Assembly (NCBI RefSeq): GCF_000384035.1
Contig: NZ_KB913024.1
Coordinates: forward strand, 2,776,405-2,840,404
Length of the DNA: 64,000 nucleotides
Origin: Actinopolyspora mortivallis DSM 44261
GTDB lineage: Bacteria; Actinomycetota; Actinomycetes; Mycobacteriales; Pseudonocardiaceae
Direction of reading: 5' to 3'
The position numbers were made by a program, and so were the translations under genes. Shown in pieces: positions 1 to 64,000 of this stretch. Every line of letters starts with the position of its first letter. The first letter of the stretch is position 1. Below the pieces are notes generated by a model. It had not been told where the DNA came from and made no database searches. It worked only from the letters and a program-made list of their open reading frames with translations.

Positions 1-113
1 GGCCATGGGACTTGCCTCGCCGATGGCCACGGCCTCCGAATTCGATCGTCAGCGGCAGAAAGAAACAACACAGGCGGTCGAGGTACTGCAGGCGTCCGAT
101 CAAGTTGACAGGA

Positions 114-350
114 ATGAGCACAGCCGGATTTTGGGATCAGACATGGAAGTACACCAAGTGCGCCGCGTACGTATCCATGATTTTCGTACCAGAAGTCAAA
201 GCCTATCGGGCAATCAAGGCGTTGGGCGGTGTCGCCGAAACTGCCCGACTGCTGATCGGCGCTGGTAATGCTGCGGAATTCCTTGAGATCGCCGGTGGCG
301 TTGGATCTCAGATTATCGGTGCAGGCGGCATAGCAAAAAACTGTTTCTAA
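114..350 (+). CDS. Small hydrophobic two-cysteine peptide, unknown family
   Basis: Not a family I recognise. The 78-residue product starts at an ATG preceded by GACAGGA. The frame stays open to the window edge, but the upstream part is arginine-rich and unconvincing, so I start here. It has one Cys at residue 16 and one at 77, a glycine-rich hydrophobic C-half, and ends IGAGGIAKNCF. Its last 26 residues align without gaps to the last 26 of the exported protein at 51073-51651, with 9 identities including FL, GV and AGGI. A small membrane protein follows, as at that second locus. I infer a membrane-active or exported peptide with a membrane partner, such as toxin plus immunity. It could also be the C-terminal end of a longer protein cut by the window. 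Base composition is less GC-rich than in the core genes, which suggests transfer. Confidence 0.5.
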   Translation: MSTAGFWDQTWKYTKCAAYVSMIFVPEVKAYRAIKALGGVAETARLLIGAGNAAEFLEIAGGVGSQIIGAGGIAKNCF

Positions 351-385
351 CACGATAGTATCATTTCGCCGGGAAAGTGAGTGGT

Positions 386-649
386 ATGACTTCGCAAGAA
401 GGATCACGGGTCCCTGACGGCTGGAAAGCACCGACGCAGATCGCGCTCGCATACGGCATCTTGTATGTCGCGATCACTCTTGCCATCGGACATACCGTTC
501 AACTCGCCTGGCTGGCGTTGCCGTTCATCGCCCTGTGGGCACTGACCGCTGTGCTGACCCGGTTCGGGCTGCTGCAACGACGTCCCGTTTTCCTGGGGCT
601 AGCAGGGGTGGCGGTTGTGGCGAGTGTCCTAGCGGCTGTCGCTTCGTAA
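386..649 (+). CDS. Small three-segment membrane protein, possible partner of the preceding peptide
   Basis: The product has 87 residues with about three hydrophobic segments: residues about 17-35, 38-57 and 66-86. It has a short polar N-terminus and no catalytic motif. I chose the ATG at 386 rather than the GTG at 377 because the only ribosome-site-like stretch (GGGAAAG, 371-377) is at a workable distance only from the ATG. It lies 36 bases after the two-cysteine peptide gene on the same strand. The same order, peptide then small multi-pass protein, recurs at 51073-52157. I infer a partner role such as immunity or export; there is no sequence proof of that. The family is not recognised. Confidence 0.5.
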   Translation: MTSQEGSRVPDGWKAPTQIALAYGILYVAITLAIGHTVQLAWLALPFIALWALTAVLTRFGLLQRRPVFLGLAGVAVVASVLAAVAS

Positions 650-980
650 CTGTCGAAGGGTGTCTGTCCGATGAGCTACGGGCAGCCACCCCTTCGAGCG
701 AACACACAGGCAGGCATGGCATTAATCGTGGTGCGGAACGGAGTCAACGGGGGCGGTTGATGTGGCTCATGTGGTCGATCGAAAGTGGGGGCGGATCCGG
801 AACAGGATCCCTCCCCACTTTGCCCCCGCTCTTGGTCAGCATTCCCGATGCAAGTCAGCCAGGGCTCTGCCGCAGGTTGTACGCGATAGCTCGTCGACCC
901 ACTGCTGTGCCCGTTCGAGTGATGCCGACGAGCCTCAATCGGACACCCGATCCGCTGATGGACCCGGACAAGGGGTACTG
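650..980. other. Intergenic, no convincing gene
   Basis: About 330 bases in which the open frames on both strands have poor codon use and no ribosome site. One frame runs up to and overlaps the next start (stop at 979-981) but its product looks random. I see no terminator or repeat. Confidence 0.4.
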
Positions 981-1331
981 ATGGCCGACCACGAAAACCG
1001 CTGGGGCGACAGCGGCATGTCGCCACGCCTAGACCACCGCGGCCACGGCTACCCGTCTCGGCCGCAGGGGCCGAGGGTGGCCGCTCCGCTGGTGATGGCC
1101 GGGCACACCCTCGGGTGGATCTGGACCGACCAGCAGCAGGCCGCCGGTTGGAGTCCCGCTAGCCCGACGAACGAGGTGTCCGCCGGGCTGATCTCCCGCG
1201 CCCACGCGCACGTGTACGCCCGCCTGGTGAAGCTGCACCGCCAAGGCGTGCCCGCCAGCGACGTGCTCAACGCTGAGAACTGGGCGCCGCACACGCTCGG
1301 CCCGATCGACCGCAACTACCGCGACTCGTAG
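981..1331 (+). CDS. Hypothetical protein, 116 aa
   Basis: Starts at an ATG with AGGGG seven bases upstream and codes for 116 residues. The N-third is polar and rich in His, Arg and Pro. The rest is mixed, with GHTLGWIWTDQQQAAGW and a helical stretch about SRAHAHVYARLVKLHRQG. It has no signal peptide or membrane segment. I do not recognise the family. The setting, between orphan small genes and a stretch of degraded coding sequence, suggests an accessory or mobile-element origin. The reading frame continues after the TAG as plausible protein sequence, so this could also be the front part of a broken longer gene. Confidence 0.45.
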   Translation: MADHENRWGDSGMSPRLDHRGHGYPSRPQGPRVAAPLVMAGHTLGWIWTDQQQAAGWSPASPTNEVSAGLISRAHAHVYARLVKLHRQGVPASDVLNAENWAPHTLGPIDRNYRDS

Positions 1332-1846
1332 AAGTCTCACGCCTCTAACCCCCGGCGCGATCGCAGCGGGATTTTCATATCCCACCTTGGCCAGGCACCG
1401 TTCGCCAATGCCAGGAACGAACTCGGTCCCACGGCCGAAGACTTCGCCGAGCAGATGGACCAGCTCCTCGGACAGGCCGTGGCCAACGCCCCCCAAGCCG
1501 AAGGCGAGACAGGCGGCCGCCCGCGGCAGTTCGGCGTAACCAGCGTGACCGGTGGCAAGCCATGTTCACCAGCGGGCAGAGCGCGAGCATGTCGTCGAAA
1601 GAATGCGTGGCCGAAGTGTAGGAAATCCTCGACACTCTCATCGACAACGCCCGGAGCCGGCCCGCTCACAAGGGAGGCCGCCTTGGCGGCCGCCTACGCG
1701 CTGGCCAACCAGTACGCCGCAGGACTGTACGGCGGCGCCGGAAAACCATCGGCGGCGAGGATGTCGACGGCGGCACCAACCCGCCCCCGCGATTGCCCTA
1801 GACTCCCCCTTCTTGGAGTACCAGCGACGACGAAAGGCAAGCACCG
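1332..1846 (+). pseudogene. Probable degraded coding remnant
   Basis: No intact gene. In the frame of the preceding ORF, positions 1359-1510 read as credible protein (for example ELGPTAEDFAEQMDQLLGQ) but have no start codon. Further pieces that look coding (EILDTLIDNARS near 1622-1657 and REAALAAAYALANQYAAGL near 1671-1729) lie in different frames, separated by a stop and a shift. This is what an old gene broken by frameshifts looks like. The original function is unknown. Confidence 0.35.
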
Positions 1847-2014
1847 ATGAAACGAGTTCCTCCCACTGGGTCCTCGGCCGTGGTCTCGGTCGGGTTGTTC
1901 CTGATGTGGCTGGCGATCGGCGCTCCGAAGTGGGTGCTGTGGACACTCGGAACACTGGCCGGAACCTCTGTGGTGGTCGAAACCATGAGAATGGTGGTGA
2001 CGCGCAGGTTATGA
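1847..2014 (+). CDS. Tiny two-segment membrane protein, 55 aa
   Basis: A 55-residue product beginning MKRVPPTGSSAVV, with two hydrophobic segments (about residues 11-26 and 29-45) and a basic end, VVTRRL. The ATG has AAAGG about 10 bases upstream. It resembles the many short two-helix membrane proteins of actinomycete accessory regions, and no function can be given. The hydrophobic pattern and positive ends are unlikely by chance in a sequence of this base composition, but the short length keeps confidence moderate. Confidence 0.4.
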   Translation: MKRVPPTGSSAVVSVGLFLMWLAIGAPKWVLWTLGTLAGTSVVVETMRMVVTRRL

Positions 2015-2382
2015 ACGGCCGTGCCCTGGTCCCCACATCTCCACCGAGGTGGTCGAGTGTGCTGGGCCATCATGATCGCCCTGCTCGTGCCCGTCACCTT
2101 CCAGGTACGGGCGCGGGAGGGTGGGGGTACCGGGGACCTGCCGCACCGTCACCGAACCTGATGGGGCGCGCACCGCCGGGATCTCCTTCCCGGGATCCTC
2201 CCGGCGACGGGCGTGACCACCGCCGCGGGCACGGCGTCGTGTTTTCCGCTTCCGCGTCCACGGAGGAGCCTGTCCGGACGTACCACTGTGGCCACACGTT
2301 CTTCACCGCGTCATTGCCCGGTGTTGGCCGTGGCTTGCCACGCTGCGGAGGTGACACACCCCAGCGCGTGAGGAGGACGCTC
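2015..2382. other. Intergenic upstream of the HNH nuclease gene
   Basis: About 370 bases with no gene I can support. A frame open across the stretch joins the nuclease ORF but has no ribosome site and reads as Pro/Gly/Arg-rich noise. The region presumably holds the nuclease promoter; no clear -10/-35 pair stands out. Confidence 0.35.
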
Positions 2383-3012
2383 GTGCGACGCCTCTGCACC
2401 ATTCTCACCACCACACTGTCCGTGGTGACCCTGTCCGTGGTCACCACGGCGACGGCCACCGCCTACCCGCCCACCCCTCCGGGGGAAACCACGGCGCGTC
2501 AGCAGCTCGGCGAGCTCGCGGTCCGTTCCGAGGGATCCATGGACGGTTACGACCGGGACAGGTTCCCCCACTGGTCCCGGCAGTCCGGAAGTTGCGACAC
2601 CCGGGAAACCGTGCTGAAGCGGGACGGCAGCGGAGTTTCCGTCGGCGAGGACTGCTACCCGACCTCGGGAAGCTGGTACAGCGTCTACGACGGCAGGTGG
2701 GTGGACGAACCCGCCGAGGTGCACATCGACCACGTGGTCCCACTGGCCGAGTCCTGGCGTTCCGGAACGGCGGACTGGACCGACGCCCGGAGGGAGGACT
2801 TCGCCAACGACCTGGACACCCAGCAGTTGATCGCGGTCTCCGCGGAGTCCAACCTCGCCAAGAGCGACGACGACCCGGCGCAGTGGCGACCGAGCAACAC
2901 CGGATACCACTGCGTGTACGCGCGCGGCTGGATCAACGTCAAACACGTGTGGGGCCTGAGTGTCGACCCCGCGGAGAAGAACGCGCTCTCCGCCATGCTC
3001 GACGAGTGCTGA
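2383..3012 (+). CDS. Secreted HNH endonuclease family protein (DUF1524/GmrSD C-terminal type)
   Basis: A 209-residue exported nuclease. I start at GTG 2383, which has a perfect AGGAGG with 6-base spacing; a GTG at 2368 lies before that site. Residues 1-28 form a Sec signal peptide (basic VRR, hydrophobic core, cleavage near ATATAYP). The mature part carries the HNH core HIDHVVPLAESW and later LDTQQLIAVSAESNLAKSDD, the His and Asn positions expected of the family, then QWRPSNTGYHCVYARGW. Two Cys pairs may form disulphides. Family knowledge: such proteins cleave nucleic acid outside the cell, in nutrient scavenging or competition. It is monocistronic as far as I can see, with intergenic DNA on both sides. 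Confidence 0.85.
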   Translation: MRRLCTILTTTLSVVTLSVVTTATATAYPPTPPGETTARQQLGELAVRSEGSMDGYDRDRFPHWSRQSGSCDTRETVLKRDGSGVSVGEDCYPTSGSWYSVYDGRWVDEPAEVHIDHVVPLAESWRSGTADWTDARREDFANDLDTQQLIAVSAESNLAKSDDDPAQWRPSNTGYHCVYARGWINVKHVWGLSVDPAEKNALSAMLDEC

Positions 3013-3238
3013 CACCTTTCCGAAGGGAGTTCGACGGGTGGGGTCACGGAAGTCCTCACCCGTTTTCCTTCCCCGGGTCCGGAAACGGGCTCCACGTTTT
3101 CCCTGAACGGGATCATCACGTGCCGAGGTGATTCTCGATCCCCGAATCCACGTCCAGTCCGCCGGGCGGAGAAGTTGGGTATCGTTGCCCGGACAGCCGG
3201 TTTCTTTCCGGTCCCAGCGGTTTCGGAGGTGCTCGGGA

Positions 3239-4048
3239 ATGGACCAACACGGCTCCTCACCTCGGGAGGAACCCCGGACGGACCGCCCGAACGCGGCCAG
3301 GATGTACGACTACTACCTCGGTGGTTCCACCAATTTCGCCGCCGACCGTGAGGCGGCCGAGGCGGGAACGGCCGCCATGCCGCACGCCCGGCAGTACGCT
3401 CGCGCCAACCGTGCCTTCCTGCAACGGGCGGTCACCCACCTGGCCGAACTCGGAATGGACCAGTTCCTCGATCTGGGTTCGGGGATACCGACCGTCGGCA
3501 ACGTGCACGAGATCGCCCGCGGGGTCAACCCCCACGCCCGGGTCGCCTACGTCGACCACGACCCCGTGGCGGTGGCCCACGCCCAGCGGCTGCTGGGCGA
3601 GCATCCGGAGGTCACGATCACGCTGGGAGACGTCCGTGATCCGCGCACGGTGCTGAACGCCCCCGGGGTGTCCGGGCTGCTGGACTTCACCCGTCCGGTC
3701 GGGTTGCTGGCGGTGGCGGTGTTGCCCTTCGTCCCGGACCAGGCCGAGGCCCGTGAGGTGCTGGCCGCCTACCGGGCCGCCTGTGTGCCGGGTAGCTACC
3801 TGGTGCTGTCCCACATCTCCGCGCTGTCCGCGACCCGCCAGCAGGTGGCAGCCGCCGAGGAGGTCATGGCCCGCACTCCCACCCCGGTGAGGTGGCGTCC
3901 GCCGGAGGAGATCTCGGAGCTGTTGGAGGGGGTCGAACCGGTGGAGCCCGGCCTGGTTCCGCTGCCCCGCTGGCGTCCGGACACTCCCCCCACCCAGGAG
4001 GAAGTGGACGAGGCCAACGCCTACGGGGCCGTCGGGCGCATCGGCTGA
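3239..4048 (+). CDS. SAM-dependent methyltransferase, SAV2177 family
   Basis: A 269-residue cytosolic protein. ATG 3239 follows GGAGGT at 8 bases. It has the hallmark N-terminal motif RPNAARMYDYYLGGSTNFAA, then a Rossmann SAM site around FLDLGSGIPTVGNVHE and the acidic strand YVDHDPVAVAHA. This is the family often listed as DUF574, abundant in actinomycetes; most members have no known substrate. It is single, with no partner regulator beside it, and convergent with the nitroreductase gene, 22 bases away. The family is certain from the motif order; the substrate is unknown. Confidence 0.9.
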   Translation: MDQHGSSPREEPRTDRPNAARMYDYYLGGSTNFAADREAAEAGTAAMPHARQYARANRAFLQRAVTHLAELGMDQFLDLGSGIPTVGNVHEIARGVNPHARVAYVDHDPVAVAHAQRLLGEHPEVTITLGDVRDPRTVLNAPGVSGLLDFTRPVGLLAVAVLPFVPDQAEAREVLAAYRAACVPGSYLVLSHISALSATRQQVAAAEEVMARTPTPVRWRPPEEISELLEGVEPVEPGLVPLPRWRPDTPPTQEEVDEANAYGAVGRIG

Positions 4049-4070
4049 GTCCCTCGTTCGACGAGGCGCC

Positions 4071-5057
4071 TCAACCACGCTGCCGCGGCACGGGATCGGG
4101 ATAGCCGAATCTCATCAGAATGTGCGGCTCGCCCACCAGACCGAGCCGTTCCCCCAGGCCACGACGCACCTCGGAGAGGTGCAGCGGTTGGGTGATCACC
4201 GAGGCCGCCAGTCCCAGGCTGGTCGCGGTCAACCACGCCAGCTGCATCGCCTCCCCGGTACGGAGGTGGTCGTCCCTGGCGTCGGACTCCGTGGAAAGCA
4301 CCATCACCGCCTCCCGCTCGATCCACTCGGCGAGCCGCTGCTCGTCGGGCAGCCGGGTTCCCGAGGTGGTCAGCCCCACGGCGGGCACCCCCTCGCTGGC
4401 GAGCTCGTCCTCGCGGGTGGAGGCGTGTCCTCCCACCGATGACCCTCCGGTCATCCACATGGCCAGCTCACGCTGGTAGTGCCGGTCCTTGCGGTGCACC
4501 CTGGCCGCGTACCCGAGCAGCTCCGCCAGGTTCCGCGCGTCGTCCGGCCCACTGAGCCACCTGGCCCGTACCCCGGAGGAGGACCCCGCCGCCAACAGGG
4601 CCTCCCGGGCCACGTGCGCCAACTCCTGGTCGTGGAAGGGACGACGGTAGCTGCTGCGACGGGTGATGGCCCGGAAGCGCTGTCCCTCCAACACCGTGGG
4701 ATCACGCCGCTGCGTCCCGGTCACCCTGCCCACGAGATCCGTTTCCTCCGAGTCCGTGGGACGGTCCAGGTCGGCCTCCCACCCGATCCCCCGTACCGCC
4801 AGGAACAGGTTGGTCAGCGCGGCGCCGCAGGACAGTCGCCGGTCCCTGCCCTCGGGGTCGTGCTGTTCCAGCGCCACGGTCGGACGCTCGTGGAGCCGTG
4901 CGGTGTGTTCCCGCACGACGAGTGACCACGGTTGTGTGTTGTGCACCGACGGGGCCCGTCCCACCGCCTGTTCGAGGGTGTGGACTTCGTCGGCGGTCCA
5001 CCCCCGGTCTCCGGTGGTCGTACCGGCTCGTCGCCGGTGTGGTCTCAGCCAGCTCAT
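4071..5057 (-). CDS. Acg-family FMN-binding nitroreductase-like protein
   Basis: A 328-residue protein. The motif APSVHNTQPW near residues 35-44 and a second half with GEAMQLAWLTATSLGLAAS match the Acg/Rv2032 branch of the nitroreductase fold, in which two half-domains form an intramolecular FMN pocket. I chose ATG 5057, since GGAGGG then lies 8 bases away; GTG 5066 would abut it. In mycobacteria, relatives are dormancy-induced and may sequester flavin rather than reduce a substrate. No DosR-type box is evident upstream here. It is transcribed away from the MHS transporter, with a 280-base gap that can hold both promoters. Confidence 0.85.
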   Translation of the reverse strand: MSWLRPHRRRAGTTTGDRGWTADEVHTLEQAVGRAPSVHNTQPWSLVVREHTARLHERPTVALEQHDPEGRDRRLSCGAALTNLFLAVRGIGWEADLDRPTDSEETDLVGRVTGTQRRDPTVLEGQRFRAITRRSSYRRPFHDQELAHVAREALLAAGSSSGVRARWLSGPDDARNLAELLGYAARVHRKDRHYQRELAMWMTGGSSVGGHASTREDELASEGVPAVGLTTSGTRLPDEQRLAEWIEREAVMVLSTESDARDDHLRTGEAMQLAWLTATSLGLAASVITQPLHLSEVRRGLGERLGLVGEPHILMRFGYPDPVPRQRG

Positions 5058-5339
5058 GGTCGACACCCTCCGGCGCGGTTGGGGGGCGAGGTTCCGGCGG
5101 CTTCCGACGGGTTTCGTCGAGGACAGACCCCGGGTTCGTCGTACGGGGCCCGGTCGGGGCCACTATCCCGCTCCGAGCGCTTCGACGCACCTCGGCGACG
5201 GACAGGCCGCGTTGCGCGGGGAATCCGGCGAACACTCTTGTCGCGTCCCCGGGAGATCGCTACCGTACTAAAACTTACAGCGTTAGTTATTTAGGACACA
5301 CCCAGGGTTCCCAACCTCCGACACGAAGGGTGCACAGCG

Positions 5340-6671
5340 ATGGCCGGTTCCACGACCACGCAGTCCAGACGAGTGGCCTTCGCCAGCCTGATCGGGACCA
5401 CGATCGAGTGGTACGACTTCTTCATCTACGGCACCGCCGCCTCACTCGTGTTCAACAAGCTGTTCTTCCCCAACTACGACCCCGTGGTGGGCGCGCTCGC
5501 CGCGTTCGCCTCCTTCGCCGTCGGTTTCCTCGCCCGACCGCTCGGAGGAGTGGTCTTCTCCCACTTCGGTGACCGGCTGGGACGCAAACCGATGCTGATC
5601 TGGTCGCTGATGCTCATGGGAGTGGCGACCATCCTGATCGGCGCACTGCCCGCCTACGAGCACATCGGGGTCTGGGCTCCGATCCTGCTGGTGACCCTGC
5701 GCTTCGCCCAGGGAATCGGCGTGGGAGGCGAGTGGGGAGGCGCGGCGCTGATGGCCGTCGAACACGCCCCGGCCAACCGACGCGGTTTCTACGGCGCCTG
5801 GCCCCAGGTCGGTGTGCCCGCAGGACTGCTGCTCGGCAACACGACCTTCTCGGTCGTCTCGGCCAGCGTGACCGACGAGCAGTTCCTCGCCTGGGGATGG
5901 CGAATCCCCTTCCTGTTCAGCGCCCTGCTCATCGTGCTCGGCTTCTTCATCCGGCTGAGCATCAGCGAGAGCCCCGTCTTCGAAAAGGTGATGAACACCA
6001 AGGAGAAGGTCCGCGTCCCCGTCCTGGAAGCCCTGCGTTCGCATCCGAGGACGATCCTGCTGGCCACGGGAACCTTCCTCGGCACGCACGCCACCTTCTA
6101 CGTCACCAGCACCTGGTTGGTCTTCTACACCACCGAGGAGGGCCTCTTCGAGCGCACCACCGTGCTCAACGCCAACTCACTGCTGAGCTTCGTCGACATC
6201 CCGTTCATGATCCTGTTCGGGCTGCTGTCCGACTACCTGGGAAGAAGACGGATGATACTCGGCGGGATGGCCGTCATGGCACTGTTCGCGCTGCCGTACA
6301 TGCTGCTGGTCGACACCGGCTCGATCGCGCTCTACCTGCTCGGCGGGATGATCCTGCAGCTGTGCCGGACCTCGGTGTACGGACCGCAGTCGGCCTACTT
6401 CTCCGAGCTGTTCTCCACCCGGCTGCGCTACAGCGGGATCTCCGTCAGCTACCAGCTGGCCTCGATCCTCGGCGGGGGCATAGCCCCGATGATCTGCACC
6501 TGGCTGTACGCGAGCACGAACTCCCCGGTGGCCATCGCGGGCTACATGGCGACACTGGCCGTGATTTCCTTCGGATCGGCGTACCTGCTCACCGAGACCT
6601 ACCGGACGGATCTCACCGCCGACCCCGCCACCCGGGAACGGAACGCGGCCGACCCGGCGGTCTCCGGCTAG
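5340..6671 (+). CDS. MFS transporter, metabolite:H+ symporter (MHS) family
   Basis: A 443-residue inner-membrane carrier with about 12 helices. The N-terminus has the MHS signature GTTIEWYDFFIYGTAAS and the loop motif HFGDRLGRKPML between helices 2 and 3, and later RFAQGIGVGGEWGGAAL. Family knowledge: members import small organic acids or betaines with protons (shikimate, proline betaine, citrate); the substrate cannot be read from sequence. The start ATG has AAGGG about 8 bases upstream. An AT-rich stretch at 5270-5296 is the likely promoter. Transcription should stop at the 14-bp hairpin at 6685-6727. Confidence 0.88.
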   Translation: MAGSTTTQSRRVAFASLIGTTIEWYDFFIYGTAASLVFNKLFFPNYDPVVGALAAFASFAVGFLARPLGGVVFSHFGDRLGRKPMLIWSLMLMGVATILIGALPAYEHIGVWAPILLVTLRFAQGIGVGGEWGGAALMAVEHAPANRRGFYGAWPQVGVPAGLLLGNTTFSVVSASVTDEQFLAWGWRIPFLFSALLIVLGFFIRLSISESPVFEKVMNTKEKVRVPVLEALRSHPRTILLATGTFLGTHATFYVTSTWLVFYTTEEGLFERTTVLNANSLLSFVDIPFMILFGLLSDYLGRRRMILGGMAVMALFALPYMLLVDTGSIALYLLGGMILQLCRTSVYGPQSAYFSELFSTRLRYSGISVSYQLASILGGGIAPMICTWLYASTNSPVAIAGYMATLAVISFGSAYLLTETYRTDLTADPATRERNAADPAVSG

Positions 6672-6684
6672 GCCCAAAAACCCG

Positions 6685-6727
6685 ACGGTTCCGCACGACC
6701 GCCCGGACACACCTCGTGCGGAACCGT
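6685..6727. terminator. Hairpin between convergent genes
   Basis: Perfect 14-bp inverted repeat, ACGGTTCCGCACGA and its complement, around a 15-base loop. It sits between the ends of the MHS transporter and ctaB and probably serves both strands, although neither side has a long T run. Confidence 0.7.
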
Positions 6728-6744
6728 GCCGCGGGCGGCGGGAG

Positions 6745-7680
6745 TCAGGCCAGCACCGGCAGACCGACGGCCGCGTCCACCGCTATGGCCAGGAACAACC
6801 CAGTGAGATAGCTGTTCGACAGGTGGAACAGCTTCATCGGGTTGACCTCCCCGCCCCTGCGCACTCCGCTGTGCAGCCGGTGGGCCATGACCAGGAAGGT
6901 GACGCCGACGATGAGTGCCCAGGCGACGTAGATCCAGCTCGTCACCGGGATCAGCAGCAGGGTGCTGAGCACCGTCGCCCACGAGTAGGCGAGGATCCGC
7001 GCGGAGACCTGCTGCGGGGTGGCGACCACGGGCAGCATCGGCACGGCCGCGCGCTCGTAGTCCTCCCGGTACTTCATGGCCAGCGACCAGAAGTGCGGCG
7101 GTGTCCAGAGGAAGACCACCGCGAACATCACCAGGGCGGGCCAGGCCACGGTGTTCTCCACCGCGGCCCAGCCCACCAGCACCGGCATACAGCCGGCGGC
7201 ACCGCCCCAGACGATGTTCTGGGGCGTGCGCCGCTTGAGCAGCAGCGTGTAGACGAAGACGTAGAACAGCGTGGCCGACAGGGCCAGTACGGCCGCCAGC
7301 AGATTGGCCCCCGCCCAGAGCACGGCGAAGGACAGCACGCTCAACGTGATGCTGAACACCAGGGCGTGGGCCCGGGAGATGCGGTAGCTGACCAGCGGGC
7401 GCGACTTGGTCCGGTCCATCACCGAGTCGATGTCCGAGTCGATCACGCAGTTGAGCGCGTTGGCGCTGCCCGCCGCCATGGTTCCGCCGATCAGCGTCAC
7501 CAGCACCAGTCCCAGCGGGGGGATGCCGCGTTCGGCCAGGAACATGGCGGGGATGGTGGTCACCAGCAGCTGCTCGATGACACGGGGCTTGGTCAACGAG
7601 AGGTAGGCACCGAACAGTCCCCGGACCCCGGTACCCCCCGAGGTCAGCCCCTCCCGGGCGGATTGCTTCGTGGTTGTCAT
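6745..7680 (-). CDS. ctaB: Protoheme IX farnesyltransferase (heme O synthase)
   Basis: A 311-residue multi-pass membrane enzyme that adds the farnesyl group to heme B to give heme O, for the aa3-type terminal oxidase. The prenyl-diphosphate sites are visible: [15 protein letters not shown] (first Asp-rich motif) and [13 protein letters not shown] (second). [20 protein letters not shown] is the typical first helix. The ATG at 7680 overlaps the stop of the DUF3817 gene (ATGA), so the two are translationally coupled. The usual actinobacterial neighbours ctaA and the transketolase group are not in this window. Confidence 0.95.
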
Positions 7681-8060
7681 GAGTGCGCCGATCCGGTTTC
7701 CTCGGCGGCCCCTGCGGCGGAGCCGGATCCTGCCGTGTTCCAGGCACGGAACCACTGGACCACCTTGTGTTCGGCGAAGAAGGCCCCGAAGGGGATCGTT
7801 CCCGCCAGCAGGACGAGCAGCATCGGACCGACCGGAACCCGCAACAGCCGGGTTATCAGCAGGGCCAGCACCAGGTAGACCATGTACAGCCACCCGTGGG
7901 CGATGCCGATGGCGGTCGTGGCGTTCTCCCCGAACCGTTGGACGTCGGTGCCGACCGGCCAGCCGTACTTGCCCACCATCGCCAGGCACAGCGCGATCAG
8001 CAGCACGGCCGTCACGTACGCCATCACCCGGTAACCGGTCAGTAGAACACTCGGCTTCAC
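7677..8060 (-). CDS. DUF3817 membrane protein
   Basis: A 127-residue membrane protein with three to four hydrophobic segments and the typical [15 protein letters not shown] and [14 protein letters not shown] stretches. GTG 8060 has GAGGGAG at 5-6 bases; the longer frame to 8150 lacks such a site. It is the first gene of a coupled pair with ctaB (ATGA overlap), which hints at a role linked to heme or respiration, but the family function is unknown. A second DUF3817 gene lies at 44892-45251. Confidence 0.85.
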
Positions 8061-8695
8061 GACAACTCCCTCAATCCCGCCTCGTGCCCGCACCAGGACC
8101 ACCGCGGCGACGTGTCCACCGCTGCGACGCGGAGGCTCGACCGCCGACAACGACCCACCGGCTGAGGCGGGGCACCGTGACTGCCCATTGTTGGAAACCG
8201 TACGCCACGCCCTCGGTCCGCTCGCGACTACCTGCTGTCGAGAGTGGCGCCGCCCACGTCACGGCGGCGGGAAACCGTCGTGACACGGACACGCGTGACC
8301 GCGAGGTCACGTGGCGGAACGATGATAGGACCCGGCGAGAAGACCGCGGGGACACAGCCTCCCCACCGGCCGGTTGGACCGGAAGCCCGGCCCCGACGAG
8401 ACGGCGCTCCACGGAAGCCGCGCGGGTCCGGGACCGAACCCGGGCCCCGACGGAGGGCTGTTGCCCGCCCGGCCGACACCTCGACAGCGCCGTGGGAACT
8501 CCTCCACCTGCCGACGGATTCGATCACCAACGGCACGCGGAATCCTCCCCGAGAAGGAAACAAAAACCCTCGTATTTCACGTGCTTAGCTCGTTCGAGTG
8601 AGAAAACGGACGTGCGCAGCGAGCTTGAACAACGAACCCGCTTTGCCTGCTTAGGATGCCCGACAGCACAGTCTCGATCAGAAATGCGGTGGACT
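8061..8695. other. Long divergent intergenic region
   Basis: About 635 bases between the DUF3817 gene (left, minus) and the coiled-coil operon (right, plus). Frames here have no ribosome sites and odd codon use. A TAGGAT -10 candidate lies at 8652-8657, about 40 bases before the coiled-coil gene. I see no repeat or RNA gene. Confidence 0.4.
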
Positions 8696-9763
8696 ATGGA
8701 AGACGAGGCCATCGTTCCCCTGCGACCGGGGTTCGATAACGAGTTCCGCGGTTTCAACCGCAAACAGGTTCTGGAACATATCGAACTGCTCGAGGACCAG
8801 ATACGAATTCTCGTCACAGATCGCGACGAGGCGATCCGGCTCAACGAGGACCAGCGGCGCATCACCGACGAGACCCGTCGGCAGATGGAGGAGACCACCA
8901 ACGAACTCCGGCGGCTCCAGAACGCCGAGACCGGGCAGCCGTACGCCACGGCGCGCATGCAGCACATGCTCAACATGGCCGAGGAGGAAGCCACGGCCAT
9001 CCGTGAGCACGCCAACCGCGAAGCCGAGACCATCCGCGGCGTCGCCGAGACCGACGCGGAACAGATCAGGAAGGAGGCGGAGGAGAGAGCGGCCGAACTC
9101 CGCAAGGAGTGCGCCGAACTGGTCGAGGATCTGGAACGGCGTCGCCAGCACATGGACGAGGAGCACGCGGCCCGCTCCGCCGAGCTGGACGCCAAGGCCG
9201 ACCAGCTCCAGCAGGTCTACACCAGCACCTACGAAGAGGCCATGAACGTCGCCCGTGCGGAGGCCGACGAGCTGCTCCGGAACACCAGGGAACGCTGCGC
9301 GGACCTGGAGGAGCGGGCGCACCGCAAGCACTCCGAACTCATGGCCGACCTGCGCGGCAGGGCCGAGCGGCTGGAGGAGCTGCGGAACACACTGCTGCAA
9401 CACGTGGAGGCACTGGTGAACACCGCCGGCCAGCAACGAACCGTGCTCGACGAGCAGCTGAAGCCGTTGACGATCGTCGAGCCGGAGGAACAAGCCTCCA
9501 CCACCGCCGCGTCCTCCGGGGAACACGCCCAACCCGGGAACGGAGGTTCGGAGTCCACGGCCGCCACCGGCAGGGACACCACCGACACCCGGATCCCGGT
9601 GCAGTCCGGCGGCGGGACCGCCGAGTCCACGCCCCGTCCGATCCCCCTCGACCCGGTCACCGAGGACGACCCGGTACACGAGGAAGTTCCCGTGCTGAAC
9701 CGGATGGGCAACTGGGGCGACGACGGCGGCAACCAACCCTACTCCGTCGAATACGGACACTGA
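8696..9763 (+). CDS. DivIVA-like coiled-coil protein (first of three paralogues)
   Basis: A 355-residue protein starting MEDEAIVPLRPGFDNEFRGF. The N-terminal motif PLRPGFD..FRGF.R.QVLEH, the DR.EA.RLN segment and the following coiled coil match the paralogue at 10554 and, more loosely, that at 56471; this is the layout of DivIVA-type polar scaffolds (short N-terminal lipid-binding turn, then coil). Residues 95-149 form 11-residue repeats (for example ANREAETIRGV, AETDAEQIRKE). The last 90 residues are Thr/Pro/Gly-rich and disordered. The next gene starts 4 bases after the stop, so an operon is likely. Exact function is unknown; scaffold at pole or septum is inference. An ATG 12 bases upstream is the alternative start. 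Confidence 0.75.
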   Translation: MEDEAIVPLRPGFDNEFRGFNRKQVLEHIELLEDQIRILVTDRDEAIRLNEDQRRITDETRRQMEETTNELRRLQNAETGQPYATARMQHMLNMAEEEATAIREHANREAETIRGVAETDAEQIRKEAEERAAELRKECAELVEDLERRRQHMDEEHAARSAELDAKADQLQQVYTSTYEEAMNVARAEADELLRNTRERCADLEERAHRKHSELMADLRGRAERLEELRNTLLQHVEALVNTAGQQRTVLDEQLKPLTIVEPEEQASTTAASSGEHAQPGNGGSESTAATGRDTTDTRIPVQSGGGTAESTPRPIPLDPVTEDDPVHEEVPVLNRMGNWGDDGGNQPYSVEYGH

Positions 9764-9767
9764 TTCG

Positions 9768-10406
9768 ATGTTTGCTGAGTTGACGTCACTGTTTCCGGTC
9801 GGATGGCACCCGGTCCGACTCGGACTCGCGGCACTGTGCGGAGCCCTGGTCACCGCGCTGCCCGCGGTGATCCTGCTCGTCCGCGCCCGACGGCGCCACA
9901 CCCGTCTGCGCAGGCAGCTGGCCAGACTGACCACCTCGACGGCACTGCTCACCGGAACGGGGCGCAACGGGCAGCCGCGCAGGATAGGCGCGGAGCACGA
10001 ACCCGACACGGAACCCGCGGAGAAACCCCCCGCACAACACGCGGAAACCCCGCCCCGGAAGCCCGGCCCCGGCGGCTCGCCGCCTCCCGCACCGCGGGAC
10101 CCCGTCGAGCAGGAAACGGTTCCCGACGCCCTCCGTTCCCCCGCGCCACAGGCGGATCCTGCGGGCGCTGAGTCGGGAGGCGCGATCGGCGGGGAACACC
10201 CGATCGGTCGGGACGGGGCACAACACCCCACCGGTGACGAGGCCCGGTTCGGCAGTCAGGAAATAGCCGAACGATTCCGGCGCGAATACGCGGCGGCCAT
10301 GGACGACAGCAGACAACGACTGGAGGAGCTGCGCACCAGACTCACCGGAGAACTGGGCGCCCGTGGAACGGAACAGTCGAACGACGACCAGCGGCCGACG
10401 ACCTGA
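9768..10406 (+). CDS. Single-pass membrane protein of the coiled-coil operon
   Basis: A 212-residue protein with one hydrophobic helix (about residues 17-38) followed at once by a basic stretch (RARRRHTRLRRQ), so the C-terminus should be cytosolic. The middle 100 residues are Pro/Glu-rich and probably disordered. Residues 165-195 (QEIAERFRREYAAAMDDS and on) form a short amphipathic coil that could pair with the neighbouring coiled-coil proteins. It starts 4 bases after the upstream stop. No family is recognised. I infer a membrane anchor for the scaffold. Confidence 0.65.
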   Translation: MFAELTSLFPVGWHPVRLGLAALCGALVTALPAVILLVRARRRHTRLRRQLARLTTSTALLTGTGRNGQPRRIGAEHEPDTEPAEKPPAQHAETPPRKPGPGGSPPPAPRDPVEQETVPDALRSPAPQADPAGAESGGAIGGEHPIGRDGAQHPTGDEARFGSQEIAERFRREYAAAMDDSRQRLEELRTRLTGELGARGTEQSNDDQRPTT

Positions 10407-10553
10407 CCACAGCGGCCCCGCCCGGACCGCTGCCCGTGTCCGGGGCGTTCGTGACACCGCACGAGCGCTCCAGGCCACCGACCCGAGAACCCCATCCGCT
10501 CCGTCGGGAACCGGCCGACGTCGCGGAGGCAATGGCGGACAGGAGGACTCGAC

Positions 10554-11609
10554 ATGGAAGACGCCGCCGACGCCGTGGTGCCCCTCAGACCCGGGTTCGA
10601 CGTGACGTTTCGAGGTTTCGACCGCGACCAGGTCCTGGAACACCTCGAGATGTTGGAGACCCAACTGGAACTGGTCACGATCGACCGCAACGAGGCCACC
10701 CGGCTCAACTCGGACCTGCGTGCTCTCTACGACCAGACCCGCGAGGAGCTCACCGCGACCCAACAGCGTCTGCGGCACCTGGAAACCTCCGACACCGGTC
10801 TTCCCGAGCTCTCCCAACGCCTCAGGGAGATGCTGGACACGACCGAGGAGGAGTTGCAGACGCTACGGGAACAGGCCAGGCACGAGGCGGAGACCATCCG
10901 CGGTGCCGCCGAGGCCGAGGCGGAGCAGCTGGTCGAACAGGCCGAGAACACGGTCGGGGAGCTGCACGAACAGTGTGAGCGGGTGCTCGACGAGGTCGAA
11001 CGCAGGCACGAGCGGCTGCGGGGGGAACGGAACCGTCAGCTGAGCGAGCTGCGCAGCCGGGAACAGCGCATGAGACGGGCGGTCCGGGACGCCTACAAGT
11101 CCCTGATGGACTCGGCACGTCAACAGGCGGCCGAACTCACCGAACGGACCCGTCAGGAGTGCGCCCACCGCGAAGCCGAAACCGAGCGCTACCGGCAGCG
11201 TGTCTTCGAGGAGATCGAACACAACCGTTCCGAACTCGAAACGTTGCGTAACCAGATCATGACCGCCCTGGACACGGCCACCAACCGGATAGGGTTCTCC
11301 GTCTTCGCCCTCGGCGAGGGCGAGAACGTTCGTACGGAGGAGACCGGAACGGGCTCCTCCGAGCCCGACGAGGAACCCGCCGGTGGGGCATGGCTTCCCT
11401 CCCCGCGCAAGAACCTGCGGGTCACCACCGTGATGGGAACCCCGCCGCAGCCCTCCGGGAGTTCCGCGGGAACGGAGTCCGACACCTCCCCGGAGTCCGG
11501 GACGGTCCCGGCGGAGAACGAGCGGCACGAGGACCCCTCCGACGGCTCGCACGGGAACGGACGGAAGCCCCACGGCACCGACACCCCCGATCCGATCGGA
11601 CAGAGCTGA
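10554..11609 (+). CDS. DivIVA-like coiled-coil protein (second paralogue)
   Basis: A 351-residue protein. ATG 10554 follows AGGAGG closely. The N-terminus (VVPLRPGFDVTFRGFDRDQ, then LEHLEMLE) is nearly that of the 8696 product, with the same 11-residue repeat core (residues 97-151; ARHEAETIRGA, AEAEAEQLVEQ), a second coil to about residue 235 and a disordered Ser/Thr/Pro-rich tail. It follows the first membrane protein by 147 bases and is followed after 18 bases by another single-pass protein, so coil and anchor alternate. Duplication of a coil-anchor gene pair is a simple explanation. Function is inferred as scaffold. Confidence 0.75.
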   Translation: MEDAADAVVPLRPGFDVTFRGFDRDQVLEHLEMLETQLELVTIDRNEATRLNSDLRALYDQTREELTATQQRLRHLETSDTGLPELSQRLREMLDTTEEELQTLREQARHEAETIRGAAEAEAEQLVEQAENTVGELHEQCERVLDEVERRHERLRGERNRQLSELRSREQRMRRAVRDAYKSLMDSARQQAAELTERTRQECAHREAETERYRQRVFEEIEHNRSELETLRNQIMTALDTATNRIGFSVFALGEGENVRTEETGTGSSEPDEEPAGGAWLPSPRKNLRVTTVMGTPPQPSGSSAGTESDTSPESGTVPAENERHEDPSDGSHGNGRKPHGTDTPDPIGQS

Positions 11610-11627
11610 CCCACCCGGAGGGAAACC

Positions 11628-12089
11628 ATGTCACTGGCGCAGTCCACCGTCCCGGCCGTAGATCTGCTGGTGCTGGCTCTGCTGGTTGGTTTCGGACTCG
11701 CCTCGGCGGTGTTCGTGCCGTTGCTGAGCCGCCAGCACCGGCGTGGACTCCGAACGGCGGGGCGTTCGGGGCGGGCCCGTCGCGCGCGTCCCGACGCCGC
11801 CGTGGCCACGAGTCCCACCGGCGTGGCCCGCTCCACGGTGGACCACGCCGGGAACGTCCGTCCACTCCCCGGGGACGGGACCACCGAGGGTTCCGCCTAC
11901 CGGCAGGGCGGGCACGAGGATCAGGGGACCTGGGAAGAGGCGGAACGTGTCTTCCGCAGCGGCACGAGCCGGTGGCAACGACGGCTCGAACGGTGCACGG
12001 CGGAACACACGGTACGCTTCGGACGGACACGAGCACGTCTGTCGCGCGTGACCCGGCAGTTGGGAATCGACGACTCCACCACGGGGTGA
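11628..12089 (+). CDS. Single-pass membrane protein of the coiled-coil operon
   Basis: A 153-residue product with GGAGG before ATG 11628. One hydrophobic helix (about residues 10-33) is followed by a very basic stretch (SRQHRRGLRTAGRSGRARRA). The C-terminal third (residues 100-147, TWEEAERVFRSGTSRW and on) is helical and basic. It resembles the 9768 product in layout, not in obvious sequence. No family is recognised. The position between the second coiled-coil gene and the pyruvyl-transferase-like gene suggests an anchor or adaptor. Confidence 0.6.
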   Translation: MSLAQSTVPAVDLLVLALLVGFGLASAVFVPLLSRQHRRGLRTAGRSGRARRARPDAAVATSPTGVARSTVDHAGNVRPLPGDGTTEGSAYRQGGHEDQGTWEEAERVFRSGTSRWQRRLERCTAEHTVRFGRTRARLSRVTRQLGIDDSTTG

Positions 12090-12141
12090 GGGAGCCGGGC
12101 CGCCCGGCGGACGGGTTTCCGCAGCGGCCAAGGAGTGTTTC

Positions 12142-13269
12142 GTGAGCGCCTCGTCCCCCCGTGAAAGGACCGTCTACCTGGTGGGTACCACCGGGCACCC
12201 CAACTACGGGGACGAGGTCATAGCCGCCACCTGGCTGAAGTACCTGGCCCGGCACGAGCCCACCGCCACGGTGTGGTTGGACTGCCCGAACCCCGGTCCC
12301 AGCGAGGTGCTGCTCGGGGGTCTGCACCCGAACGTGCGTTTCACCGACACGTTCTGGCGCCTGTGCTGGCACGCCTCCTCCAGCGAGCCGTGGCAGGTGG
12401 CCGCCTTCGTCCGCCGTGCCGTTCGGAACCCCGGGCTGGCCCCTCGCTGGGTGGCGGGCATCGAGCTCGCGCGGCGGGCCGACGTGATGCACGTGATCGG
12501 CGGCGGCTACGTCAACGGGATCTGGCCGCACCACATCGGACTGCTGGCCGCCGTGGTGGCCAGCGGTGAGTACTCCGGGGCCAGACTGGCGATGACCGGT
12601 CAGGGGCTGACTCCGGTGGCCGCCGAGGGGCTGCCGCTGCTGCGGGAGCTGGCGCGCCGGTTCGACGTGGTCGACGTCCGGGACGATCCCTCCCACGAGG
12701 CGTTGAGCGGGGTTCCCGGCGTGACCGCCGTCGGCGACGACCTGTTCTTCGACACCGACACACAACGGCACGAGCACGAGGACGTTCCCGAGGTGATGGT
12801 CTGTGTGCAGTCGGACCTGCTCACGGTCAGCGCCGCGACCCTGGCGGGCCACGTGCTGGAAACCCTGCGCGACTGGGACGTCGCGCCCGAGCGGGTCGGC
12901 TTCGTGGAGGGGATCCCCCGGGTGGATCGGGACATATTCGCGTTGGTCGAACACGAGCTGGCCGGTGCCCGTTTCTACCCCTTCTCCGAGATCATGAAAC
13001 GGGGACTGCCCGTCGATGCCGGGCAGCGTTGGTTGTCCACCCGCTTCCACATGCACCTGGTGGCAGCGGCGGCCGGGGCGAGCGGAGCCGCCGTGGTGAT
13101 CGACACCAACTACTACACCAACAAGCACATGTCGCTGCTCGAACGGGGCTCGGGGTGGTCACTGACCACGGACCTGAGCACGCCTTCCCAACCCACGGGG
13201 GGATTCGACGCCAGCACCCTGCGCAAACTGCGGACGTCCAAGTCCTCGCTGGCGCAGCGGATCTACTGA
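12142..13269 (+). CDS. Polysaccharide pyruvyl transferase family protein
   Basis: A 375-residue cytosolic enzyme of the PF04230 type. GTG 12142 has AAGGAG at 7 bases. Seen: the N-terminal nucleotide-fold start GTTGHPNYGDEVIAATWL, the glycine motif VIGGGYVNGIW, and the C-terminal RFHMHLVAAAAGASGAAV, matching the family's conserved R.H region. Family members transfer pyruvate from phosphoenolpyruvate to hexoses of cell-wall or exopolysaccharides. The acceptor here is unknown. It is last in the coiled-coil/membrane operon, so its activity may be placed at a pole or septum by the upstream proteins (inference). Confidence 0.8.
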   Translation: MSASSPRERTVYLVGTTGHPNYGDEVIAATWLKYLARHEPTATVWLDCPNPGPSEVLLGGLHPNVRFTDTFWRLCWHASSSEPWQVAAFVRRAVRNPGLAPRWVAGIELARRADVMHVIGGGYVNGIWPHHIGLLAAVVASGEYSGARLAMTGQGLTPVAAEGLPLLRELARRFDVVDVRDDPSHEALSGVPGVTAVGDDLFFDTDTQRHEHEDVPEVMVCVQSDLLTVSAATLAGHVLETLRDWDVAPERVGFVEGIPRVDRDIFALVEHELAGARFYPFSEIMKRGLPVDAGQRWLSTRFHMHLVAAAAGASGAAVVIDTNYYTNKHMSLLERGSGWSLTTDLSTPSQPTGGFDASTLRKLRTSKSSLAQRIY

Positions 13270-13294
13270 AGGACCACCGTCGACGCCGGAACCC

Positions 13295-13326
13295 CCGCAC
13301 GGCCGGAGACGTTGCCGGCCGTGCGG
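13295..13326. terminator. Hairpin between convergent operons
   Basis: Perfect 12-bp stem, CCGCACGGCCGG and its complement, around an 8-base loop, between the pyruvyl-transferase gene and tenA. There is no T run, as is common in actinomycetes. Confidence 0.65.
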
Positions 13327-13345
13327 CGGGCCGCGCCGGGCGGGA

Positions 13346-14080
13346 TCACTCCGCCGTCCCGCCTCGATGGGGAAGCCACCGCGCGGTGGGCCACTGCTCC
13401 CGTTCCCACGCGCTGTTCCAGAACAGCCACTCGTACTCGCTGCACCGCACGAACGCGGTGAGCATCCGCTGTCTGGTCCGTTCGTCCGCGGCCGCGGCCA
13501 GTCTGTCGGTCAGCTCCCTGGCTCCGAGCACGGCGGTGGCGAACTCCTCGTCGGCGTAGGTCTCGATCCACCGTCCGTAGGGGTGCTCGGCGGTGTCCCC
13601 GGTCTCCTCCAGGATCGTGCTTCCCACGTGCTGGTACACCCAGAAGCACGGCAGCAGCGCGGCGACCAGCACCGGGTAGGGCGAGCTCTGCGCGCTCGCC
13701 CGCAGGTAGGAGGTGTAGGCCAGGCACGTCGGCGAGGTCTCGATGCCGGCCGTCTCCCGTTCGGTGAGGCCGAACCGTTCGAAGTATCCGGCGTGCAGTG
13801 CGCGCTCCTCGGCCAGGGCGCCGTGGGCGCTGCGCGCCAGGAACTCGGCGTCGCCCGGTTCGTCGGCCCGGGCCGCGGCCCCCGCCAGTGCCTGGGCGAA
13901 GCCGACGAGGTAGCGGGAGTCCTGGACGAGGTAGAACACGAACCGGTCCCGCTGGAGTGTTCCCTCCGCCAGGGCACGGTTGAACGGATGCCGCACGATC
14001 GCCCGCTGCAACTCGGCGGTGTGTCGCCACGCCTCGGCGCAGAACCCGTTCGGGTCGGGCTCGGGCAGTCGGTGGCTCAT
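13346..14080 (-). CDS. tenA: TenA/thiaminase II family protein
   Basis: A 244-residue protein of the TenA family, which hydrolyses aminopyrimidine breakdown products of thiamine so that the pyrimidine can be reused. Seen: the active-site stretch ALLPCFWVYQHVG with the catalytic Cys, EFATAVLGARELTD, and the C-terminal ECSE-like RCSEYEWLFWNSAW. The ATG overlaps the thiD stop (ATGA). It is under the TPP riboswitch at 15081-15155, so it should be repressed by thiamine diphosphate. Confidence 0.93.
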   Translation of the reverse strand: MSHRLPEPDPNGFCAEAWRHTAELQRAIVRHPFNRALAEGTLQRDRFVFYLVQDSRYLVGFAQALAGAAARADEPGDAEFLARSAHGALAEERALHAGYFERFGLTERETAGIETSPTCLAYTSYLRASAQSSPYPVLVAALLPCFWVYQHVGSTILEETGDTAEHPYGRWIETYADEEFATAVLGARELTDRLAAAADERTRQRMLTAFVRCSEYEWLFWNSAWEREQWPTARWLPHRGGTAE

Positions 14081-14940
14081 GAGATCGCCCCCTTGTGGTG
14101 GGCGGGGTCACCGGCGGAGAGGTGCGGGGGGTCCTCCGTGTCGGCCCACCACCGGTGGAAGTGGTGCACCGGCCCGTGGCCGTGTCCGACGTCGAGGAGG
14201 TCGGCGGCTCGCAGGGCACCGGTCAGGTAGTCCTTCGCCTCACGTACCGCCACGGACCAGTCCGGGGTCCCGGCCCGCAGGGCGGCGACGGCGGCCGACA
14301 GGGTGCAGCCGGTCCCGTGGTCGTTGTCGGTGTCGACTCGACGACCGTGCAGGAACTCGGCCTTCCCGTCGGTGTAGAGCACGTCGACGCTGTGCCGCGT
14401 CGCCAGGTGCCCGCCTTTCAGCAGCACCCGGGGGACACCGAGCTCGGCCAGGCGAGCCGCCTGGGCCGGCATGTTCTCGGTGTCGTCGAGTTCCGGCTCT
14501 CCGAGCAGGTCGGCGGCCTCCGGCAGGTTCGGCGTGACGAGGTCCACGTGGGGCAGCAGTTCCTCACGCAGGGCCGTGACGGCCTCGGTGGCGAGCAGGC
14601 GGTCCCCGCTCTTGGCGACCATGACGGGATCGAGCACCACGTTGGGCAGCGCGTACCGACGCAGCTCGGCGGCCACGACTCTGATGATGTCTGCCTCCGA
14701 GAGCATCCCGATCTTGACCGCGTCCACCCGCACGTCGTCCAGCAGGGTCCGCAACTGGTCGGCCACGAACTCGGCCGGAACGGGATGGACCGAGCTGACC
14801 CCGGTGGTGGTCTGGGCGACCAACGCCGTGATCACCGACATCCCGTGGGTGCGGTGGGCGGAGAAGGTCTTCAGATCGGCCTGCACCCCCGCTCCCCCGC
14901 TGGGGTCGGTGCCCGCGATGGTCAGAACATTGGGGATCAC
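14077..14940 (-). CDS. thiD: Hydroxymethylpyrimidine/phosphomethylpyrimidine kinase
   Basis: A 287-residue ribokinase-fold enzyme that phosphorylates HMP twice to give HMP diphosphate for thiamine synthesis. Seen: TIAGTDPSGGAGVQADLKTF at the N-terminus, DPVMVAKSGDRLL, and the ATP/anion-hole motif DTDNDHGTGCTLSAAVA. The start is GTG 14940 with AAAGGGG 6-7 bases upstream. Its stop is coupled to tenA. The riboswitch lies about 140-215 bases upstream on the same strand. Confidence 0.95.
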   Translation of the reverse strand: MIPNVLTIAGTDPSGGAGVQADLKTFSAHRTHGMSVITALVAQTTTGVSSVHPVPAEFVADQLRTLLDDVRVDAVKIGMLSEADIIRVVAAELRRYALPNVVLDPVMVAKSGDRLLATEAVTALREELLPHVDLVTPNLPEAADLLGEPELDDTENMPAQAARLAELGVPRVLLKGGHLATRHSVDVLYTDGKAEFLHGRRVDTDNDHGTGCTLSAAVAALRAGTPDWSVAVREAKDYLTGALRAADLLDVGHGHGPVHHFHRWWADTEDPPHLSAGDPAHHKGAIS

Positions 14941-15080
14941 TGACGCCCCTTTCCGAGCGGGACGCGCACGTCACCCGCTCCGGCGTCCTCGGACGATCTC
15001 CACCGGTTTCCCGACCGGACACCGTCCGTGGGCCGTGAGAGGCGTGTACGACGGCACGGCAGTACCGACGGCATGCGACG

Positions 15081-15155
15081 TCCCTCCGCTAGTCCGAACT
15101 AGGTCAGGTTCGACGGGTCTCTCTCAGCCCGGCGGCGAGCCGGGCACCCCGCGTC
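15081..15155 (-). promoter_or_regulatory. TPP riboswitch (THI element)
   Basis: On the minus strand the conserved parts appear in order: GACGCGGGGTGCCCGG, then GGGCTGAGAGAGACCCG, then TCGAACCTGACCTAG, then ACTAGCGGAGGGA. These are the thi-box segments that bind thiamine diphosphate. It precedes thiD-tenA and should switch off their expression when thiamine is plentiful. Confidence 0.95.
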
Positions 15156-15237
15156 ACTTCCCGAACCACCGGACGTTGCCCGTCGGTTCGGCGCACCAAA
15201 CATAGCAGCGGAGGTCAACGGTGCGTCCCCGTTCTCC

Positions 15238-15477
15238 CTATTCGATCAGCCCCACGGGAAAGCCGGGGAACAGCGGCTCCCCCGCGCGGACCTGTTGGTG
15301 CAGCGTCCCGGTGGCGAGAGCGCGCACGTGCTCGTGCCGCCGCCCCGTCCGGACCTCGGCCAGTGGCTGTCCGGCACGGACGAGACTTCCCTCGGTGGCC
15401 AACCAGCGCACGAGCACGGCGCGGGTGTTGCCCGGTGCCCGGTCGGGGTGTTCGGCGCAGTACAGCAGCTCCGTCAT
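15238..15477 (-). CDS. Biotinyl/lipoyl-domain-like small protein lacking the modified lysine
   Basis: A 79-residue protein. Residues 20-79 follow the lipoyl/biotinyl fold pattern well: VRWLATEGSLVRAGQPLAEV, then TG....VRA..TGTLHQQVRAGEPL, then GLIE. At the hairpin where DKA or MKM normally holds the lysine it reads TGRRHEHVRA, so there is no lysine to modify. ATG 15477 has GGAG about 10 bases upstream. It lies upstream of the thiD operon on the same strand, with its stop 83 bases before the riboswitch. No companion acyltransferase or carboxylase is adjacent. Function unknown. Confidence 0.65.
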   Translation of the reverse strand: MTELLYCAEHPDRAPGNTRAVLVRWLATEGSLVRAGQPLAEVRTGRRHEHVRALATGTLHQQVRAGEPLFPGFPVGLIE

Positions 15478-15815
15478 CCTCCGTCTCCGAGTGATCGTCC
15501 GAACGTCCCGTCCTCCGTGCCGGTCACGTCCGGTTGGAACCGGTTCTCGGCCCCCCCGCGGACGGAGCCTGTACAACACGACGTGTCCGCCGCAAGACCG
15601 TGCGGGTTCGGGCGGGAACACGTTCGCGAGCACTCAGGGGTCCCGGTGCTGTTCGACCGTTTCCCGCCGCGAACGCCACAGCGCCGCCCCGGGGACGGGA
15701 GGAGGACCGCGAAGCCCCACGAAAAGGCGACATATGTCACATCGTCGGTAAATCACACCACACAGCGGATCCGCACCCGTGAACGGTCGCACCGCCCCCG
15801 ACTAGAGTTGGGGTA
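15478..15815. other. Divergent intergenic region
   Basis: About 340 bases without a supported gene. It contains a perfect palindrome, GACATATGTC (15729-15738), about 80 bases before the next plus-strand gene, and that gene's -10 box at 15803-15808. Confidence 0.4.
15803..15808 (+). promoter_or_regulatory. -10 box of a leaderless promoter
   Basis: TAGAGT lies 7 bases before the ATG of the next gene and there is no ribosome site between, so the transcript should begin at or next to the start codon. Confidence 0.55.
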
Positions 15816-16553
15816 ATGAATAGCACTACCGAGGGACTCAGCAGCACGCGCTCTCGGCAGGACGGTCAGGACCCCGCTGCGGTATGGGCTCCGCTGACCA
15901 ACCTCGCCGAGGCCGCGGCGCAGTACGCGAACGACTCCACGACGGTGGCCATCAACCGTGGATTCGACCGCAGGGCGCGGGAGCGCGCCCGGGCACTGCG
16001 GCAGCTGCTCAACGAACGCGGTGTGAACGCCACGGAGATCACCCCCGCTCCGGACAGCGAGGAACTGCTCGACGACGCCAGGGTCAACTCCGTGGTGAAC
16101 CTGGTGGGAACCGGGTCCTGGCAGCCCTACCGGCTGGCGGCCAAGGAGGGTGCCGCCCTGCTGGCGCCCTGCCCGGAGGAGAGCGAGCCGGGGGAGAGTC
16201 TCCGGCGCGACGTCATCGCGATGACCCGTCAGGACTCCACACGGGATGCCGCGCTGACCCGGGTCGTGATCGTCCCGGAGACGCCGGAGGAGAGCAGTAT
16301 CACCCTGACCAGGGCCGGAGAGCCGCTTTCCGTTCCGGGCGGAGAGGTGACCATCACGCTGCACGAGGGGCTGTTGGACGTTCGCCTGCGGGGCTCCGAC
16401 TACGCCGAGCAGCGTTTCACCGCCGAGCGGCTCAGCGTCGAGACCCACGGCGCCCCGCACCGGCTCGTGCGGGACGAGATGCCGGTCGCGGAGTTCGAGG
16501 GAACCCTGGATTTCACCTGCGAACAGGACGGGCTGGTCGTCCACTCCGTCTGA
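15816..16553 (+). CDS. Hypothetical protein, 245 aa
   Basis: No family recognised with confidence. The product is acidic and soluble, without signal or membrane segments. Residues 25-75 are helical with an Arg-rich patch (NRGFDRRARERARALRQLL). The C-terminal half (from about residue 150) is beta-rich (GEVTITLHEGLLDVRLRG), faintly like the C-terminal domain of lipid or NAD kinases, but the glycine-rich kinase loop is missing. The gene starts with an apparently leaderless ATG. It is convergent with a membrane-protein gene 10 bases on. Confidence 0.6.
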   Translation: MNSTTEGLSSTRSRQDGQDPAAVWAPLTNLAEAAAQYANDSTTVAINRGFDRRARERARALRQLLNERGVNATEITPAPDSEELLDDARVNSVVNLVGTGSWQPYRLAAKEGAALLAPCPEESEPGESLRRDVIAMTRQDSTRDAALTRVVIVPETPEESSITLTRAGEPLSVPGGEVTITLHEGLLDVRLRGSDYAEQRFTAERLSVETHGAPHRLVRDEMPVAEFEGTLDFTCEQDGLVVHSV

Positions 16554-16563
16554 TCCCGTTCGT

Positions 16564-16968
16564 TCAGTGCCGCCGGCCCCGGGTGCGACGACCGAGCGCC
16601 GTCGTCAACCCGGCCGCGGCCAACAGGGGCACCGCCAGCGGCAGCGGTGCCGAGCCCACCGGAAGAACCAGATTCACCAGCGTCCACAGCGCGAGCAGGG
16701 CCGCCGCGCAGGCCAGCAGCAGCGCCGTGAGCGTCAACAGCCGACGGTGTCGCGGCAGCTCACGGAGTTTCCTCCGCGCGTTCGGATCCATGCCCCGCAC
16801 GGTCATCGCGAGCGGAAGCGCGGTGGCGGCCAGCACCAACGCGCCGAGCACCGAGTCCCCACGCCGGGCCCCGTCCCCCAGGGTGACCAGCAACCCGGTG
16901 ACTCCGAGGGCCAGCACGAGAAACGTTCTGCTCAGGGCACGCCACAACCACTGGTCGTAGTCGGTCAC
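16564..16968 (-). CDS. Small four-helix membrane protein
   Basis: A 134-residue product with about four hydrophobic segments, in pairs (residues about 13-28 and 36-52, then about 74-95 and 102-121), separated by a basic cytosolic loop (RGMDPNARRKLRELPRHRR). GTG 16968 has AAGGGG about 10 bases away; the long upstream extension is out of character. Family not recognised. It is convergent with the gene at 15816. Confidence 0.6.
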   Translation of the reverse strand: MTDYDQWLWRALSRTFLVLALGVTGLLVTLGDGARRGDSVLGALVLAATALPLAMTVRGMDPNARRKLRELPRHRRLLTLTALLLACAAALLALWTLVNLVLPVGSAPLPLAVPLLAAAGLTTALGRRTRGRRH

Positions 16969-17114
16969 TGCTGGTTGCCCCTTCTCTGGTGTCGGAGCGC
17001 CCGTGCCGAAGCGGGGCGCCGGAACGGGGAGGGGTTCCCAGTCTGGCAGCACCCGGCCGGTCGTGGATGTTCGTGGGCCCCGCCTCTTTTCTCGTGGCGA
17101 CGCGCAAGGCATTA

Positions 17115-17130
17115 TCTACTCACCAGTAGG
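17115..17130. promoter_or_regulatory. Possible TetR-type operator before the acyl-CoA synthetase gene
   Basis: CTACTCACCAGTAG (17117-17130) is an inverted repeat with 5-bp arms and a 4-base spacer, about 20 bases before GTG 17151. Such sites often bind TetR-type repressors of fatty-acid genes in actinomycetes. No TetR gene is in the window. Confidence 0.45.
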
Positions 17131-17150
17131 TAAAGGATGCGAGGTGCTGC

Positions 17151-18830
17151 GTGACCGGAGAACGGGCTTGCAAGACGCGACATCGCGGAAAACGGGTCGG
17201 CGCGGCCCTGAGGAACTGGGCGCAACGGCACGCCCCGCTGGCACTGGACGTGCTCACCCTGACCAAGCAGGGAGTCGTGCGTCCCATGCGCCCCGACAGG
17301 CTGTTGCGCACGGCGCTCGCCTACCGGCGCTGGGGCGTCACTCTCCCGCTGGGCTACGCCATCGGCGCCGTACGCCATCCCGACCGACCGGCGGTGATCG
17401 ACGAGCGCGGAGCGTTGAGCTTCGCCGAGGTGGACCAGCGCACCACACGGCTCGCCCACGGGCTCCGCGAACACGGACTCGTCTCCGGCGGCAGGATCGG
17501 CATCCTGTGCCGCAACCACCACGGCTTCGTCGAGGCCCTGATCGCCGCGGGGAAGGTGGGTGCGGACTCCGTGCTGCTCAACACCGGAATGAGCTCCGAA
17601 CAGCTCACGGCGGTGCTCGACGAGCAGAACGTGCGGATCCTGGTCACGGACTCCGAGTTCGTGGACAAACACAGCCTGCCCCCGAACGTGTTCGTCGTAA
17701 TCGCCTGGACCGAGGGCACCACGAGCCACACCACGCTGGAACAGCTGATCGGTCGGTCCGAGCCGCTGCCACTGCCGAAACGCCCCCGGCACGGGCGGAT
17801 GATCGTGCTCACCTCCGGAACCACCGGAACACCGAAGGGAGCCCGCAGGCCCGACCCACCGAGCCTGCGACCGGCCACCACGATCATGTCCCGCGTTCCG
17901 CTGCGCAGCGGGGAACGCATGATGATATGCGCTCCGCTCTTCCACACCTGGGGGCTGGCGGGATTCCAGCTCGGAACGGTGCTCGGGGCCACCCTGGTGC
18001 TGCACCGCCGGTTCGACCCGCAGCAGACCGTGGCCGCCCTGCAACGACACCGCTGCACCTCGATGTTCGCTGTGCCGGTGATGCTGCAACGGCTGCTCGA
18101 ACTCCCCGAGGAACGGCGCCGCTGCCACGACCACCGCTGCCTGCGCATCGTGGCCTGTAGCGGCTCGGCCCTGTCCAGCACCCTCGCGCACGACTTCCAA
18201 CGCGTCTTCGGGCCCGTGCTGTACAACTTCTACGGCTCCACCGAGGCCTCCTGGGTCAGCATCGCCACGCCCGAGGAGCTGCGTACCGCCCCGGGCACGG
18301 CGGGTCTTCCCCCACGGGGGACGACCGTGCGGATCCTGGACGAGGACGGATCCCCGGTTCCGCACGACACCGTCGGCGCGGTGCACGTGAGCAACGAGAT
18401 GCTGTTCGAGGGCTACACCAACGGCGCGGAGGTCCCCCGGAAGGACGGCCTCATGCCCACCGGGGACCTGGGCTATCTCGACTCCCGGGGCCGCCTGTTC
18501 GTGGTCGGCCGGGCCGACGACATGATCATCTCCGGCGGGGAGAACGTCTACCCGGCCGAGACCGAGGAACTCATCGCCTCCTTCCCCGAGGTGAGCGAAG
18601 CCGTGGTGACCGGGGTCGAGGACGAGGAGTACGGTCAGCGGCTCGCCGCCTACGTGGTGCTGCACGAAGGCAGCACCCTGGACGCCGAGACCGTCCGGGA
18701 GCGGACCCGGCAACGCCTCTCCGTCTTCGCCCGCCCTCGTGACGTGGTGTTCCTGGACGCGCTGCCCCGCAACGCGACCGGCAAGGTCGTTCCCTCCAGG
18801 TTGCCGGACAGCTCTCCCCACCGGACCTGA
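17151..18830 (+). CDS. Long-chain acyl-CoA synthetase-like AMP-binding enzyme (FadD type)
   Basis: A 559-residue ANL-superfamily ligase that activates a carboxylate with ATP and then makes the CoA thioester. Seen in order: VLTSGTTGTPKGARR (P-loop-like motif), FYGSTEASWVSIATP, TGDLGYLDSRGRLFVVGR with the adenylate-binding Asp, and the C-terminal PRNATGKVVPS with the catalytic Lys. The N-terminal 50 residues are basic with little hydrophobicity. GTG 17151 follows GAGG at 6 bases. The exact acyl substrate is unknown. Confidence 0.9.
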   Translation: MTGERACKTRHRGKRVGAALRNWAQRHAPLALDVLTLTKQGVVRPMRPDRLLRTALAYRRWGVTLPLGYAIGAVRHPDRPAVIDERGALSFAEVDQRTTRLAHGLREHGLVSGGRIGILCRNHHGFVEALIAAGKVGADSVLLNTGMSSEQLTAVLDEQNVRILVTDSEFVDKHSLPPNVFVVIAWTEGTTSHTTLEQLIGRSEPLPLPKRPRHGRMIVLTSGTTGTPKGARRPDPPSLRPATTIMSRVPLRSGERMMICAPLFHTWGLAGFQLGTVLGATLVLHRRFDPQQTVAALQRHRCTSMFAVPVMLQRLLELPEERRRCHDHRCLRIVACSGSALSSTLAHDFQRVFGPVLYNFYGSTEASWVSIATPEELRTAPGTAGLPPRGTTVRILDEDGSPVPHDTVGAVHVSNEMLFEGYTNGAEVPRKDGLMPTGDLGYLDSRGRLFVVGRADDMIISGGENVYPAETEELIASFPEVSEAVVTGVEDEEYGQRLAAYVVLHEGSTLDAETVRERTRQRLSVFARPRDVVFLDALPRNATGKVVPSRLPDSSPHRT

Positions 18831-18883
18831 CTCGGATGGGCGGCGACGCAACGCCGGTTTCGCGTACGCGATACGTGGCGCGT

Positions 18884-18889
18884 TAGGCT
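18884..18889 (+). promoter_or_regulatory. -10 box of a leaderless promoter
   Basis: TAGGCT lies 7 bases before the GTG of orn with no ribosome site between. Confidence 0.55.
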
Positions 18890-18896
18890 CACCCCG

Positions 18897-19544
18897 GTGA
18901 ACGACCGTCTCGTGTGGATCGACTGTGAAATGACCGGGCTGGAGCTCGGTAAGGACGCCCTGATCGAGATCGCGGCGCTGGTCACCGACGCCGACCTGAA
19001 CATCCTCGGCGACGGCGTGGATGTCGTCATCCACGCCGAGGAGCGGGTCCTGGAGGGGATGCCCGAGGTGGTGCGGCAGATGCACGACCGCTCGGGTCTC
19101 ACCGAGGAGGTCCGCAACTCCACGGTCACGCTGGCCCAGGCCGAGCAGCGGGTGTTGGACTACCTGCGGCGGTACCTGCCCGAGGGACGCTCCGCCCCCT
19201 TGGCGGGGAACTCGATCGCCACCGACCGTGGGTTCATCGCCAGGGACATGCCCACCCTCGACCAGTACCTGCACTACCGCATGGTGGACGTCTCCTCCGT
19301 CAAGGAACTCTGCCGCCGGTGGTATCCGCGCGTCTACTACGCGCAGCCGGAGAAGGGGTTGGCGCACCGCGCGCTGGCCGACGTACGTGAGTCGATCCGC
19401 GAACTCGCCTACTACCGGCGGACCGTGTTCGCCCCGGACCCCGGGCCGTCCAGCGAGCAGGCCCAGCAGGTGGCCGCGGAACTGCTCTCCGAGGAGGAAC
19501 TCGGCGGCACCGAACAGGCCCGCAGGCAGCTGGACGAGGGCTGA
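18897..19544 (+). CDS. orn: Oligoribonuclease
   Basis: A 215-residue DEDDh 3'-5' exoribonuclease that degrades the last RNA oligonucleotides, including pGpG from cyclic di-GMP turnover. Seen: [19 protein letters not shown] (first D and E), [16 protein letters not shown], and [18 protein letters not shown] with the catalytic His and Asp. Length matches the actinobacterial form (about 200-215). GTG 18897 appears leaderless. tRNA-His follows on the same strand, a common actinobacterial arrangement. Confidence 0.95.
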
Positions 19545-19684
19545 GACGACCGGGCCACCATGCGGTCAGACCTTCCTGAGCTGCGGATTCGATCATGCCG
19601 TTGCCGAAGGGGAACCCGCTGTCGGGCCGGGTGAACGGCCACGCTAGGATGGGGATCGTTGTTCGGGTGAACACCGGACAGCAC

Positions 19685-19758
19685 GGTGGGTGTAGCTCAG
19701 TCGGTAGAGCACTGGGTTGTGGTCCCAGGAGTCGCGGGTTCGAATCCCGTCACTCACC
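19685..19758 (+). tRNA. tRNA-His (GTG)
   Basis: Cloverleaf fits: the acceptor arm GTGGGTG pairs with CACTCAC, D-arm AGCTCAGTCGGTAGAGC, anticodon loop TTGTGGT (GTG), T-arm GCGGGTTCGAATCCCGT. G at 19685 is the extra -1 base of tRNA-His, facing C at 19758. The CCA end is not encoded. Confidence 0.97.
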
Positions 19759-19767
19759 CGGCCGAAA

Positions 19768-19799
19768 GCGGCCCGAGGTCCGTCCTCGGGCCGCTTTTT
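19768..19799 (+). terminator. Intrinsic terminator after tRNA-His
   Basis: Stem GCGGCCCGAGG with its complement around a 5-base loop, then TTTTT. Confidence 0.92.
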
Positions 19800-19854
19800 C
19801 GTTGGGAAGCCGCGTGCCCCACGGAGCACAACGGCCCGGAACGAGGTGCCCCGT

Positions 19855-20889
19855 TCAGTTCTCCAGGGTGTCCTCGCGGAGCATCCTGCCCAGTTCCCGA
19901 CTCAGTTCCAACGCCCTCCGCGCCCAACGGGGAGAGCTGCCGGCCAAACCGCAGGCGGGAGCGGGCAGCACCTGCTCGGCCAGGATGCGTTCGGGAAAGC
20001 CGAGTTCGCGCACGAAGTTCCGGGCGGGTTCGGCGAGCTCCCGAACCCCCGGCGTCGTGCTCGGCTCCGTGGTGGGCACCATCCCGAGCATCAGGGTCAG
20101 ACCCCGGTCCCAGGCCTCGCCGAGCTCCTCCACCAACTCACCGGAGGTCGAGCCGAGCACGGCGGCGTCCACGCCGATCACCCCGGCACCAGCCCGGTGC
20201 AGCAGTCGCACCGGTGGACGCCGGGCACAGCAGTGCACGAACACCGGCCCGGGCCGGTCCTCGCCCAGTCTCCGGATCACCTCGGTCAGCACCCGCTCCG
20301 CCTCCGGCTCCGGCACGGCGGGCACGTTCTCGTAGCCGGAAGGAGTGGGCAGGTCCCCGGCCAGCACGGCGGGCAACGTCGGTTCGTCGAGCTGGACGAG
20401 CACCCGGGCACCGGTGCGGAAGGCCAGTTGCGCGACGTGCTCGCGCACCCCCTCCACCAGCGACTCGGTGAAGTCGCGCAGCGCGCCGTGGTCGGTCATC
20501 ACGCGGTGGCCGCGTTCGAGCTCGATCCCCGCCGCCAGCGTCCAGGGTCCGGCGACCTGCACCTTCACCAGACGGGACTCGGCCTCCGCCGAGGTCACCG
20601 CCTCCATGGCGTCCAGGTCCCACCGCAGCAGGTCCACCGCACGTCGGTGGTCCCGCCCGGCCGCCCGCGCCACACGGTAGCCGGAGGGAACCACCTCCAC
20701 CGCCAGGTCACGCAGCATCCCCGCCGTGTGTCCGATCACGTCGGCGCCGATCCCCCTGGAAGGCAACTCCGGCACCGGGGTCAGCTCGGGCAGTTCCCCC
20801 GCCACGATGCGAGCGGCTTCCAGCGAGTCGGTACCGGGCATGGAACCGACAGCGGTGGCAGTACCGGGTTTCCAAGGCTGTTGCGTCAC
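19855..20889 (-). CDS. MetE C-terminal-domain-like protein (cobalamin-independent methionine synthase family)
   Basis: A 344-residue protein of the UROD/MetE-like fold, the size of a single catalytic half rather than the 750-residue full enzyme. Seen: TATAVGSMPGTDSLEAAR at the N-terminus, VQLDEPTLPAVL, VFVHCCARRPP (His and Cys of the zinc site) and PAPACGLAGSSPRWA (last Cys). Stand-alone versions are common in actinobacteria and their methyl donor and acceptor are uncertain. Start GTG 20889; the site before it is weak. It is followed upstream by mnmA on the same strand. Confidence 0.8.
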   Translation of the reverse strand: MTQQPWKPGTATAVGSMPGTDSLEAARIVAGELPELTPVPELPSRGIGADVIGHTAGMLRDLAVEVVPSGYRVARAAGRDHRRAVDLLRWDLDAMEAVTSAEAESRLVKVQVAGPWTLAAGIELERGHRVMTDHGALRDFTESLVEGVREHVAQLAFRTGARVLVQLDEPTLPAVLAGDLPTPSGYENVPAVPEPEAERVLTEVIRRLGEDRPGPVFVHCCARRPPVRLLHRAGAGVIGVDAAVLGSTSGELVEELGEAWDRGLTLMLGMVPTTEPSTTPGVRELAEPARNFVRELGFPERILAEQVLPAPACGLAGSSPRWARRALELSRELGRMLREDTLEN

Positions 20890-21003
20890 GAGGTCATTCT
20901 CGCAACCGGCCCACACGGTCCACGAACACGTGGCGACCGACCCCACGGCGGAGGAACGGATCCGCGCCCGCCCAAGGCAGCACGGTCACGGGCGAGCCCC
21001 CAC

Positions 21004-22092
21004 TCACCGGGTCGCGGAGATCTTGGCGCTGCCCAGCACCAGGTCCCCTTCGTCCTCCGGGCGGTACAGCACCACGGACTGGCCGGGCGCCACACCGCGC
21101 ATCGGCTCGTGCAGCCGTACCCGGAAGCCGTCCTCCGTCATCTCGGCCACGGCACGTCCGGTCTCCCCGTGCGCGCGGATCTGCGCCACGCACTCGGTGG
21201 GGCCGTCCAGCGCCCGTTCCGAGGGCCACACCGGACGGGTCGCCTCGATCTCGGTGACACCCAGCCGGTCCGCCGACCCCACCGTCACCGTCCCGGAGAC
21301 CGGCTCCAGGGACAGCACGTAACGCGGGCGTCCGTCGGCGGCGGGCTTGTCGATCCCGAGCCCCTTGCGCTGCCCCACGGTGAAACCGTGCACCCCGGAG
21401 TGCTGGGCGAGCACCTCGCCGGAGTCGGCGTCGACCATGTCACCGGGTCGCTGTCCCAACCGGGACTCCAGAAAGCTCCTGGTGTCGCCGTCGGGGATGA
21501 AACAGATGTCGTGGCTGTCCGGTTTGCGCGCCACCGCCAGGTCCCGCCGTTCGGCCTCCTCGCGCACCTCGGACTTCAGCGAGTCCCCCAGCGGGAACAT
21601 CGCGTGCCGCAGCTGTTGCGGGGTCAACGAGGCGAGCACGTAGGACTGGTCCTTGCTCTCGTCCCTGCTGCGCCGCAGCTCGGGAACGCCGGACTCGTGC
21701 GAGAGCCGGGCGTAGTGGCCCGTGGAGACGGCGTCGAAGCCCAGGGCCACGGCCTTCTCCAGCAGCGCCTCGAACTTGATCTTCTCGTTGCAGGTCATGC
21801 ACGGGTTCGGGGTCCGTCCCGCCGCGTACTCGCCGACGAAGGTCTCGATGACCTCCTCGTTGAACCGTTCGGCGAAGTCCCAGACGTAGAACGGGATCCC
21901 CAGCATGTCGGCGGCCCGACGCGCGTCCCTGGAGTCCTCCACCGTGCAGCAGCCCCGCGCTCCCTTCCGCAGGGTTCCCGGTTTCGCGGACAGCGCCAGA
22001 TGCACCCCGGTCACGTCGTGGCCCGCGTCGACCGCTCGTGCGGCCGCCACGGCCGAATCCACCCCGCCGCTCATCGCCGCGAGTACTCGCAC
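21004..22092 (-). CDS. mnmA: tRNA-specific 2-thiouridylase MnmA
   Basis: A 362-residue enzyme that thiolates U34 of tRNA-Lys, -Glu and -Gln with sulphur passed from a cysteine desulphurase. Seen: the PP-loop [16 protein letters not shown], the first catalytic Cys in [21 protein letters not shown], and the second Cys in [16 protein letters not shown] 22092 has GGAGGT at 6 bases; that site overlaps the end of the iscS gene (stop 22095-22097), so the two are one unit and the desulphurase is the likely sulphur donor. Confidence 0.95.
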
Positions 22093-22094
22093 CC

Positions 22095-23318
22095 TCACAC
22101 CTCCGTAGGCGCGGTGGCCGTTCCCACCGAACTCTTGCTCAGACCGGAAAGGCCGGCGCTGCGGGCGCGCCGCACTGCCGGTTCCAGCGCCTCCAGAAAC
22201 GCCCGCACGTCCTCGGCCGTCGAGTCGTGTCCGAGGGTCAGCCGCAACGACCCACGGGCCACCCGCACGTCCGTTCCCATGGCCAGCAGCACGTGACTCG
22301 GTTCGGCCACCCCGGCGGTGCACGCCGAACCCGTCGAGCACTCGATGCCCTGGGCGTCGAGCAGCATCAGCAGACTGTCACCCTCGCATCCGGGAAAGGT
22401 GAAATGCGCGTTTCCGGGCAGACGCCCGCCCTCGACGGTACCCGGGTCCCCGTTGAGCACCGCCTCGGGCACGGCGGCACGCACTCCCTTGACCAGCTGG
22501 TCCCGCAGCCGCGTCAGTTCGGCGGCGTGCCGCTGTCGGTGGTCCACCGCCTCCCGCAGGGCACTGGCCAGACCGAGCACGGCGGGAACGTCGAGGGTCC
22601 CGGAGCGCACCTCGCGCTCCTGTCCTCCGCCGTGCAGCAACGGGGTGCAGGAGACCTCCCGGGACAGCACCAGCACGCCCACTCCGTAGGGACCGCCGAT
22701 CTTGTGGCCGGTCATGGTCAGCGCCGAGACGCCGCTGTCCTCGAAGTCCACCGGCAGCGTGTCGACCGCCTGGACCGCGTCCGTGTGCAGCGGGATGCCG
22801 TACCGCTCGGCGACGTCGGCGATCTCGGAGACCGGATTGACCGTGCCGACCTCGTTGTTGGCCCACATCACCGTGGCCAACGCCACGTCCTCCGGTGCCT
22901 GGAGCACGGCGCGTTCGAAGGTCTCGGGGCTCACCCTGCCGTGGGAATCGACCTCCAACCAGGTGACCTCGGCTCCCTCGTGCTCGGTCAGCCACTCCAC
23001 GGTGTCCAGCACCGCGTGGTGCTCCACGGAGGAGGCCAGCACGCGGCGACGTCTCCCGTCCGCGTCCCGGCGGGCCCAGAAGATGCCTTTGACCGCGAGG
23101 TTGTCGCTTTCGGTGCCTCCCGCCGTGAAAAGCACCTCGGAGGGGCGGGCCCCGAGCGCGTCGGCGATGTCCTCCCGCGCCTCCTCCACGGCGCGCCGTG
23201 CTCGCCGCCCGGAGGTGTGCAGGGAGGAGGCATTGCCGAGCGTGCCCAGCGCCTCGCTCATCACCGCGATCGCGCGGGCCCGCATCGGGGTCGTTGCCGC
23301 ATGGTCCAGGTACGTCAT
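22095..23318 (-). CDS. iscS: Cysteine desulfurase (IscS/NifS family)
   Basis: A 407-residue PLP enzyme that removes sulphur from cysteine. Seen: [15 protein letters not shown] at the start, [10 protein letters not shown], the PLP lysine in [16 protein letters not shown], and the mobile-loop catalytic Cys in [17 protein letters not shown] (the longer class I loop). It sits directly upstream of mnmA, 2 bases apart, so tRNA thiolation is the likeliest main role. The last 30 residues ([13 protein letters not shown] and on) are an extra tail. Confidence 0.95.
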
Positions 23319-23338
23319 CGCCCGTCCAGGATAGTCCT

Positions 23339-24721
23339 TCACCGACGGCTGGTGACCAGGTGCGCACCCGACAGCCCCACGGCTATCAGCACGGCCGCCA
23401 GCACGAGCACCCCCGAGGTGGGTTCGCGGGTGTCGGACACGAGGTTGACCAGCGCCCCTCCCAGGCCGATCAGCAGTGCCTGCCCGAGCATGTCCGAGAT
23501 CTGCAGCGCGGCCGAGTTGAATCCGCGTTCGGTGGTCTCCGAGCGGTCGAGCACTCCCACGGCCGTGCTGGTCACGGCTATGCCCATCCCCGCCCCGGCC
23601 AACGACCACAGGAACAGGATCGTCCACCCCGGAGACCAGGCCGGGGCGATCGCGCCGACCCCGAACACACCGGCGGTGACCAGCAGGAAACCCCGTGAGA
23701 TCAGCGTGTGCCTGCTGAGTCCTTCCCAACGGCTCTGCAACCAGGCCCCCAGACTCCACCCCAGGGAGGCCAGCGTGAGGGGGATACCGGCCAGTGCGGG
23801 CGAGTAGCCGTGAACCACGGTCAGTACCAGCGGCACGAACGCCTCGGCCGTGAAGAACACCCCGGCCAGCAGACCGCGTGCCAGCACCAGCACCGGGATC
23901 CCGCCACGGGCGCGCAGGGTTCCCCTGGGCAGCAGCACCAGGAAGCACCGCCACAGCAACACCACGGAAACCACCCCGAGCACCAGGGACGGAACACCGG
24001 GATGCTGCGCGGCCCAGTTCACGCCCACCGTGGCCGCCCCGGCCCCCAGGGCGGCGGGCACGAGCCCGGGCCTGCCCGCCGGCTGCCCGGACGTGACTCC
24101 GCCCGAACGCAGTACCGTGGAGGCCAGAAACACCGCGGCCAGCGACACCAGCGGCACCAGCCCGAGGAACACCCACCGCCAGTGCAGGTACTCGGTCACC
24201 GTTCCCGAGACGGCGGGCCCGAGCAGCGAGGGCAGCACCCACGCGGCCGACATCAGCCCGAACGCCCTCGGCCGGTGACTCTCCGGGTAGACCCGGGCGA
24301 TCAGCACGTAGAGCGGGACGGCCACACTGCCCCCGCCCAGCCCCTGCACCGCCCGGGCCACCAGCAGCACGGCCATGTTGGGAGCCGTTCCCGCGACCAC
24401 CAGCCCGAGCGCGAACAGGGGAAGGGAGACCAGCAGCGGCAACACCGGCCCCCGCCGGTCGGAGACTCTGCCCGCGAAGACGGTTCCGACGGCACTGGCG
24501 GCCATGAACAGCGTGAAGGACCACGAGTACCAGCGCTGACCGTCCAATGAGGAGGCTATGGTCGGCAGCGCCGTGGCCACCCCCATCGCCTCGAAGGCGA
24601 CGAGGGTGACCACGATGACCATTCCGCTCGTGAAACTACGGTAGCGTCGACTCCACAACGACTCCCGTGGTCGCGGGTTCGGTGTCTCCTCGGTCGCGGG
24701 GGGATCGCTCGATGCGCTCAC
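23339..24721 (-). CDS. MFS multidrug-efflux-like transporter
   Basis: A 460-residue carrier with about 14 hydrophobic helices. Seen: the loop motif [14 protein letters not shown] between helices 2 and 3 and the antiporter-type stretch [21 protein letters not shown] 24721 has AGGA at 8 bases, and lies inside the coding end of the upstream acyltransferase gene (86-base overlap in another frame). The substrate is unknown. Confidence 0.85.
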
Positions 24722-25652
24722 CCGACGATCCTGCGACGTCGAGTCCGCTACAAGTCCAGCCTCCCCCCGGGATCGGTTCGTGCGCCGTGACCGACTCCAC
24801 CACCGCCGCGCACCGCGCGGCGAGCCGCCGACGCGGACCGGCACGCCCCTCCCCGACCCCCCGCTCGTCCCCGTTCCGCCCGCCGTCGTTGCCCTCCTGC
24901 ACGGCGCTTCGTGCGGGGAAAGGGGCGCCCAGGAACAGTTCGACGACCAGCCCGTGCACCGCGAGCACGCGAGGCAGCGAACGCAGCAGGGTCTCCTCGC
25001 CGACGAAGGCGGCGACGGTCGTCGGTTCCGGGCCCAGCCGGTACCGCAGTGTCACGGGGCGGATCCAGGCGTCGGCCTCCAGCGCGGCCTGGAACAGCGC
25101 CGGGCGGTACCGCCCCGGGGCGCGTCCACACCGGGTGGTGCCCTCCGGGAACACCCCGACGGTCGCGCCCGAGCGCAGCGCGTCCGCGACCCCCTCCACC
25201 ACCTGCGGGAGGAGACGCAGTCGCGCCCGGTCGACGAACAGGGTGCCGCAGCGGGCCGCGAGGCCGCCCAGCAGCGGCCAGTCGCGCACCTGGGCCTTGG
25301 CGAGCATGCGCACGGGCCCCACCGCCTGCAGCGCCACCACGTCCAGCCAGGAAACGTGGTTGCTCACCACCAGGCTCCCCCGCCCACCCGGTGCGGGGTT
25401 CCCCCGGACCCGCAGCCGCACACCGAGTCCGGTGAGCATCCCGTGGCACCAGATCCGACCGAGGTACCCGCGGAACGGGGCGGGCAGCAGCGGGAACGCC
25501 CCTGCCAGCAGAACTCCGCAGCAGAGCAGGGTCGCCACCACCGTCAGCCGTCGTATCCGGCACAGCGGTCCCGCCCGTGGCAGGTTACCGGGGCGGGGCA
25601 GGCAGTGCGTTCCGCACGGCGAGGTGGGGAACCACGGTCCGACCTCGCTCAT
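24636..25652 (-). CDS. PlsC-type lysophospholipid acyltransferase
   Basis: A 338-residue membrane-associated acyltransferase. Seen: an N-terminal hydrophobic helix (about residues 36-56), the catalytic SNHVSWLDVVAL (HX4D form), the substrate motif VGVFPEGTTRCGRAPG and a FVDRAR block. ATG 25652 overlaps the stop of the GNAT gene (ATGA). Together the pair looks like OlsB/OlsA: an N-acyltransferase followed by an O-acyltransferase, which make ornithine-type lipids. The last 60 residues (beyond the domain) are Arg/Glu-rich and overlap the next gene's start. Confidence 0.82.
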   Translation of the reverse strand: MSEVGPWFPTSPCGTHCLPRPGNLPRAGPLCRIRRLTVVATLLCCGVLLAGAFPLLPAPFRGYLGRIWCHGMLTGLGVRLRVRGNPAPGGRGSLVVSNHVSWLDVVALQAVGPVRMLAKAQVRDWPLLGGLAARCGTLFVDRARLRLLPQVVEGVADALRSGATVGVFPEGTTRCGRAPGRYRPALFQAALEADAWIRPVTLRYRLGPEPTTVAAFVGEETLLRSLPRVLAVHGLVVELFLGAPFPARSAVQEGNDGGRNGDERGVGEGRAGPRRRLAARCAAVVESVTAHEPIPGGGWTCSGLDVAGSSGERIERSPRDRGDTEPATTGVVVESTLP

Positions 25653-26431
25653 CCGTGAGGTCCCAGGAACCGTTCGAGGTAGCGGTGGTCCATCCGCGCG
25701 GTGTCGAGCAGGACGAAGAAGTCGGCGACGTCGAACTCGCGGTCGTGGGCGGGAGGGCCGCACACCCACGCCCCCAGCCGCAGATACCCCCGCAGCAGTG
25801 GGGGGAACCGGACGCGTTCGCCGTGCTCGGCCGGATTCGGTGCCCACCGTTCGTGGGGGGTGACCCGACGGTGCTCCGGGGCGTAGCAGCGCCGCCGTAC
25901 GTTCCGCCACACTCCGGCGGCGGTACGGCCCCCGTCCGCCAGCGGCACCGAGGCGCACCCGCCCAGCCAGCGGTAGCCGTGCGCCAGCATGTACCGCGCG
26001 ATGCCCGCCCACATCAGACCGACGACCGCCCCGTTGCGGTGCTCCGGGTGCACGCAGGAGCGTCCGGCCTCGACGAGGTCGGCGAGCAGGGGGCGCAGTC
26101 GGGCGAGGTCGAACTCACCGTCGGCGTAGAGCCCGCCCACGACCCGTGCCCGGTCCGGGGGCAGCATCCGGTAGGTGCCCACCAGTTCTCCCGAGACATC
26201 GTCACGGACGAGCAGGTGGTCGCAGAACTCGTCGAAGAGGTCGCTGTCCGTTCCGGCGGACTCACCACGCACCGTGGCGCCCATCTCCACGGCGAAAACA
26301 CGGTGCCGCAGCCGTTGTGCCGAGTTGATGTCGACGGTTTCCCTGCTCAGCCGCAACGAGTAGCGGCCGTTTCCCAGCCGGGTCGCCACACCCGTCGGTA
26401 ACTCCGAGTCGGATCGCCCTGTTTCGACCAT
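25649..26431 (-). CDS. GNAT-like N-acyltransferase of the OlsB/hemolysin type
   Basis: A 260-residue protein of the PF13444-like group, used by OlsB for the first acylation of ornithine. Seen: RLRHRVFAVEMGA near residues 40-52, FDEFCDHLLVRDD, VGTYRMLPPDRA, and EAGRSCVHPEHRNGAVVGLM, all typical blocks. I chose ATG 26431; the ribosome site is weak. Coupling to the PlsC-type gene supports an ornithine-lipid role (inference from pairing; substrate not proven). Confidence 0.8.
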   Translation of the reverse strand: MVETGRSDSELPTGVATRLGNGRYSLRLSRETVDINSAQRLRHRVFAVEMGATVRGESAGTDSDLFDEFCDHLLVRDDVSGELVGTYRMLPPDRARVVGGLYADGEFDLARLRPLLADLVEAGRSCVHPEHRNGAVVGLMWAGIARYMLAHGYRWLGGCASVPLADGGRTAAGVWRNVRRRCYAPEHRRVTPHERWAPNPAEHGERVRFPPLLRGYLRLGAWVCGPPAHDREFDVADFFVLLDTARMDHRYLERFLGPHG

Positions 26432-26570
26432 GCCCGAGGTGTAACCGCTGCCGCACAACGGCTGGTAGGCACGCCGGTGGACCGGGCCGGGAACTTTCGA
26501 TGAATACCCGCTGTACGCCTCGTCCCCGCGGGACTCCCGCGCCCTGGGGGCGGGCTTCTCCGCGTCCACG

Positions 26571-26605
26571 AAAAAGGGCGGGTCGGAGATGACGCCGACC
26601 CGCCC
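26571..26605 (-). terminator. Intrinsic terminator after etfA
   Basis: On the minus strand, GGGCGGGTCGG pairs perfectly with CCGACCCGCCC around an 8-base loop and runs into TTTTT. Confidence 0.92.
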
Positions 26606-26621
26606 CAGGGGAGACCCCGTC

Positions 26622-27581
26622 TCACCCCTTGCGCTTGCCGACCTCCTCGGTCAGCTGCGGGGCCACCTTGAACAGGTCGCCGACGACCCCGAAGTCGGCG
26701 ATCTCGAAGATCGGCGCCTCGGGATCCTTGTTGACCGCCACGATGGTCTTGGAGGTCTGCATCCCGGCGCGGTGCTGGATCGCACCCGAGATTCCCAGCG
26801 CGATGTACAGCTGCGGCGAGACCGTCTTACCGGTCTGACCGACCTGGAACTGGGCGGGGTAGTAGCCGGAGTCGACGGCGGCGCGCGAGGCACCGACCGC
26901 GGCACCGAGCGAGTCGGCCAGCTTCTCGACCACCTCGAAGCTCTCGGCGCTGCCGACACCGCGACCCCCGGAGACCACCACGTTGGCCTCGGTCAGCTCC
27001 GGACGGTCCCCGGACTCTGCGGGCTGCCGACCGGTGATCGCACCGCTCTTGGCCGTGTCGGTGCCCGGCACCTCCACCGCCTCGGTGCTCGCCGTGCCCT
27101 GGGCCTGTTCCGGCTCGACACTGCCGGGCAGCATCGAGATCACCGGCATCCCGGAGGCGGCCTTGGCGGAGGCCTGGTAGGAACCGCCGAACAGGGAGTG
27201 GGAGGCCACTCCGTCGGCGTCGACGTCGACGGCCTCGGAGAGCAGTCCGGAGCCGGTGCGTACGGCCAGCCTGCCCGCGATCTCCTTGCCGTCCACGCTC
27301 GCCGAGGTCAGCACCGCGGCGGGGGAGATCCGCTCGACCAGACTCGCCAGCACGTCCACCTGGGGAGTGACCAGGTAGTTGTCGATGTCGGCGGACTCGG
27401 CCGTGTAGATTTTCGCCGCCCCGGAGGAGGCCAGCGCCTCGGCCACCTTGTCGGTGGATCCGGGCCCGCCGGTCACCACGGCGGCGGGTTCGCCCAGCCG
27501 GCTGGCGGCCGTGAGCATCTCGTACGTGACCTTTTTGACCTCGCCACCCGCGTGGTCGACGAGGACCAACACCTCAGACAT
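26622..27581 (-). CDS. etfA: Electron transfer flavoprotein alpha subunit
   Basis: A 319-residue FAD-binding subunit. The N-terminal half begins [17 protein letters not shown]; the C-terminal FAD domain has [38 protein letters not shown] and the block [20 protein letters not shown], ending in [19 protein letters not shown]. With EtfB it passes electrons from acyl-CoA dehydrogenases to the quinone pool. It lies 63 bases after etfB in one unit, closed by the terminator at 26571-26605. Confidence 0.96.
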
Positions 27582-27644
27582 GGATTAAGCCCCTTCTCAA
27601 ACGCGACCCGAACGAAGCCGGGTGAAGACCACACCCGAAACGAC

Positions 27645-28427
27645 TCAGACGAGGTTCTTTCCGGCCAGGAACTCCACGATCCGCACGCCACCCTCGCCTT
27701 CGTCGGTGACCTGCTGGCCCGCTTCCTTCGGCGGGGCGGGCGCGGAGGAGACCATCTGGGTGGCCGCACCGGACAGCCCCACCTCGCTCGGGTCGATGCC
27801 CGCGTCGGCCAGGGTCAGGGTGGTGACGGGCTTCTTCTTCGCGGCCATGATCCCCTTGAAGGAGGGGTACCTGGGCTCGTTGATCTTCTCCGTCACCGAG
27901 ACCACCACGGGCAGCTCGGCACGGACACTGGTCACTCCGGCGTCGGTCTCGCGCTCGATGGACGCGGTCGACCCGTCGACCGACAGCGAACGGGCGTAGG
28001 TCAGCTGCGGCCAGCCGAGCAGCTCGGCCAGCATCGCGGGCACCGCACCGCTGCGTCCGTCGGTGGACTCGTTACCGGCGATCACCATGTCCACCGACTC
28101 CAGGGTGCCGATCACCTTGGACAGGGCCTTGGCCGTGGAGACCGCGTCCGTTCCGTGCAGTGCCTCGTCGGACAGGTGGACGGCCTTGTCGGCCCCCATC
28201 GAGAGCGCCTTGCGGATCGCGTCGGTCGCGCGCTCGGGGCCCATGCAGACCACGGTCACCTCTCCACCGTGGGCTTCCTTGGCCAGCAACGCCTCCTCAA
28301 CGGCCCGCTCGTTGATCTCATCCAGCACCGCGTCCGCGGACGCCCGGTCCAGGGTGTGGTCCGAGTCGGACAGCTTGCGCTCGGACCACGTGTCGGGCAC
28401 CTGCTTCACCAGGACGGCAATATTCAT
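27645..28427 (-). CDS. etfB: Electron transfer flavoprotein beta subunit
   Basis: A 260-residue partner of EtfA. Seen: MNIAVLVKQVPDTWSERKL, VCMGPERATDAIRKALSMGA (AMP-site region), IAGNESTDGRSGAVPAMLAE and the C-terminal NEPRYPSFKGIMAAKKKP. ATG 28427 has AGAGGA at 4-5 bases. First gene of the etfBA unit; a 290-base divergent gap separates it from degV. Confidence 0.96.
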   Translation of the reverse strand: MNIAVLVKQVPDTWSERKLSDSDHTLDRASADAVLDEINERAVEEALLAKEAHGGEVTVVCMGPERATDAIRKALSMGADKAVHLSDEALHGTDAVSTAKALSKVIGTLESVDMVIAGNESTDGRSGAVPAMLAELLGWPQLTYARSLSVDGSTASIERETDAGVTSVRAELPVVVSVTEKINEPRYPSFKGIMAAKKKPVTTLTLADAGIDPSEVGLSGAATQMVSSAPAPPKEAGQQVTDEGEGGVRIVEFLAGKNLV

Positions 28428-28719
28428 GGGTCCTCTCCGACCTCCTGCGGACTGTTGACGGCTTCCCGGCTGGGTCATCCCGGCGCGGCATGTCCCCGGG
28501 AAGGTTGACCTTGCCACGTGGCCCCGTGGAAAGCACAGTGACACCAACCACCAAGGATGTTACCGACCGGTAGCCCCAGCGTAACCCGGGCACAGGAGTG
28601 ACGGTACTCACTTCGCGCCGACAGGGGGACAACCACTCCGAATTTTCCGCCCGTCAGCGACACAGCTCACTCTCTCCGGGGTGATCATCCGGAAGAATGA
28701 GTATGATTAATCTGAAAGT

Positions 28720-29562
28720 ATGAAGCCACGCGTCGCCCTCGTCACCGACTCGACCGCCTCGGTACCCGACAACATCGCCGAGAGACTCAACATCTCGGTC
28801 GTGCAGCTGGAACTCACCGTCGACGGGCAGAGCAACGACGAGCGACGCGTTCCCCGCAGCGAACTCGGCGAGGCCATGAACGCCGGCACGGAGGTGAGCA
28901 CGGCCGCTCCCCCACCCCCCGCGTTCTTCTGGAACTACTCGGACGCGGTCAACGAGGGAGCCGAGGAGATCGTCTCGGTGCACATCTCCTCCGAGCTGTC
29001 CGAGACCTGCGAGTCGGCGCGCGCCGCGGCCGCGGAGTTCGACGTCCCCATCCACGTGGTGGACTCCCGCACCTGCTGCCTCGGACTCGGCTACGCGGTG
29101 ATGGCCGCCGCCGAGACGGCCGCCGCCGGCGCGGACGTGCGGACCGTGCTGGACGTGCTGCACCACCGGTTGAACGGAAGCAGCGAAACGATCTACGTGG
29201 ACACCCTGGAACACCTCCGCCGCAGCGGACGGATCGGCTCCGCACAGGCCACACTGGGAAGCGCCCTGTCCCTGAAACCCGTGCTGGGGCTGCACGAGGG
29301 AGTGCTCACCCAGTTCGCCAGAGGGGTCGGCACGGAACGCGCCCTGCGCAAGGCCGTGGACCACGCCGCCGAGACCGCCGGAACACGGCGGGTCAACATC
29401 GCCGCCGAACACTTCCTCGCCGAGGGGCGGGCCCGGCAGGCCCTCGAGGAGCTGAAGGGCAGGGTGGAGCTGGCCAGCGAGCCGCTGCTCGCCGAGACCA
29501 GCGCGATCATCGGCGCGCACACCGGCCCAGGCTCGGTCGTGCTCTCGGTGGCCCCGGCCTGA
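28720..29562 (+). CDS. DegV family fatty-acid-binding protein
   Basis: A 280-residue protein of the DegV/FakB family. Seen: VALVTDSTASVPDNIAERLN at the start, the loop STAAPPPPAFF, SVHISSELSETCESAR, and YVDTLEHLRRSGRIG. Family knowledge: these bind one fatty acid, and FakB forms present it to the kinase FakA. No fakA is adjacent here. A TATGAT -10 candidate lies about 15-20 bases before the ATG. Confidence 0.92.
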   Translation: MKPRVALVTDSTASVPDNIAERLNISVVQLELTVDGQSNDERRVPRSELGEAMNAGTEVSTAAPPPPAFFWNYSDAVNEGAEEIVSVHISSELSETCESARAAAAEFDVPIHVVDSRTCCLGLGYAVMAAAETAAAGADVRTVLDVLHHRLNGSSETIYVDTLEHLRRSGRIGSAQATLGSALSLKPVLGLHEGVLTQFARGVGTERALRKAVDHAAETAGTRRVNIAAEHFLAEGRARQALEELKGRVELASEPLLAETSAIIGAHTGPGSVVLSVAPA

Positions 29563-29616
29563 GGCGGGCCGGGCGCCACCGGCGCTCCCCTCACGGGGAC
29601 GGCCAGCGGCGGGCGG

Positions 29617-32600
29617 TCAGCCGCCGACCGCGTCCATGGCGCGGTGGATCCGCTTCTCCGAGACCGGGTGGGGTGTGCCCAGTTCCTGGGCGAAGTAGCT
29701 CACCCGCAGTTCCTCCAGCATCCAGCCGATGGACCAGAGCCGCTCACTCACCGGTTTCCCGGGGGGCACCGCGTCCAACAGCTCCTGGTAGCGCTGTTCG
29801 ACCGTGCCCACCCGGTCCATCAGCTCCCGATCCCGGGCCGGACGGTGCGGTACCTTGCTCAGCCGGTAGGAGATCGCGCGCAGGTACCGCTGGAGATCGG
29901 GCAGTCTCCGCGCCCCGGTGGCCGTCACGAAGCCCGGATAGACCAGGTTGGACAACTGCGTGCGGATGTCCTCGGCGGCCTCCCCGGACAGGGCGCGGGT
30001 CTGGGCCATCTCGGCCTCGACGTCCTGTTGGGCGGTCAGCACCTGCTCCACCCGGGAGACCACCTGCGTCGAGGTCGCGTTCAACCCCGCACGCACCCGC
30101 TCCACCAGGCGGTCGAACCCGGCCCGCTCGGTCACCGGCCCCCCGGCCTGCCGGATCAGTTCGTCGGCGGCGCAGGTGACGCAGTCCTCGAACAGCTCCT
30201 CCTGTCCGCCGTGCGGGCTGCCGGCGAAGACCACTCTGGCCCTGGTGCTCACCTGCTTCCGCAGGGACTTCACCGGGGAGGAGACGTTGAGCAGCACCAG
30301 TCTGCGGATGCCGCGCCACTGTTGGCGACGCTGTTCCTCGGCCGAGTCGAAGGCGCGGACGCCCACACTGTCGCCCTCGTCCACCAGGGCGGGATAGGCC
30401 TTGACCACCTGGCCGTTGCTCCGCTGCTCGAACGTGTCCGGCAGCTCGCCGAAGTCCCACTGCCGCAGCCCGTGCCGTTCGATGGTCTCGGCCGCCGCCG
30501 AGATCTCGGCACGCAGCTTGGGACGCAGCCGCTCGGCCAGCTCGGCGAGGTCCTTGCTCTCGGCCAGGACGTGCTCGTCACCCGAGGAGTCCTGACCCCG
30601 CACCACACGGAAGGTCATGCGCAGGTGGTCGGGAACGCGCCGGAGGTCCCAGGAGTCCAGCGGCACCGTCACTCCCGTCATCCGCCGCAGTTCCTCCGAG
30701 AGCGCCTCCAACAACGGCTTCTCCCTCGGACGTAGCCGGGCCAGCACGGCCTTGGCGTGGTCCGGGACGGGGACGAACTCGCGTCGCAGCTGCTTGGGCA
30801 GCGTCTTCAGCAACGCGGTCACCAACTCCTCGCGCAGCCCCGGGATCTGCCACTCGAACCCCTCCGGGTCGAGCTGGTTGAGGGCCGCCACCGGAACGTG
30901 CACGGTGACCCCGTCGGCGTCCGTACCGGGCTCGAACTGGTAACTGAGCGGGAGACGGTGCCCGTCCTGCTCCCAGAAGTCCGGGTAGTCGCTGTCGCTG
31001 ACCGAGGTCGAGGTCTCGTTGAACAGCAACGACCGGGGGAAGGTCAGCAGGTCGGGCTGGCTGCGGCGGACCTTCTTCCACCAGCTGTCGAAGTGCCGGG
31101 CCGAGACCACCTCGGAACCGACCCGCTGGTCGTAGAACTCGAACAGCGTCTCGTCGTCGACGAGGATGTCCCTGCGCCGCGCCCGCTGTTCCAGTTCCTC
31201 CACCTCGGCCAGCAGCGCACGGTTGGTGTGGAAGAACTCGTGGCGGGTGTCCCAGTCCCCCTCCACCAGGGCGTGTCGGATGAACAGCTCGCGACACAGC
31301 TCGGGCTCGATCCGCCCGTAGTTGACCTTGCGGCCCGCGACCAGGGGGACGCCGTACAACGTCACCCGTTCGTAGGCCATGACCGCGCCCTTGTCCTTCT
31401 CCCAGTGCGGCTCGCTGTAGTGGCGTTTGACCAGATGACCGGCGAGACGCTCGATCCAGGAGGGCTCCACCCGGGCCACGGTGCGGGCGAAGAGCCTCGA
31501 GGTCTCCACCAGCTCCGCCGCCATCACCCACTGGGGCGGCTTCTTGGCCAGCGCGGAACCGGGGAACACGGCGAACCTGGTCCCGCGCGCCCCCAGGTAC
31601 TCGGTGGGACCGCGCCGTCCCGAGTCCGACCTGCGTTCGGTGTCCTTCAGCCCGATGTGCGACAGCAGTCCCGCCAGCAGGGACTGGTGTATCCGGTCGC
31701 CGTCGGCGGGCTGGTCGTTGATCGGGATCTCCAGGGTGTTGACCATCTGCCGCAGCTGGGCGTAGAGGTCCTGCCACTCGCGGATCCTGAGGTGGTTCAG
31801 GTACTCGTTGCGGCACGCCCGGCGGAACTGGTTGGAGGACAGCTCCGCCCTGCGGTCGCGCAGGTACTGCCACAGGTTCAGGTAGGCGAGGAAGTCCGAG
31901 CTCCTGTCGGTGAACCTGGCGTGCTGCTGGTCGGCGGCCTGCTGGTGTTCGGCGGGCCGTTCCCTGGGATCCTGGATGGACAGCGCGGCGGCGATGACCA
32001 TCGTCTCGTGTACGCAACCGTTGCTCTCGGCCTCGACGATCATGCGTCCCAGCCGGGGGTCGATGGGCAGCCGCGCCAGCTTGTGCCCCACCCCGGTCAG
32101 TCGCCGGTTGCCCTTGCGGTCGGTGCCGTCCAGCGCGCCGAGCTCGTGCAACAGGTTCACCCCGTCGGTGATCTGCCGCTTGTCCGGGGGCTGGACGAAG
32201 GGGAAGGAGGCCACGTCCCCCAAGCCGAGCGAGGTCATCCGCAGGATCACCGAGGCCAGGTTCGTCCGCAGGATCTCCGGGTCGGTGAACTCCTGGCGGG
32301 CCAGGAAGTCCTGTTCCGAGTACAGCCGGATGCAGATCCCCGGCGCCTCCCGGCCGCAGCGGCCCTTCCGCTGGTCGGCCGAGGCCCGCGAGACGGGTTC
32401 GATGGGCAGCCGCTGCACCTTGGTGCGGTAGCTGTACCGCGAGATCCGTGCCGTGCCCGGGTCGACGACGTACCTGATCCCCGGAACGGTCAGCGAGGTC
32501 TCGGCCACGTTCGTGGCGAGCACCACACGACGCGTGGAGTGGCGTTGGAAGACCCGCTGTTGTTCGGCGGAGGAGAGCCGGGCGTACAGCGGCAGGATCT

Positions 32601-33567
32601 CGGTGTGCGGGGGTTTGCGTTGTTCCAGCGCCTCGGCGGTGTCCCGGATCTCGCGTTCCCCGCTGAGGAAGACGAGGATGTCACCGGGTCCCTCCCCGCA
32701 CAGCTCGTCCACCGCGTCGGCGATGGCCGTGGTCTGGTCGCGCTCGACGTCCTCCTCCTCGTCGGAGGTGTCCACCAGCGGGCGGTAGCGCACCTCCACC
32801 GGATAGGTGCGCCCGGACACCTCGATGATCGGAGCCCCACCGAAGTGCTCGGAGAACCGTTCCGGGTCGATGGTGGCCGAGGTGATGATCACCTTGAGGT
32901 CCGGACGCTTGGGCAGGATCCTCTTGAGGTAGCCGAGCAGGAAGTCGATGTTGAGGCTGCGTTCGTGCGCCTCGTCGATGATCAGCGTGTCGTAGCGCCG
33001 CAGTAACGCGTCCCGCTGGATCTCGGCGAGCAGGATCCCGTCGGTCATCTGCTTGACCAGGGTGTCGTCGTCCGCCCGGTCGGTGAACCGCACCTGGTAG
33101 CCCACCGGTCCGCCGACCTCGGTGCCCAGCTCGGCCGCGATACGCTCGGCCACCGTACGCGCCGCCAGCCTGCGTGGCTGGGTGTGGCCGATCGAGCCGA
33201 ACACCCCGCGTCCCAGCTCCAGGCACATCTTCGGCAGCTGGGTCGTCTTGCCGGAGCCGGTCTCACCGGCGACCACGACCACCTGGTTGTCCCGGATCGC
33301 GGCGAGCAGGTCCTCGCGTCGCCCGGTGACGGGCAGCTCCTCCGGGTAGCTGACCTCGGGGACACGCTCGCGGCGCCGTGCGACGCGTTCCCGCGAGGCG
33401 GTGACGTCGGCGGAGATCTCCTCGACGACCGAACGCAGCGCCTCGGGATCACTGATCTTGCGGGCACCGTCGATGCGACGACGCAACCGGTTCCGGTCCC
33501 GCGTCATCAGCTCGGACAGGCTCTCGCGCAGTTCGGACAGGGTGGGCGAAACGGGTGCAGTGGCCAT
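29617..33567 (-). CDS. hrpA: ATP-dependent RNA helicase HrpA (DEAH/RHA)
   Basis: A 1316-residue RNA helicase, full length for the actinobacterial form. Seen in order: Walker A VVAGETGSGKTTQLPKMCLE, DEAH box LIIDEAHERSLN, motif III ITSATIDPERFSEHFG, motif VI QRKGRCGREAPGICIRLY, then the ratchet/OB region and the long DUF3418 C-terminal part. In bacteria HrpA acts on mRNA processing and on stalled, collided ribosomes. ATG 33567 has GGGGG just before it; the upstream extension to 33678 lacks similarity. It is convergent with degV. Confidence 0.95.
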   Translation of the reverse strand: MATAPVSPTLSELRESLSELMTRDRNRLRRRIDGARKISDPEALRSVVEEISADVTASRERVARRRERVPEVSYPEELPVTGRREDLLAAIRDNQVVVVAGETGSGKTTQLPKMCLELGRGVFGSIGHTQPRRLAARTVAERIAAELGTEVGGPVGYQVRFTDRADDDTLVKQMTDGILLAEIQRDALLRRYDTLIIDEAHERSLNIDFLLGYLKRILPKRPDLKVIITSATIDPERFSEHFGGAPIIEVSGRTYPVEVRYRPLVDTSDEEEDVERDQTTAIADAVDELCGEGPGDILVFLSGEREIRDTAEALEQRKPPHTEILPLYARLSSAEQQRVFQRHSTRRVVLATNVAETSLTVPGIRYVVDPGTARISRYSYRTKVQRLPIEPVSRASADQRKGRCGREAPGICIRLYSEQDFLARQEFTDPEILRTNLASVILRMTSLGLGDVASFPFVQPPDKRQITDGVNLLHELGALDGTDRKGNRRLTGVGHKLARLPIDPRLGRMIVEAESNGCVHETMVIAAALSIQDPRERPAEHQQAADQQHARFTDRSSDFLAYLNLWQYLRDRRAELSSNQFRRACRNEYLNHLRIREWQDLYAQLRQMVNTLEIPINDQPADGDRIHQSLLAGLLSHIGLKDTERRSDSGRRGPTEYLGARGTRFAVFPGSALAKKPPQWVMAAELVETSRLFARTVARVEPSWIERLAGHLVKRHYSEPHWEKDKGAVMAYERVTLYGVPLVAGRKVNYGRIEPELCRELFIRHALVEGDWDTRHEFFHTNRALLAEVEELEQRARRRDILVDDETLFEFYDQRVGSEVVSARHFDSWWKKVRRSQPDLLTFPRSLLFNETSTSVSDSDYPDFWEQDGHRLPLSYQFEPGTDADGVTVHVPVAALNQLDPEGFEWQIPGLREELVTALLKTLPKQLRREFVPVPDHAKAVLARLRPREKPLLEALSEELRRMTGVTVPLDSWDLRRVPDHLRMTFRVVRGQDSSGDEHVLAESKDLAELAERLRPKLRAEISAAAETIERHGLRQWDFGELPDTFEQRSNGQVVKAYPALVDEGDSVGVRAFDSAEEQRRQQWRGIRRLVLLNVSSPVKSLRKQVSTRARVVFAGSPHGGQEELFEDCVTCAADELIRQAGGPVTERAGFDRLVERVRAGLNATSTQVVSRVEQVLTAQQDVEAEMAQTRALSGEAAEDIRTQLSNLVYPGFVTATGARRLPDLQRYLRAISYRLSKVPHRPARDRELMDRVGTVEQRYQELLDAVPPGKPVSERLWSIGWMLEELRVSYFAQELGTPHPVSEKRIHRAMDAVGG

Positions 33568-33735
33568 ACGTCCCCCAAGCATAGATATCCCGGCCTCGTC
33601 CACGCCTCCGTGTTTCGCCGGATTCACATCGACCGTCCGCCGGAGGAACAGCGGGGTACCGGCCCCGCCCCGACTCATGGTGGAAGTCCGGCGGCGGCGA
33701 ACGCCCCGCCCCGGGCGAAAAGCGCCGCCGTGGGT

Positions 33736-34917
33736 TCAGGTGAGTTCCGCCCGGCACAGCAGCGCCGTGGGCCTGTCCCCGATACGGGTGAGTACCAGCG
33801 TCGCCGCCTCGGTGCCGGACAGCCTCATCCGCCGTCGCAGCGCGTCCGGGTCCACGTCCACCCCACGTACCAGGATCTCCAGTCTTCCCACCTCGTGGCG
33901 ACGCAGCAGGGCCCGCAGGTTCTTCTCGCCGTAGGCGGACTGGTCGAGCACCCGGAAGGCCCGCACTCCCGGCGGGGGAGTCTCCCCGGTCAGGTAGGCG
34001 ATGCGGTGGTCGAGCTGGCCCAGACCGTGCCGGGCGGCGTACTGCCGGACCAGCCCGGCCCGGACCACGGCCCCGTCCGGATCCACCAGCCACCGCCCCG
34101 GGGCCCGCACCGGGCAGTCGTCGGGCTCGGCGTCGGTGATCCGCAGCACGGGAACACCGTCGGCGCCCAGCACGGTGGCGGCTCTGCCGACACCGGGGGT
34201 GGCCAGTCCGCCCAACCACACCGAGGCCTCCCGCACCTGCCCGCCCAGCGAGACCAGCTCGACCTCGGCCGTCTTGGGGATGGCGTCGAAGTCCAGCCCC
34301 GGGGCGCACTTGACCACCAGGTCACGTCCCCGGTACGTGGTGAGCAGCTCCCGCAGGGGAGGTTCCAGCGCGTCCGGGTCCCACCGCCTGCGTCCAGAGT
34401 CGTCCCGCCTGCCCGGATCGGCGACCACGGCGGCCGTGGTGGTGACCGGGTGCAACGCGTCGGCCCGCACCAACCCGGCCTCGGTGTCCCGGGCCGCCAG
34501 GTTGGCGCGAGCCATCGACAACCGAACCCCGTCGCGGTCCGAACCGAGACACCGCCCGGCGACCGGGGCCAGCTCCACCAGGTCCGCCCCGATCGAGCAG
34601 GTGACGTCGTGCACGTCCCGCCCCGCCAACCGGGCCGCACGGTGCCGGGCCACCGGTGTCGCCGTGGCCTGCTGCAACGCCGAGTCGGTGAACAACCACC
34701 GCCCCGCGTCCTCCAGCTTCGCGGCGGCACGACGTCGCAGCGCCACCGTCTCCAGCACCGCCGGAGCGAAACGCCGCCCCGCGACAGCACGGGCCGTGCC
34801 CGTGTCCGCCAACCTGGACGAGGAGGTCAACGGCAGCTCGGCCACCTCGTCCAGTGCGCGGACCCCCTCCGGGGAACGCAGGAAGGCGACGTCCTCGGCG
34901 TCGAACGCGTAAGCCAC
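33736..34917 (-). CDS. Class I SAM methyltransferase with THUMP-like domain
   Basis: A 393-residue protein. The SAM-binding motif is HDVTCSIGADLVELAPVAGR near residue 105, followed by GSDRDGVRLSMARANLAA. The C-terminal 90 residues (from about 300; DQSAYGEKNLRALLRRHEVG) match the THUMP-like end seen in this actinobacterial family, which suggests an RNA substrate. The start is GTG 34917, 15 bases after the enoyl-CoA hydratase stop on the same strand. The target base is unknown. Confidence 0.8.
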   Translation of the reverse strand: MAYAFDAEDVAFLRSPEGVRALDEVAELPLTSSSRLADTGTARAVAGRRFAPAVLETVALRRRAAAKLEDAGRWLFTDSALQQATATPVARHRAARLAGRDVHDVTCSIGADLVELAPVAGRCLGSDRDGVRLSMARANLAARDTEAGLVRADALHPVTTTAAVVADPGRRDDSGRRRWDPDALEPPLRELLTTYRGRDLVVKCAPGLDFDAIPKTAEVELVSLGGQVREASVWLGGLATPGVGRAATVLGADGVPVLRITDAEPDDCPVRAPGRWLVDPDGAVVRAGLVRQYAARHGLGQLDHRIAYLTGETPPPGVRAFRVLDQSAYGEKNLRALLRRHEVGRLEILVRGVDVDPDALRRRMRLSGTEAATLVLTRIGDRPTALLCRAELT

Positions 34918-34932
34918 GGTGCACCAGCCGGA

Positions 34933-35715
34933 TCAGTTTCCGGTGAACTCGGCCTTGCCCGGCCCGTTCTCGATGAACGAGCGCATCCCGATCTTCTGGT
35001 CCTCGGTGGCGAACAGGGAGGTGAACAGGTGGGTCTCGATGCGCAGCCCGGTGTTCAGGTCCGTCTCCAGTCCCTCGTCGATCGCCTGTTTGGCCGCCGC
35101 CAGGGCGTGGGCCGGGCCGTTGACGAACTGCTCGGCCCAGCGGCGCGCGGTGGCGTAGACCTCCTCCGTGGCGACCACCTCGTCGACCATACCCAGGGAA
35201 AGCGCCTCGTCGGAGTCCACGAAACGGCCGCTGAAGACGATGTCCTTGGCCTTGCTGGGGCCGACCAGCCGCGCCAGGCGCTGGGTGCCGCCCGCGCCGG
35301 GAATGACCCCGAGCAGGATCTCCGGCTGTCCGACCTTCAGCCCGTCGGCGGCCACCCGCCGGTCGCAGGCCAGCGCCAGCTCGAACCCGCCTCCCAGTGC
35401 GTAACCGGTGAGAGCGGCCACCGTGGGTTTCGGGATCGCGGCCACCGCGCTCAACGCGGCCGAGAGCCCGTCGCGTTCCTTGGCCGCCATCTCCGGAGCG
35501 GACCGCTCGACCATCTCCTTGATGTCGGCACCGGCGGCGAAGACCTTCTCCCCGCCGTAGACGATCACGGCCCGCACGTCCGTACGTTCGGCCGCCTCCT
35601 GCGCGGCGGCCCGGATCTCCCGCTCGACCTGACTGTTGAGCGCGTTCATCTTGGGCCGATCCAGTCTGATCGTCCCGATCCGGTTCTCGACCTCGAGTCT
35701 GACGAACTCACCCAC
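34933..35715 (-). CDS. Enoyl-CoA hydratase/isomerase family protein
   Basis: A 260-residue crotonase-fold enzyme that hydrates trans-2-enoyl-CoA in beta-oxidation. Seen: FAAGADIKEM (oxyanion hole), GYALGGGFELALACDRRVA with the first catalytic Glu nearby, and PEILLGVIPGAGGTQRLARL with the second Glu region. GTG 35715 has AGGAGG at 7-8 bases. It is first in a pair with the methyltransferase gene. Confidence 0.9.
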   Translation of the reverse strand: MGEFVRLEVENRIGTIRLDRPKMNALNSQVEREIRAAAQEAAERTDVRAVIVYGGEKVFAAGADIKEMVERSAPEMAAKERDGLSAALSAVAAIPKPTVAALTGYALGGGFELALACDRRVAADGLKVGQPEILLGVIPGAGGTQRLARLVGPSKAKDIVFSGRFVDSDEALSLGMVDEVVATEEVYATARRWAEQFVNGPAHALAAAKQAIDEGLETDLNTGLRIETHLFTSLFATEDQKIGMRSFIENGPGKAEFTGN

Positions 35716-35875
35716 GCCGCAACCTCCTCGTCGCATCACGAACGGTGCCGCACACTATCGTGCGCGAGCGCCGGCGGAACCTGTGGCACTGATCTCACGG
35801 GCGGGGATCCCCGCCGCCACGGGCTCTGCCCACGAGGGCAGCCGCCTCGTCGACACCGGCCGGAGACCGCCGGAC

Positions 35876-36664
35876 TCAGCGTCTGCGCTGGGCGAAGTAG
35901 CGCCCGCCGTCGCTGTGCAGCTCCAGATCCTGGTCGAAGGTCTTGGACAGGTTGTCGGCGGTGAGCACGTCGTCGAGCAGTCCCTGGGCGACCACTCCGC
36001 CCTCACGCAACAGCAGGGCGTGGGTGAACCCCGGCGGGATCTCCTCGACATGGTGGGTCACCAACGTCATGGCGGGCGCGTCGGGGTCCATGGCCAGATC
36101 CGACAACCTGGCCACCAGGTCCTCGCGCCCACCGAGGTCCAGTCCCGCGGCGGGCTCGTCCAGCAACAGCAACTCGGGATCGGTCATCAGCGCCCGGGCC
36201 AGCAGCGCCCGTTTGCGCTCCCCTTCGGAGAGGGTTCCGAAGGAACGCTCGGCGAGGTCGGCGATCCCCATGGCCGCGAGCAGTTCCTCGGCCCGCTCGG
36301 TGTCCATGCGCTCGTACTCCTCGCGCCACCTGCCGACCACGGCGTAGCCCGCGCTGACGACGGCGTCCCGCACGAGCTCGTCCTCCGGCATCCGCCCGGC
36401 CAACGCCGCCGAGCAGAGGCCGATGCGGGGTCGCAGCTCGAACACGTTGGTGTTGCCCAACCGCTCCCCCAGCACGTCGACGGTGCCGGTGCTCGGGTGC
36501 AGCTCGGCCCCGGCGAGTTTGAGCAGGGTGGTCTTGCCCGCGCCGTTCGGGCCGAGCACCACCCAGCGCTCGTCCAGCTCCACCGACCAGTTCACGTCGG
36601 TCACGAGCGTGTTCGACGCCCGCCGGACACCGACGCCATCCATGCGGATGACCAGGTCGTCCAC
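35876..36664 (-). CDS. ABC-type ATPase, single domain
   Basis: A 262-residue nucleotide-binding protein. Seen: Walker A LGPNGAGKTTLLKLAG, signature LSEGERKRALLARAL, Walker B LLLLDEPAAGLDLGGRED, and the switch His in VTHHVEEIP. GTG 36664 has GGGAGG at 6 bases. There is no permease gene beside it. The arrangement resembles ModF/YlmA-like lone ATPases, which may act on soluble partners. Partner unknown. Confidence 0.88.
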   Translation of the reverse strand: MDDLVIRMDGVGVRRASNTLVTDVNWSVELDERWVVLGPNGAGKTTLLKLAGAELHPSTGTVDVLGERLGNTNVFELRPRIGLCSAALAGRMPEDELVRDAVVSAGYAVVGRWREEYERMDTERAEELLAAMGIADLAERSFGTLSEGERKRALLARALMTDPELLLLDEPAAGLDLGGREDLVARLSDLAMDPDAPAMTLVTHHVEEIPPGFTHALLLREGGVVAQGLLDDVLTADNLSKTFDQDLELHSDGGRYFAQRRR

Positions 36665-36917
36665 GTCTACCTCCCAGCCGGACCGGCCCTCGTTGGCGTG
36701 CCGGTCGGCACGCTGTCGCCTCCTCGTGGATCCCGGACTCGAACGATCCACGCCTGTCATTCTCCCGGCCCTCGCGGCGGGCTCGTCGCCGGGACGGCCG
36801 CCGTCGGGACGAGGCCGGGCCACCTCCCACCGCCCTCCGTCCCTCGTGGAGAAAACCCGCCTCCGCGCGCCGGGGAGGATCCCGCCCGGCTCCGGCCGCG
36901 GCCGGTTCCGGCGGAGG

Positions 36918-39470
36918 CTATCCCGCCAGCACCACCTTGCCCAGTTCCGCGGGACTGGACAACAGCCGGTGCTTCGGCAGCACACGCACCGTGTATCCGG
37001 CGGGGCCGGTGTGCGGCAGGGTCACCGTGGCCTGGTATCCGCCGTCGGCGACGCAGCGCATCGAGGTGGTGACGAAGTCGCGCAGCTCGTCGGTGTCGTC
37101 CACCCGCCCGACGACCACCTCGACGTCCACGTCGGAGTCGTCCAGACCGGCGAGTTCGACCAGCGCCCGCACGGTCATCTTCCCCCCGAGCAGCGGGGTC
37201 GTGCCGTCCTCGACGGACATGTAGGTGTCGGTGATCCGCACCTGTTGCCAGGCCTCGTCCAGCCGCCTGCGGTAGGCGGCCATCTCCTTGGCACCACGGT
37301 AGTCCTCGGCGACCGCCGCGTGCACCGAGCGCACCGCCGGGGAGTAGAAGTTGTCCACATACTCGCGCACCATCCGGGAGGACTGCACCTTCGGTCCCAG
37401 GGTGGCCAGGGTGTGGCGCACCATCGCCATCCAGCGGGTCGGCACGCCGTCGCGGTCGCGGTCGTAGAACAGCGGGGCGACGTGCTCGCCGATCAGCTCG
37501 TACAGCGCCCCGGCCTCCAGGTCGTCCCTGCGTTCCGGATCGCTCACCCCGTCGGCGTTGGGGATGGCCCAGCCGTTGTGGCCGTCGTACATCTCGTCCC
37601 ACCAGCCGTCCCGCACCGACAGGTTCAGCCCTCCGTTGAGCGCGGACTTCATTCCCGAGGTGCCACACGCCTCCAGCGGCCGGACCGGGTTGTTCAGCCA
37701 GACGTCGCAGCCCGCGTAGAGGTAGCGTGCCAGCGACATGTCGTAGTCCGGCAGGAAGACGATGCGGTGGCGGACCTCGGGGTCGTCGGCGAAACGCGCG
37801 ATGCGCTGGATCATCGCCTTGCCGCCCTCGTCGGCGGGGTGCGACTTGCCCGCCACCACCACCTGCACCGGGTGGTGCGGATCGAGCAGCAGGGAACGCA
37901 GCCGCTCGGGATCACGCAGCATGAGGGTCAGCCGCTTGTAGGTGGGTACGCGCCGCGCGAAGCCGATGGTGAGCACGTCCGGGTCGAAAACCGAGTCGCA
38001 CCAGCCCAGTTCGAGTTCGGAGGCCCCGCGTTGCAACCAGGCGTGTCGTAGTCGCCGACGCACCTCCTCCACCAGGCGCTGCCGCAGCGAGCTGCGCAGT
38101 TCCCACAGCAGCGAGTCGCTGACCGGCTCCACACCGCGCAGCCCCGCTCCCTGGTCCATCTCGGACTCGCCGAGCAGCTTGCCCAGTTCCCGGGCCGACC
38201 AGGTCGGCCCGTGCACCCCGTTGGTGACCGAGGAGATGGGGATCTCGGCGATGTCGAAGCCGGGCCACAGCCCGCTGAACATCTCACGGCTGACGGTGCC
38301 GTGGAGTTCGGAGACGCCGTTGGCCCGTTGGGCGAGCCGCAGCCCCATGTTGGCCATGTTGAAGGTCCCCGGCTTCTTCTCCACCCCGAGTTCCAGGATC
38401 CGGTCGGTCGGCACTCCCGGAAGCAGGTCCCGGCTGGTGCCCTCTCCGAAGTAGTGCCGCACCAGGTGCGTGGGGAAGCGGTCCAGCCCGGCGGGGACCG
38501 GGGTGTGGGTGGTGAAGACCGTGCCCGCGCGCACGGCCGCCACCGCCTCGTCGAACTCCAGTCCGGGCTCGGCCAGCAGCTCCCGGATACGTTCCAGCCC
38601 CAGGAAACCCGCGTGCCCCTCGTTGGTGTGAAACACCTCGGGCGAGGCCATGCCGGTCAGTTCGCAGTAGGCCCGCACGGCGCGGACACCGCCGATGCCG
38701 GCGAGGATCTCCTGCCGGATCCGGTGGCTGGAGTCCCCTCCGTAGAGTCGGTCGGTGACACCGCGCAGGTCCTCGTCGTTGTCCTCCACGTCACTGTCCA
38801 TCAGCAACAGCGGAACCCGCCCCACCTGGGCCTTCCAGATCCGTGCCCGCAGGGTCCTCCCCTCCGGCATCGCCACGTGCACCAGCACCGGATCCCCCGA
38901 GGGGCGGGTCACCAGCTCCAGGGGCAGGCCCCAGGGGTCGAGCACCGGATACTGCTCGACCTGCCAGCCCTCCCCGGACAGCGACTGCCGGAAATAGCCC
39001 GAACGGTAGAACAGGCCCACCCCCACCAGGGGGACACCGAGGTCGGAGGCGGACTTGAGGTGGTCCCCCGCCAGAACACCGAGCCCACCCGAGTAGTTCG
39101 GCAACGCCTCGGTCAGTCCGAACTCCATGGAGAAGTAGGCGACGGAGGCCGGAAGCGGGGTTCCCTCGTCCCGGCGCTGCTGGTACCAGCGCGGAACGGT
39201 GAGGTAGCGGCGCAGGTCGTCGTCCACGGCCCGGGTGCGGGCCAGGAAGTCCTCGTCGGCGGCCAGCCGGTCCAGCCGTTCCGCCGGGACCTCGGCCAAC
39301 AGACGCAGCGGGTCCCCTCCGACGGCCGACCACACGTCCGGTTCGACGGAGGCGAACAGGTCCTGGGTGGGCGGGTGCCAACTCCAGCGCAGGTTCATGG
39401 CCAGCCTGCCGAGTGCCTGCAACGAGTCGGGAAGGTGGGCGCTGACGGTGAAGCGACGGACTGCTCTCAC
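36918..39470 (-). CDS. glgP: Alpha-glucan (glycogen/maltodextrin) phosphorylase
   Basis: An 850-residue GT35 enzyme that releases glucose-1-phosphate from alpha-1,4-glucans. Seen: YFSMEFGLTEALPNYSGGLG, HTNEGHAGFLGLERIRELL, TTHTPVPAGLDRF, and the PLP lysine stretch RPLEACGTSGMKSALNGGLN. This is the bacterial/archaeal form with an N-terminal DUF3417 region (SAHLPDSLQALGRLAMNLRW). GTG 39470 is the first sensible start; its ribosome site is poor. No other glycogen genes are adjacent. It is divergent from the zinc-peptidase genes. Confidence 0.94.
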   Translation of the reverse strand: MRAVRRFTVSAHLPDSLQALGRLAMNLRWSWHPPTQDLFASVEPDVWSAVGGDPLRLLAEVPAERLDRLAADEDFLARTRAVDDDLRRYLTVPRWYQQRRDEGTPLPASVAYFSMEFGLTEALPNYSGGLGVLAGDHLKSASDLGVPLVGVGLFYRSGYFRQSLSGEGWQVEQYPVLDPWGLPLELVTRPSGDPVLVHVAMPEGRTLRARIWKAQVGRVPLLLMDSDVEDNDEDLRGVTDRLYGGDSSHRIRQEILAGIGGVRAVRAYCELTGMASPEVFHTNEGHAGFLGLERIRELLAEPGLEFDEAVAAVRAGTVFTTHTPVPAGLDRFPTHLVRHYFGEGTSRDLLPGVPTDRILELGVEKKPGTFNMANMGLRLAQRANGVSELHGTVSREMFSGLWPGFDIAEIPISSVTNGVHGPTWSARELGKLLGESEMDQGAGLRGVEPVSDSLLWELRSSLRQRLVEEVRRRLRHAWLQRGASELELGWCDSVFDPDVLTIGFARRVPTYKRLTLMLRDPERLRSLLLDPHHPVQVVVAGKSHPADEGGKAMIQRIARFADDPEVRHRIVFLPDYDMSLARYLYAGCDVWLNNPVRPLEACGTSGMKSALNGGLNLSVRDGWWDEMYDGHNGWAIPNADGVSDPERRDDLEAGALYELIGEHVAPLFYDRDRDGVPTRWMAMVRHTLATLGPKVQSSRMVREYVDNFYSPAVRSVHAAVAEDYRGAKEMAAYRRRLDEAWQQVRITDTYMSVEDGTTPLLGGKMTVRALVELAGLDDSDVDVEVVVGRVDDTDELRDFVTTSMRCVADGGYQATVTLPHTGPAGYTVRVLPKHRLLSSPAELGKVVLAG

Positions 39471-39544
39471 GAGCGGCGAGGGTATCTCGCCGCGGAACGG
39501 TTCCGCACAGCCCACGAACCATCGTGCCGTGCGAGTCTGGGGAG

Positions 39545-40285
39545 GTGGTTTCGCCGAGAGGGACGCTGGCGCTCGTGTTGGGGCTGCTGCTCGTGGGCTC
39601 CTCGGGATGCGCGGCGGTGGGGGGAACACCGGTACCGGGGGACGTGGTGGTCCGCGAGGCGGTCGATCCGTCCTTCGTGTTCGGCACCGACTCCTCGCCG
39701 GTGGACGAACTGGCGGCCACGGTGGTCACCGACGTGGGGCGCTACTGGGAACGGACGATGCCGCGCGTGTTCGGGCGCGAGTGGACCGAGCTCGACGGTG
39801 GGTTCTTCTCCGTGGACACGGTGGATCCCACGAACAGCTCCCCGCCCTGCGCGGAGGAGGTCACCGAACTGTCCGGCAACGCGTACTACTGCGTCGCCGT
39901 GGACGCGGTCGTCTGGGACCGCGCCGCGCTGCTTCCGGTGCTGCGGGCCCACTACGGCCAGTCCGCCGTGGTGCTGGTCCTGGCCCACGAGCTGGGGCAC
40001 GCGGTCCAACAGCGACTCGACGAGTCCCCACCCGCCCGGACGGACCCCGTGTTCGTGGAGACCACCGCGGACTGCTTCGCCGGCTCCTATTTCCGCTGGG
40101 TGGTCGACGGCGGCTCTGCCCGACTGGTCATGGACGACGGGGACGTCGAGGACGCGCTGCGGGCGTTGCGTGCCTTCGCCGACCTGCCGGAACAACACGG
40201 CTCCGACCCCCACGGAGACGCCCGGGACAGGAGCCGGGCCTTCCGGCGGGGGTATGCGGCCGGTCCCGGCGCGTGCGCCGCGTGA
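39545..40285 (+). CDS. Secreted lipoprotein, putative neutral zinc metallopeptidase
   Basis: A 246-residue exported protein. The N-terminus is a lipoprotein signal ending LLLVGSSGC. The catalytic motif is AHELGHAVQQR (HExxH), followed by VETTADCFAGSYFRW, as in the PF04228-like zinc-peptidase group; paired Cys surround the domain (PPCAEEV and AYYC). I chose GTG 39545, which leaves a short signal; GTG 39524 is an alternative, and both have poor ribosome-site spacing. A larger relative follows at 40539. Substrate unknown. Confidence 0.75.
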   Translation: MVSPRGTLALVLGLLLVGSSGCAAVGGTPVPGDVVVREAVDPSFVFGTDSSPVDELAATVVTDVGRYWERTMPRVFGREWTELDGGFFSVDTVDPTNSSPPCAEEVTELSGNAYYCVAVDAVVWDRAALLPVLRAHYGQSAVVLVLAHELGHAVQQRLDESPPARTDPVFVETTADCFAGSYFRWVVDGGSARLVMDDGDVEDALRALRAFADLPEQHGSDPHGDARDRSRAFRRGYAAGPGACAA

Positions 40286-40538
40286 CTCCCCCGGAAGGCG
40301 GGTGAACGGCACCGAAATCCCCTCCCAGCCCGACGGAAGTGACCGGCTCGCGCACCGAGGCGGTCCCGACTTTCCGGGCAACGGGGGCATCTCGGGCCCG
40401 GACGGATCCACACCGGTTCGGGACGAGATCGGTTCGTTAGGCTGCGCCGGGTGTTCCTCCCGGTGCCCACGAGGGGACGCGCACCTTCGAGGTTTCCGGA
40501 CGTGGGAGTACACGACAGCACGACGCGAGGATGGGGCA

Positions 40539-41999
40539 GTGGCGAAAAGCTCGACAACACGACGACTGATCGCTGCCTCGGCGGCGGCCACGGCACTGTG
40601 CCTGGGGGTGACCGGATGTTCCCGGCCGATCAACGGGATCCCGACCGCCAGCGGCAGTCCCGCCGCCGACACGGTGGCGGGACTGCCGGTCAGTGACGGC
40701 CCCAGCGGTCTCAAACCGGGGGCGGCTCCCGCCGAACTGCCGGTGGAGGGAGGCACCGACGACGACGTCGACAGACTCGCGGTCGACACCGTGGCCGACG
40801 TCCAGCGGTACTGGCGGCAGTCCTACCCGAAGACCTTCGACGAGGGGCGTTTCCGTCCCGTCTCCCGGCTGGTCTCCTACGACTCCGGCGGGCAGGGCAG
40901 ACGTCTCTGCGGGCAGGACACCTCGGGAAGGGCGAACGCCTTCTACTGCCCCGGGCAGGACACCATCGCCTGGGACCGCGGCAGGCTCCTGCCCGAACTG
41001 CGGAACACCTTCGGTCCCATGGCCGTCGTCACGGTGCTGGCCCACGAGATGGGGCACGCGGTGCAGCACCGGGCCGGTCTGCTCGACGGGGACACCCCGA
41101 CCCTGGTCGCCGAACAGCAGGCGGACTGTCTGACCGGCTCCTTCTTCCGCCACGTGGCCGAGGGCTCGGCCGAGCACCTTCGGGTCTCCACCGGAGACGG
41201 ACTCAACAGCGTGCTGGGAGTGCTCAGTTACATCAGGGACGCCCCCGGCGAGACCGGTTTCGCCGACTCCCGCGCGCACGGCAGCGCCTTCGACCGCATC
41301 TCGGCGTTCCAGTACGGCTTCAACGACGGTCCGAAGCGGTGCACGGAGATGACCGAGTCCTCCGTGCTGGAACGAACCACCCAGTTCCGTTTCTGGAAGA
41401 AGGCCCAGGAGTCGGACCTGCCCATCGACGAGGACAGCATCGAGCGTGTCGAGCGGAGCCTGCGCCGGGTCTTCGCCGACACCGGCATCGCTCCTCCCCG
41501 GATCAGTACCGAGCGGGGATCCTGCCCCGACGGGACGAACACTGAACCGGCCGCCTACTGCGCCGAGACCAACACCGTCTCCCTGGACCGACAGCGGCTG
41601 GAGGAGCTGGCCACCCCGCCTCACGGTGGCGACGAACCGTCCGGCTACGGGGACTTCGCCGCCTACGCGCAGGTGGCCTCGCGGTACGTGCTGGCGGTGC
41701 AGCGGGCGGCGGGGCTGTCCCTCACCGGCGAGGCCGCCGGGTTGCGCACCGCCTGCCTGGTCGGTGCCTGGAGCGGTCTGCTGGTGGAGGACCCGCTGGG
41801 GCGGCGGAACCCGGTCGGGAAGCTGCGTCTGGCCCCCGGTGACATCGACGAGGGAGTGGCCGCGCTGCTCGACGAGAACGGACTGATCGCCGCCGACGTG
41901 CGGGGCGAGCAGGTCTCGGCGGGTTTCGCGCGGGTGGAGGCCTTCCGTCTCGGGTTCCGGAAGGGGATCACTCCCTGCGCCACGGAGTACCACTCCTGA
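40539..41999 (+). CDS. Secreted lipoprotein with one active and one degenerate zinc-peptidase domain
   Basis: A 486-residue lipoprotein (lipobox LCLGVTGC). The first domain has AFYCPGQDTIAWDRGRLLP, the HExxH motif LAHEMGHAVQHRAG, EQQADCLTGSFFRHV and a closing FQYGFNDGPKRC. The second half repeats that order: AAYCAETNTVSLDRQRLEE, then AAYAQVASRYVLAVQRAAG where HExxH should be, then TACLVGAWSGLLV and FRLGFRKGITPC. So the gene carries an internal duplication in which the second copy has lost its zinc ligands. GTG 40539 is preceded by GAGGATGGGG. A -10-like TAGGCT lies at 40437-40442, giving a leader of about 90 bases. Confidence 0.8.
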   Translation: MAKSSTTRRLIAASAAATALCLGVTGCSRPINGIPTASGSPAADTVAGLPVSDGPSGLKPGAAPAELPVEGGTDDDVDRLAVDTVADVQRYWRQSYPKTFDEGRFRPVSRLVSYDSGGQGRRLCGQDTSGRANAFYCPGQDTIAWDRGRLLPELRNTFGPMAVVTVLAHEMGHAVQHRAGLLDGDTPTLVAEQQADCLTGSFFRHVAEGSAEHLRVSTGDGLNSVLGVLSYIRDAPGETGFADSRAHGSAFDRISAFQYGFNDGPKRCTEMTESSVLERTTQFRFWKKAQESDLPIDEDSIERVERSLRRVFADTGIAPPRISTERGSCPDGTNTEPAAYCAETNTVSLDRQRLEELATPPHGGDEPSGYGDFAAYAQVASRYVLAVQRAAGLSLTGEAAGLRTACLVGAWSGLLVEDPLGRRNPVGKLRLAPGDIDEGVAALLDENGLIAADVRGEQVSAGFARVEAFRLGFRKGITPCATEYHS

Positions 42000-42195
42000 G
42001 CCGGAGATCCTCGGGTCGCCCTGAGCGGGCGGGAACTCGGAAACCGGAGACGCCGGTCCGCCCGCTCGGTGGCGGCGGGCCCGGTGAGTCGGTTTCCGTG
42101 CGGACCCGGTGCGGTGGCGGCACGGAAGATCACCCGCGCGAGCCAGGCGCGGCGCTTCCGAGGTGGACTCGCCGCGCCGTCCGGGTGGGGCCTGC

Positions 42196-43152
42196 TCAGA
42201 ACAGGGCGCTGGCCAGGGCCCGCCGGGCGTCGGCCACCCGCTTGTCCCCGTCCGGAAACAGGCCGAACATCTCCAGCAGCTCCTCACGGACCCGGTCACG
42301 CTCGTCACCGGATGTGCGCTTGACCGTGCCGATCAACCGGTTGAAGGCTTGCTCCACCCGTTGTTGCGCCAGTTCGGCGTCGGCGGCGGCCAGTTGGGCG
42401 TCCACGTCGTCCGGGTTCTCCTCGGCCCGGCTGATGGCCGCCGGGTCGGCGTTCTCGGCCCGCGCGGTGAACCGCACCTGGGCCAGTGCCGCCTTGGCCT
42501 GCTCGTTGTCCGGTTCGGCGTCCAGGATGCGTTGGTAGGCCTGTTCGGCCGCCGCGTACTCGCCCCGTTCCAACGCCTGCTCGGCCTCGGTGAAGCGCGG
42601 GTCCTCGGGGCTCTCCGCACCGCCGCCCTCTTCGGCCGCGCGGATTCCCGGCAGTTGATCACGCTGGGCGTCCAGGATCGCGGTGATCCACTGCCTGATC
42701 TGTTCCTCCGGCTGCGCCCCCGCGAACGCCTCCACCGGCTGGCCGCCCGCGATGGCGATGACCGTGGGGATGGACTGTGCCCCGAACAGCTGCGCGATCC
42801 GCTGGTTGGCGTCCACGTCGATCTTGGCGAGCACCCAGGTGCCCCCGCCCTCCCGGGCGAGCTTCTCCAACACGGGGGAGAGCTGCTTGCACGGCTGGCA
42901 CCAACTGGCCCACAGGTCCACCACGACCGGGACCTGCATGGACCGCTCGACCACCTCGGCCTGGAAGTTGGATTCGGTGACCTCGACGATCGGGGAGTGG
43001 TCACCGGCCGAAGAGCCCGTGCCCGCGGAGGACTGCGCACTGCTCCGGGCCTCCGCCCGGTTCTTCAACGCCGACAGGTCCACGGCCCCCGCCATGGAGG
43101 CCGCTCCGCTCTGCTGTGCGTCCGGATTCTGCCGTGGATAAGGCCGTGTCAC
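42196..43152 (-). CDS. Thioredoxin-TPR co-chaperone (CnoX/YbbN type)
   Basis: A 318-residue cytosolic protein. Residues about 53-160 are a thioredoxin domain with the redox motif [13 protein letters not shown]; residues about 188-310 are helical repeats ([20 protein letters not shown]). Family knowledge: such proteins protect or hold clients during oxidative stress. The first 50 residues are Ser/Ala-rich and disordered. The start is GTG 43152. Convergent with the zinc-peptidase gene. Confidence 0.9.
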
Positions 43153-43454
43153 GCCCCCATCGTGACACGCCGCGCACCGTCCGTCCCACTCCGCCCCACC
43201 ACGGAACCGCGCTTCGTCCTCCGGCAGGAGTGCGGCGGCACACCCAGGACAACCAGCCTTCGCACGACCGAGCGACTGCGATCACTCGTTCAGGTGGCTT
43301 TATCGGATTTCCCTCATCTTTCACGGGAAGGGCGACGAAACTGCACACGAGTCCACGGCGCGGAGAGCGTGTTCGTGCGTGCCGTGCCACGACTCAGTAG
43401 GGACTCGATCGGGAACTCTTCCCTACCCGCAAACGTGACGAGAGGTACTGAATA
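43153..43454. other. Divergent intergenic region
   Basis: About 300 bases between the thioredoxin-TPR gene and the chaplin-like gene. It is partly AT-rich (near 43300-43330) and must hold both promoters. No gene or repeat seen. Confidence 0.4.
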
Positions 43455-43712
43455 GTGCGTACTGCAACCCGTGTTGCCGGCGCTGCCGGTGTCGCCGCCA
43501 TGGGCATGATGACCCTGGGCACGTCCGCGTTCGCCGACTCGAAGGACAACGACGGCATCAACGCGCTCGATGACAACAACATCAGCGCCGTGCCGATCCA
43601 GGCCTGCGGCAACGACATCGGCGCCGTGATCGGCCTGGTCATTCCGATCCTGTCGCCGGAGAGCTCCGAGTGCGTCAACGCGCCCGTGGTCGACCACCCC
43701 ATGTCCAAGTGA
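43455..43712 (+). CDS. Chaplin-like small secreted protein
   Basis: An 85-residue exported product. The Sec signal covers residues 1-27 (VRTATRVAGAAGVAAMGMM, cleavage near SAFA). The mature part is 58 residues with just two Cys (IQACGNDIG and SSECVN) about 20 residues apart around a hydrophobic stretch (GAVIGLVIPIL). This spacing and composition recall chaplins, the amyloid surface proteins of aerial hyphae, though the match is loose. GTG 43455 has GAGAGGT about 8-9 bases away. It has its own terminator at 43743-43773. Confidence 0.65.
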   Translation: MRTATRVAGAAGVAAMGMMTLGTSAFADSKDNDGINALDDNNISAVPIQACGNDIGAVIGLVIPILSPESSECVNAPVVDHPMSK

Positions 43713-43742
43713 GCGTGTGAGGTAGTCGACATCCTTCCTCCC

Positions 43743-43773
43743 GGGTGGTGTCGGATTCGTTCCGGCACCACCC
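43743..43773 (+). terminator. Hairpin after the chaplin-like gene
   Basis: GGGTGGTGTCGG pairs with CCGGCACCACCC (one G-T pair) around a 7-base loop, 30 bases after the stop. Confidence 0.7.
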
Positions 43774-43826
43774 CTGGGTGCTCATCACCGGTGACCGCAC
43801 ACCGCGTCACCCGCTCCGGGAGGAGT

Positions 43827-44129
43827 TCACTCCGGACCGAGCCGCTGTTCGATCCGGTCCACCTTCTCCCGGAGCTGGTTGGTGTGCCCCGGACGGATGT
43901 CCGCCTTGAGCACCAGACTCGTCCGGGGAGCGCGGGCCGAGACCGCCTCGGTCGCCCGCCGCACCACGTCCATCACCTCGTCCCACTCGCCTTCCACCGT
44001 GGTGAACATGGCGTTCGTCTCGTGCGCAAGACCGGACTCCCGCACGACGCGCACGGCCTCGGCCACCGCGGCACTCACACTGTCGGAGTCACCCGCCCCG
44101 GAAGGGGCCACGCTGAATGCGACCAACAT
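43827..44129 (-). CDS. MTH1187/DUF77 family thiamine-binding protein
   Basis: A 100-residue ferredoxin-like-fold protein with the family blocks MLVAFSVAPSGAGDSDSVS, NAMFTTVEGEWDEVMDVVRR and VLKADIRPGHTNQLREKVDR. Relatives bind thiamine or its pyrimidine part. No transport genes lie beside it, and no riboswitch is seen upstream, unlike the thiD operon at 13346-15155. Divergent from the MarR gene. Confidence 0.88.
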   Translation of the reverse strand: MLVAFSVAPSGAGDSDSVSAAVAEAVRVVRESGLAHETNAMFTTVEGEWDEVMDVVRRATEAVSARAPRTSLVLKADIRPGHTNQLREKVDRIEQRLGPE

Positions 44130-44284
44130 CTCCCATCCTCCTCGCCGCGAGAAACACCTGTCGTCGGGATCACGGAGTCACCGCACCCGGGAACCTACCG
44201 GTGTCCCACCGCGAGGACATCCCACACGCCGGACGCGGAGACGACGAACTCCCCGTGTCGCCCGTCGGGGCAAGTATCCGCTGC

Positions 44285-44290
44285 TAGCGT
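44285..44290 (+). promoter_or_regulatory. -10 box of a leaderless promoter
   Basis: TAGCGT lies 8 bases before the ATG of the MarR-type gene with no ribosome site between. Confidence 0.5.
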
Positions 44291-44298
44291 CGGATGCC

Positions 44299-44799
44299 AT
44301 GAGTCCCCGTCAACCGCTGCCGTTCGATCCGATAGCACGCGCGGCCGAAACCTGGTCCCAACGTATCGGCCCCTCCTCGACCATGGCCGCGGTCACCAGC
44401 ATCATGCGGGTCCAGCAGATACTCCAGTCGGCGGTCGACACCGCGCTCCGCCCGCACAACCTGACCTTCGCCCGCTACGAGGCCCTCGTGCTGCTGAGCT
44501 TCTCCCGACAGGGAAGTCTTCCGATGCGCGTCATGGGGGACCGGCTGCAACTGCACCCGACCAGCGTCACCAACATCGTCGACCGGTTGGAGGCCGACGA
44601 ACTCGTCCGTCGCCTCCCCCACCCGACCGACCGCCGCACCACGCTCGTGGAGATCACGGAGAACGGCCGCGAGGTGACCGAGAAGGCCACCGAGTCGGTG
44701 ACCGCGGTGAACTTCGGACTCACCGGCATCACCGAACGACAGACCCGGCAGCTCACCGAGCTGCTCAGCAAGGTGCGCCAGGCCGCGGGCGACTTCTGA
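44299..44799 (+). CDS. MarR family transcriptional regulator
   Basis: A 166-residue winged-helix regulator. Seen: a helical dimerisation N-part (SIMRVQQILQSAVDTALRPH), the DNA-reading helix LQLHPTSVTNIVDRLEADE, and the wing RRLPHPTDRRTTLVEITENG. ATG 44299 appears leaderless. Divergent from the DUF77 gene and convergent with the DUF3817 gene; the ligand and targets are unknown. Confidence 0.92.
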   Translation: MSPRQPLPFDPIARAAETWSQRIGPSSTMAAVTSIMRVQQILQSAVDTALRPHNLTFARYEALVLLSFSRQGSLPMRVMGDRLQLHPTSVTNIVDRLEADELVRRLPHPTDRRTTLVEITENGREVTEKATESVTAVNFGLTGITERQTRQLTELLSKVRQAAGDF

Positions 44800-44891
44800 C
44801 CTCGTGCCGTCCCGCCTGACGGGGGTGGTCACGCGGCCCGAGGCGGTGGTGGTTCCGTCCGCTCGGAGGCCCGCGAACGGCGGTGGGCGGG

Positions 44892-45251
44892 TCAGTTCAG
44901 CTCGCGCAGGGCTCCGACCAGGCGGGACCACGAGGTCGGCCCCTTTTCCTCCGGCATCGTCAGCGAACCCCGCCGCAGGGCCCAGCGTTCGAACACCACG
45001 GACCCGAACGGCGGGACCGAGGCGATCAGCGCGAGCAGCAGCACACGGAAACTCCAGCGCAGCGGACCGTAGACCACCAGGCTCAGTACGACGTAGGCCG
45101 TGAAGACCACCCCGTGCACCCAGCCGGCCACGGTCACGGCCTCGGGCTGGTCGAACCCGTACTTGAACACCATCGCGATGAGCAGGGCCGCCCACGACAC
45201 CGCTTCGGCGAACGCGACCACACGGAACCAACCGACACACGTCCTGAACAC
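44892..45251 (-). CDS. DUF3817 membrane protein (second copy)
   Basis: A 119-residue membrane protein with the same pattern as the 7677 product: FRVVAFAEAVSWAALLIAMV, FKYGF, VAGWVHGVVFTAYVVLSLVV and ASVPPFGSVVFERWAL. I start at GTG 45251 (GGTGAG upstream) because residues before it are outside the family pattern. Function unknown. Not coupled to a heme gene, unlike the copy beside ctaB. Confidence 0.82.
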   Translation of the reverse strand: MFRTCVGWFRVVAFAEAVSWAALLIAMVFKYGFDQPEAVTVAGWVHGVVFTAYVVLSLVVYGPLRWSFRVLLLALIASVPPFGSVVFERWALRRGSLTMPEEKGPTSWSRLVGALRELN

Positions 45252-45403
45252 GAGCTCACCGTACCGTGTGATTCCCCGCACCCGGCTCGCGGTGTGCCAG
45301 GAGGCCATCGTGCGCCGGGGTCCGGTGGCCACGGATCAGCTCCCGCGACACGCCCGACAGGTCCCCGTCCCGGCCTGTCGGGGGTTTACCGTTCAATGAC
45401 GGC

Positions 45404-46804
45404 ATGAACCGCTGGGTGCTGCACTTGGACATGGACGCCTTCTACGCGTCCGTGGAACAGTTCACCCGCCCCACGCTCCGTGGCCGTCCGGTGCTCGTCG
45501 GCGGCACCGGCCCCCGGGGCACGGTGGCCGGAGCCAGCTACCCCGCCCGCGAGTTCGGAGCCCGTTCGGCCATGCCGATGTGGGAGGCACGGAAACGCTG
45601 CCGTTCGGCGGTGGTGCTGCCCCCGCGCTTCCGGGTCTACCGCGCGGTGAGTTCCCGGGTTTTCGCCCTGGTCCGTCAGGCGGCGGGACGTTTCGAACAG
45701 GTCTCGATCGACGAGGCGTTCCTGGAGCCTCACGAGCTGGCCGGGGCCGGTGCCGAGACCGTGCGTGGATTCGCGGAGTCCCTGCGCGCCCAGGTGCGGC
45801 GGGAGGTGGGAGTGCCCTCCTCCATCGGAGGGGGTTCGGGCAAGCAACTGGCCAAGATCTCCTCCGGAATGGCCAAACCCGACGGTTCGTTCGTCGTCCC
45901 CCCGCAGGAGGAGGCCGAACTGCTCGCGGCGCTGCCGGTGCGCAAACTGTGGGGCATCGGCCCCATCGGCGAGTCGAAACTGCACCGCATCGGGGTGCAC
46001 ACCATCGGCGAGCTCGCGGCGCTGCGGCTGGGGGACGTGACCGCGCTGCTCGGGCAGGCTCACGGCACGGAGCTGCACAGGCTCGCCCACGGGGTGGACG
46101 AACGTCCGGTCGCCGAACGGGCCGAGGCCAAACAGGTGGGCGCGGAGACGACCTTCGACACCGACCGCGCCGACGCCGAGGAGCTGGCCGGGGAGATCGC
46201 CGCCATGGCCGAGTCCGCCCACCGCAGGCTGGTCGCCTCCGAACGGGCGGCACGGACGGTCACGCTCAAGATCCGGGATGCGGGTTTCAGCACGATCAGC
46301 CGCTCCGAGACCCTGGCCTCGCCGACGGCGGACCGGGAGGAACTGGCCGCGGCGGCCCGCCGGTTGGCCTCCGTCGCGATCGAGCCGGGGGTGCCGGTGC
46401 GGCTGGTGGGGGTCTCCTACTCGGGGCTGGCCGCGGCCGAGCAGGGGGCGCTGTTTCCCACTCCCGGGGAGGCCGCCGGGCAGGAGCCCGGAACGCCCGG
46501 CCAGCAGCCCGCGGACACCGCCGCCCCGCGTGCTCACCGGCCGGAACCCCGCCAGTGGCGGCAGGGGGACGACGTGTACCACCCCGAGTGGGGGCACGGT
46601 TGGGTGCAGGGGGCCGGGCACGGCAGGGTGTCCGTGCGGTTCGAGACCGCCGAGACCGGTCCGGGCCCGATGCGCACCCTGGCCGTCGACGATCCGGAGC
46701 TGCGGGCGGCGGACCCGTTGGACAGTCTCGGTGCGGAGTTGGCGCGGGAACTGGGAGAGGTGGAGCAGCCACCCGCCGCGGAGGTCCCTCTTTCGGATCA
46801 CTGA
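45404..46804 (+). CDS. dinB: DNA polymerase IV
   Basis: A 466-residue Y-family translesion polymerase. Seen: LHLDMDAFYASVEQFTRP (first catalytic Asp), the steric-gate region, FEQVSIDEAFLEP (Asp-Glu pair) and the little-finger region. The C-terminal 90 residues add a Pro-rich linker and a short domain with QWRQGDDVYHPEWGHGWVQG, common in actinobacterial DinB2-type proteins. No clear beta-clamp motif is seen at the very end. It overlaps the convergent membrane-protein gene by 7 bases. Confidence 0.94.
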   Translation: MNRWVLHLDMDAFYASVEQFTRPTLRGRPVLVGGTGPRGTVAGASYPAREFGARSAMPMWEARKRCRSAVVLPPRFRVYRAVSSRVFALVRQAAGRFEQVSIDEAFLEPHELAGAGAETVRGFAESLRAQVRREVGVPSSIGGGSGKQLAKISSGMAKPDGSFVVPPQEEAELLAALPVRKLWGIGPIGESKLHRIGVHTIGELAALRLGDVTALLGQAHGTELHRLAHGVDERPVAERAEAKQVGAETTFDTDRADAEELAGEIAAMAESAHRRLVASERAARTVTLKIRDAGFSTISRSETLASPTADREELAAAARRLASVAIEPGVPVRLVGVSYSGLAAAEQGALFPTPGEAAGQEPGTPGQQPADTAAPRAHRPEPRQWRQGDDVYHPEWGHGWVQGAGHGRVSVRFETAETGPGPMRTLAVDDPELRAADPLDSLGAELARELGEVEQPPAAEVPLSDH

Positions 46805-47610
46805 GAGGGGGCGGGCGGTTTCCTCCGGTACTGCCCCACCCAGACACGCGGGGCCGCCTCCTGGACGGCTTTCTCCAGGCGCTTGGGCAGTCTGTTCAGC
46901 GCGGGCAGATGGAAGCGGTAGCGCACCCCGGGCAACCCCTGCATCGGGGGTGATTCCTCCACTCGCCAACGGTCCAGCTCGGGATACCGGGCGGCGAAAC
47001 CGGGGTCGGCGGGGAAGATCTCCAGTGCCCGTCTGCGTTCCGGGGGCACGAGTTTGCGGTTCTCGACCGGGCGTAACGAGCCGACGCCGACGGCGGTGAT
47101 CTCACTCCAGGGGACGGCGAACACCTCTCCGCTGGTGCGGGGGTAGATGCCCCTGTTGTCCACCAGGAAACCCCGACCGCTCATCGCCCCCTTGGCCGAG
47201 GCGAGGAACCACAGGAAGACCACCCCGAACACGATCTGCCAGCACCACAGCCAGAACCCGTTGCCCGATCCGGCCAGGGCCGCCGCGCACAGCACGGTCA
47301 GGAAACCACTCGTTCCTCCGCCGATCACCAGGTTGCGGAAGGCGGCCCCGCTCACGTCGACGTCGCGGGCGTGTTCTCCCAACAGCGGAGCGGATTCCGA
47401 CCACTGTGCCGCCTTCGACGCCACTCGGGTGGGAGGCGGCGCGTCGGACCGGCGGGAGGTGGTCCGTTGGGGAACGGTTCCGGTGTCGTCCGGTGGAACG
47501 TTGCGCCGCTCGACCACGGTCTCGTGCTGGGCGAGTGTGCTGTAGGGCGCCGTGCCGCCCTTGGGGTTCGCACGGTCGGCACGCTGCCATCCACCGGGGA
47601 GCCACTTCAT
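46798..47610 (-). CDS. Two-helix membrane protein with PH-like C-terminal part
   Basis: A 270-residue protein. The N-terminal 85 residues are polar. Two hydrophobic helices (about residues 95-115 and 119-139) are followed by a beta-rich cytosolic segment (RGFLVDNRGIYPRTSGEVFA, then WSEITAVGVG) that resembles bacterial PH-type domains. ATG 47610 (MKWLPGGW) is the likely start. Function unknown. Confidence in coding is good, in the domain comparison only fair. Confidence 0.65.
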   Translation of the reverse strand: MKWLPGGWQRADRANPKGGTAPYSTLAQHETVVERRNVPPDDTGTVPQRTTSRRSDAPPPTRVASKAAQWSESAPLLGEHARDVDVSGAAFRNLVIGGGTSGFLTVLCAAALAGSGNGFWLWCWQIVFGVVFLWFLASAKGAMSGRGFLVDNRGIYPRTSGEVFAVPWSEITAVGVGSLRPVENRKLVPPERRRALEIFPADPGFAARYPELDRWRVEESPPMQGLPGVRYRFHLPALNRLPKRLEKAVQEAAPRVWVGQYRRKPPAPSQ

Positions 47611-47697
47611 ACGGCCAGAATATCCGCACGCTGCGCCCTCGGGCCGGACGGTGAGGGCGCCGCTCCGGCGCGGAGCCCTCACGTGTCCGCGTTCCCG

Positions 47698-48078
47698 TCA
47701 GGGCGGGGAGGAGTCAGAGCGTGCTCGCGGCCCGTGGTGCGGGCACTGGAGGGGGGTTTGTGGGTCGAGGTGGAGGTAGAGCTGCCCGTCTGTGGTGAGC
47801 ACGATCGCCTCGACGGGATAACCGGCGGCCAGGGCGGCGGTCTGGCGGCATTCGGCGCGGTGGTTCACCGGTGCCGGGGTGTTCCAGCGTAGGGCCAGGG
47901 CCCCTCGGCGGTGTCCGGCGAGGGTCTCGGTCAGCCAGGCGACCCCGTCCTGTGGGGTGAACACCACCGCATCCGGGGTGTGGTGGCGGCGCTGCGGGGT
48001 GGTGGTCACCGTGGCGCTGACATGGGCGTGCCAGTGCAACCCGCGTTCCCGCCAGCGTGGGCACTGAGACTCGGTCAT
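47698..48078 (-). CDS. Hypothetical protein, 126 aa, accessory island
   Basis: ATG 48078 has GAGGAG at 5 bases. The 126-residue product is soluble and His/Cys/Arg-rich, with one compact part (VNHRAECRQTAALAAGYPVE, then YLHLDPQTP). No family recognised. It is the left end of the accessory island and runs on the same strand as the two small genes at 48415-48821. Confidence 0.55.
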   Translation of the reverse strand: MTESQCPRWRERGLHWHAHVSATVTTTPQRRHHTPDAVVFTPQDGVAWLTETLAGHRRGALALRWNTPAPVNHRAECRQTAALAAGYPVEAIVLTTDGQLYLHLDPQTPLQCPHHGPRARSDSSPP

Positions 48079-48283
48079 ACGAACTCCTCGGTGGGCCAGC
48101 CGCCCGGCCGGGGTGAGGGTGGGGAGGAAACCCGGCCGGGCGGGGCGAAAGGCCCCGGTGCCGGGTGGAGGCAGGCACCGGCGCCGTGGTCTCTACGGGG
48201 TTACAGGGCGCGCAGCTCGGCCAGCACGCGGGCCAGCAGCGCCCGGTCCGGGGACAGCGACAGGGGCGAGCTAGGCTCGGACT

Positions 48284-48316
48284 GTCGACCAGGGAGGTGT
48301 CGGCTCCCTGGTCGAC
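48284..48316. repeat. Perfect 13-bp inverted repeat
   Basis: GTCGACCAGGGAG and its complement around a 7-base loop, within 330 bases (48079-48414) that otherwise hold no gene I can support. There is no T run, and no gene ends right here, so it could be a protein-binding site as well as a terminator for the 48415 gene. Confidence 0.6.
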
Positions 48317-48414
48317 GCCTCACCGCGGCCGCCAGCGGCAGAGTGCCCGACCAGGACAACCGGCGGGGCCACCAGGCCCGTGTGGGCACGGACTCAGCCG
48401 GCCGCGACATCGGC

Positions 48415-48618
48415 TCAGCCATCGCCGCCGCCCTCCACCACGGTGACCCCCTCCACCTCGTCGGCATACGCCCGAAGCCGCTCGGCGATCCGTTCGAACG
48501 AGACCGCAGCCGCCCGGCACTGCCGACCCGTGGCCACACCCCGGGGAATGTCATAGGCCACCTGCTCCATCACCCACTGCTCCGAGGCCACCCACATGGC
48601 CAACTCCCCCGGCCTCAC
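48415..48618 (-). CDS. Small accessory protein, 67 aa
   Basis: GTG 48618 overlaps the stop of the upstream small gene (GTGA) and has GGGAG at 6 bases, so the two are coupled. The 67-residue product (VRPGELAMWVASEQWVMEQV and on) is acidic, helical and soluble, with no known motif. Similar short genes often sit next to DUF397/XRE pairs in actinomycetes. Function unknown. Confidence 0.6.
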   Translation of the reverse strand: MRPGELAMWVASEQWVMEQVAYDIPRGVATGRQCRAAAVSFERIAERLRAYADEVEGVTVVEGGGDG

Positions 48619-48821
48619 GAGCACTCCCGCAGCACCGCGTTGAGCACGTCCCGCAGCTGCCGGGCCTGCTCGACCGTCCACCGTGTCCGGTTGAACACCA
48701 CGGGCGTCTTGATGCGGATTACTCCGTCTCCGACGGACACCCGCAGCGCATCCAGGCCAGCCTCAGTCCGACACGACACCCCCACACCAGCGCCCAACAA
48801 CGAACCGCAACTCTCCGACAT
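48615..48821 (-). CDS. Small accessory protein, 68 aa
   Basis: ATG 48821 has GGAGAG at 8 bases. The 68-residue product is soluble with two Cys (ESCGSLL and GVSCRTE) and an Arg-rich helix (RWTVEQARQLRDVLNAVLRE). Its promoter must lie in the palindrome-containing gap shared with the divergent XRE regulator, so that regulator probably controls it. No family recognised. Confidence 0.6.
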   Translation of the reverse strand: MSESCGSLLGAGVGVSCRTEAGLDALRVSVGDGVIRIKTPVVFNRTRWTVEQARQLRDVLNAVLRECS

Positions 48822-48844
48822 TCGACACTCTCCAATGAAGCAAA

Positions 48845-48889
48845 CCAATTTGGTCCCGGAGACATAATCTGTCTCCGGGATCAAATTGG
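48845..48889. promoter_or_regulatory. 45-bp near-perfect palindromic operator
   Basis: Two 20-base arms (48845-48864 and 48870-48889) with one mismatch around TAATC. The core CCCGGAGACATA of the left arm recurs exactly at 48947-48958, inside the start of the XRE gene. Position in the divergent gap and the repeated half-site point to binding by the adjacent regulator (inference). Confidence 0.75.
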
Positions 48890-48943
48890 CAATCCTCCGA
48901 TCGTGTGTCCACGGATGTTCTTGTGCGGGATACCCTGTGGCTC

Positions 48944-49798
48944 ATGCCCGGAGACATAGAGCGACACTCGCCGCAGGCTCGTTTGCTGGGCGCCGAACTG
49001 CGTGAACTGCGCAAAGAGTCCGGAATTACCGTTCGGGAGCTGGCCAAACGTGTCGGGCTGGGGCACGCTGCCGTCTCTCGGTATGAGACAGGAGTGCGCT
49101 CGCCTGCCCGTGACCTCTTGGCCCGGATACTGGCGGAGCTCGGCGCGTCCGGGGAACGCTACGACGAGCTGATGGAGCTACAGCGACGGGCTTCCGAACC
49201 GAACCTGATCGCGGACAGTCGTTCCGGACTGCACAAGCACCTGCTCAACCTGGCAGAGTTCGAGCGTACGGCGAACCGGATCGTGCACGTGGCGCCACTG
49301 GTCATCCCCGGGCCGCTACAGACACGTGCTTACGCTGAAGAGATCATGTCGAGCTTGTCCGGCGAGGAGCGCGGTGTCCGCGTTGAGCTACGGATGGCGC
49401 GTAGCAGCGCGGTCCTCGGATCCGGGAAACTGGAAGCGATCGTCTGTGAACGCGTGCTTTACGACGATATCGGTGGCCCCGAAGTACTGGCCGAACAGCT
49501 CCGGCACATGGTAACCACCGTGAAGAACGGCAACGCGACGATCCGGATACTGCCACAGCGGACGCAGCGATGGACCCTGGCACACAACGGTTCGTTCGTC
49601 CTGTTCGAGTTTCCCAAAGCTTCCCCGATCATCCACCTAGAACACTACCGAGGACCGGCGTTTATCTATGATCAAAAGGATGTTGAGGCATACCGGGAAG
49701 CGCTGGTCGGTCTCACCGAAGCGACCATGAGCCTGGACGAGTCAACCAAGCTCATGGCCGCAATTGCTGAACAGATGGAAGGGAGTACTTCACCATGA
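48944..49798 (+). CDS. XRE family regulator with DUF5753 domain
   Basis: A 284-residue regulator. Residues about 14-65 are an HTH_XRE domain (LRELRKESGITVRELAKRVG, then AAVSRYETGVRSPARD); the rest is the DUF5753 ligand/partner domain typical of actinomycetes (VIPGPLQTRAYAEEIM, QRTQRWTLAHNGSFVLFEF). I chose ATG 48944; GTG 48905 is in frame and possible. The stop overlaps the DUF397 ATG, the classic pairing in which the small protein modulates the regulator, as in WhiJ/AbaA-type loci. Probable autoregulation through the palindrome at 48845. Confidence 0.93.
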   Translation: MPGDIERHSPQARLLGAELRELRKESGITVRELAKRVGLGHAAVSRYETGVRSPARDLLARILAELGASGERYDELMELQRRASEPNLIADSRSGLHKHLLNLAEFERTANRIVHVAPLVIPGPLQTRAYAEEIMSSLSGEERGVRVELRMARSSAVLGSGKLEAIVCERVLYDDIGGPEVLAEQLRHMVTTVKNGNATIRILPQRTQRWTLAHNGSFVLFEFPKASPIIHLEHYRGPAFIYDQKDVEAYREALVGLTEATMSLDESTKLMAAIAEQMEGSTSP

Positions 49799-49983
49799 GA
49801 CTACCAAGGGGATGGAGGAAATCACGTTACTCCAACCCAAACGATTCCTGCGTCGAGGTGGGCCGCCTCGGCGACGGCGCCGCCGTGCGCGACACCAAGG
49901 ACCGCTCGGCCGGGTACTTCACCACCACCCATCAGCAGTGGACCACCTTCCTCGACGCGGTCAAGAACAACCGCTTCGAGTGA
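49795..49983 (+). CDS. DUF397 protein
   Basis: A 62-residue partner of the XRE/DUF5753 regulator, coupled by ATGA overlap. Seen: WRKSRYSNPNDSCVEVGRL, VRDTKDRSAGYF and the closing WTTFLDAVKNNRF, all family blocks. Family knowledge: such pairs control development or secondary metabolism and have been compared with toxin-antitoxin units; the role here is not known. A terminator-like hairpin follows. Confidence 0.92.
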   Translation: MRLPRGWRKSRYSNPNDSCVEVGRLGDGAAVRDTKDRSAGYFTTTHQQWTTFLDAVKNNRFE

Positions 49984-49996
49984 AGCCATAGACAAC

Positions 49997-50031
49997 AACG
50001 GCGCTCTCGGGAGGCTTCCGGGGGCGCCGTT
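49997..50031 (+). terminator. Hairpin after the DUF397 gene
   Basis: AACGGCGC pairs with GCGCCGTT, with a partly paired inner part, 14 bases after the stop. There is a short T/C run only. Confidence 0.6.
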
Positions 50032-50037
50032 CTCGTG

Positions 50038-50066
50038 TCATGCCCCGCGTGTGCGGGGAGTGCGTG
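50038..50066. repeat. Solitary CRISPR-repeat-like hairpin
   Basis: CATGCCCCGCGTGTGCGGGG followed by AGTGC resembles the type I-E repeat of the array at 53189-53826 (CATCCCCGCG..TGCGGGGAG), with one inserted base and changes in the loop and end. It stands alone: no second copy 61 bases to either side. It may be an array relic or a chance hairpin. Confidence 0.35.
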
Positions 50067-50157
50067 GCCCGATTCTGCCTAAGGGGTTCTTGCAGGAGGG
50101 TTGTGTGTGGGCATGGTGGGGGTGGGGTGGTTTTCTTCCTGGTGAGAGGCGTCGATG

Positions 50158-50258
50158 GTGCCTCGGAAGCCGTGGGAGATCAGTGATGAGGTGTGGGCGG
50201 TGATCGCGCCGTTGTTGCCGCAGCACCCGCGGCGGCCGTGGGATGGGGGCTATCCACA
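50158..50258 (+). pseudogene. IS5-type transposase N-terminal fragment
   Basis: GTG 50158 begins about 33 codons of clear IS5-type transposase start (RKPWEISDEVWAVIAPLLPQ); similarity stops abruptly after WDGG. The rest of the gene is absent. About 200 bases of unassigned sequence follow; on the minus strand they read LLQHVWHHRVLTAELVTATI, possibly another fragment. Confidence 0.7.
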
Positions 50259-50487
50259 GTGTAGCCCGCCACGGCGAACAGCTGCCGTCACACTACAGCG
50301 GGCGGGGCTTGGTTGGATAATCAGTCATGGCCCAGATCCCGCCGATGGTAGCGGTCACCAGCTCGGCGGTGAGCACCCGATGGTGCCAGACGTGCTGGAG
50401 CAGGGCGGGCCCGCGCGTGCGGCCGGCGGCTAGGCGTGGTTCTCCGGTTGTTACGCCGGGCCGCAAGGTAGTGATCGCTCGATCGTA

Positions 50488-50754
50488 GTGTGGAACTGCT
50501 CCTTCGGCCCAGGCACCCGCGAAGGCCTCGCCGCCGCGAAAGCCAACGGCGTCCGACTCGGCCGACCATCGGCCATGACACCCGAACAGATCCACCACGC
50601 CCGCGCCCTGCTCGCCGAACCCGACACCACCGTGGCCTCCATCGCCCGCCTCCTCGGCGTGTCCCGCTCCACCATCTACAAATACGTCCCCGAACTCAGC
50701 ACCAACCAGACTTTCGAACCCGGATCCGTCCCACACTCAACACGTCCGAGCTAA
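50488..50754 (+). pseudogene. Serine recombinase C-terminal fragment
   Basis: The frame keeps only the last part of a resolvase/invertase: REGLAAAKANGVRLGRPSAM, then SIARLLGVSRSTIYKYVPEL, the Hin-type HTH. The catalytic N-terminal domain is missing. The N-terminal residues before GTREG are not from the family. It is a relic of a transposon or integrative element. Confidence 0.75.
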
Positions 50755-51072
50755 AACCAGCTCCGCATTCCTGCGACCGGACCATCCACGGCTACAGCAC
50801 AGCCCCACCCTCGAGCTCTACTCCTCCACCCAGGGCAGCTTCAGAAGTACAGGGCTTCCCCCATTTAGGCGAATGCAAGGAGGTTCTCCTGAGGGAACAC
50901 AATGTGCTCTGGCCCACCCGGACCATTTCCTCGGCGTAACTCCACCGACCACATCCCCGCACTATGATGTAATTCATACACTGATATAGGATCAAGGGCT
51001 GTTCACAGCCGATCAAGATCATGTAAGTTTTTGTTTGTCCAACTCACAACAATCTATCTTGGGTATCGCATA
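50755..51072. other. AT-richer intergenic region before the exported peptide gene
   Basis: About 320 bases, notably poorer in GC than the core genes, ending in a TATGATGTAATTCATACACT stretch and a T-run near 51028-51036. No gene is supported. It should hold the promoter of the next gene. The composition suggests recent arrival. Confidence 0.4.
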
Positions 51073-51651
51073 GTGAAACGCTCGACAGTACGTGCTACGA
51101 CGCTGGCAATTTCAGCGGCTTTGACAGTTAGTTTGTCCGGAGGTATAGCACAGGCCGCGACCGACCGAACCGCTACGCAAGAACACACCTGCGTTGAGGA
51201 TACGCAGAGAAAAGAGGTGGCGTCCGAAGCGGACAATGGCGAAAAGCCGGAGGACACTCGATACGTCGAAGAGCTCAATTCGGACAAGATCGAGAGATTT
51301 AATGAGCAATTGGTCAACGCCGGTAATGAACCGCTTCCGGAAGACGCCACGAAGCTGGAATTCCGTACGGATGGCTCTGTAATCGTCCATCTTTCCGATG
51401 GGACAACGCAGACACGACACGGTCCCGATGGGACAGCTGAAGGCTCAGGCGTCCATCCTATGGGGGTGAAGCACGAGATCAAGAAGGTCGTCGCTGGTTG
51501 CCTCGGCGTTTCTGTCGCTGCGCTCAGTTCTTGGGGCGCTTTGGTCGAACAATTCGCCACATGGCAGAAGGCTACGAAGTTCTTGGTTCGTCGGTTCGGC
51601 GTTATTGGTGCAGTGAGTTGCGCTGGCGGTATCATCTGGAAATATATCTGA
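51073..51651 (+). CDS. Exported protein with hydrophobic two-cysteine C-terminal domain
   Basis: A 192-residue product from GTG 51073 (a start at 51031 would spoil the signal). Residues 1-29 are a clear Sec signal (VKRSTVRATTLAISAAL; cleavage near AQA). Then come about 110 polar, acidic residues, and a hydrophobic C-terminal 55 residues with two Cys (VVAGCLGV and AVSCAGGI). The last 26 residues match the 114-350 peptide at 9 positions. A propeptide-like region plus a hydrophobic disulphide hairpin suggests an exported membrane-active peptide, superficially like SdpC, though SdpC hallmarks are absent. The gene is less GC-rich than its surroundings. Its 3' end is the first copy of a 100-bp duplication. 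Confidence 0.6.
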   Translation: MKRSTVRATTLAISAALTVSLSGGIAQAATDRTATQEHTCVEDTQRKEVASEADNGEKPEDTRYVEELNSDKIERFNEQLVNAGNEPLPEDATKLEFRTDGSVIVHLSDGTTQTRHGPDGTAEGSGVHPMGVKHEIKKVVAGCLGVSVAALSSWGALVEQFATWQKATKFLVRRFGVIGAVSCAGGIIWKYI

Positions 51652-51770
51652 TACACAACACCGGAGAGTAGCTACGAAGTTCTTGGTTCGTCGGTTCGGC
51701 GTTATTGGTGCAGTGAGTTGCGCTGATGGTACCATCTGGAAATATGTCTGATACACAACACCGGAACGTG
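51571..51770 (+). repeat. 100-bp tandem duplication across a gene junction
   Basis: Copy 1 (51571-51670) and copy 2 (51671-51770) differ at about 7 positions. Each holds the peptide's C-terminal codons, its stop and the first codons of the membrane gene. In copy 2 the junction reads ATATGTCTGA, where ATG starts the membrane gene and overlaps a stop; in copy 1 that ATG is ATA. Both units begin GCTACGAAGTTC, and the base after copy 2 starts GCTAGGAAGTTC, a plausible short-homology seed. Confidence 0.9.
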
Positions 51771-52157
51771 GCTAGGAAGTTCGAGGACTTCTTCGGCGGG
51801 CCACGCCTGGCCACCACGGGGACCGCTGTCGTTTTGGCTCTGGCCGCGGTGATCGCGCTGGGCTGGGCCGGGGTGTCGGCGTTCGTGTGCGCCGCTGTAT
51901 TCACCGGCGTGCAGGCGATCCTCGTGACAGGGTGGGTCGCGATCCGCTCGGGCGGGAGTAATGCGCTGCGTGTTGGCCTGGCGGGCCTGGGTGGACTGAT
52001 CGTCCTGTTCGCGTTCGGCGCCACCGGCGTATTCACCTTCGCTGAACAGAATGTCTGGTCCGGGCTCAGCGGAGTTCTCGGTATAGTGACCACGACCTTG
52101 CTCCTGGGAGTATCCCTGTCCCGTCAGAACCACGGTATCCAGTCCCAACAGCGCTAG
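51744..52157 (+). CDS. Four-helix membrane protein, partner of the exported peptide
   Basis: A 137-residue product starting MSDTQHRNVARKFEDFFGG, with about four hydrophobic helices (residues about 25-45, 47-68, 78-101, 108-126) and a polar tail. No catalytic motif. The ATG is in the second copy of the tandem duplication, where a stop in the peptide frame overlaps it, so the ancestral genes were probably translationally coupled. In the present form the intact peptide gene ends 92 bases earlier. Role inferred as immunity or export by position only. Confidence 0.6.
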   Translation: MSDTQHRNVARKFEDFFGGPRLATTGTAVVLALAAVIALGWAGVSAFVCAAVFTGVQAILVTGWVAIRSGGSNALRVGLAGLGGLIVLFAFGATGVFTFAEQNVWSGLSGVLGIVTTTLLLGVSLSRQNHGIQSQQR

Positions 52158-52208
52158 TTGGCGTTGTTCTTCGGTCCTTGGGGCTCGTCGCAAGGATCGA
52201 AGAACAAC

Positions 52209-52365
52209 GTCGACGGGTCGCGTAGCGCTCGGAACGCCAGGCGTCGAGATCGACCTGGGCACAGCCAGTGATGCTGGTGCCGGATTCCTCAAGCCAGCTC
52301 AGGAAGTCGATGGCGCGGTTGACGCGCTTCGTTCGTTGTGGTGAAGCACAGGGGGCCGTTCTCAG
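52209..52365 (-). pseudogene. Tyrosine recombinase N-terminal fragment
   Basis: On the minus strand about 52 codons read as the SAM-like DNA-binding part of a phage-type integrase (RAIDFLSWLEESGTSITGCA, then VDLDAWRSERYATRR). Neither a start nor a catalytic domain is present. The family call is from pattern only. Confidence 0.5.
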
Positions 52366-52402
52366 CCTTTCGTCGTAGTTCGTTCGTTCCAGGCCGCGAA
52401 GC

Positions 52403-53163
52403 GTGTGGGCGGTGATCGAGTTGTTGTTGCCGCGGCGTCCGCGGCGGTTTCGGCACCTCGGGCGCACGCGGTTGGATGACCGCAAGGCTCTGTGGGGGAT
52501 CTTGTTCGTGCTCTACACCGGGATCCGGTGGGAGTATCTGTCCCAGGAGTGGGGGTGTGGGTTCGGGTCGACGTGGTGGCCTCGGTGGGCCGAGTGGCAG
52601 CAGGCCGGGGTGTGGGACGAGGTGCAGCAGGTGCTGCTGGCCCGGCTGCGGGCGGCGGATCGGTTGGATGTCTCCCGGGCGGTGGTGGACTCGTCCTCCG
52701 TTCCGGCCAAGCGGGGACGTGCTAGCCCACAAGTGGGGCCGAGCCCGGTTGACCGAGGCCGACCGGGCTCGAAACACCATGTGCTCACCGAGGCGGTCGG
52801 CACACCGGGGGCAGTGCGCTCCCCCGGGCCGGTCGGCACGATCTGACACAGCTGCCCGGGATGGTGCAGACCCTGTCGGCTGTGGTGGCCACACCGGACG
52901 AACTGCTCGGTGACACGGCCTACGACTCCCACACCTGCCGTGACGCCCTGACCAGTCAGGGCATCACACCCCGGCTCGGGAACCGCACACGTGTCCACGG
53001 GTCCGGACTCGGCAGGCTGCGCCGGGTCGTCGAAGCCGCCCTCGCCTGACTCCACGGAGCCCGCACACTCCACATCCAGTGGGAGACCCGCGACGACATG
53101 CACAAGGCCCTGCTCCCACTCGACCACTGCATGATCCTCGCCCGCAAACACCCCGCAGTCTGA
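52403..53163 (+). pseudogene. IS5-type transposase, broken
   Basis: Nearly full-length IS5-type sequence in pieces. 52403-52845 reads VWAVIELLLPRRPRRFRHLG through TGIRWEYLSQEW, SRAVVDSSSVPAKRG and SPVDRGRPGSKHHVLTEA. Then about 25 residues are lost or shifted, and 52861-53163 continues in another frame (GDTAYDSHTCRDALTSQGIT) with an in-frame TGA at 53047-53049. The start is also missing. It cannot encode an active enzyme. It ends 25 bases before the CRISPR array. Confidence 0.85.
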
Positions 53164-53188
53164 AAGGCCCCTAAAACCGGGCCACCAC

Positions 53189-53826
53189 GGCCCATCCCCG
53201 CGCCTGCGGGGAGCACCGGGCTGTGCGGTGCCGGGGCCACCGGTGGGATGGTCCATCCCCGCGCCTGCGGGGAACACGAGGCTGGAGTTGGTAGAGATAG
53301 AAAGAGACTAGGTCCATCCCCGCGCCTGCGGGGAGCACACAGCCAGAGCGTGGCGAGCAAGCGCTCGGGGTGGTCCATCCCCGCGCCTGCGGGGAACACC
53401 GCTACCACACATTTTGAGACCAGGAATCGCCAGGTCCATCCCCGCGCCTGCGGGGAGCACCCGAGGCTCTGGACTACCCCAGCGGTGGGGCCCGGTCCAT
53501 CCCCGCGCCTGCGGGGAACACTGAAAACGGCCCGCTCGGACCTGGGCGAGGCACGGTCCATCCCCGCGCCTGCGGGGAACACCCGGTGCGGAGCAAGATA
53601 TACGAAAAGGTCACCGGTCCATCCCCGCGCCTGCGGGGAGCACCCGTGCGTGGGCTTCGACTCGGTCCCAGTGGGAGGTCCATCCCCGCGCCTGCGGGGA
53701 GCACTGGTTGACGAGGGTGCTGGCGAGTACGAGATCGGGTCCATCCCCGCGCCTGCGGGGAGCACTCGAACTGCTTTATCAAACCCTGTACAAGCTTGGG
53801 TCCATCCCCGCGCCTGCGGGGAGCAC
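53189..53826 (-). CRISPR. Type I-E CRISPR array, 11 repeats and 10 spacers
   Basis: Eleven 28-base repeats at a strict 61-base period (33-base spacers), starting at 53189, 53250, 53311 and so on to 53799. On the plus strand the core is CCATCCCCGCGCCTGCGGGG; the reverse, GTGCTCCCCGCAGGCGCGGG, has the type I-E form, so transcription should be on the minus strand with the leader to the right. The copy at 53189 has a base change near its end, as expected of the oldest repeat. Four repeats (53250, 53372, 53494, 53555) end GGGGAACAC, the rest GGGGAGCAC. No cas gene is in the window. Confidence 0.98.
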
Positions 53827-53900
53827 ACGTACTGACCTGCGACTTCGTAGCAGCGTTATCCAGTTGTGATCTCTGGTGGGGAACGCACGCATCCTAGCCA
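53827..53900 (-). promoter_or_regulatory. Probable CRISPR leader and promoter
   Basis: On the minus strand TAGGAT (53896-53891) is a -10 candidate giving a leader of about 60 bases before the first repeat. The leader is less GC-rich than nearby genes (for example AGATCACAACTGGATAACGC). The rest of the gap, to 54044, holds no gene. Confidence 0.55.
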
Positions 53901-54044
53901 TCTCGATCCGGCGGCCACAACGCCTTCCCCGCACTCGCGGCAGCGGCGAGCGAGCTCCTCACCTCCGGCAGCGCCCTCCGCCCCGCACACGGGCCCCGGC
54001 CGAGGACCATCGACCGGGACCCGCCAGACACCGCGCGAGGAAAC

Positions 54045-55232
54045 TCAGCCACGCGGGACGTGCAGCAACAGCGCGTCTCCCTGGCCACCGCCGCCGCACA
54101 GGGCCGCCGCGCCGTCACCGCCGCCGCGCCGTCGCAGTTCCAACGCCAGGTGCAGAGCCAACCGCGCCCCGGACATCCCGATCGGATGCCCCAGCGCGAT
54201 GGCGCCCCCGTTGACGTTCACCTTGTCCTCGTCCAGGCCGAGCGCCCTGGTGGAGGCGATGCCCACGGCGGCGAAGGCCTCGTTGATTTCCACGAGATCC
54301 AGCTCGGACGGATCGGAACCGGCCCGGGCACAGGCGGCCCTGATCGCGTTGGAGGGCTGCTCGTGCAGACTCGCGTCCGGACCCGCCACCACACCGTGCC
54401 TGCCGACCTCGGCGATCCAGTCCAGCCCCAGCTGCTGGGCCCTGGACTTGCGCATCACGACCACGGCGGCGGCCCCGTCCGAGATCTGCGAGGCGGAACC
54501 GGCCGTGATCGTGCCCTCCGGGTCGAAGGCCGGACGCAGTTTGCCCAACCCCTCCGTCGTGGTGTCCTCCCGGATCCCCTCGTCCTGGTCGACGAGCAGC
54601 GGCTCGCCCTTGCGGCGGGGCACGGTGACCGGGGTGATCTCCTCGGCGAACACCCCACGCCGCGCGGCGGCCGCGGCACGGTGGTGCGAACGGGCGGCGA
54701 AGGCGTCCTGCTCGCCCCGGGTCAGCCCGTAGTAGGAGTTGTACTTCTCGGTGGAAGCCCCCATGGCCATCTGGTCGAAGGCGCAGAACAGCCCGTCGTG
54801 AGCCATGTGGTCGAGCATGTTCACATCGCCGTACTTGAACCCCTCACGGGACTTGCCCAGCAGATGCGGCGCCTGGGTCATCGACTCCTGGCCACCGGCC
54901 ACGACCACGTCGAACTCCCCGGCCCGGATCTGCTGGTCGGCCAACGCGATGGCGTCCAGCCCGGACAGGCAGACCTTGTTCACCGTCAACGCGGGCACGT
55001 CCATGCCGATACCCGCCTCCACGGCGGCCTGACGCGCGGGAATCTGGCCCGCCCCGGCCGTGAGCACCTGCCCCATGATCGTGTACTCCACCAGGCCCGG
55101 TTCCACTCCGGCGCGTTCCAGCGCCGCCCTGATGGCCATCCCTCCGAGCTGTGCTCCGGAAAAATCCTTCAACGAGCCGAGCAGCCGTCCCATGGGCGTA
55201 CGGGCCCCGGCCACGATCACGGAACTCTCCAC
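54045..55232 (-). CDS. Acetyl-CoA C-acetyltransferase (thiolase)
   Basis: A 395-residue thiolase that joins or splits acetoacetyl-CoA. Seen: the acyl-accepting Cys in [33 protein letters not shown] with the catalytic His, and the C-terminal Cys in [20 protein letters not shown] 55232 has GGGAGG at 5-6 bases. Divergent from the methylmalonyl-CoA epimerase gene, a frequent pairing in actinobacterial acyl-CoA metabolism. Downstream transcription would run into the CRISPR leader on the same strand. Confidence 0.94.
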
Positions 55233-55434
55233 GACTACCTCCCGCTGCGGTCACGCTGGCGTGTTCGACGACGAACCGGAAACGACCACCATCATGACCC
55301 CGTCCCAGCGGGCGGGACCATCCCCGTTCCCAGCGGAGCCGGGATCTGTGAGTCGCCACACAGCCCGCCGGGCCTCCACGTCCCTCCCGTTCCACGCCCG
55401 AGGAGGCCGCTTCCGCGCCGGGGGATCACGGCGT

Positions 55435-55440
55435 TAGGCT
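55435..55440 (+). promoter_or_regulatory. -10 box of a leaderless promoter
   Basis: TAGGCT lies 8 bases before the ATG of the epimerase gene with no ribosome site between. Confidence 0.55.
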
Positions 55441-55448
55441 GCGCACCC

Positions 55449-55889
55449 ATGCGGGAGGAACTCGGCGAGCTGGTGACCGGTATCGACCACGTCGGCATCG
55501 CGGTGGCCGACCTCGACGAAGCGGTGCGCTTCCACAGCGAGACCTTCGGCCTGGTACTCACCCACCAGGAGGTCAACGAGGAGCAGGGCGTGCGGGAGGC
55601 GATGCTCGCCGCCGGGGACGACACCAGCGACAGCACGCGGATCCAGCTGCTCGCCCCCTCTCGGCAGGACTCGACCATCGCCACGTTCCTGGACCGCAAC
55701 GGCCCGGGGCTGCAGCAGCTGGCCCTGCGGGTGACCGACATCGAGGCCGCCTGCTCCCGCCTTCGGAACAAGGGACTGCGGCTGCTTTTCGACACCCCCC
55801 GCCCGGGGACGGCGGACAGCCGGGTGAACTTCGTCCACCCCAAGGACGCCGGTGGTGTGCTGGTCGAACTCGTCCAGCCCGCCGAGTGA
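55449..55889 (+). CDS. mce: Methylmalonyl-CoA epimerase
   Basis: A 146-residue glyoxalase-fold enzyme that converts the 2S to the 2R form of methylmalonyl-CoA in propionyl-CoA use. Seen: the metal His in TGIDHVGIAVADLDEAVRFH, QLLAPSRQDSTIATFLDRNG, LQQLALRVTDIEAA, and FVHPKDAGGVLVELVQPAE with the His and Glu ligands. The ATG appears leaderless. A hairpin formed by the two stop regions at 55888-55919 may separate it from the convergent membrane gene. Confidence 0.95.
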   Translation: MREELGELVTGIDHVGIAVADLDEAVRFHSETFGLVLTHQEVNEEQGVREAMLAAGDDTSDSTRIQLLAPSRQDSTIATFLDRNGPGLQQLALRVTDIEAACSRLRNKGLRLLFDTPRPGTADSRVNFVHPKDAGGVLVELVQPAE

Positions 55890-55917
55890 GCCCCCGGGAG
55901 ACCACGAGGACCGGGGC

Positions 55918-56304
55918 TCAGTGCTGCCGCGCGGTGCGGGAACGATGGGCGGAGTTCGCCTCCGGCAGGGCCGCCAGGCCCACGACCACGGCCAGCACAC
56001 CGACCACCCAGCTCGTCCACGCCGCCCCGCCGAGCCCCGCGTAGCCGAACACCCACGGCGAGAGCACCAGCAGAACGCCGAGCACCACGTGGGCGTACTC
56101 GCTGGCCACGGACCCGGGCATCGCCAACGACCAGATCCCGGAGACGGCCAGCAGGGCACCGAGCAGGATCATCGCGGTCAGCGCGGCGGGCCCGGTCACG
56201 GTCCACAGCGTCGCGAGGATCAGGTAGACACCGAGCAGCAGCGCTCCCCAGTCCTGCCAGCGCGTCCACGGACGCGCCCCGGAACCGCCCGAACCACGAG
56301 CCAT
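55918..56304 (-). CDS. SPW-repeat membrane protein
   Basis: A 128-residue protein with four hydrophobic helices in two similar halves; the second contains the SPW motif (LVLSPWVFGYAG), the first the related SGIWSLAM. ATG 56304 has GGGGTGG upstream. Function of the family is unknown. Divergent from the third coiled-coil gene. Confidence 0.85.
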   Translation of the reverse strand: MARGSGGSGARPWTRWQDWGALLLGVYLILATLWTVTGPAALTAMILLGALLAVSGIWSLAMPGSVASEYAHVVLGVLLVLSPWVFGYAGLGGAAWTSWVVGVLAVVVGLAALPEANSAHRSRTARQH

Positions 56305-56458
56305 GTCGACCACCCCCCGTTTTCCGCTGTCTCCACTCCGATGCTCCCCCCGGCCCGCCGTGCGGTCAACGAACACCCGAAACCGGTGGCACGTGTGATT
56401 TCGGCACGTCTTCGGGTCCCGAACCACACACCGGGCAACATCACCGGCCGTTCGGAGG

Positions 56459-56464
56459 TAGCGT
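56459..56464 (+). promoter_or_regulatory. -10 box of a leaderless promoter
   Basis: TAGCGT lies 6 bases before the ATG of the coiled-coil gene at 56471. Confidence 0.45.
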
Positions 56465-56470
56465 TGTGCC

Positions 56471-57976
56471 ATGGGTCTTGCCGACGATCGTGATCTGCTA
56501 CCGCTGGGCTCGGGCTTCGACATCGTCCGGAAGGGCGGCTACGACCGGGCTCAGGTGGACGAGCACCTGGAACGCATCGACGCGGACCTGCGTCTGATCG
56601 CCTCGGACCGGGACGCGGCCGTCTCCCAGGCCGCCGACCTGTCCAAACAGCTCGAATCCGCCCGCTCCGAGATCGAGAACCTGCGGGGACAGGTCGAACG
56701 TCTGGGCAAACCCCCGACCACGATGGAGGGCCTCAGCGAGCGTCTCCAGCGGATGCTGCGGCTGGCCCAGGAGGAAGCCGGAGAGATCCGCGGCAAGGCG
56801 GAGAGCGACGCCACCGCGATCCGCGAACGTGCCGAGCAGGAAGCCAGTGACCTGCGCAACCGCTACGAGAAACTGATCGCGGAACTGGACGCCCGGCGCA
56901 CCGAGATGGAGGCCGAGCACCGTTCCGTGCTGGAGAACGCCCGGGCCGAGGCCGAGCGGATCACCACCGAGGCCGAGGAGAACCGCAAACGCGCCGACGA
57001 GGAGTCCGAGGCCAGGCGAGCCCAGATCGAGGAGGACTTCGAGATCGCCATGGCCGCCCGGCGCAGCGAGTCCATGCGGATGCTGGCCGACCAGGAGGCC
57101 GAGAGCAAGGCCGAGGCCGAACGACGCGTCACCGAGGCCACCGAGGAGGCCGACCGCAGGCTGCGGGAGGCCACCAACGAGGCCCACCGGCGCGTCGCCG
57201 AGGCCACCGAGGAGGCGGAACGGCTGACCCGGGAGAGCACCGAGGCGGCCGAGAAGCGCGAGCGGGAGAGCAGGCAGGAGGCCCAGCGGCTGGTCGCCGA
57301 GGCCGAACAGAAGGCCGCGGACACGGTCGCCGAGGCCACCGAGGAGGCCACGCGACTGCTGGAGGCGGCCGTGCTGGAGAGCAGGCGGCTCCGCTCCCGC
57401 GCCCGCGCCGACGCCGAGCAGCGGATCGCGGCCACCACCGCCGAGTGCGAGCGTCGGCTGGCCCGGGCCGACGAACAGGTCACCACGCTCACCGAGCTGC
57501 GGGACAACGTGGCCGCCAAGCTGCGGGACGCCGCGGAGATGATGGGCCAGACCACTCCGATCCTGCAACGGCTGGCCACCGACGACTCCGAGGAACAGCG
57601 GCTGCGCGAGGCCGCGGACGAGGCGCGGCAGCGGGAACTCGACTCCGCCCGGGCGGACCTGGACGGGGAGGAGTCGGGCTCCGCCCCGCAGAAGCCGGAC
57701 TCGGAAAGGGATAGCACCGCCTGGGACTCGGAGTCGGCAGACTCCGGGGAGGAATCCGGCGTCGACGGCACGGCCACGACCGACACGGACTCCACGGCGA
57801 TGCTGGACCAGCGCACGACCCGGATCGAGCTGTCCCGACTGCCCCAGCAGACGGCGGAAACGGGAGAGGACGCCCCCACCAGGAAACTCCCGGTGCCCGA
57901 GGGCGACGGCGCGGCGGAGGCCGAGACCGGGGACTCCGGGGCCGCGAACACCGAACACCGGGTGGGGCGAACCTGA
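56471..57976 (+). CDS. Large DivIVA-like coiled-coil protein with 11-residue repeats (third paralogue)
   Basis: A 501-residue protein. The N-terminus (LLPLGSGFDIVRKGGYDRAQ, then VDEHLERID) is the DivIVA-type motif in its more usual form and is related to those of the 8696 and 10554 products. The block RLQRMLRLAQEEAGEIRGKA also matches them. Residues 218-338 are eleven 11-residue repeats (RRVTEATEEAD, RRLREATNEAH and so on). The C-terminal 120 residues are acidic and disordered, rich in Ser/Asp/Glu/Thr. It stands alone between convergent or divergent genes. Likely a cell-envelope or polar scaffold; experimental role unknown. Confidence 0.82.
   Translation: MGLADDRDLLPLGSGFDIVRKGGYDRAQVDEHLERIDADLRLIASDRDAAVSQAADLSKQLESARSEIENLRGQVERLGKPPTTMEGLSERLQRMLRLAQEEAGEIRGKAESDATAIRERAEQEASDLRNRYEKLIAELDARRTEMEAEHRSVLENARAEAERITTEAEENRKRADEESEARRAQIEEDFEIAMAARRSESMRMLADQEAESKAEAERRVTEATEEADRRLREATNEAHRRVAEATEEAERLTRESTEAAEKRERESRQEAQRLVAEAEQKAADTVAEATEEATRLLEAAVLESRRLRSRARADAEQRIAATTAECERRLARADEQVTTLTELRDNVAAKLRDAAEMMGQTTPILQRLATDDSEEQRLREAADEARQRELDSARADLDGEESGSAPQKPDSERDSTAWDSESADSGEESGVDGTATTDTDSTAMLDQRTTRIELSRLPQQTAETGEDAPTRKLPVPEGDGAAEAETGDSGAANTEHRVGRT
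57122..57484 (+). repeat. Eleven 33-base units encoding hendecad repeats
   Basis: Residues 218-338 of the 56471 product read as consecutive 11-mers with A/V/E at fixed positions, e.g. RRVAEATEEAE, RLTRESTEAAE, RLVAEAEQKAA. The DNA units are diverged, so this is an old repeat rather than a slippage tract. Confidence 0.85.
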
Positions 57977-57992
57977 GCCGTCAGCGCCCCGC

Positions 57993-58820
57993 TCAGGTGA
58001 GTTCGGCCAACCAGTCCCCCACGGCGGCGGCGAAGGCGGTCGGGTTCTCCAGCGGAGCCAGGTGTCCGGCCTCGGGCAGGGTCATCGACCGGGCGTGCGG
58101 CAGCAGCTCCGCCATCTCCCGGGCCACGTCGGCGGAACTGAGCGTGTCCTCCTCCCCACGCAGCACCAGGGCCGGTCCCTCGTAGGTCCGCAACACCTCC
58201 GAGCTGTCCGGCCGCGCGGCCATCGCCCGCTGGGCCCAGGCCACCCCCTCGGGAGGTTGTTCCTCGACCAGACTGCGCGCCGTGCGGACCACCTCGGGGC
58301 GTCGTTGCCACGTCGTCGGCCCGAGCAGACCGGGCAGGCTGTTGTCGGCCAACCAGCCGCTCACCCCTTCGCGTTCGGCGCGTTCGGCGACCGACAGCCG
58401 GTTCCGGCGCTGTTCCTCCCCGTCGGAGTCGGGCCTGGTGTCGGCGAGCACGAGCCCGGCCACCCGCTCCGGGGCCCTGCGCAGCACCGACATGGCCACA
58501 TAGCCGCCCATGGAGCATCCGCCCAGGTACGCGCGGGGCAGCTCCAGCCGGTCGAGCAGCGCGAGCACGTCCTCGGCGGCCACCTCCAGACTCGGCGACC
58601 CCGTCTCGTCCTCACCGGCCCGCCGCCGTTTCTCCGGACCCGGTGTCGGGGAACCGTCCAGCGTGCTGCGCCCCAACCCACGCTGGTCCGGTGTGACGAG
58701 GCGGAACCGCCCCTCCAGTTCGGCACGCGCGTCCCGCCACATCCGCTCGTCCACCGGAAAGGCGTGCAGCAGCACCAGCGGTGGACCCACTCCCGATTCG
58801 ACGTAGTGCACGGTCCCCAT
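57993..58820 (-). CDS. Alpha/beta hydrolase
   Basis: A 275-residue hydrolase. Seen: oxyanion region LVLLHAFPVDERMW, nucleophile elbow LGGCSMGGYVAMSV, and the catalytic His in EAGHLAPLENPTAFA. The cap region is short. An insertion near residue 65 (PEKRRRAGEDETGSPS) is unusual and probably a loop. Substrate unknown. Convergent with the coiled-coil gene, 16 bases away. Confidence 0.9.
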   Translation of the reverse strand: MGTVHYVESGVGPPLVLLHAFPVDERMWRDARAELEGRFRLVTPDQRGLGRSTLDGSPTPGPEKRRRAGEDETGSPSLEVAAEDVLALLDRLELPRAYLGGCSMGGYVAMSVLRRAPERVAGLVLADTRPDSDGEEQRRNRLSVAERAEREGVSGWLADNSLPGLLGPTTWQRRPEVVRTARSLVEEQPPEGVAWAQRAMAARPDSSEVLRTYEGPALVLRGEEDTLSSADVAREMAELLPHARSMTLPEAGHLAPLENPTAFAAAVGDWLAELT

Positions 58821-58889
58821 GGTGCCGGACGTGATCGGTTCCCGCGCGCCGTGGTGATCTCCGGACCTCGCGGGAACAGGTGGCCGCGC

Positions 58890-59639
58890 TCAGGAGTCCA
58901 CGATGGTGACCTGGTGAGTGTGGGACTCGCCCTCCCAGTGTCGCGGCAGCGGGGTGGGAACCTCGGGGGCCACGATCCGCACGACGGCGTCGAGTGCCTG
59001 CTCGGCCTTGCCCACCCACAGGTGCTTGGTGTCGGGGAAGGCGGTCACCTCCGCCTGGGTCAGCGGGGCGAATCCGCGTTCGGCCTCCGCCGGTGGGAGG
59101 AAGTCGTCGTGCTCGGGGACCAGGGCGTGTACCGGCTTGCCGGACTCCGCCCAGGCACGCAGGTGCTCCGGACGGCTCCATCGCAGCGGCGGGGAGAGCA
59201 GCACCGCCCCCCGCACCAGCGGGTCGAGCCCGTGCACCAGGGTCAGGTCGGTGCCGAAGGACCACCCCACCAGCCACACCTCGGGCAGGTCGTGGAACTC
59301 GGCGTACTCCAGGGCCGCCGCCACGTCGAAGCGCTCCGAGTTCCCGTTGTCGAAGCTGCCCTCGCTGCGTCCGGCCTCACTCGCCGTCCCCCGGGTGTTG
59401 AACCGGAGCACGGCCAGGTCGGCCAGGGCGGGAAGACGCCAGGCCGCCTTGCGGAAGAGGTGGGAGTCCATCATCCCGCCGTGGGTGGGCAGCGGGTGCA
59501 GGCACACGAGGGTGGCCCGGGGCTCGGCGTGTTCGGGCAGGGCCAGTTCCCCGACGAGCCGCAGCCCGTCGGCGGTGTGCAGCGTGATGCCCTCCCTGCG
59601 TCCGGGCAGCACGGTGTTCGCGCGAATCTCGGTGCTCAT
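58890..59639 (-). CDS. Alpha/beta hydrolase, dienelactone-hydrolase-like
   Basis: A 249-residue hydrolase of another branch. Seen: ATLVCLHPLPTHGGMMD, RFNTRGTASEAGRSEGSFDN, nucleophile elbow LVGWSFGTDLTLVHG and the Asp/His region PEHDDFLPP and DTKHLWVG. Not closely related to the preceding hydrolase. Substrate unknown. ATG 59639. Confidence 0.87.
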   Translation of the reverse strand: MSTEIRANTVLPGRREGITLHTADGLRLVGELALPEHAEPRATLVCLHPLPTHGGMMDSHLFRKAAWRLPALADLAVLRFNTRGTASEAGRSEGSFDNGNSERFDVAAALEYAEFHDLPEVWLVGWSFGTDLTLVHGLDPLVRGAVLLSPPLRWSRPEHLRAWAESGKPVHALVPEHDDFLPPAEAERGFAPLTQAEVTAFPDTKHLWVGKAEQALDAVVRIVAPEVPTPLPRHWEGESHTHQVTIVDS

Positions 59640-59702
59640 CGCCGAGATAATCCCACGGGAGAGTGAAACGAGGCGCCGTGGGCCGAGCCGCGTCGCCGGA
59701 GG

Positions 59703-60014
59703 TCACACCATGCCGAAGCCGCGTCCGCTGCGTTTGCGCGCGTGCCAACAGCCGGTGTGCCAGTGCCTGCGGTCCCGCACCGTGCCGTACTCGTCGGCCG
59801 GCCAGATCACCACGTGTCCGACCCCGGGTCTGATCTCGTGGTCGCACCCCGGGCAACGGTAGGTCTTCCTGGCCTGCTCCGCGGGAACGGTCCGGACGAT
59901 CCACTCCCCGTCCGGGGCCGTCTCGGTACGCGCGAAGCCGAAACCGGAGCCGAGTGGGCGCGAGGCGGAGGCCTCCGGCTTCGCTGAACGCTTGGGGCGG
60001 TTTCGACGAGGCAC
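59703..60014 (-). CDS. Zinc-ribbon-like protein, 103 aa
   Basis: A 103-residue product from GTG 60014. The basic N-terminus (VPRRNRPKRSAKPEASASR) precedes a metal-binding part: YRCPGCDHEIRPGVGHVVIW, then HWHTGCWHARKR, giving C..C and H.H..C ligands. This is a well-kept actinobacterial family, often annotated as ATP/GTP-binding protein without good ground. Role unknown; nucleic-acid binding is plausible. Confidence 0.78.
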   Translation of the reverse strand: MPRRNRPKRSAKPEASASRPLGSGFGFARTETAPDGEWIVRTVPAEQARKTYRCPGCDHEIRPGVGHVVIWPADEYGTVRDRRHWHTGCWHARKRSGRGFGMV

Positions 60015-60072
60015 GCCGCCCACGTTAACCGGGCCCGGTCGGTACGGACCGTTCCCCGTGCGGGAACGGTGC

Positions 60073-61059
60073 TCAGGCGTGCGGAAGACGTGGCCAGACG
60101 CGCTCGGCCAGCCCCCGCGCGAACTCACACGCCCGCGTCCCGTCGGCCTCGGGCAGGAAAACCACCAGCATGGCGACCTCGACCTGCCCGGACCGGGAGG
60201 GGCCGAACGGGATGTGGGCGGTTTCCGCCGAGCACAACCCCACCCGAGGGTCGTCACCGACGATGTCCACCACGGTGCGACGTCCCGCCGTGCGCTCCAC
60301 CACGGAGGTGGCGTCCTTCCGCCGTGGCGGGGTCCCGGCCGTGTGGGTCAGCTCCACGCTGGGATCCCGGATCGTCTCCCCACCCCACCGGCACGTGTGC
60401 CCGGACAGGACGCCTTCAGCCTCGGCTTCCTCCAACCCGGGGACACGATTCACCACATCCGTGGACAGCAGCGCGCAGGGATCCACGAAGGCCAGGGAGT
60501 TCTCCGGGAACCGTCGGTGCTCGACCTCCCCCGCGTCGATGATCCCGGCCGCCTGCCGCGCCCCGGCCTCGGCCAGCGAGCACAACCCCACCGAGACCTC
60601 ACCGGACAGGGAGTCCGCGTCCACCCGCAGGGCCACCCCGTCCGCGAACAGGATCCGCCACGTGCAGTGCTCGGGCACCGGAGGCTCACGCACCAACCGC
60701 AGCCCGTCCTGCCGGGACACGGGATTGTCCTCGGTCAGCCGCCGTGGCTCCACCCGACGCGGACGCCCCACCGACACCTGGACCAGCTGCCCCGGTCGGG
60801 GACGCACGTGCGCCAGGCAGTACTCCAGCGACACCGTTTCGGCCTGCTCCGCCCGCCCGAACTCCTCCAGCGACCGCGGCCGGAGGAGACTGCACGGGTC
60901 GAGGGTGCGCGGATCACCGAGCGCCGCCTCGGAGGACACCCCGCCTCCGGAGTCCTCGCGGGGGCCCTGCCGTGGGGAGAACACGCATCCGGACAACCCG
61001 GCCACCACCATCAGCAGCACCGCGAACCGGCTGAGGTAACGGCACGAGCGCACGGCCAC
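60073..61059 (-). CDS. DUF3558-like lipoprotein with two repeats
   Basis: A 328-residue lipoprotein. GTG 61059 has GGAGGT at 6 bases; the signal ends MVVAGLSGC. Two DPC.LL blocks (RTLDPCSLLRPRSLEEF and AFVDPCALLSTDVVNRV), each followed by a CxW/C pattern, indicate tandem DUF3558-type domains. Such proteins are exported and of unknown function in actinobacteria. Confidence 0.8.
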   Translation of the reverse strand: MAVRSCRYLSRFAVLLMVVAGLSGCVFSPRQGPREDSGGGVSSEAALGDPRTLDPCSLLRPRSLEEFGRAEQAETVSLEYCLAHVRPRPGQLVQVSVGRPRRVEPRRLTEDNPVSRQDGLRLVREPPVPEHCTWRILFADGVALRVDADSLSGEVSVGLCSLAEAGARQAAGIIDAGEVEHRRFPENSLAFVDPCALLSTDVVNRVPGLEEAEAEGVLSGHTCRWGGETIRDPSVELTHTAGTPPRRKDATSVVERTAGRRTVVDIVGDDPRVGLCSAETAHIPFGPSRSGQVEVAMLVVFLPEADGTRACEFARGLAERVWPRLPHA

Positions 61060-61146
61060 CAACCTACCTCCGGGATCCCGCCGGTCAGGACTCCGGTGAC
61101 TCACCCGCGACGGGAGCCCCCGGAGGGAACACCCCGCCCGCCGGGG

Positions 61147-61842
61147 TCACTCGTCGAAGTTCCGTTCGACCAGTTCGGTGATGCGACGCAACGCGAGTTC
61201 GGCCTCCGGTCCCGTGGCCCGGAGCGAGATCCGGTCGCCCTTGCGGGCCCCCAGCCCCATGACACCGAGCACGCTCCGCGCGTCGGCGCTGTTCTGACCA
61301 CAGGAGACCGTCACCGCCGCCTCGACCCCCGTCAGTGTCCGCGCCAGCAACGCGGCGGGACGAGCGTGCAGCCCCACCTCGTTGGCGAGCGTCAACTCGC
61401 ACTCGGCCCGGTAGTCCTCCGGGGACAGTCCCTCGGCGGAGACCGCTTCCCCGCTCTCCGGTTCCTCGGCCCCCGTGGCTCGTTCGGCGGCCTCGACCAC
61501 CGCCTCCAGCCCCTGCCCGCCCTGGGCCGCCACGGCGGCGGCCACGGCTCCCTCCACGAGAGGGGCCTCGGCCACCACGGCGGTGTTCGGGTCCGCCAGC
61601 GCCTCCACCGCCAGCTCCGCCGTCATCCGGGCGCTTCCCAGGTCGTAGAGCAGCACCACCCCGGATCCCGTGTCCGAGGCGGCCAGCGCCGCCGAGGTCG
61701 CCTCGAAGTCGGTGCCGGTCTCCCCTCCGGGAAGCCCGCCCGCCGCGTTGACCCGGACGTCCGGGGCCATCTGGCCCACCACCTCGACGACCCCCTCGGA
61801 CAGGGCGGCACTGTGGGAAACGACCACCAGACCGACCCGCAT
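61147..61842 (-). CDS. dhaM: PTS-dependent dihydroxyacetone kinase, phosphoryl-donor subunit DhaM (EIIA-HPr fusion)
   Basis: A 231-residue protein. The N-domain is EIIA-Man-like with the phospho-His in VVSHSAALSEGVVEVV; the C-domain is HPr-like with NEVGLHARPAALLARTL (phospho-His) and a regulatory-Ser region SARSVLGVMGLGA-type block (here DARSVLGVMGL). There is no EI domain, so PTS enzyme I must come from elsewhere. ATG 61842 overlaps the dhaL stop. Last gene of dhaKLM. Confidence 0.93.
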   Translation of the reverse strand: MRVGLVVVSHSAALSEGVVEVVGQMAPDVRVNAAGGLPGGETGTDFEATSAALAASDTGSGVVLLYDLGSARMTAELAVEALADPNTAVVAEAPLVEGAVAAAVAAQGGQGLEAVVEAAERATGAEEPESGEAVSAEGLSPEDYRAECELTLANEVGLHARPAALLARTLTGVEAAVTVSCGQNSADARSVLGVMGLGARKGDRISLRATGPEAELALRRITELVERNFDE

Positions 61843-62522
61843 CACTGCTCTCCTCCCGTCTCGGCGAAGGCGTGCAACAACAGGGCCACGCTGCGTGCCC
61901 CCGGATCGAGGTGACCGGCACCGCGCTCCCCCAGGTAGGAGGCCCGTCCCTTCCTCGCCACCAGCGGGATCGTCTCCCGCGCCCCGGAGTCGGCGGCCGT
62001 GGCCGCCGAGCGCAACACCCCGGTGGGACCCGCCCCCTCGTCCGCGGCCCGCTCGGCGGCCTCCACGGCGGCGGCGAGCGCGTCGACCATGGTCTTGTCT
62101 CCGCGTTCGGCCCTGCCCCGCGCCGTCACACCGTCCAGCGCGGCCCGCAGCAGCGCGGCCACGGCGGCACCGTCGAGTGTCTCCCGCTCACCGGCGGCGG
62201 TCGCCGCCCGCAGGAAGGCGGTGCCGAAGAGCGGCCCGGCGGCACCTCCCACCGAGGAGATCAGGCTCGTCGCCGTCGTCTTCAACACGGCCGCCGGAGT
62301 CTCCGGGCTGGCGAGCCGGAGCTGGGTGTCCACGGCCAGGAAGCCGCGCTCCATGTTCTCGCCGTGGTCACCGTCGCCGATGGCCCGGTCCAGTTCCACC
62401 AGCTCGTCCCGGCACTCGGAGACCGCGCGGACGGCTCCGCGCATCGCCGCGATCACGTGCTGTCTCGTACAGACCATGGGCTTTGCCACCAATCCGATCG
62501 CCGCGCCAGTCGGAAGGGTCAC
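61842..62522 (-). CDS. dhaL: Dihydroxyacetone kinase subunit DhaL
   Basis: A 226-residue ADP-binding subunit. Seen: ELDRAIGDGDHGENMERGF with the Mg-binding Asp residues, SSVGGAAGPLFGTAFLRAA, GDKTMVDALAAAVEAA and YLGERGAGHLDPGARS. GTG 62522 overlaps the dhaK stop (GTGA). It transfers phosphate from DhaM to dihydroxyacetone bound in DhaK. Confidence 0.95.
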   Translation of the reverse strand: MTLPTGAAIGLVAKPMVCTRQHVIAAMRGAVRAVSECRDELVELDRAIGDGDHGENMERGFLAVDTQLRLASPETPAAVLKTTATSLISSVGGAAGPLFGTAFLRAATAAGERETLDGAAVAALLRAALDGVTARGRAERGDKTMVDALAAAVEAAERAADEGAGPTGVLRSAATAADSGARETIPLVARKGRASYLGERGAGHLDPGARSVALLLHAFAETGGEQ

Positions 62523-63514
62523 CAGGTCAGCGCGGGAGTCCGCACCGGGTCGTCCCACAGGCGCGTGAGTTCCTCGTCCAGTTTGAGCAGGGTGAGACTC
62601 ATCCCCCGCATCTCCAGACTCGTGACGTAGGGACCGACGAGTCGGCGCGTGACCCGGATCCCCCGCTCCGCGAGCATCCGTTCCGCGATCCCGTGGGCCA
62701 GGTACAGCTCGCTGAGCGGTGTGGCCCCCATCGAGTTGGTGAACAGCAGCACCTCGTCCCCGTCCCGGAAGGGAAGGTCCTCCAGCACGGGATCCAGCAG
62801 CCGTCGGACGATGCCGTCGGCGGACTCCAGGCCGACCCGTTCCCGACCCGGCTCACCGTGGATGCCGATCCCGACCTCCATCTCCTCCTCGGCGAGGGTG
62901 AAGCTCGGTTCTCCGAGGTGCGGAACGGTCGGCGCGCTCAGTGCCACACCCATCGAACGCACGTTGTCCGCGACCCGCTGGGCCGTCGCGTGACAGTCGT
63001 CGAGACCATGACCGCGTTCGGCGGCGGCCCCGGCGATCTTCTCCAGCAGCACGGTTCCCCCGACCCCTCGGCGTCCCGCCGTGTCGGTCGAGTCCCGGAC
63101 CGCCACGTCGTCCCGCACCACCACGGTGCGCACCCCGACGTCCTCGGCCCGCACCAGCTCGGCCGCCGTCTCGAAGTTCAGCACGTCACCGGTGTAGTTC
63201 TTGACCACCAGCAGGGTTCCGGCTCCTCCGTCGGCCTCCCGCACGGCGGTCCGCACCGCGTCCGGGGTGGGAGAGGTGAACACCGGGCCGGGAACGGCCG
63301 CGTCCAACATCCCGGTGCCGACGAAACCGACGTGGAGCGGCTCGTGACCCGAACCCCCGCCGGAGACCAGGGCCACCTTGTCCCGTACCGGGGAGTCGGA
63401 GCGGGTCACGAAAGCCGGATCGGTCCGTACCCGCAGCAGGTCGGGGTGGGCGGCGGCCATTCCGCGCAGGGCGTCCACCACGACGTCGGCCGGATCGTTG
63501 ATGATCTTCTTCAC
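62519..63514 (-). CDS. dhaK: Dihydroxyacetone kinase subunit DhaK
   Basis: A 331-residue substrate-binding subunit. Seen: ALVSGGGSGHEPLHVGFVG, VKNYTGDVLNFETAAEL, and the substrate-linking His in VGIGIHGEPGRERV. GTG 63514 has GGAGG at 6 bases. First gene of dhaKLM; an aldehyde dehydrogenase gene lies upstream on the same strand, which would suit glycerol or dihydroxyacetone use. Confidence 0.95.
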   Translation of the reverse strand: MKKIINDPADVVVDALRGMAAAHPDLLRVRTDPAFVTRSDSPVRDKVALVSGGGSGHEPLHVGFVGTGMLDAAVPGPVFTSPTPDAVRTAVREADGGAGTLLVVKNYTGDVLNFETAAELVRAEDVGVRTVVVRDDVAVRDSTDTAGRRGVGGTVLLEKIAGAAAERGHGLDDCHATAQRVADNVRSMGVALSAPTVPHLGEPSFTLAEEEMEVGIGIHGEPGRERVGLESADGIVRRLLDPVLEDLPFRDGDEVLLFTNSMGATPLSELYLAHGIAERMLAERGIRVTRRLVGPYVTSLEMRGMSLTLLKLDEELTRLWDDPVRTPALTW

Positions 63515-63734
63515 GGATGACCTCCTCGACGGCGAGACCACGGCAGCCGAATCCGGCGGGAGCCGCTCCCGCACCGACACGGCGGTCCGCGCGGGGCTCA
63601 CCGAAAGCATTCCAGGGCAAGCCCCCGCGCGAAACCGGCACGCCGGTCCTCCGCGGCCCGGATCCCGCCGAATCCACGCGGATGTTTCGAGGTGATCACC
63701 CGTGGGGCAGCACACCGACGGGGTGTGGCCCCGC

Positions 63735-64000
63735 TCAGCGGCGCCCCCGCAACAGCCGCATCAACGCCACGAGACGTCGCACGGTCCGGGGCGAACGGCC
63801 GAAGCTCATCGGATTGAGCGGCATCCGGAACCGGGTACGCGTGACCGCCTGGGGCCTGCCGAACTCACGTAGCCCCTCGGCGCCGTGGATACGTCCGAAG
63901 CCGGAGTCACCCACCCCTCCGAACGGCAGGGCCGGGACCGCGGCGAAGGAGATCACCGAGTTCACCGCCACCATCCCGCTGCGCATCCTGCGGGCGAGTT
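63735..64000 (-). CDS. Aldehyde dehydrogenase, C-terminal part (gene runs off the window)
   Basis: The last 87 codons of an NAD(P)-dependent aldehyde dehydrogenase. Seen: SGMVAVNSVISFAAVPALPF and the family end block FGGVGDSGFGRIHGAEGLRE. The catalytic Cys and NAD site lie outside the window. Residues after the block are basic (RSPRTVRRLVALMRLLRGRR). Same strand as dhaKLM, 220 bases upstream. Confidence 0.9.
   Translation of the reverse strand, partial: LARRMRSGMVAVNSVISFAAVPALPFGGVGDSGFGRIHGAEGLREFGRPQAVTRTRFRMPLNPMSFGRSPRTVRRLVALMRLLRGRR

Follow-up and report, generated by a model that had tools for sequence, protein, structure and literature searches.

We identified a two-gene cassette that very probably encodes a bacteriocin, exported through the Sec pathway and carrying its toxin at the C-terminus, together with a membrane immunity protein. 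It lies in a window of 64,000 nucleotides (the whole stretch of DNA that was analysed) from a genome of the genus Actinopolyspora that consists of one contig (4.23 Mb). The anatomy of the precursor, the conservation of its C-terminal domain, the constant adjacency of the two genes, the coupling of their frames, the pattern of selection and the decay confined to the toxin gene were all computed. Beyond the window, the cassette probably belongs to an unnamed family of the Actinomycetes, in which Sec-exported bacteriocins share a helical two-Cys C-terminal peptide (CLG ... A.KF..RR.G ... C.GG) and have exchangeable pro-parts and membrane immunity proteins of two kinds, and which has spread partly by plasmids or other mobile elements.

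Layout of the cassette and anatomy of its products

The features of the cassette are listed in Table 1. The two ORFs, the Sec-type signal (recognised by eye), the acidic middle part (net charge -13 for residues 31-126), the two-Cys C-terminus and the four-helix protein from which the original prediction had started were all present. The G+C content was 54.7% in the precursor gene and 64.3% in the membrane gene, compared with 69.4% in the window. The precursor most likely starts at GTG, since the GTG-encoded Val is preceded by Ile in the window (51070-51075), at the place where the precursor frames of two other Actinopolyspora genomes (G003 and G009) have Met directly before it. A 200-aa antisense ORF also spans the precursor gene, and the dN/dS figures given here refer to the forward frame. 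The observed ORF is more than a chance one, because a relative was found in another genus (E 9e-18) and dN/dS over the whole precursor in the forward frame was 0.18 between the window genome (G000) and G003.

Table 1. Features of the cassette and its immediate surroundings, in window positions
Feature	Position	Strand	Basis
Putative bacteriocin precursor gene (P0001), GTG start, 192 aa	51073..51651	+	ORF; relatives found
Sec-type signal peptide, residues 1-28, AQA-A site after residue 28	51073..51156	+	by eye; hydrophobic segment 11-25
Acidic pro-part, residues 29-130, small predicted beta-alpha-beta domain	51157..51462	+	charge; AlphaFold block
Proposed C-terminal toxin domain, residues 131-192, Cys143 and Cys183, predicted helical	51463..51648	+	alignment, Sd/Nd, AlphaFold
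95-bp direct repeat, first copy, precursor 3' end	51571..51665	+	repeat comparison
95-bp direct repeat, second copy, holding the membrane-gene ATG	51671..51765	+	repeat comparison
Four-helix membrane protein, proposed immunity protein (P0002), ATG start, 137 aa	51744..52157	+	open, 88-91% identical in 6 further species
Block common to the window and G003, 88.5% identity	50975..52170	+	pairwise comparison

Most of the 92 nt separating the genes consists of a second, incomplete copy of the precursor 3' end, identical at 91 of 95 bases. The precursor stop survives in the first copy, which lost the membrane-gene ATG; the ATG is retained in the second. This repeat had not been remarked on when the sequence was first read. 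G003 has the same +92 layout with a more diverged repeat copy.

Read by eye, the window shows IS-like and recombinase-like pieces next to the cassette, as well as a CRISPR array. The flanking segments at 50155-50754 and 52403-53049 presumably represent pieces of an IS5-type transposase and of a serine recombinase C-terminus, and we take 48905-49983 to hold an XRE-type regulator and a small DUF397-like gene; stretches of ~100 bp similar to this small gene recur near the locus in five of six other Actinopolyspora loci. The CRISPR-like array (53180-53860, with repeats of the form GGTCCATCCCCGCGCCTGCGGGGA recognised by eye) lies ~1 kb past the membrane gene, and its region was also called as a 195-aa repetitive ORF. 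Beyond the block that it has in common with G003, the window matches the six other fetched Actinopolyspora loci only in ~100-bp stretches near 49.9 kb, and longer flanking stretches are common among those six loci themselves.

The precursor has a basic start ahead of the hydrophobic segment of its signal. Its last 66 residues carry a net charge of +6 and contain Cys143 and Cys183; the pro-part has one more Cys (Cys40). AlphaFold gave a poor model of the precursor without its signal (pLDDT 55.8), with a block at residues 60-109 only (pLDDT 68-76), and a PDB search with this model returned 764 matches at E ≤ 10, none of them at E ≤ 0.001. When the C-terminal 67 residues were modelled alone (four sequences), helices were predicted at 4-19, 23-27, 31-34, 39-59 and 62-66 (pLDDT 74.6, pTM 0.60). 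With this model of fair confidence, the best Foldseek match among solved structures had an E of 7.0, and the best of 14 chains (VIA) was an acyl carrier protein (Z 2.8). A confident match of the domain to an envelope protein, named beforehand as evidence against the prediction, did not turn up with this model, and the missing close PDB neighbour is proof neither of novelty nor of difference. The membrane protein has four hydrophobic segments (residues 29-47, 49-67, 79-97 and 107-125).

Searches of Pfam, NCBIfam, PHROGs, PADLOC and PDB sequences returned no convincing family match (best E 0.69 for PDB sequences). Candidates set aside for the window precursor were NCBIfam FexB (E 0.006, with 15 bits where the cut-off is 950) and Pfam aRib (E 0.03, below cut-off). 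In a plasmid-borne relative, described below, the pro-part gave sub-cut-off matches to two models, one for class IIb bacteriocins (E 0.68) and one for RiPPs (E 0.084), and the membrane protein of a Saccharopolyspora relative (G247) matched NF042935 SCO6880 (E 6.9e-5, 22 bits against 60), which was likewise set aside. A literature search over titles and the starts of abstracts, with incomplete coverage of subscription journals and preprints, found no description of this pair.

Distribution, adjacency and one-sided decay

The precursor family was sparse across the genomes surveyed. Its named relatives within the genus are Actinopolyspora xinjiangensis and A. righensis, a further relative (G247) was assigned to Saccharopolyspora sp. 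HNM0983, and two more (G621 and G322) belong to one genus, of which 2 of 49 genomes were positive. Precursor relatives occurred in 7 of 401 genomes of one family (4 of 37 in one of its genera). Surveys that included the window's own genome gave 3 of 394 genomes for the class, 5 of 396 for the phylum (three of the five, at E 0.002-0.003, too weak to be counted as relatives) and 12 of 297 in a further set (five of the 12, at E 0.002-0.006, again weak and not counted). Also left uncounted were a membrane-gene row in G001 (E 0.0015, 25% identity in a 384-aa frame), 12 of 19 genomes outside the seven with at least 88% identity (E 0.0007-0.01) and one further row (E 0.2). These counts bear on an ordinary envelope pair, that is, a structural or folding factor that is exported and works with a partner in the membrane, to which the small folded domain that the pro-part may hold would be suited. 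We regard such a pair as highly improbable, given this sparseness, the repeated breakage of the precursor gene, the low G+C in the window, the partial location on mobile elements and the lack of a PDB match.

One copy of the cassette is carried by a mobilizable skin plasmid of Corynebacterium tuberculostearicum (9,719 bp), which was the only match among plasmid records, none of which held the G322 domain. Another lies at the end of an IMG/VR contig (UViG), the one contig matched in the IMG/VR scans (two other scans gave none); phage records gave no match. The surroundings of the IMG/VR copy (L062 2448-4265 and 6535-7626) hold ORFs that resemble a cytosine DNA methyltransferase and a tyrosine integrase (names assigned by eye), as well as what we take to be a putative restriction enzyme, and are likely the end of a mobile island. 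The small plasmid and the integrase-like ORF would suit an addiction or abortive-infection pair, in which a membrane toxin acts inside its own producer, is countered by a membrane antitoxin and is kept by plasmids or prophages, and an antitoxin could also outlive its toxin. However, this alternative is unlikely. Of the 10 intact precursors, 8 have one hydrophobic segment of the signal-peptide type at the N-terminus (that of G247 has none in the called frame and that of G322 has two), and this segment and the long pro-part would be needless for an intracellular toxin. Moreover, the PADLOC-DB defence models gave no family for four proteins at E ≤ 0.1, and 17 of the 19 loci considered next came from whole-genome assemblies rather than plasmid or viral records.

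These 19 loci, which hold the domain or its remnants, were collected from Actinopolyspora, Saccharopolyspora, other actinobacterial genomes, the C. tuberculostearicum plasmid and the IMG/VR contig. They count as about 10 lineages, since the seven Actinopolyspora loci, three loci of the G1241 type and the G1180/G1230 pair each represent one. A small membrane-protein gene adjoins the domain or its remnant in all 19, against a rough background in the window of 2 of 59 other crude genes that encode at most 150 aa with at least two hydrophobic segments, and reading the ORF lists of seven loci by eye revealed no further gene in common. The precursor is intact in 10 loci (the window locus G000, G003, G247, G621, G322, the plasmid, UViG, G1241, G1204 and G1307), where every neighbour is a membrane protein of 66-137 aa, with four hydrophobic segments in seven cases and two in three. 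At the remaining nine (G009, G006, G008, G004, G005, G1367, G1134, G1180 and G1230), the precursor is broken by a stop, frameshift, insertion or truncation and the neighbour is open. None of the 19 loci combined an intact precursor with a neighbour that was broken or absent.

Outside Actinopolyspora, the damage takes several forms. In G1367 (L079, G1367:C2:528000-541000), an insertion of ~2.6 kb, with an ORF that is presumably IstB-like, splits the toxin gene (C2 533177-536017) and the downstream membrane gene is intact; only the last 22 residues of the precursor remain in G1134, and the precursors of G1180 and G1230 are frame-broken. The neighbours at the broken loci are ~90% identical to P0002 in the five Actinopolyspora genomes, and have four hydrophobic segments in G1367, three in G1134 (crude count) and two each in G1180 (96 aa) and G1230 (145-aa ORF with an uncertain start). 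Because 18 of the 19 loci came from precursor queries, with G005 found only through its membrane gene, the search did not favour one-sided decay. The membrane gene persists without the toxin and never the reverse (9 versus 0 of 19), as in a bacteriocin/immunity pair. Together with the constant adjacency, this one-sided decay supports the toxin/immunity layout, resembling sdpC/sdpI, that had been suggested from the window, the activity itself being proposed.

The same adjacency of a small exported peptide and a membrane protein could also be expected of a signalling peptide (pheromone) whose receptor or transducer is encoded by the neighbouring gene. This alternative is quite unlikely, as the membrane protein stays open at all nine loci with a broken peptide gene, no regulator or other shared neighbour was seen by eye, and the neighbours, unlike a conserved receptor, diverge strongly and fall into two kinds. 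Furthermore, a two-Cys domain of 60 residues is large for a pheromone.

The proposed bacteriocin/immunity loci vary in spacing and gene order. Stop-to-start gaps of -8 nt (G006, G008 and G009), -4 (G621 and G322), -1 (G1307) and +3 (UViG) were found alongside wider ones of +33 (G1241, G1204 and G1367), +92 (G000 and G003) and +122 (G247). On the plasmid, the order is reversed with a 1-nt overlap (TAGTG), and the membrane gene comes first there and in G1180 and G1230. At least two kinds of neighbour can be told apart, with four helices (120-137 aa) or two (66-96 aa), and in many of the four-helix proteins a [WFY]-x-G-G motif precedes helix 1. Over 114 aa, P0002 shares 37% with the G1307 protein (E 8e-8, database of 11 proteins); no convincing match was found between P0002 and the G247 membrane protein in pairwise comparison, nor a convincing link between two-helix and four-helix neighbours. 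UViG and G1241 share 72% of the toxin domain, yet their neighbours differ in kind, and thus the pairing is not strictly one-to-one.

Conservation, selection and proposed mechanism

The C-terminal domain is the best-conserved part of the precursor across genera. Precursors range from 136 to 338 aa, and the two Cys of the domain lie 36-44 residues apart (40 in the window protein). The elements CLG, A.KF, RR.G and C.GG are invariant in the six-row alignment of the domain (A6). In G322 (L049 652-1668), the same toxin domain follows a different and longer N-terminal part after a TADPKW junction (338 aa in total), which suggests that the pro-parts of these precursors may be exchangeable.

Within the genus, 10 genomes were compared, of which six had a precursor match and seven a membrane gene of at least 88% identity, without a stop in all seven species; G001, G002 and G007 had neither gene at the thresholds used. 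Intact precursors within the genus were limited to G000 and G003. The precursor has an internal TAA in G009, is frame-broken and lacks the signal region in G006, and is reduced to residues 130-190 in G008, to a match over the last 34 residues in G004 and to ~13 codons in G005. Five of the seven membrane-gene carriers therefore have a broken or remnant precursor. A membrane protein occurring without the peptide had been named beforehand as evidence against the pairing. It was formally seen in these five carriers, and all five have a remnant of the peptide gene directly upstream, so that toxin decay fits better than an unrelated gene. Since most carriers keep only the proposed immunity gene, these Actinopolyspora can be read as resistant former producers.

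We then examined selection on both genes. Between G000 and G003, residues 131-190 gave Sd 12 and Nd 1 (dN/dS 0.02, Nei-Gojobori) and residues 1-130 gave Sd 28.5 and Nd 25.5 (dN/dS 0.25), a contrast between the C-terminal domain and the rest with a Fisher p of 0.010 on rounded counts. Between G003 and the stop-bearing G009, the whole precursor gene gave Sd 4, Nd 14 and dN/dS 1.16. The focus of selection on the domain, its conservation across genera and the different N-terminal part in G322 support the pre-pro-peptide with an active C-terminus that had been predicted. For the membrane gene, pooled pN/pS was 0.34 over 21 non-independent pairs. Among 10 non-independent pairs of species without an intact toxin, a shortage of nonsynonymous changes was significant in six (binomial test against the neutral share of sites, p < 0.05; p = 5e-6, 0.0003, 0.0014, 0.0017, 0.0055 and 0.036), and the other four showed no significant constraint (p = 0.10, 0.15, 0.29 and 0.53).

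For the mechanism, we infer killing, the cleavage site, the disulfide, the membrane target and immunity. The precursor would be exported by Sec and its signal peptide removed, and an envelope or secreted protease, for which no dedicated candidate was noticed, would cut near residue 130, freeing a mostly helical C-terminal peptide of ~60 residues (cationic in the window) that is probably closed by a Cys143-Cys183 disulfide. In close relatives of the producer, this peptide may damage or depolarise the cell membrane. The four-helix protein from the adjoining gene, residing in the producer membrane, would block the peptide, and this putative immunity protein would persist after the toxin gene decays. 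Across 10 precursors the charge of the C-terminus ranges from +11 down to 0, so that some of them may not act by a simple cationic mechanism.

Significance and comparison with known systems

The cassette, which has no family name, turns up in hosts as far apart as halophilic Actinopolyspora and, on a plasmid, a Corynebacterium of human skin, and hints at a possible agent with a narrow spectrum against actinobacteria. To our knowledge, few unmodified ribosomal bacteriocins have been described from actinomycetes. Within one genus, some members naturally have both genes, some only the membrane gene and some neither, and thus killing, immunity and loss can be tested directly with a short synthetic peptide.

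Among known systems, the unmodified or leaderless helical bacteriocins of lactic acid bacteria combine a helical peptide and a small membrane protein, encoded by two genes and carried on plasmids. The cassette is alike in its two-gene layout, predicted helical peptide, small membrane protein and plasmid carriage, whereas its precursors of 136-338 aa differ from a peptide with a short leader, and no NCBIfam bacteriocin model scored above cut-off for the cassette proteins. In Staphylococcus aureus, the available text on the type VII secretion system describes TspA as a membrane-depolarising toxin that is neutralised by its partner TsaI (PMC9484751). The proposed membrane-acting toxin and its neutralising partner would resemble this pair as described there, but TspA is a type VII secretion substrate and the cassette precursor has a Sec-type signal.

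In the available text on SDP, SdpC is processed to a shorter active form that collapses the proton motive force (PMC6963621). Like SDP/SdpI of Bacillus subtilis, the cassette would combine an exported precursor, a processed active part and a membrane immunity protein, here predicted from sequence. The original prediction had suggested that the system may be separate from sdp, and this was supported: the SdpC model TIGR04032 had no match at E ≤ 1 in the genome and none on P0001 at E ≤ 10, while in control searches it rang in 4 of 14 genomes, including Bacillus subtilis, once over its cut-off. For P0002, a Pfam search at E ≤ 10 gave no SdpI model, the only match being DUF6343 (E 2.8). In the SdpABC operon, the processing proteins SdpA and SdpB are encoded next to the toxin; what was recognised by eye around the cassette in the window were the IS-like and recombinase-like pieces and the CRISPR array noted above. 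Because the SdpC model failed and SdpI was not matched, the cassette is not filed under SDP/SdpI. Mature SDP also has two Cys, only a few residues apart as opposed to 36-44 in the present domain. Overall, the best reading by analogy is that the cassette may work like SDP/SdpI yet stand outside that family.
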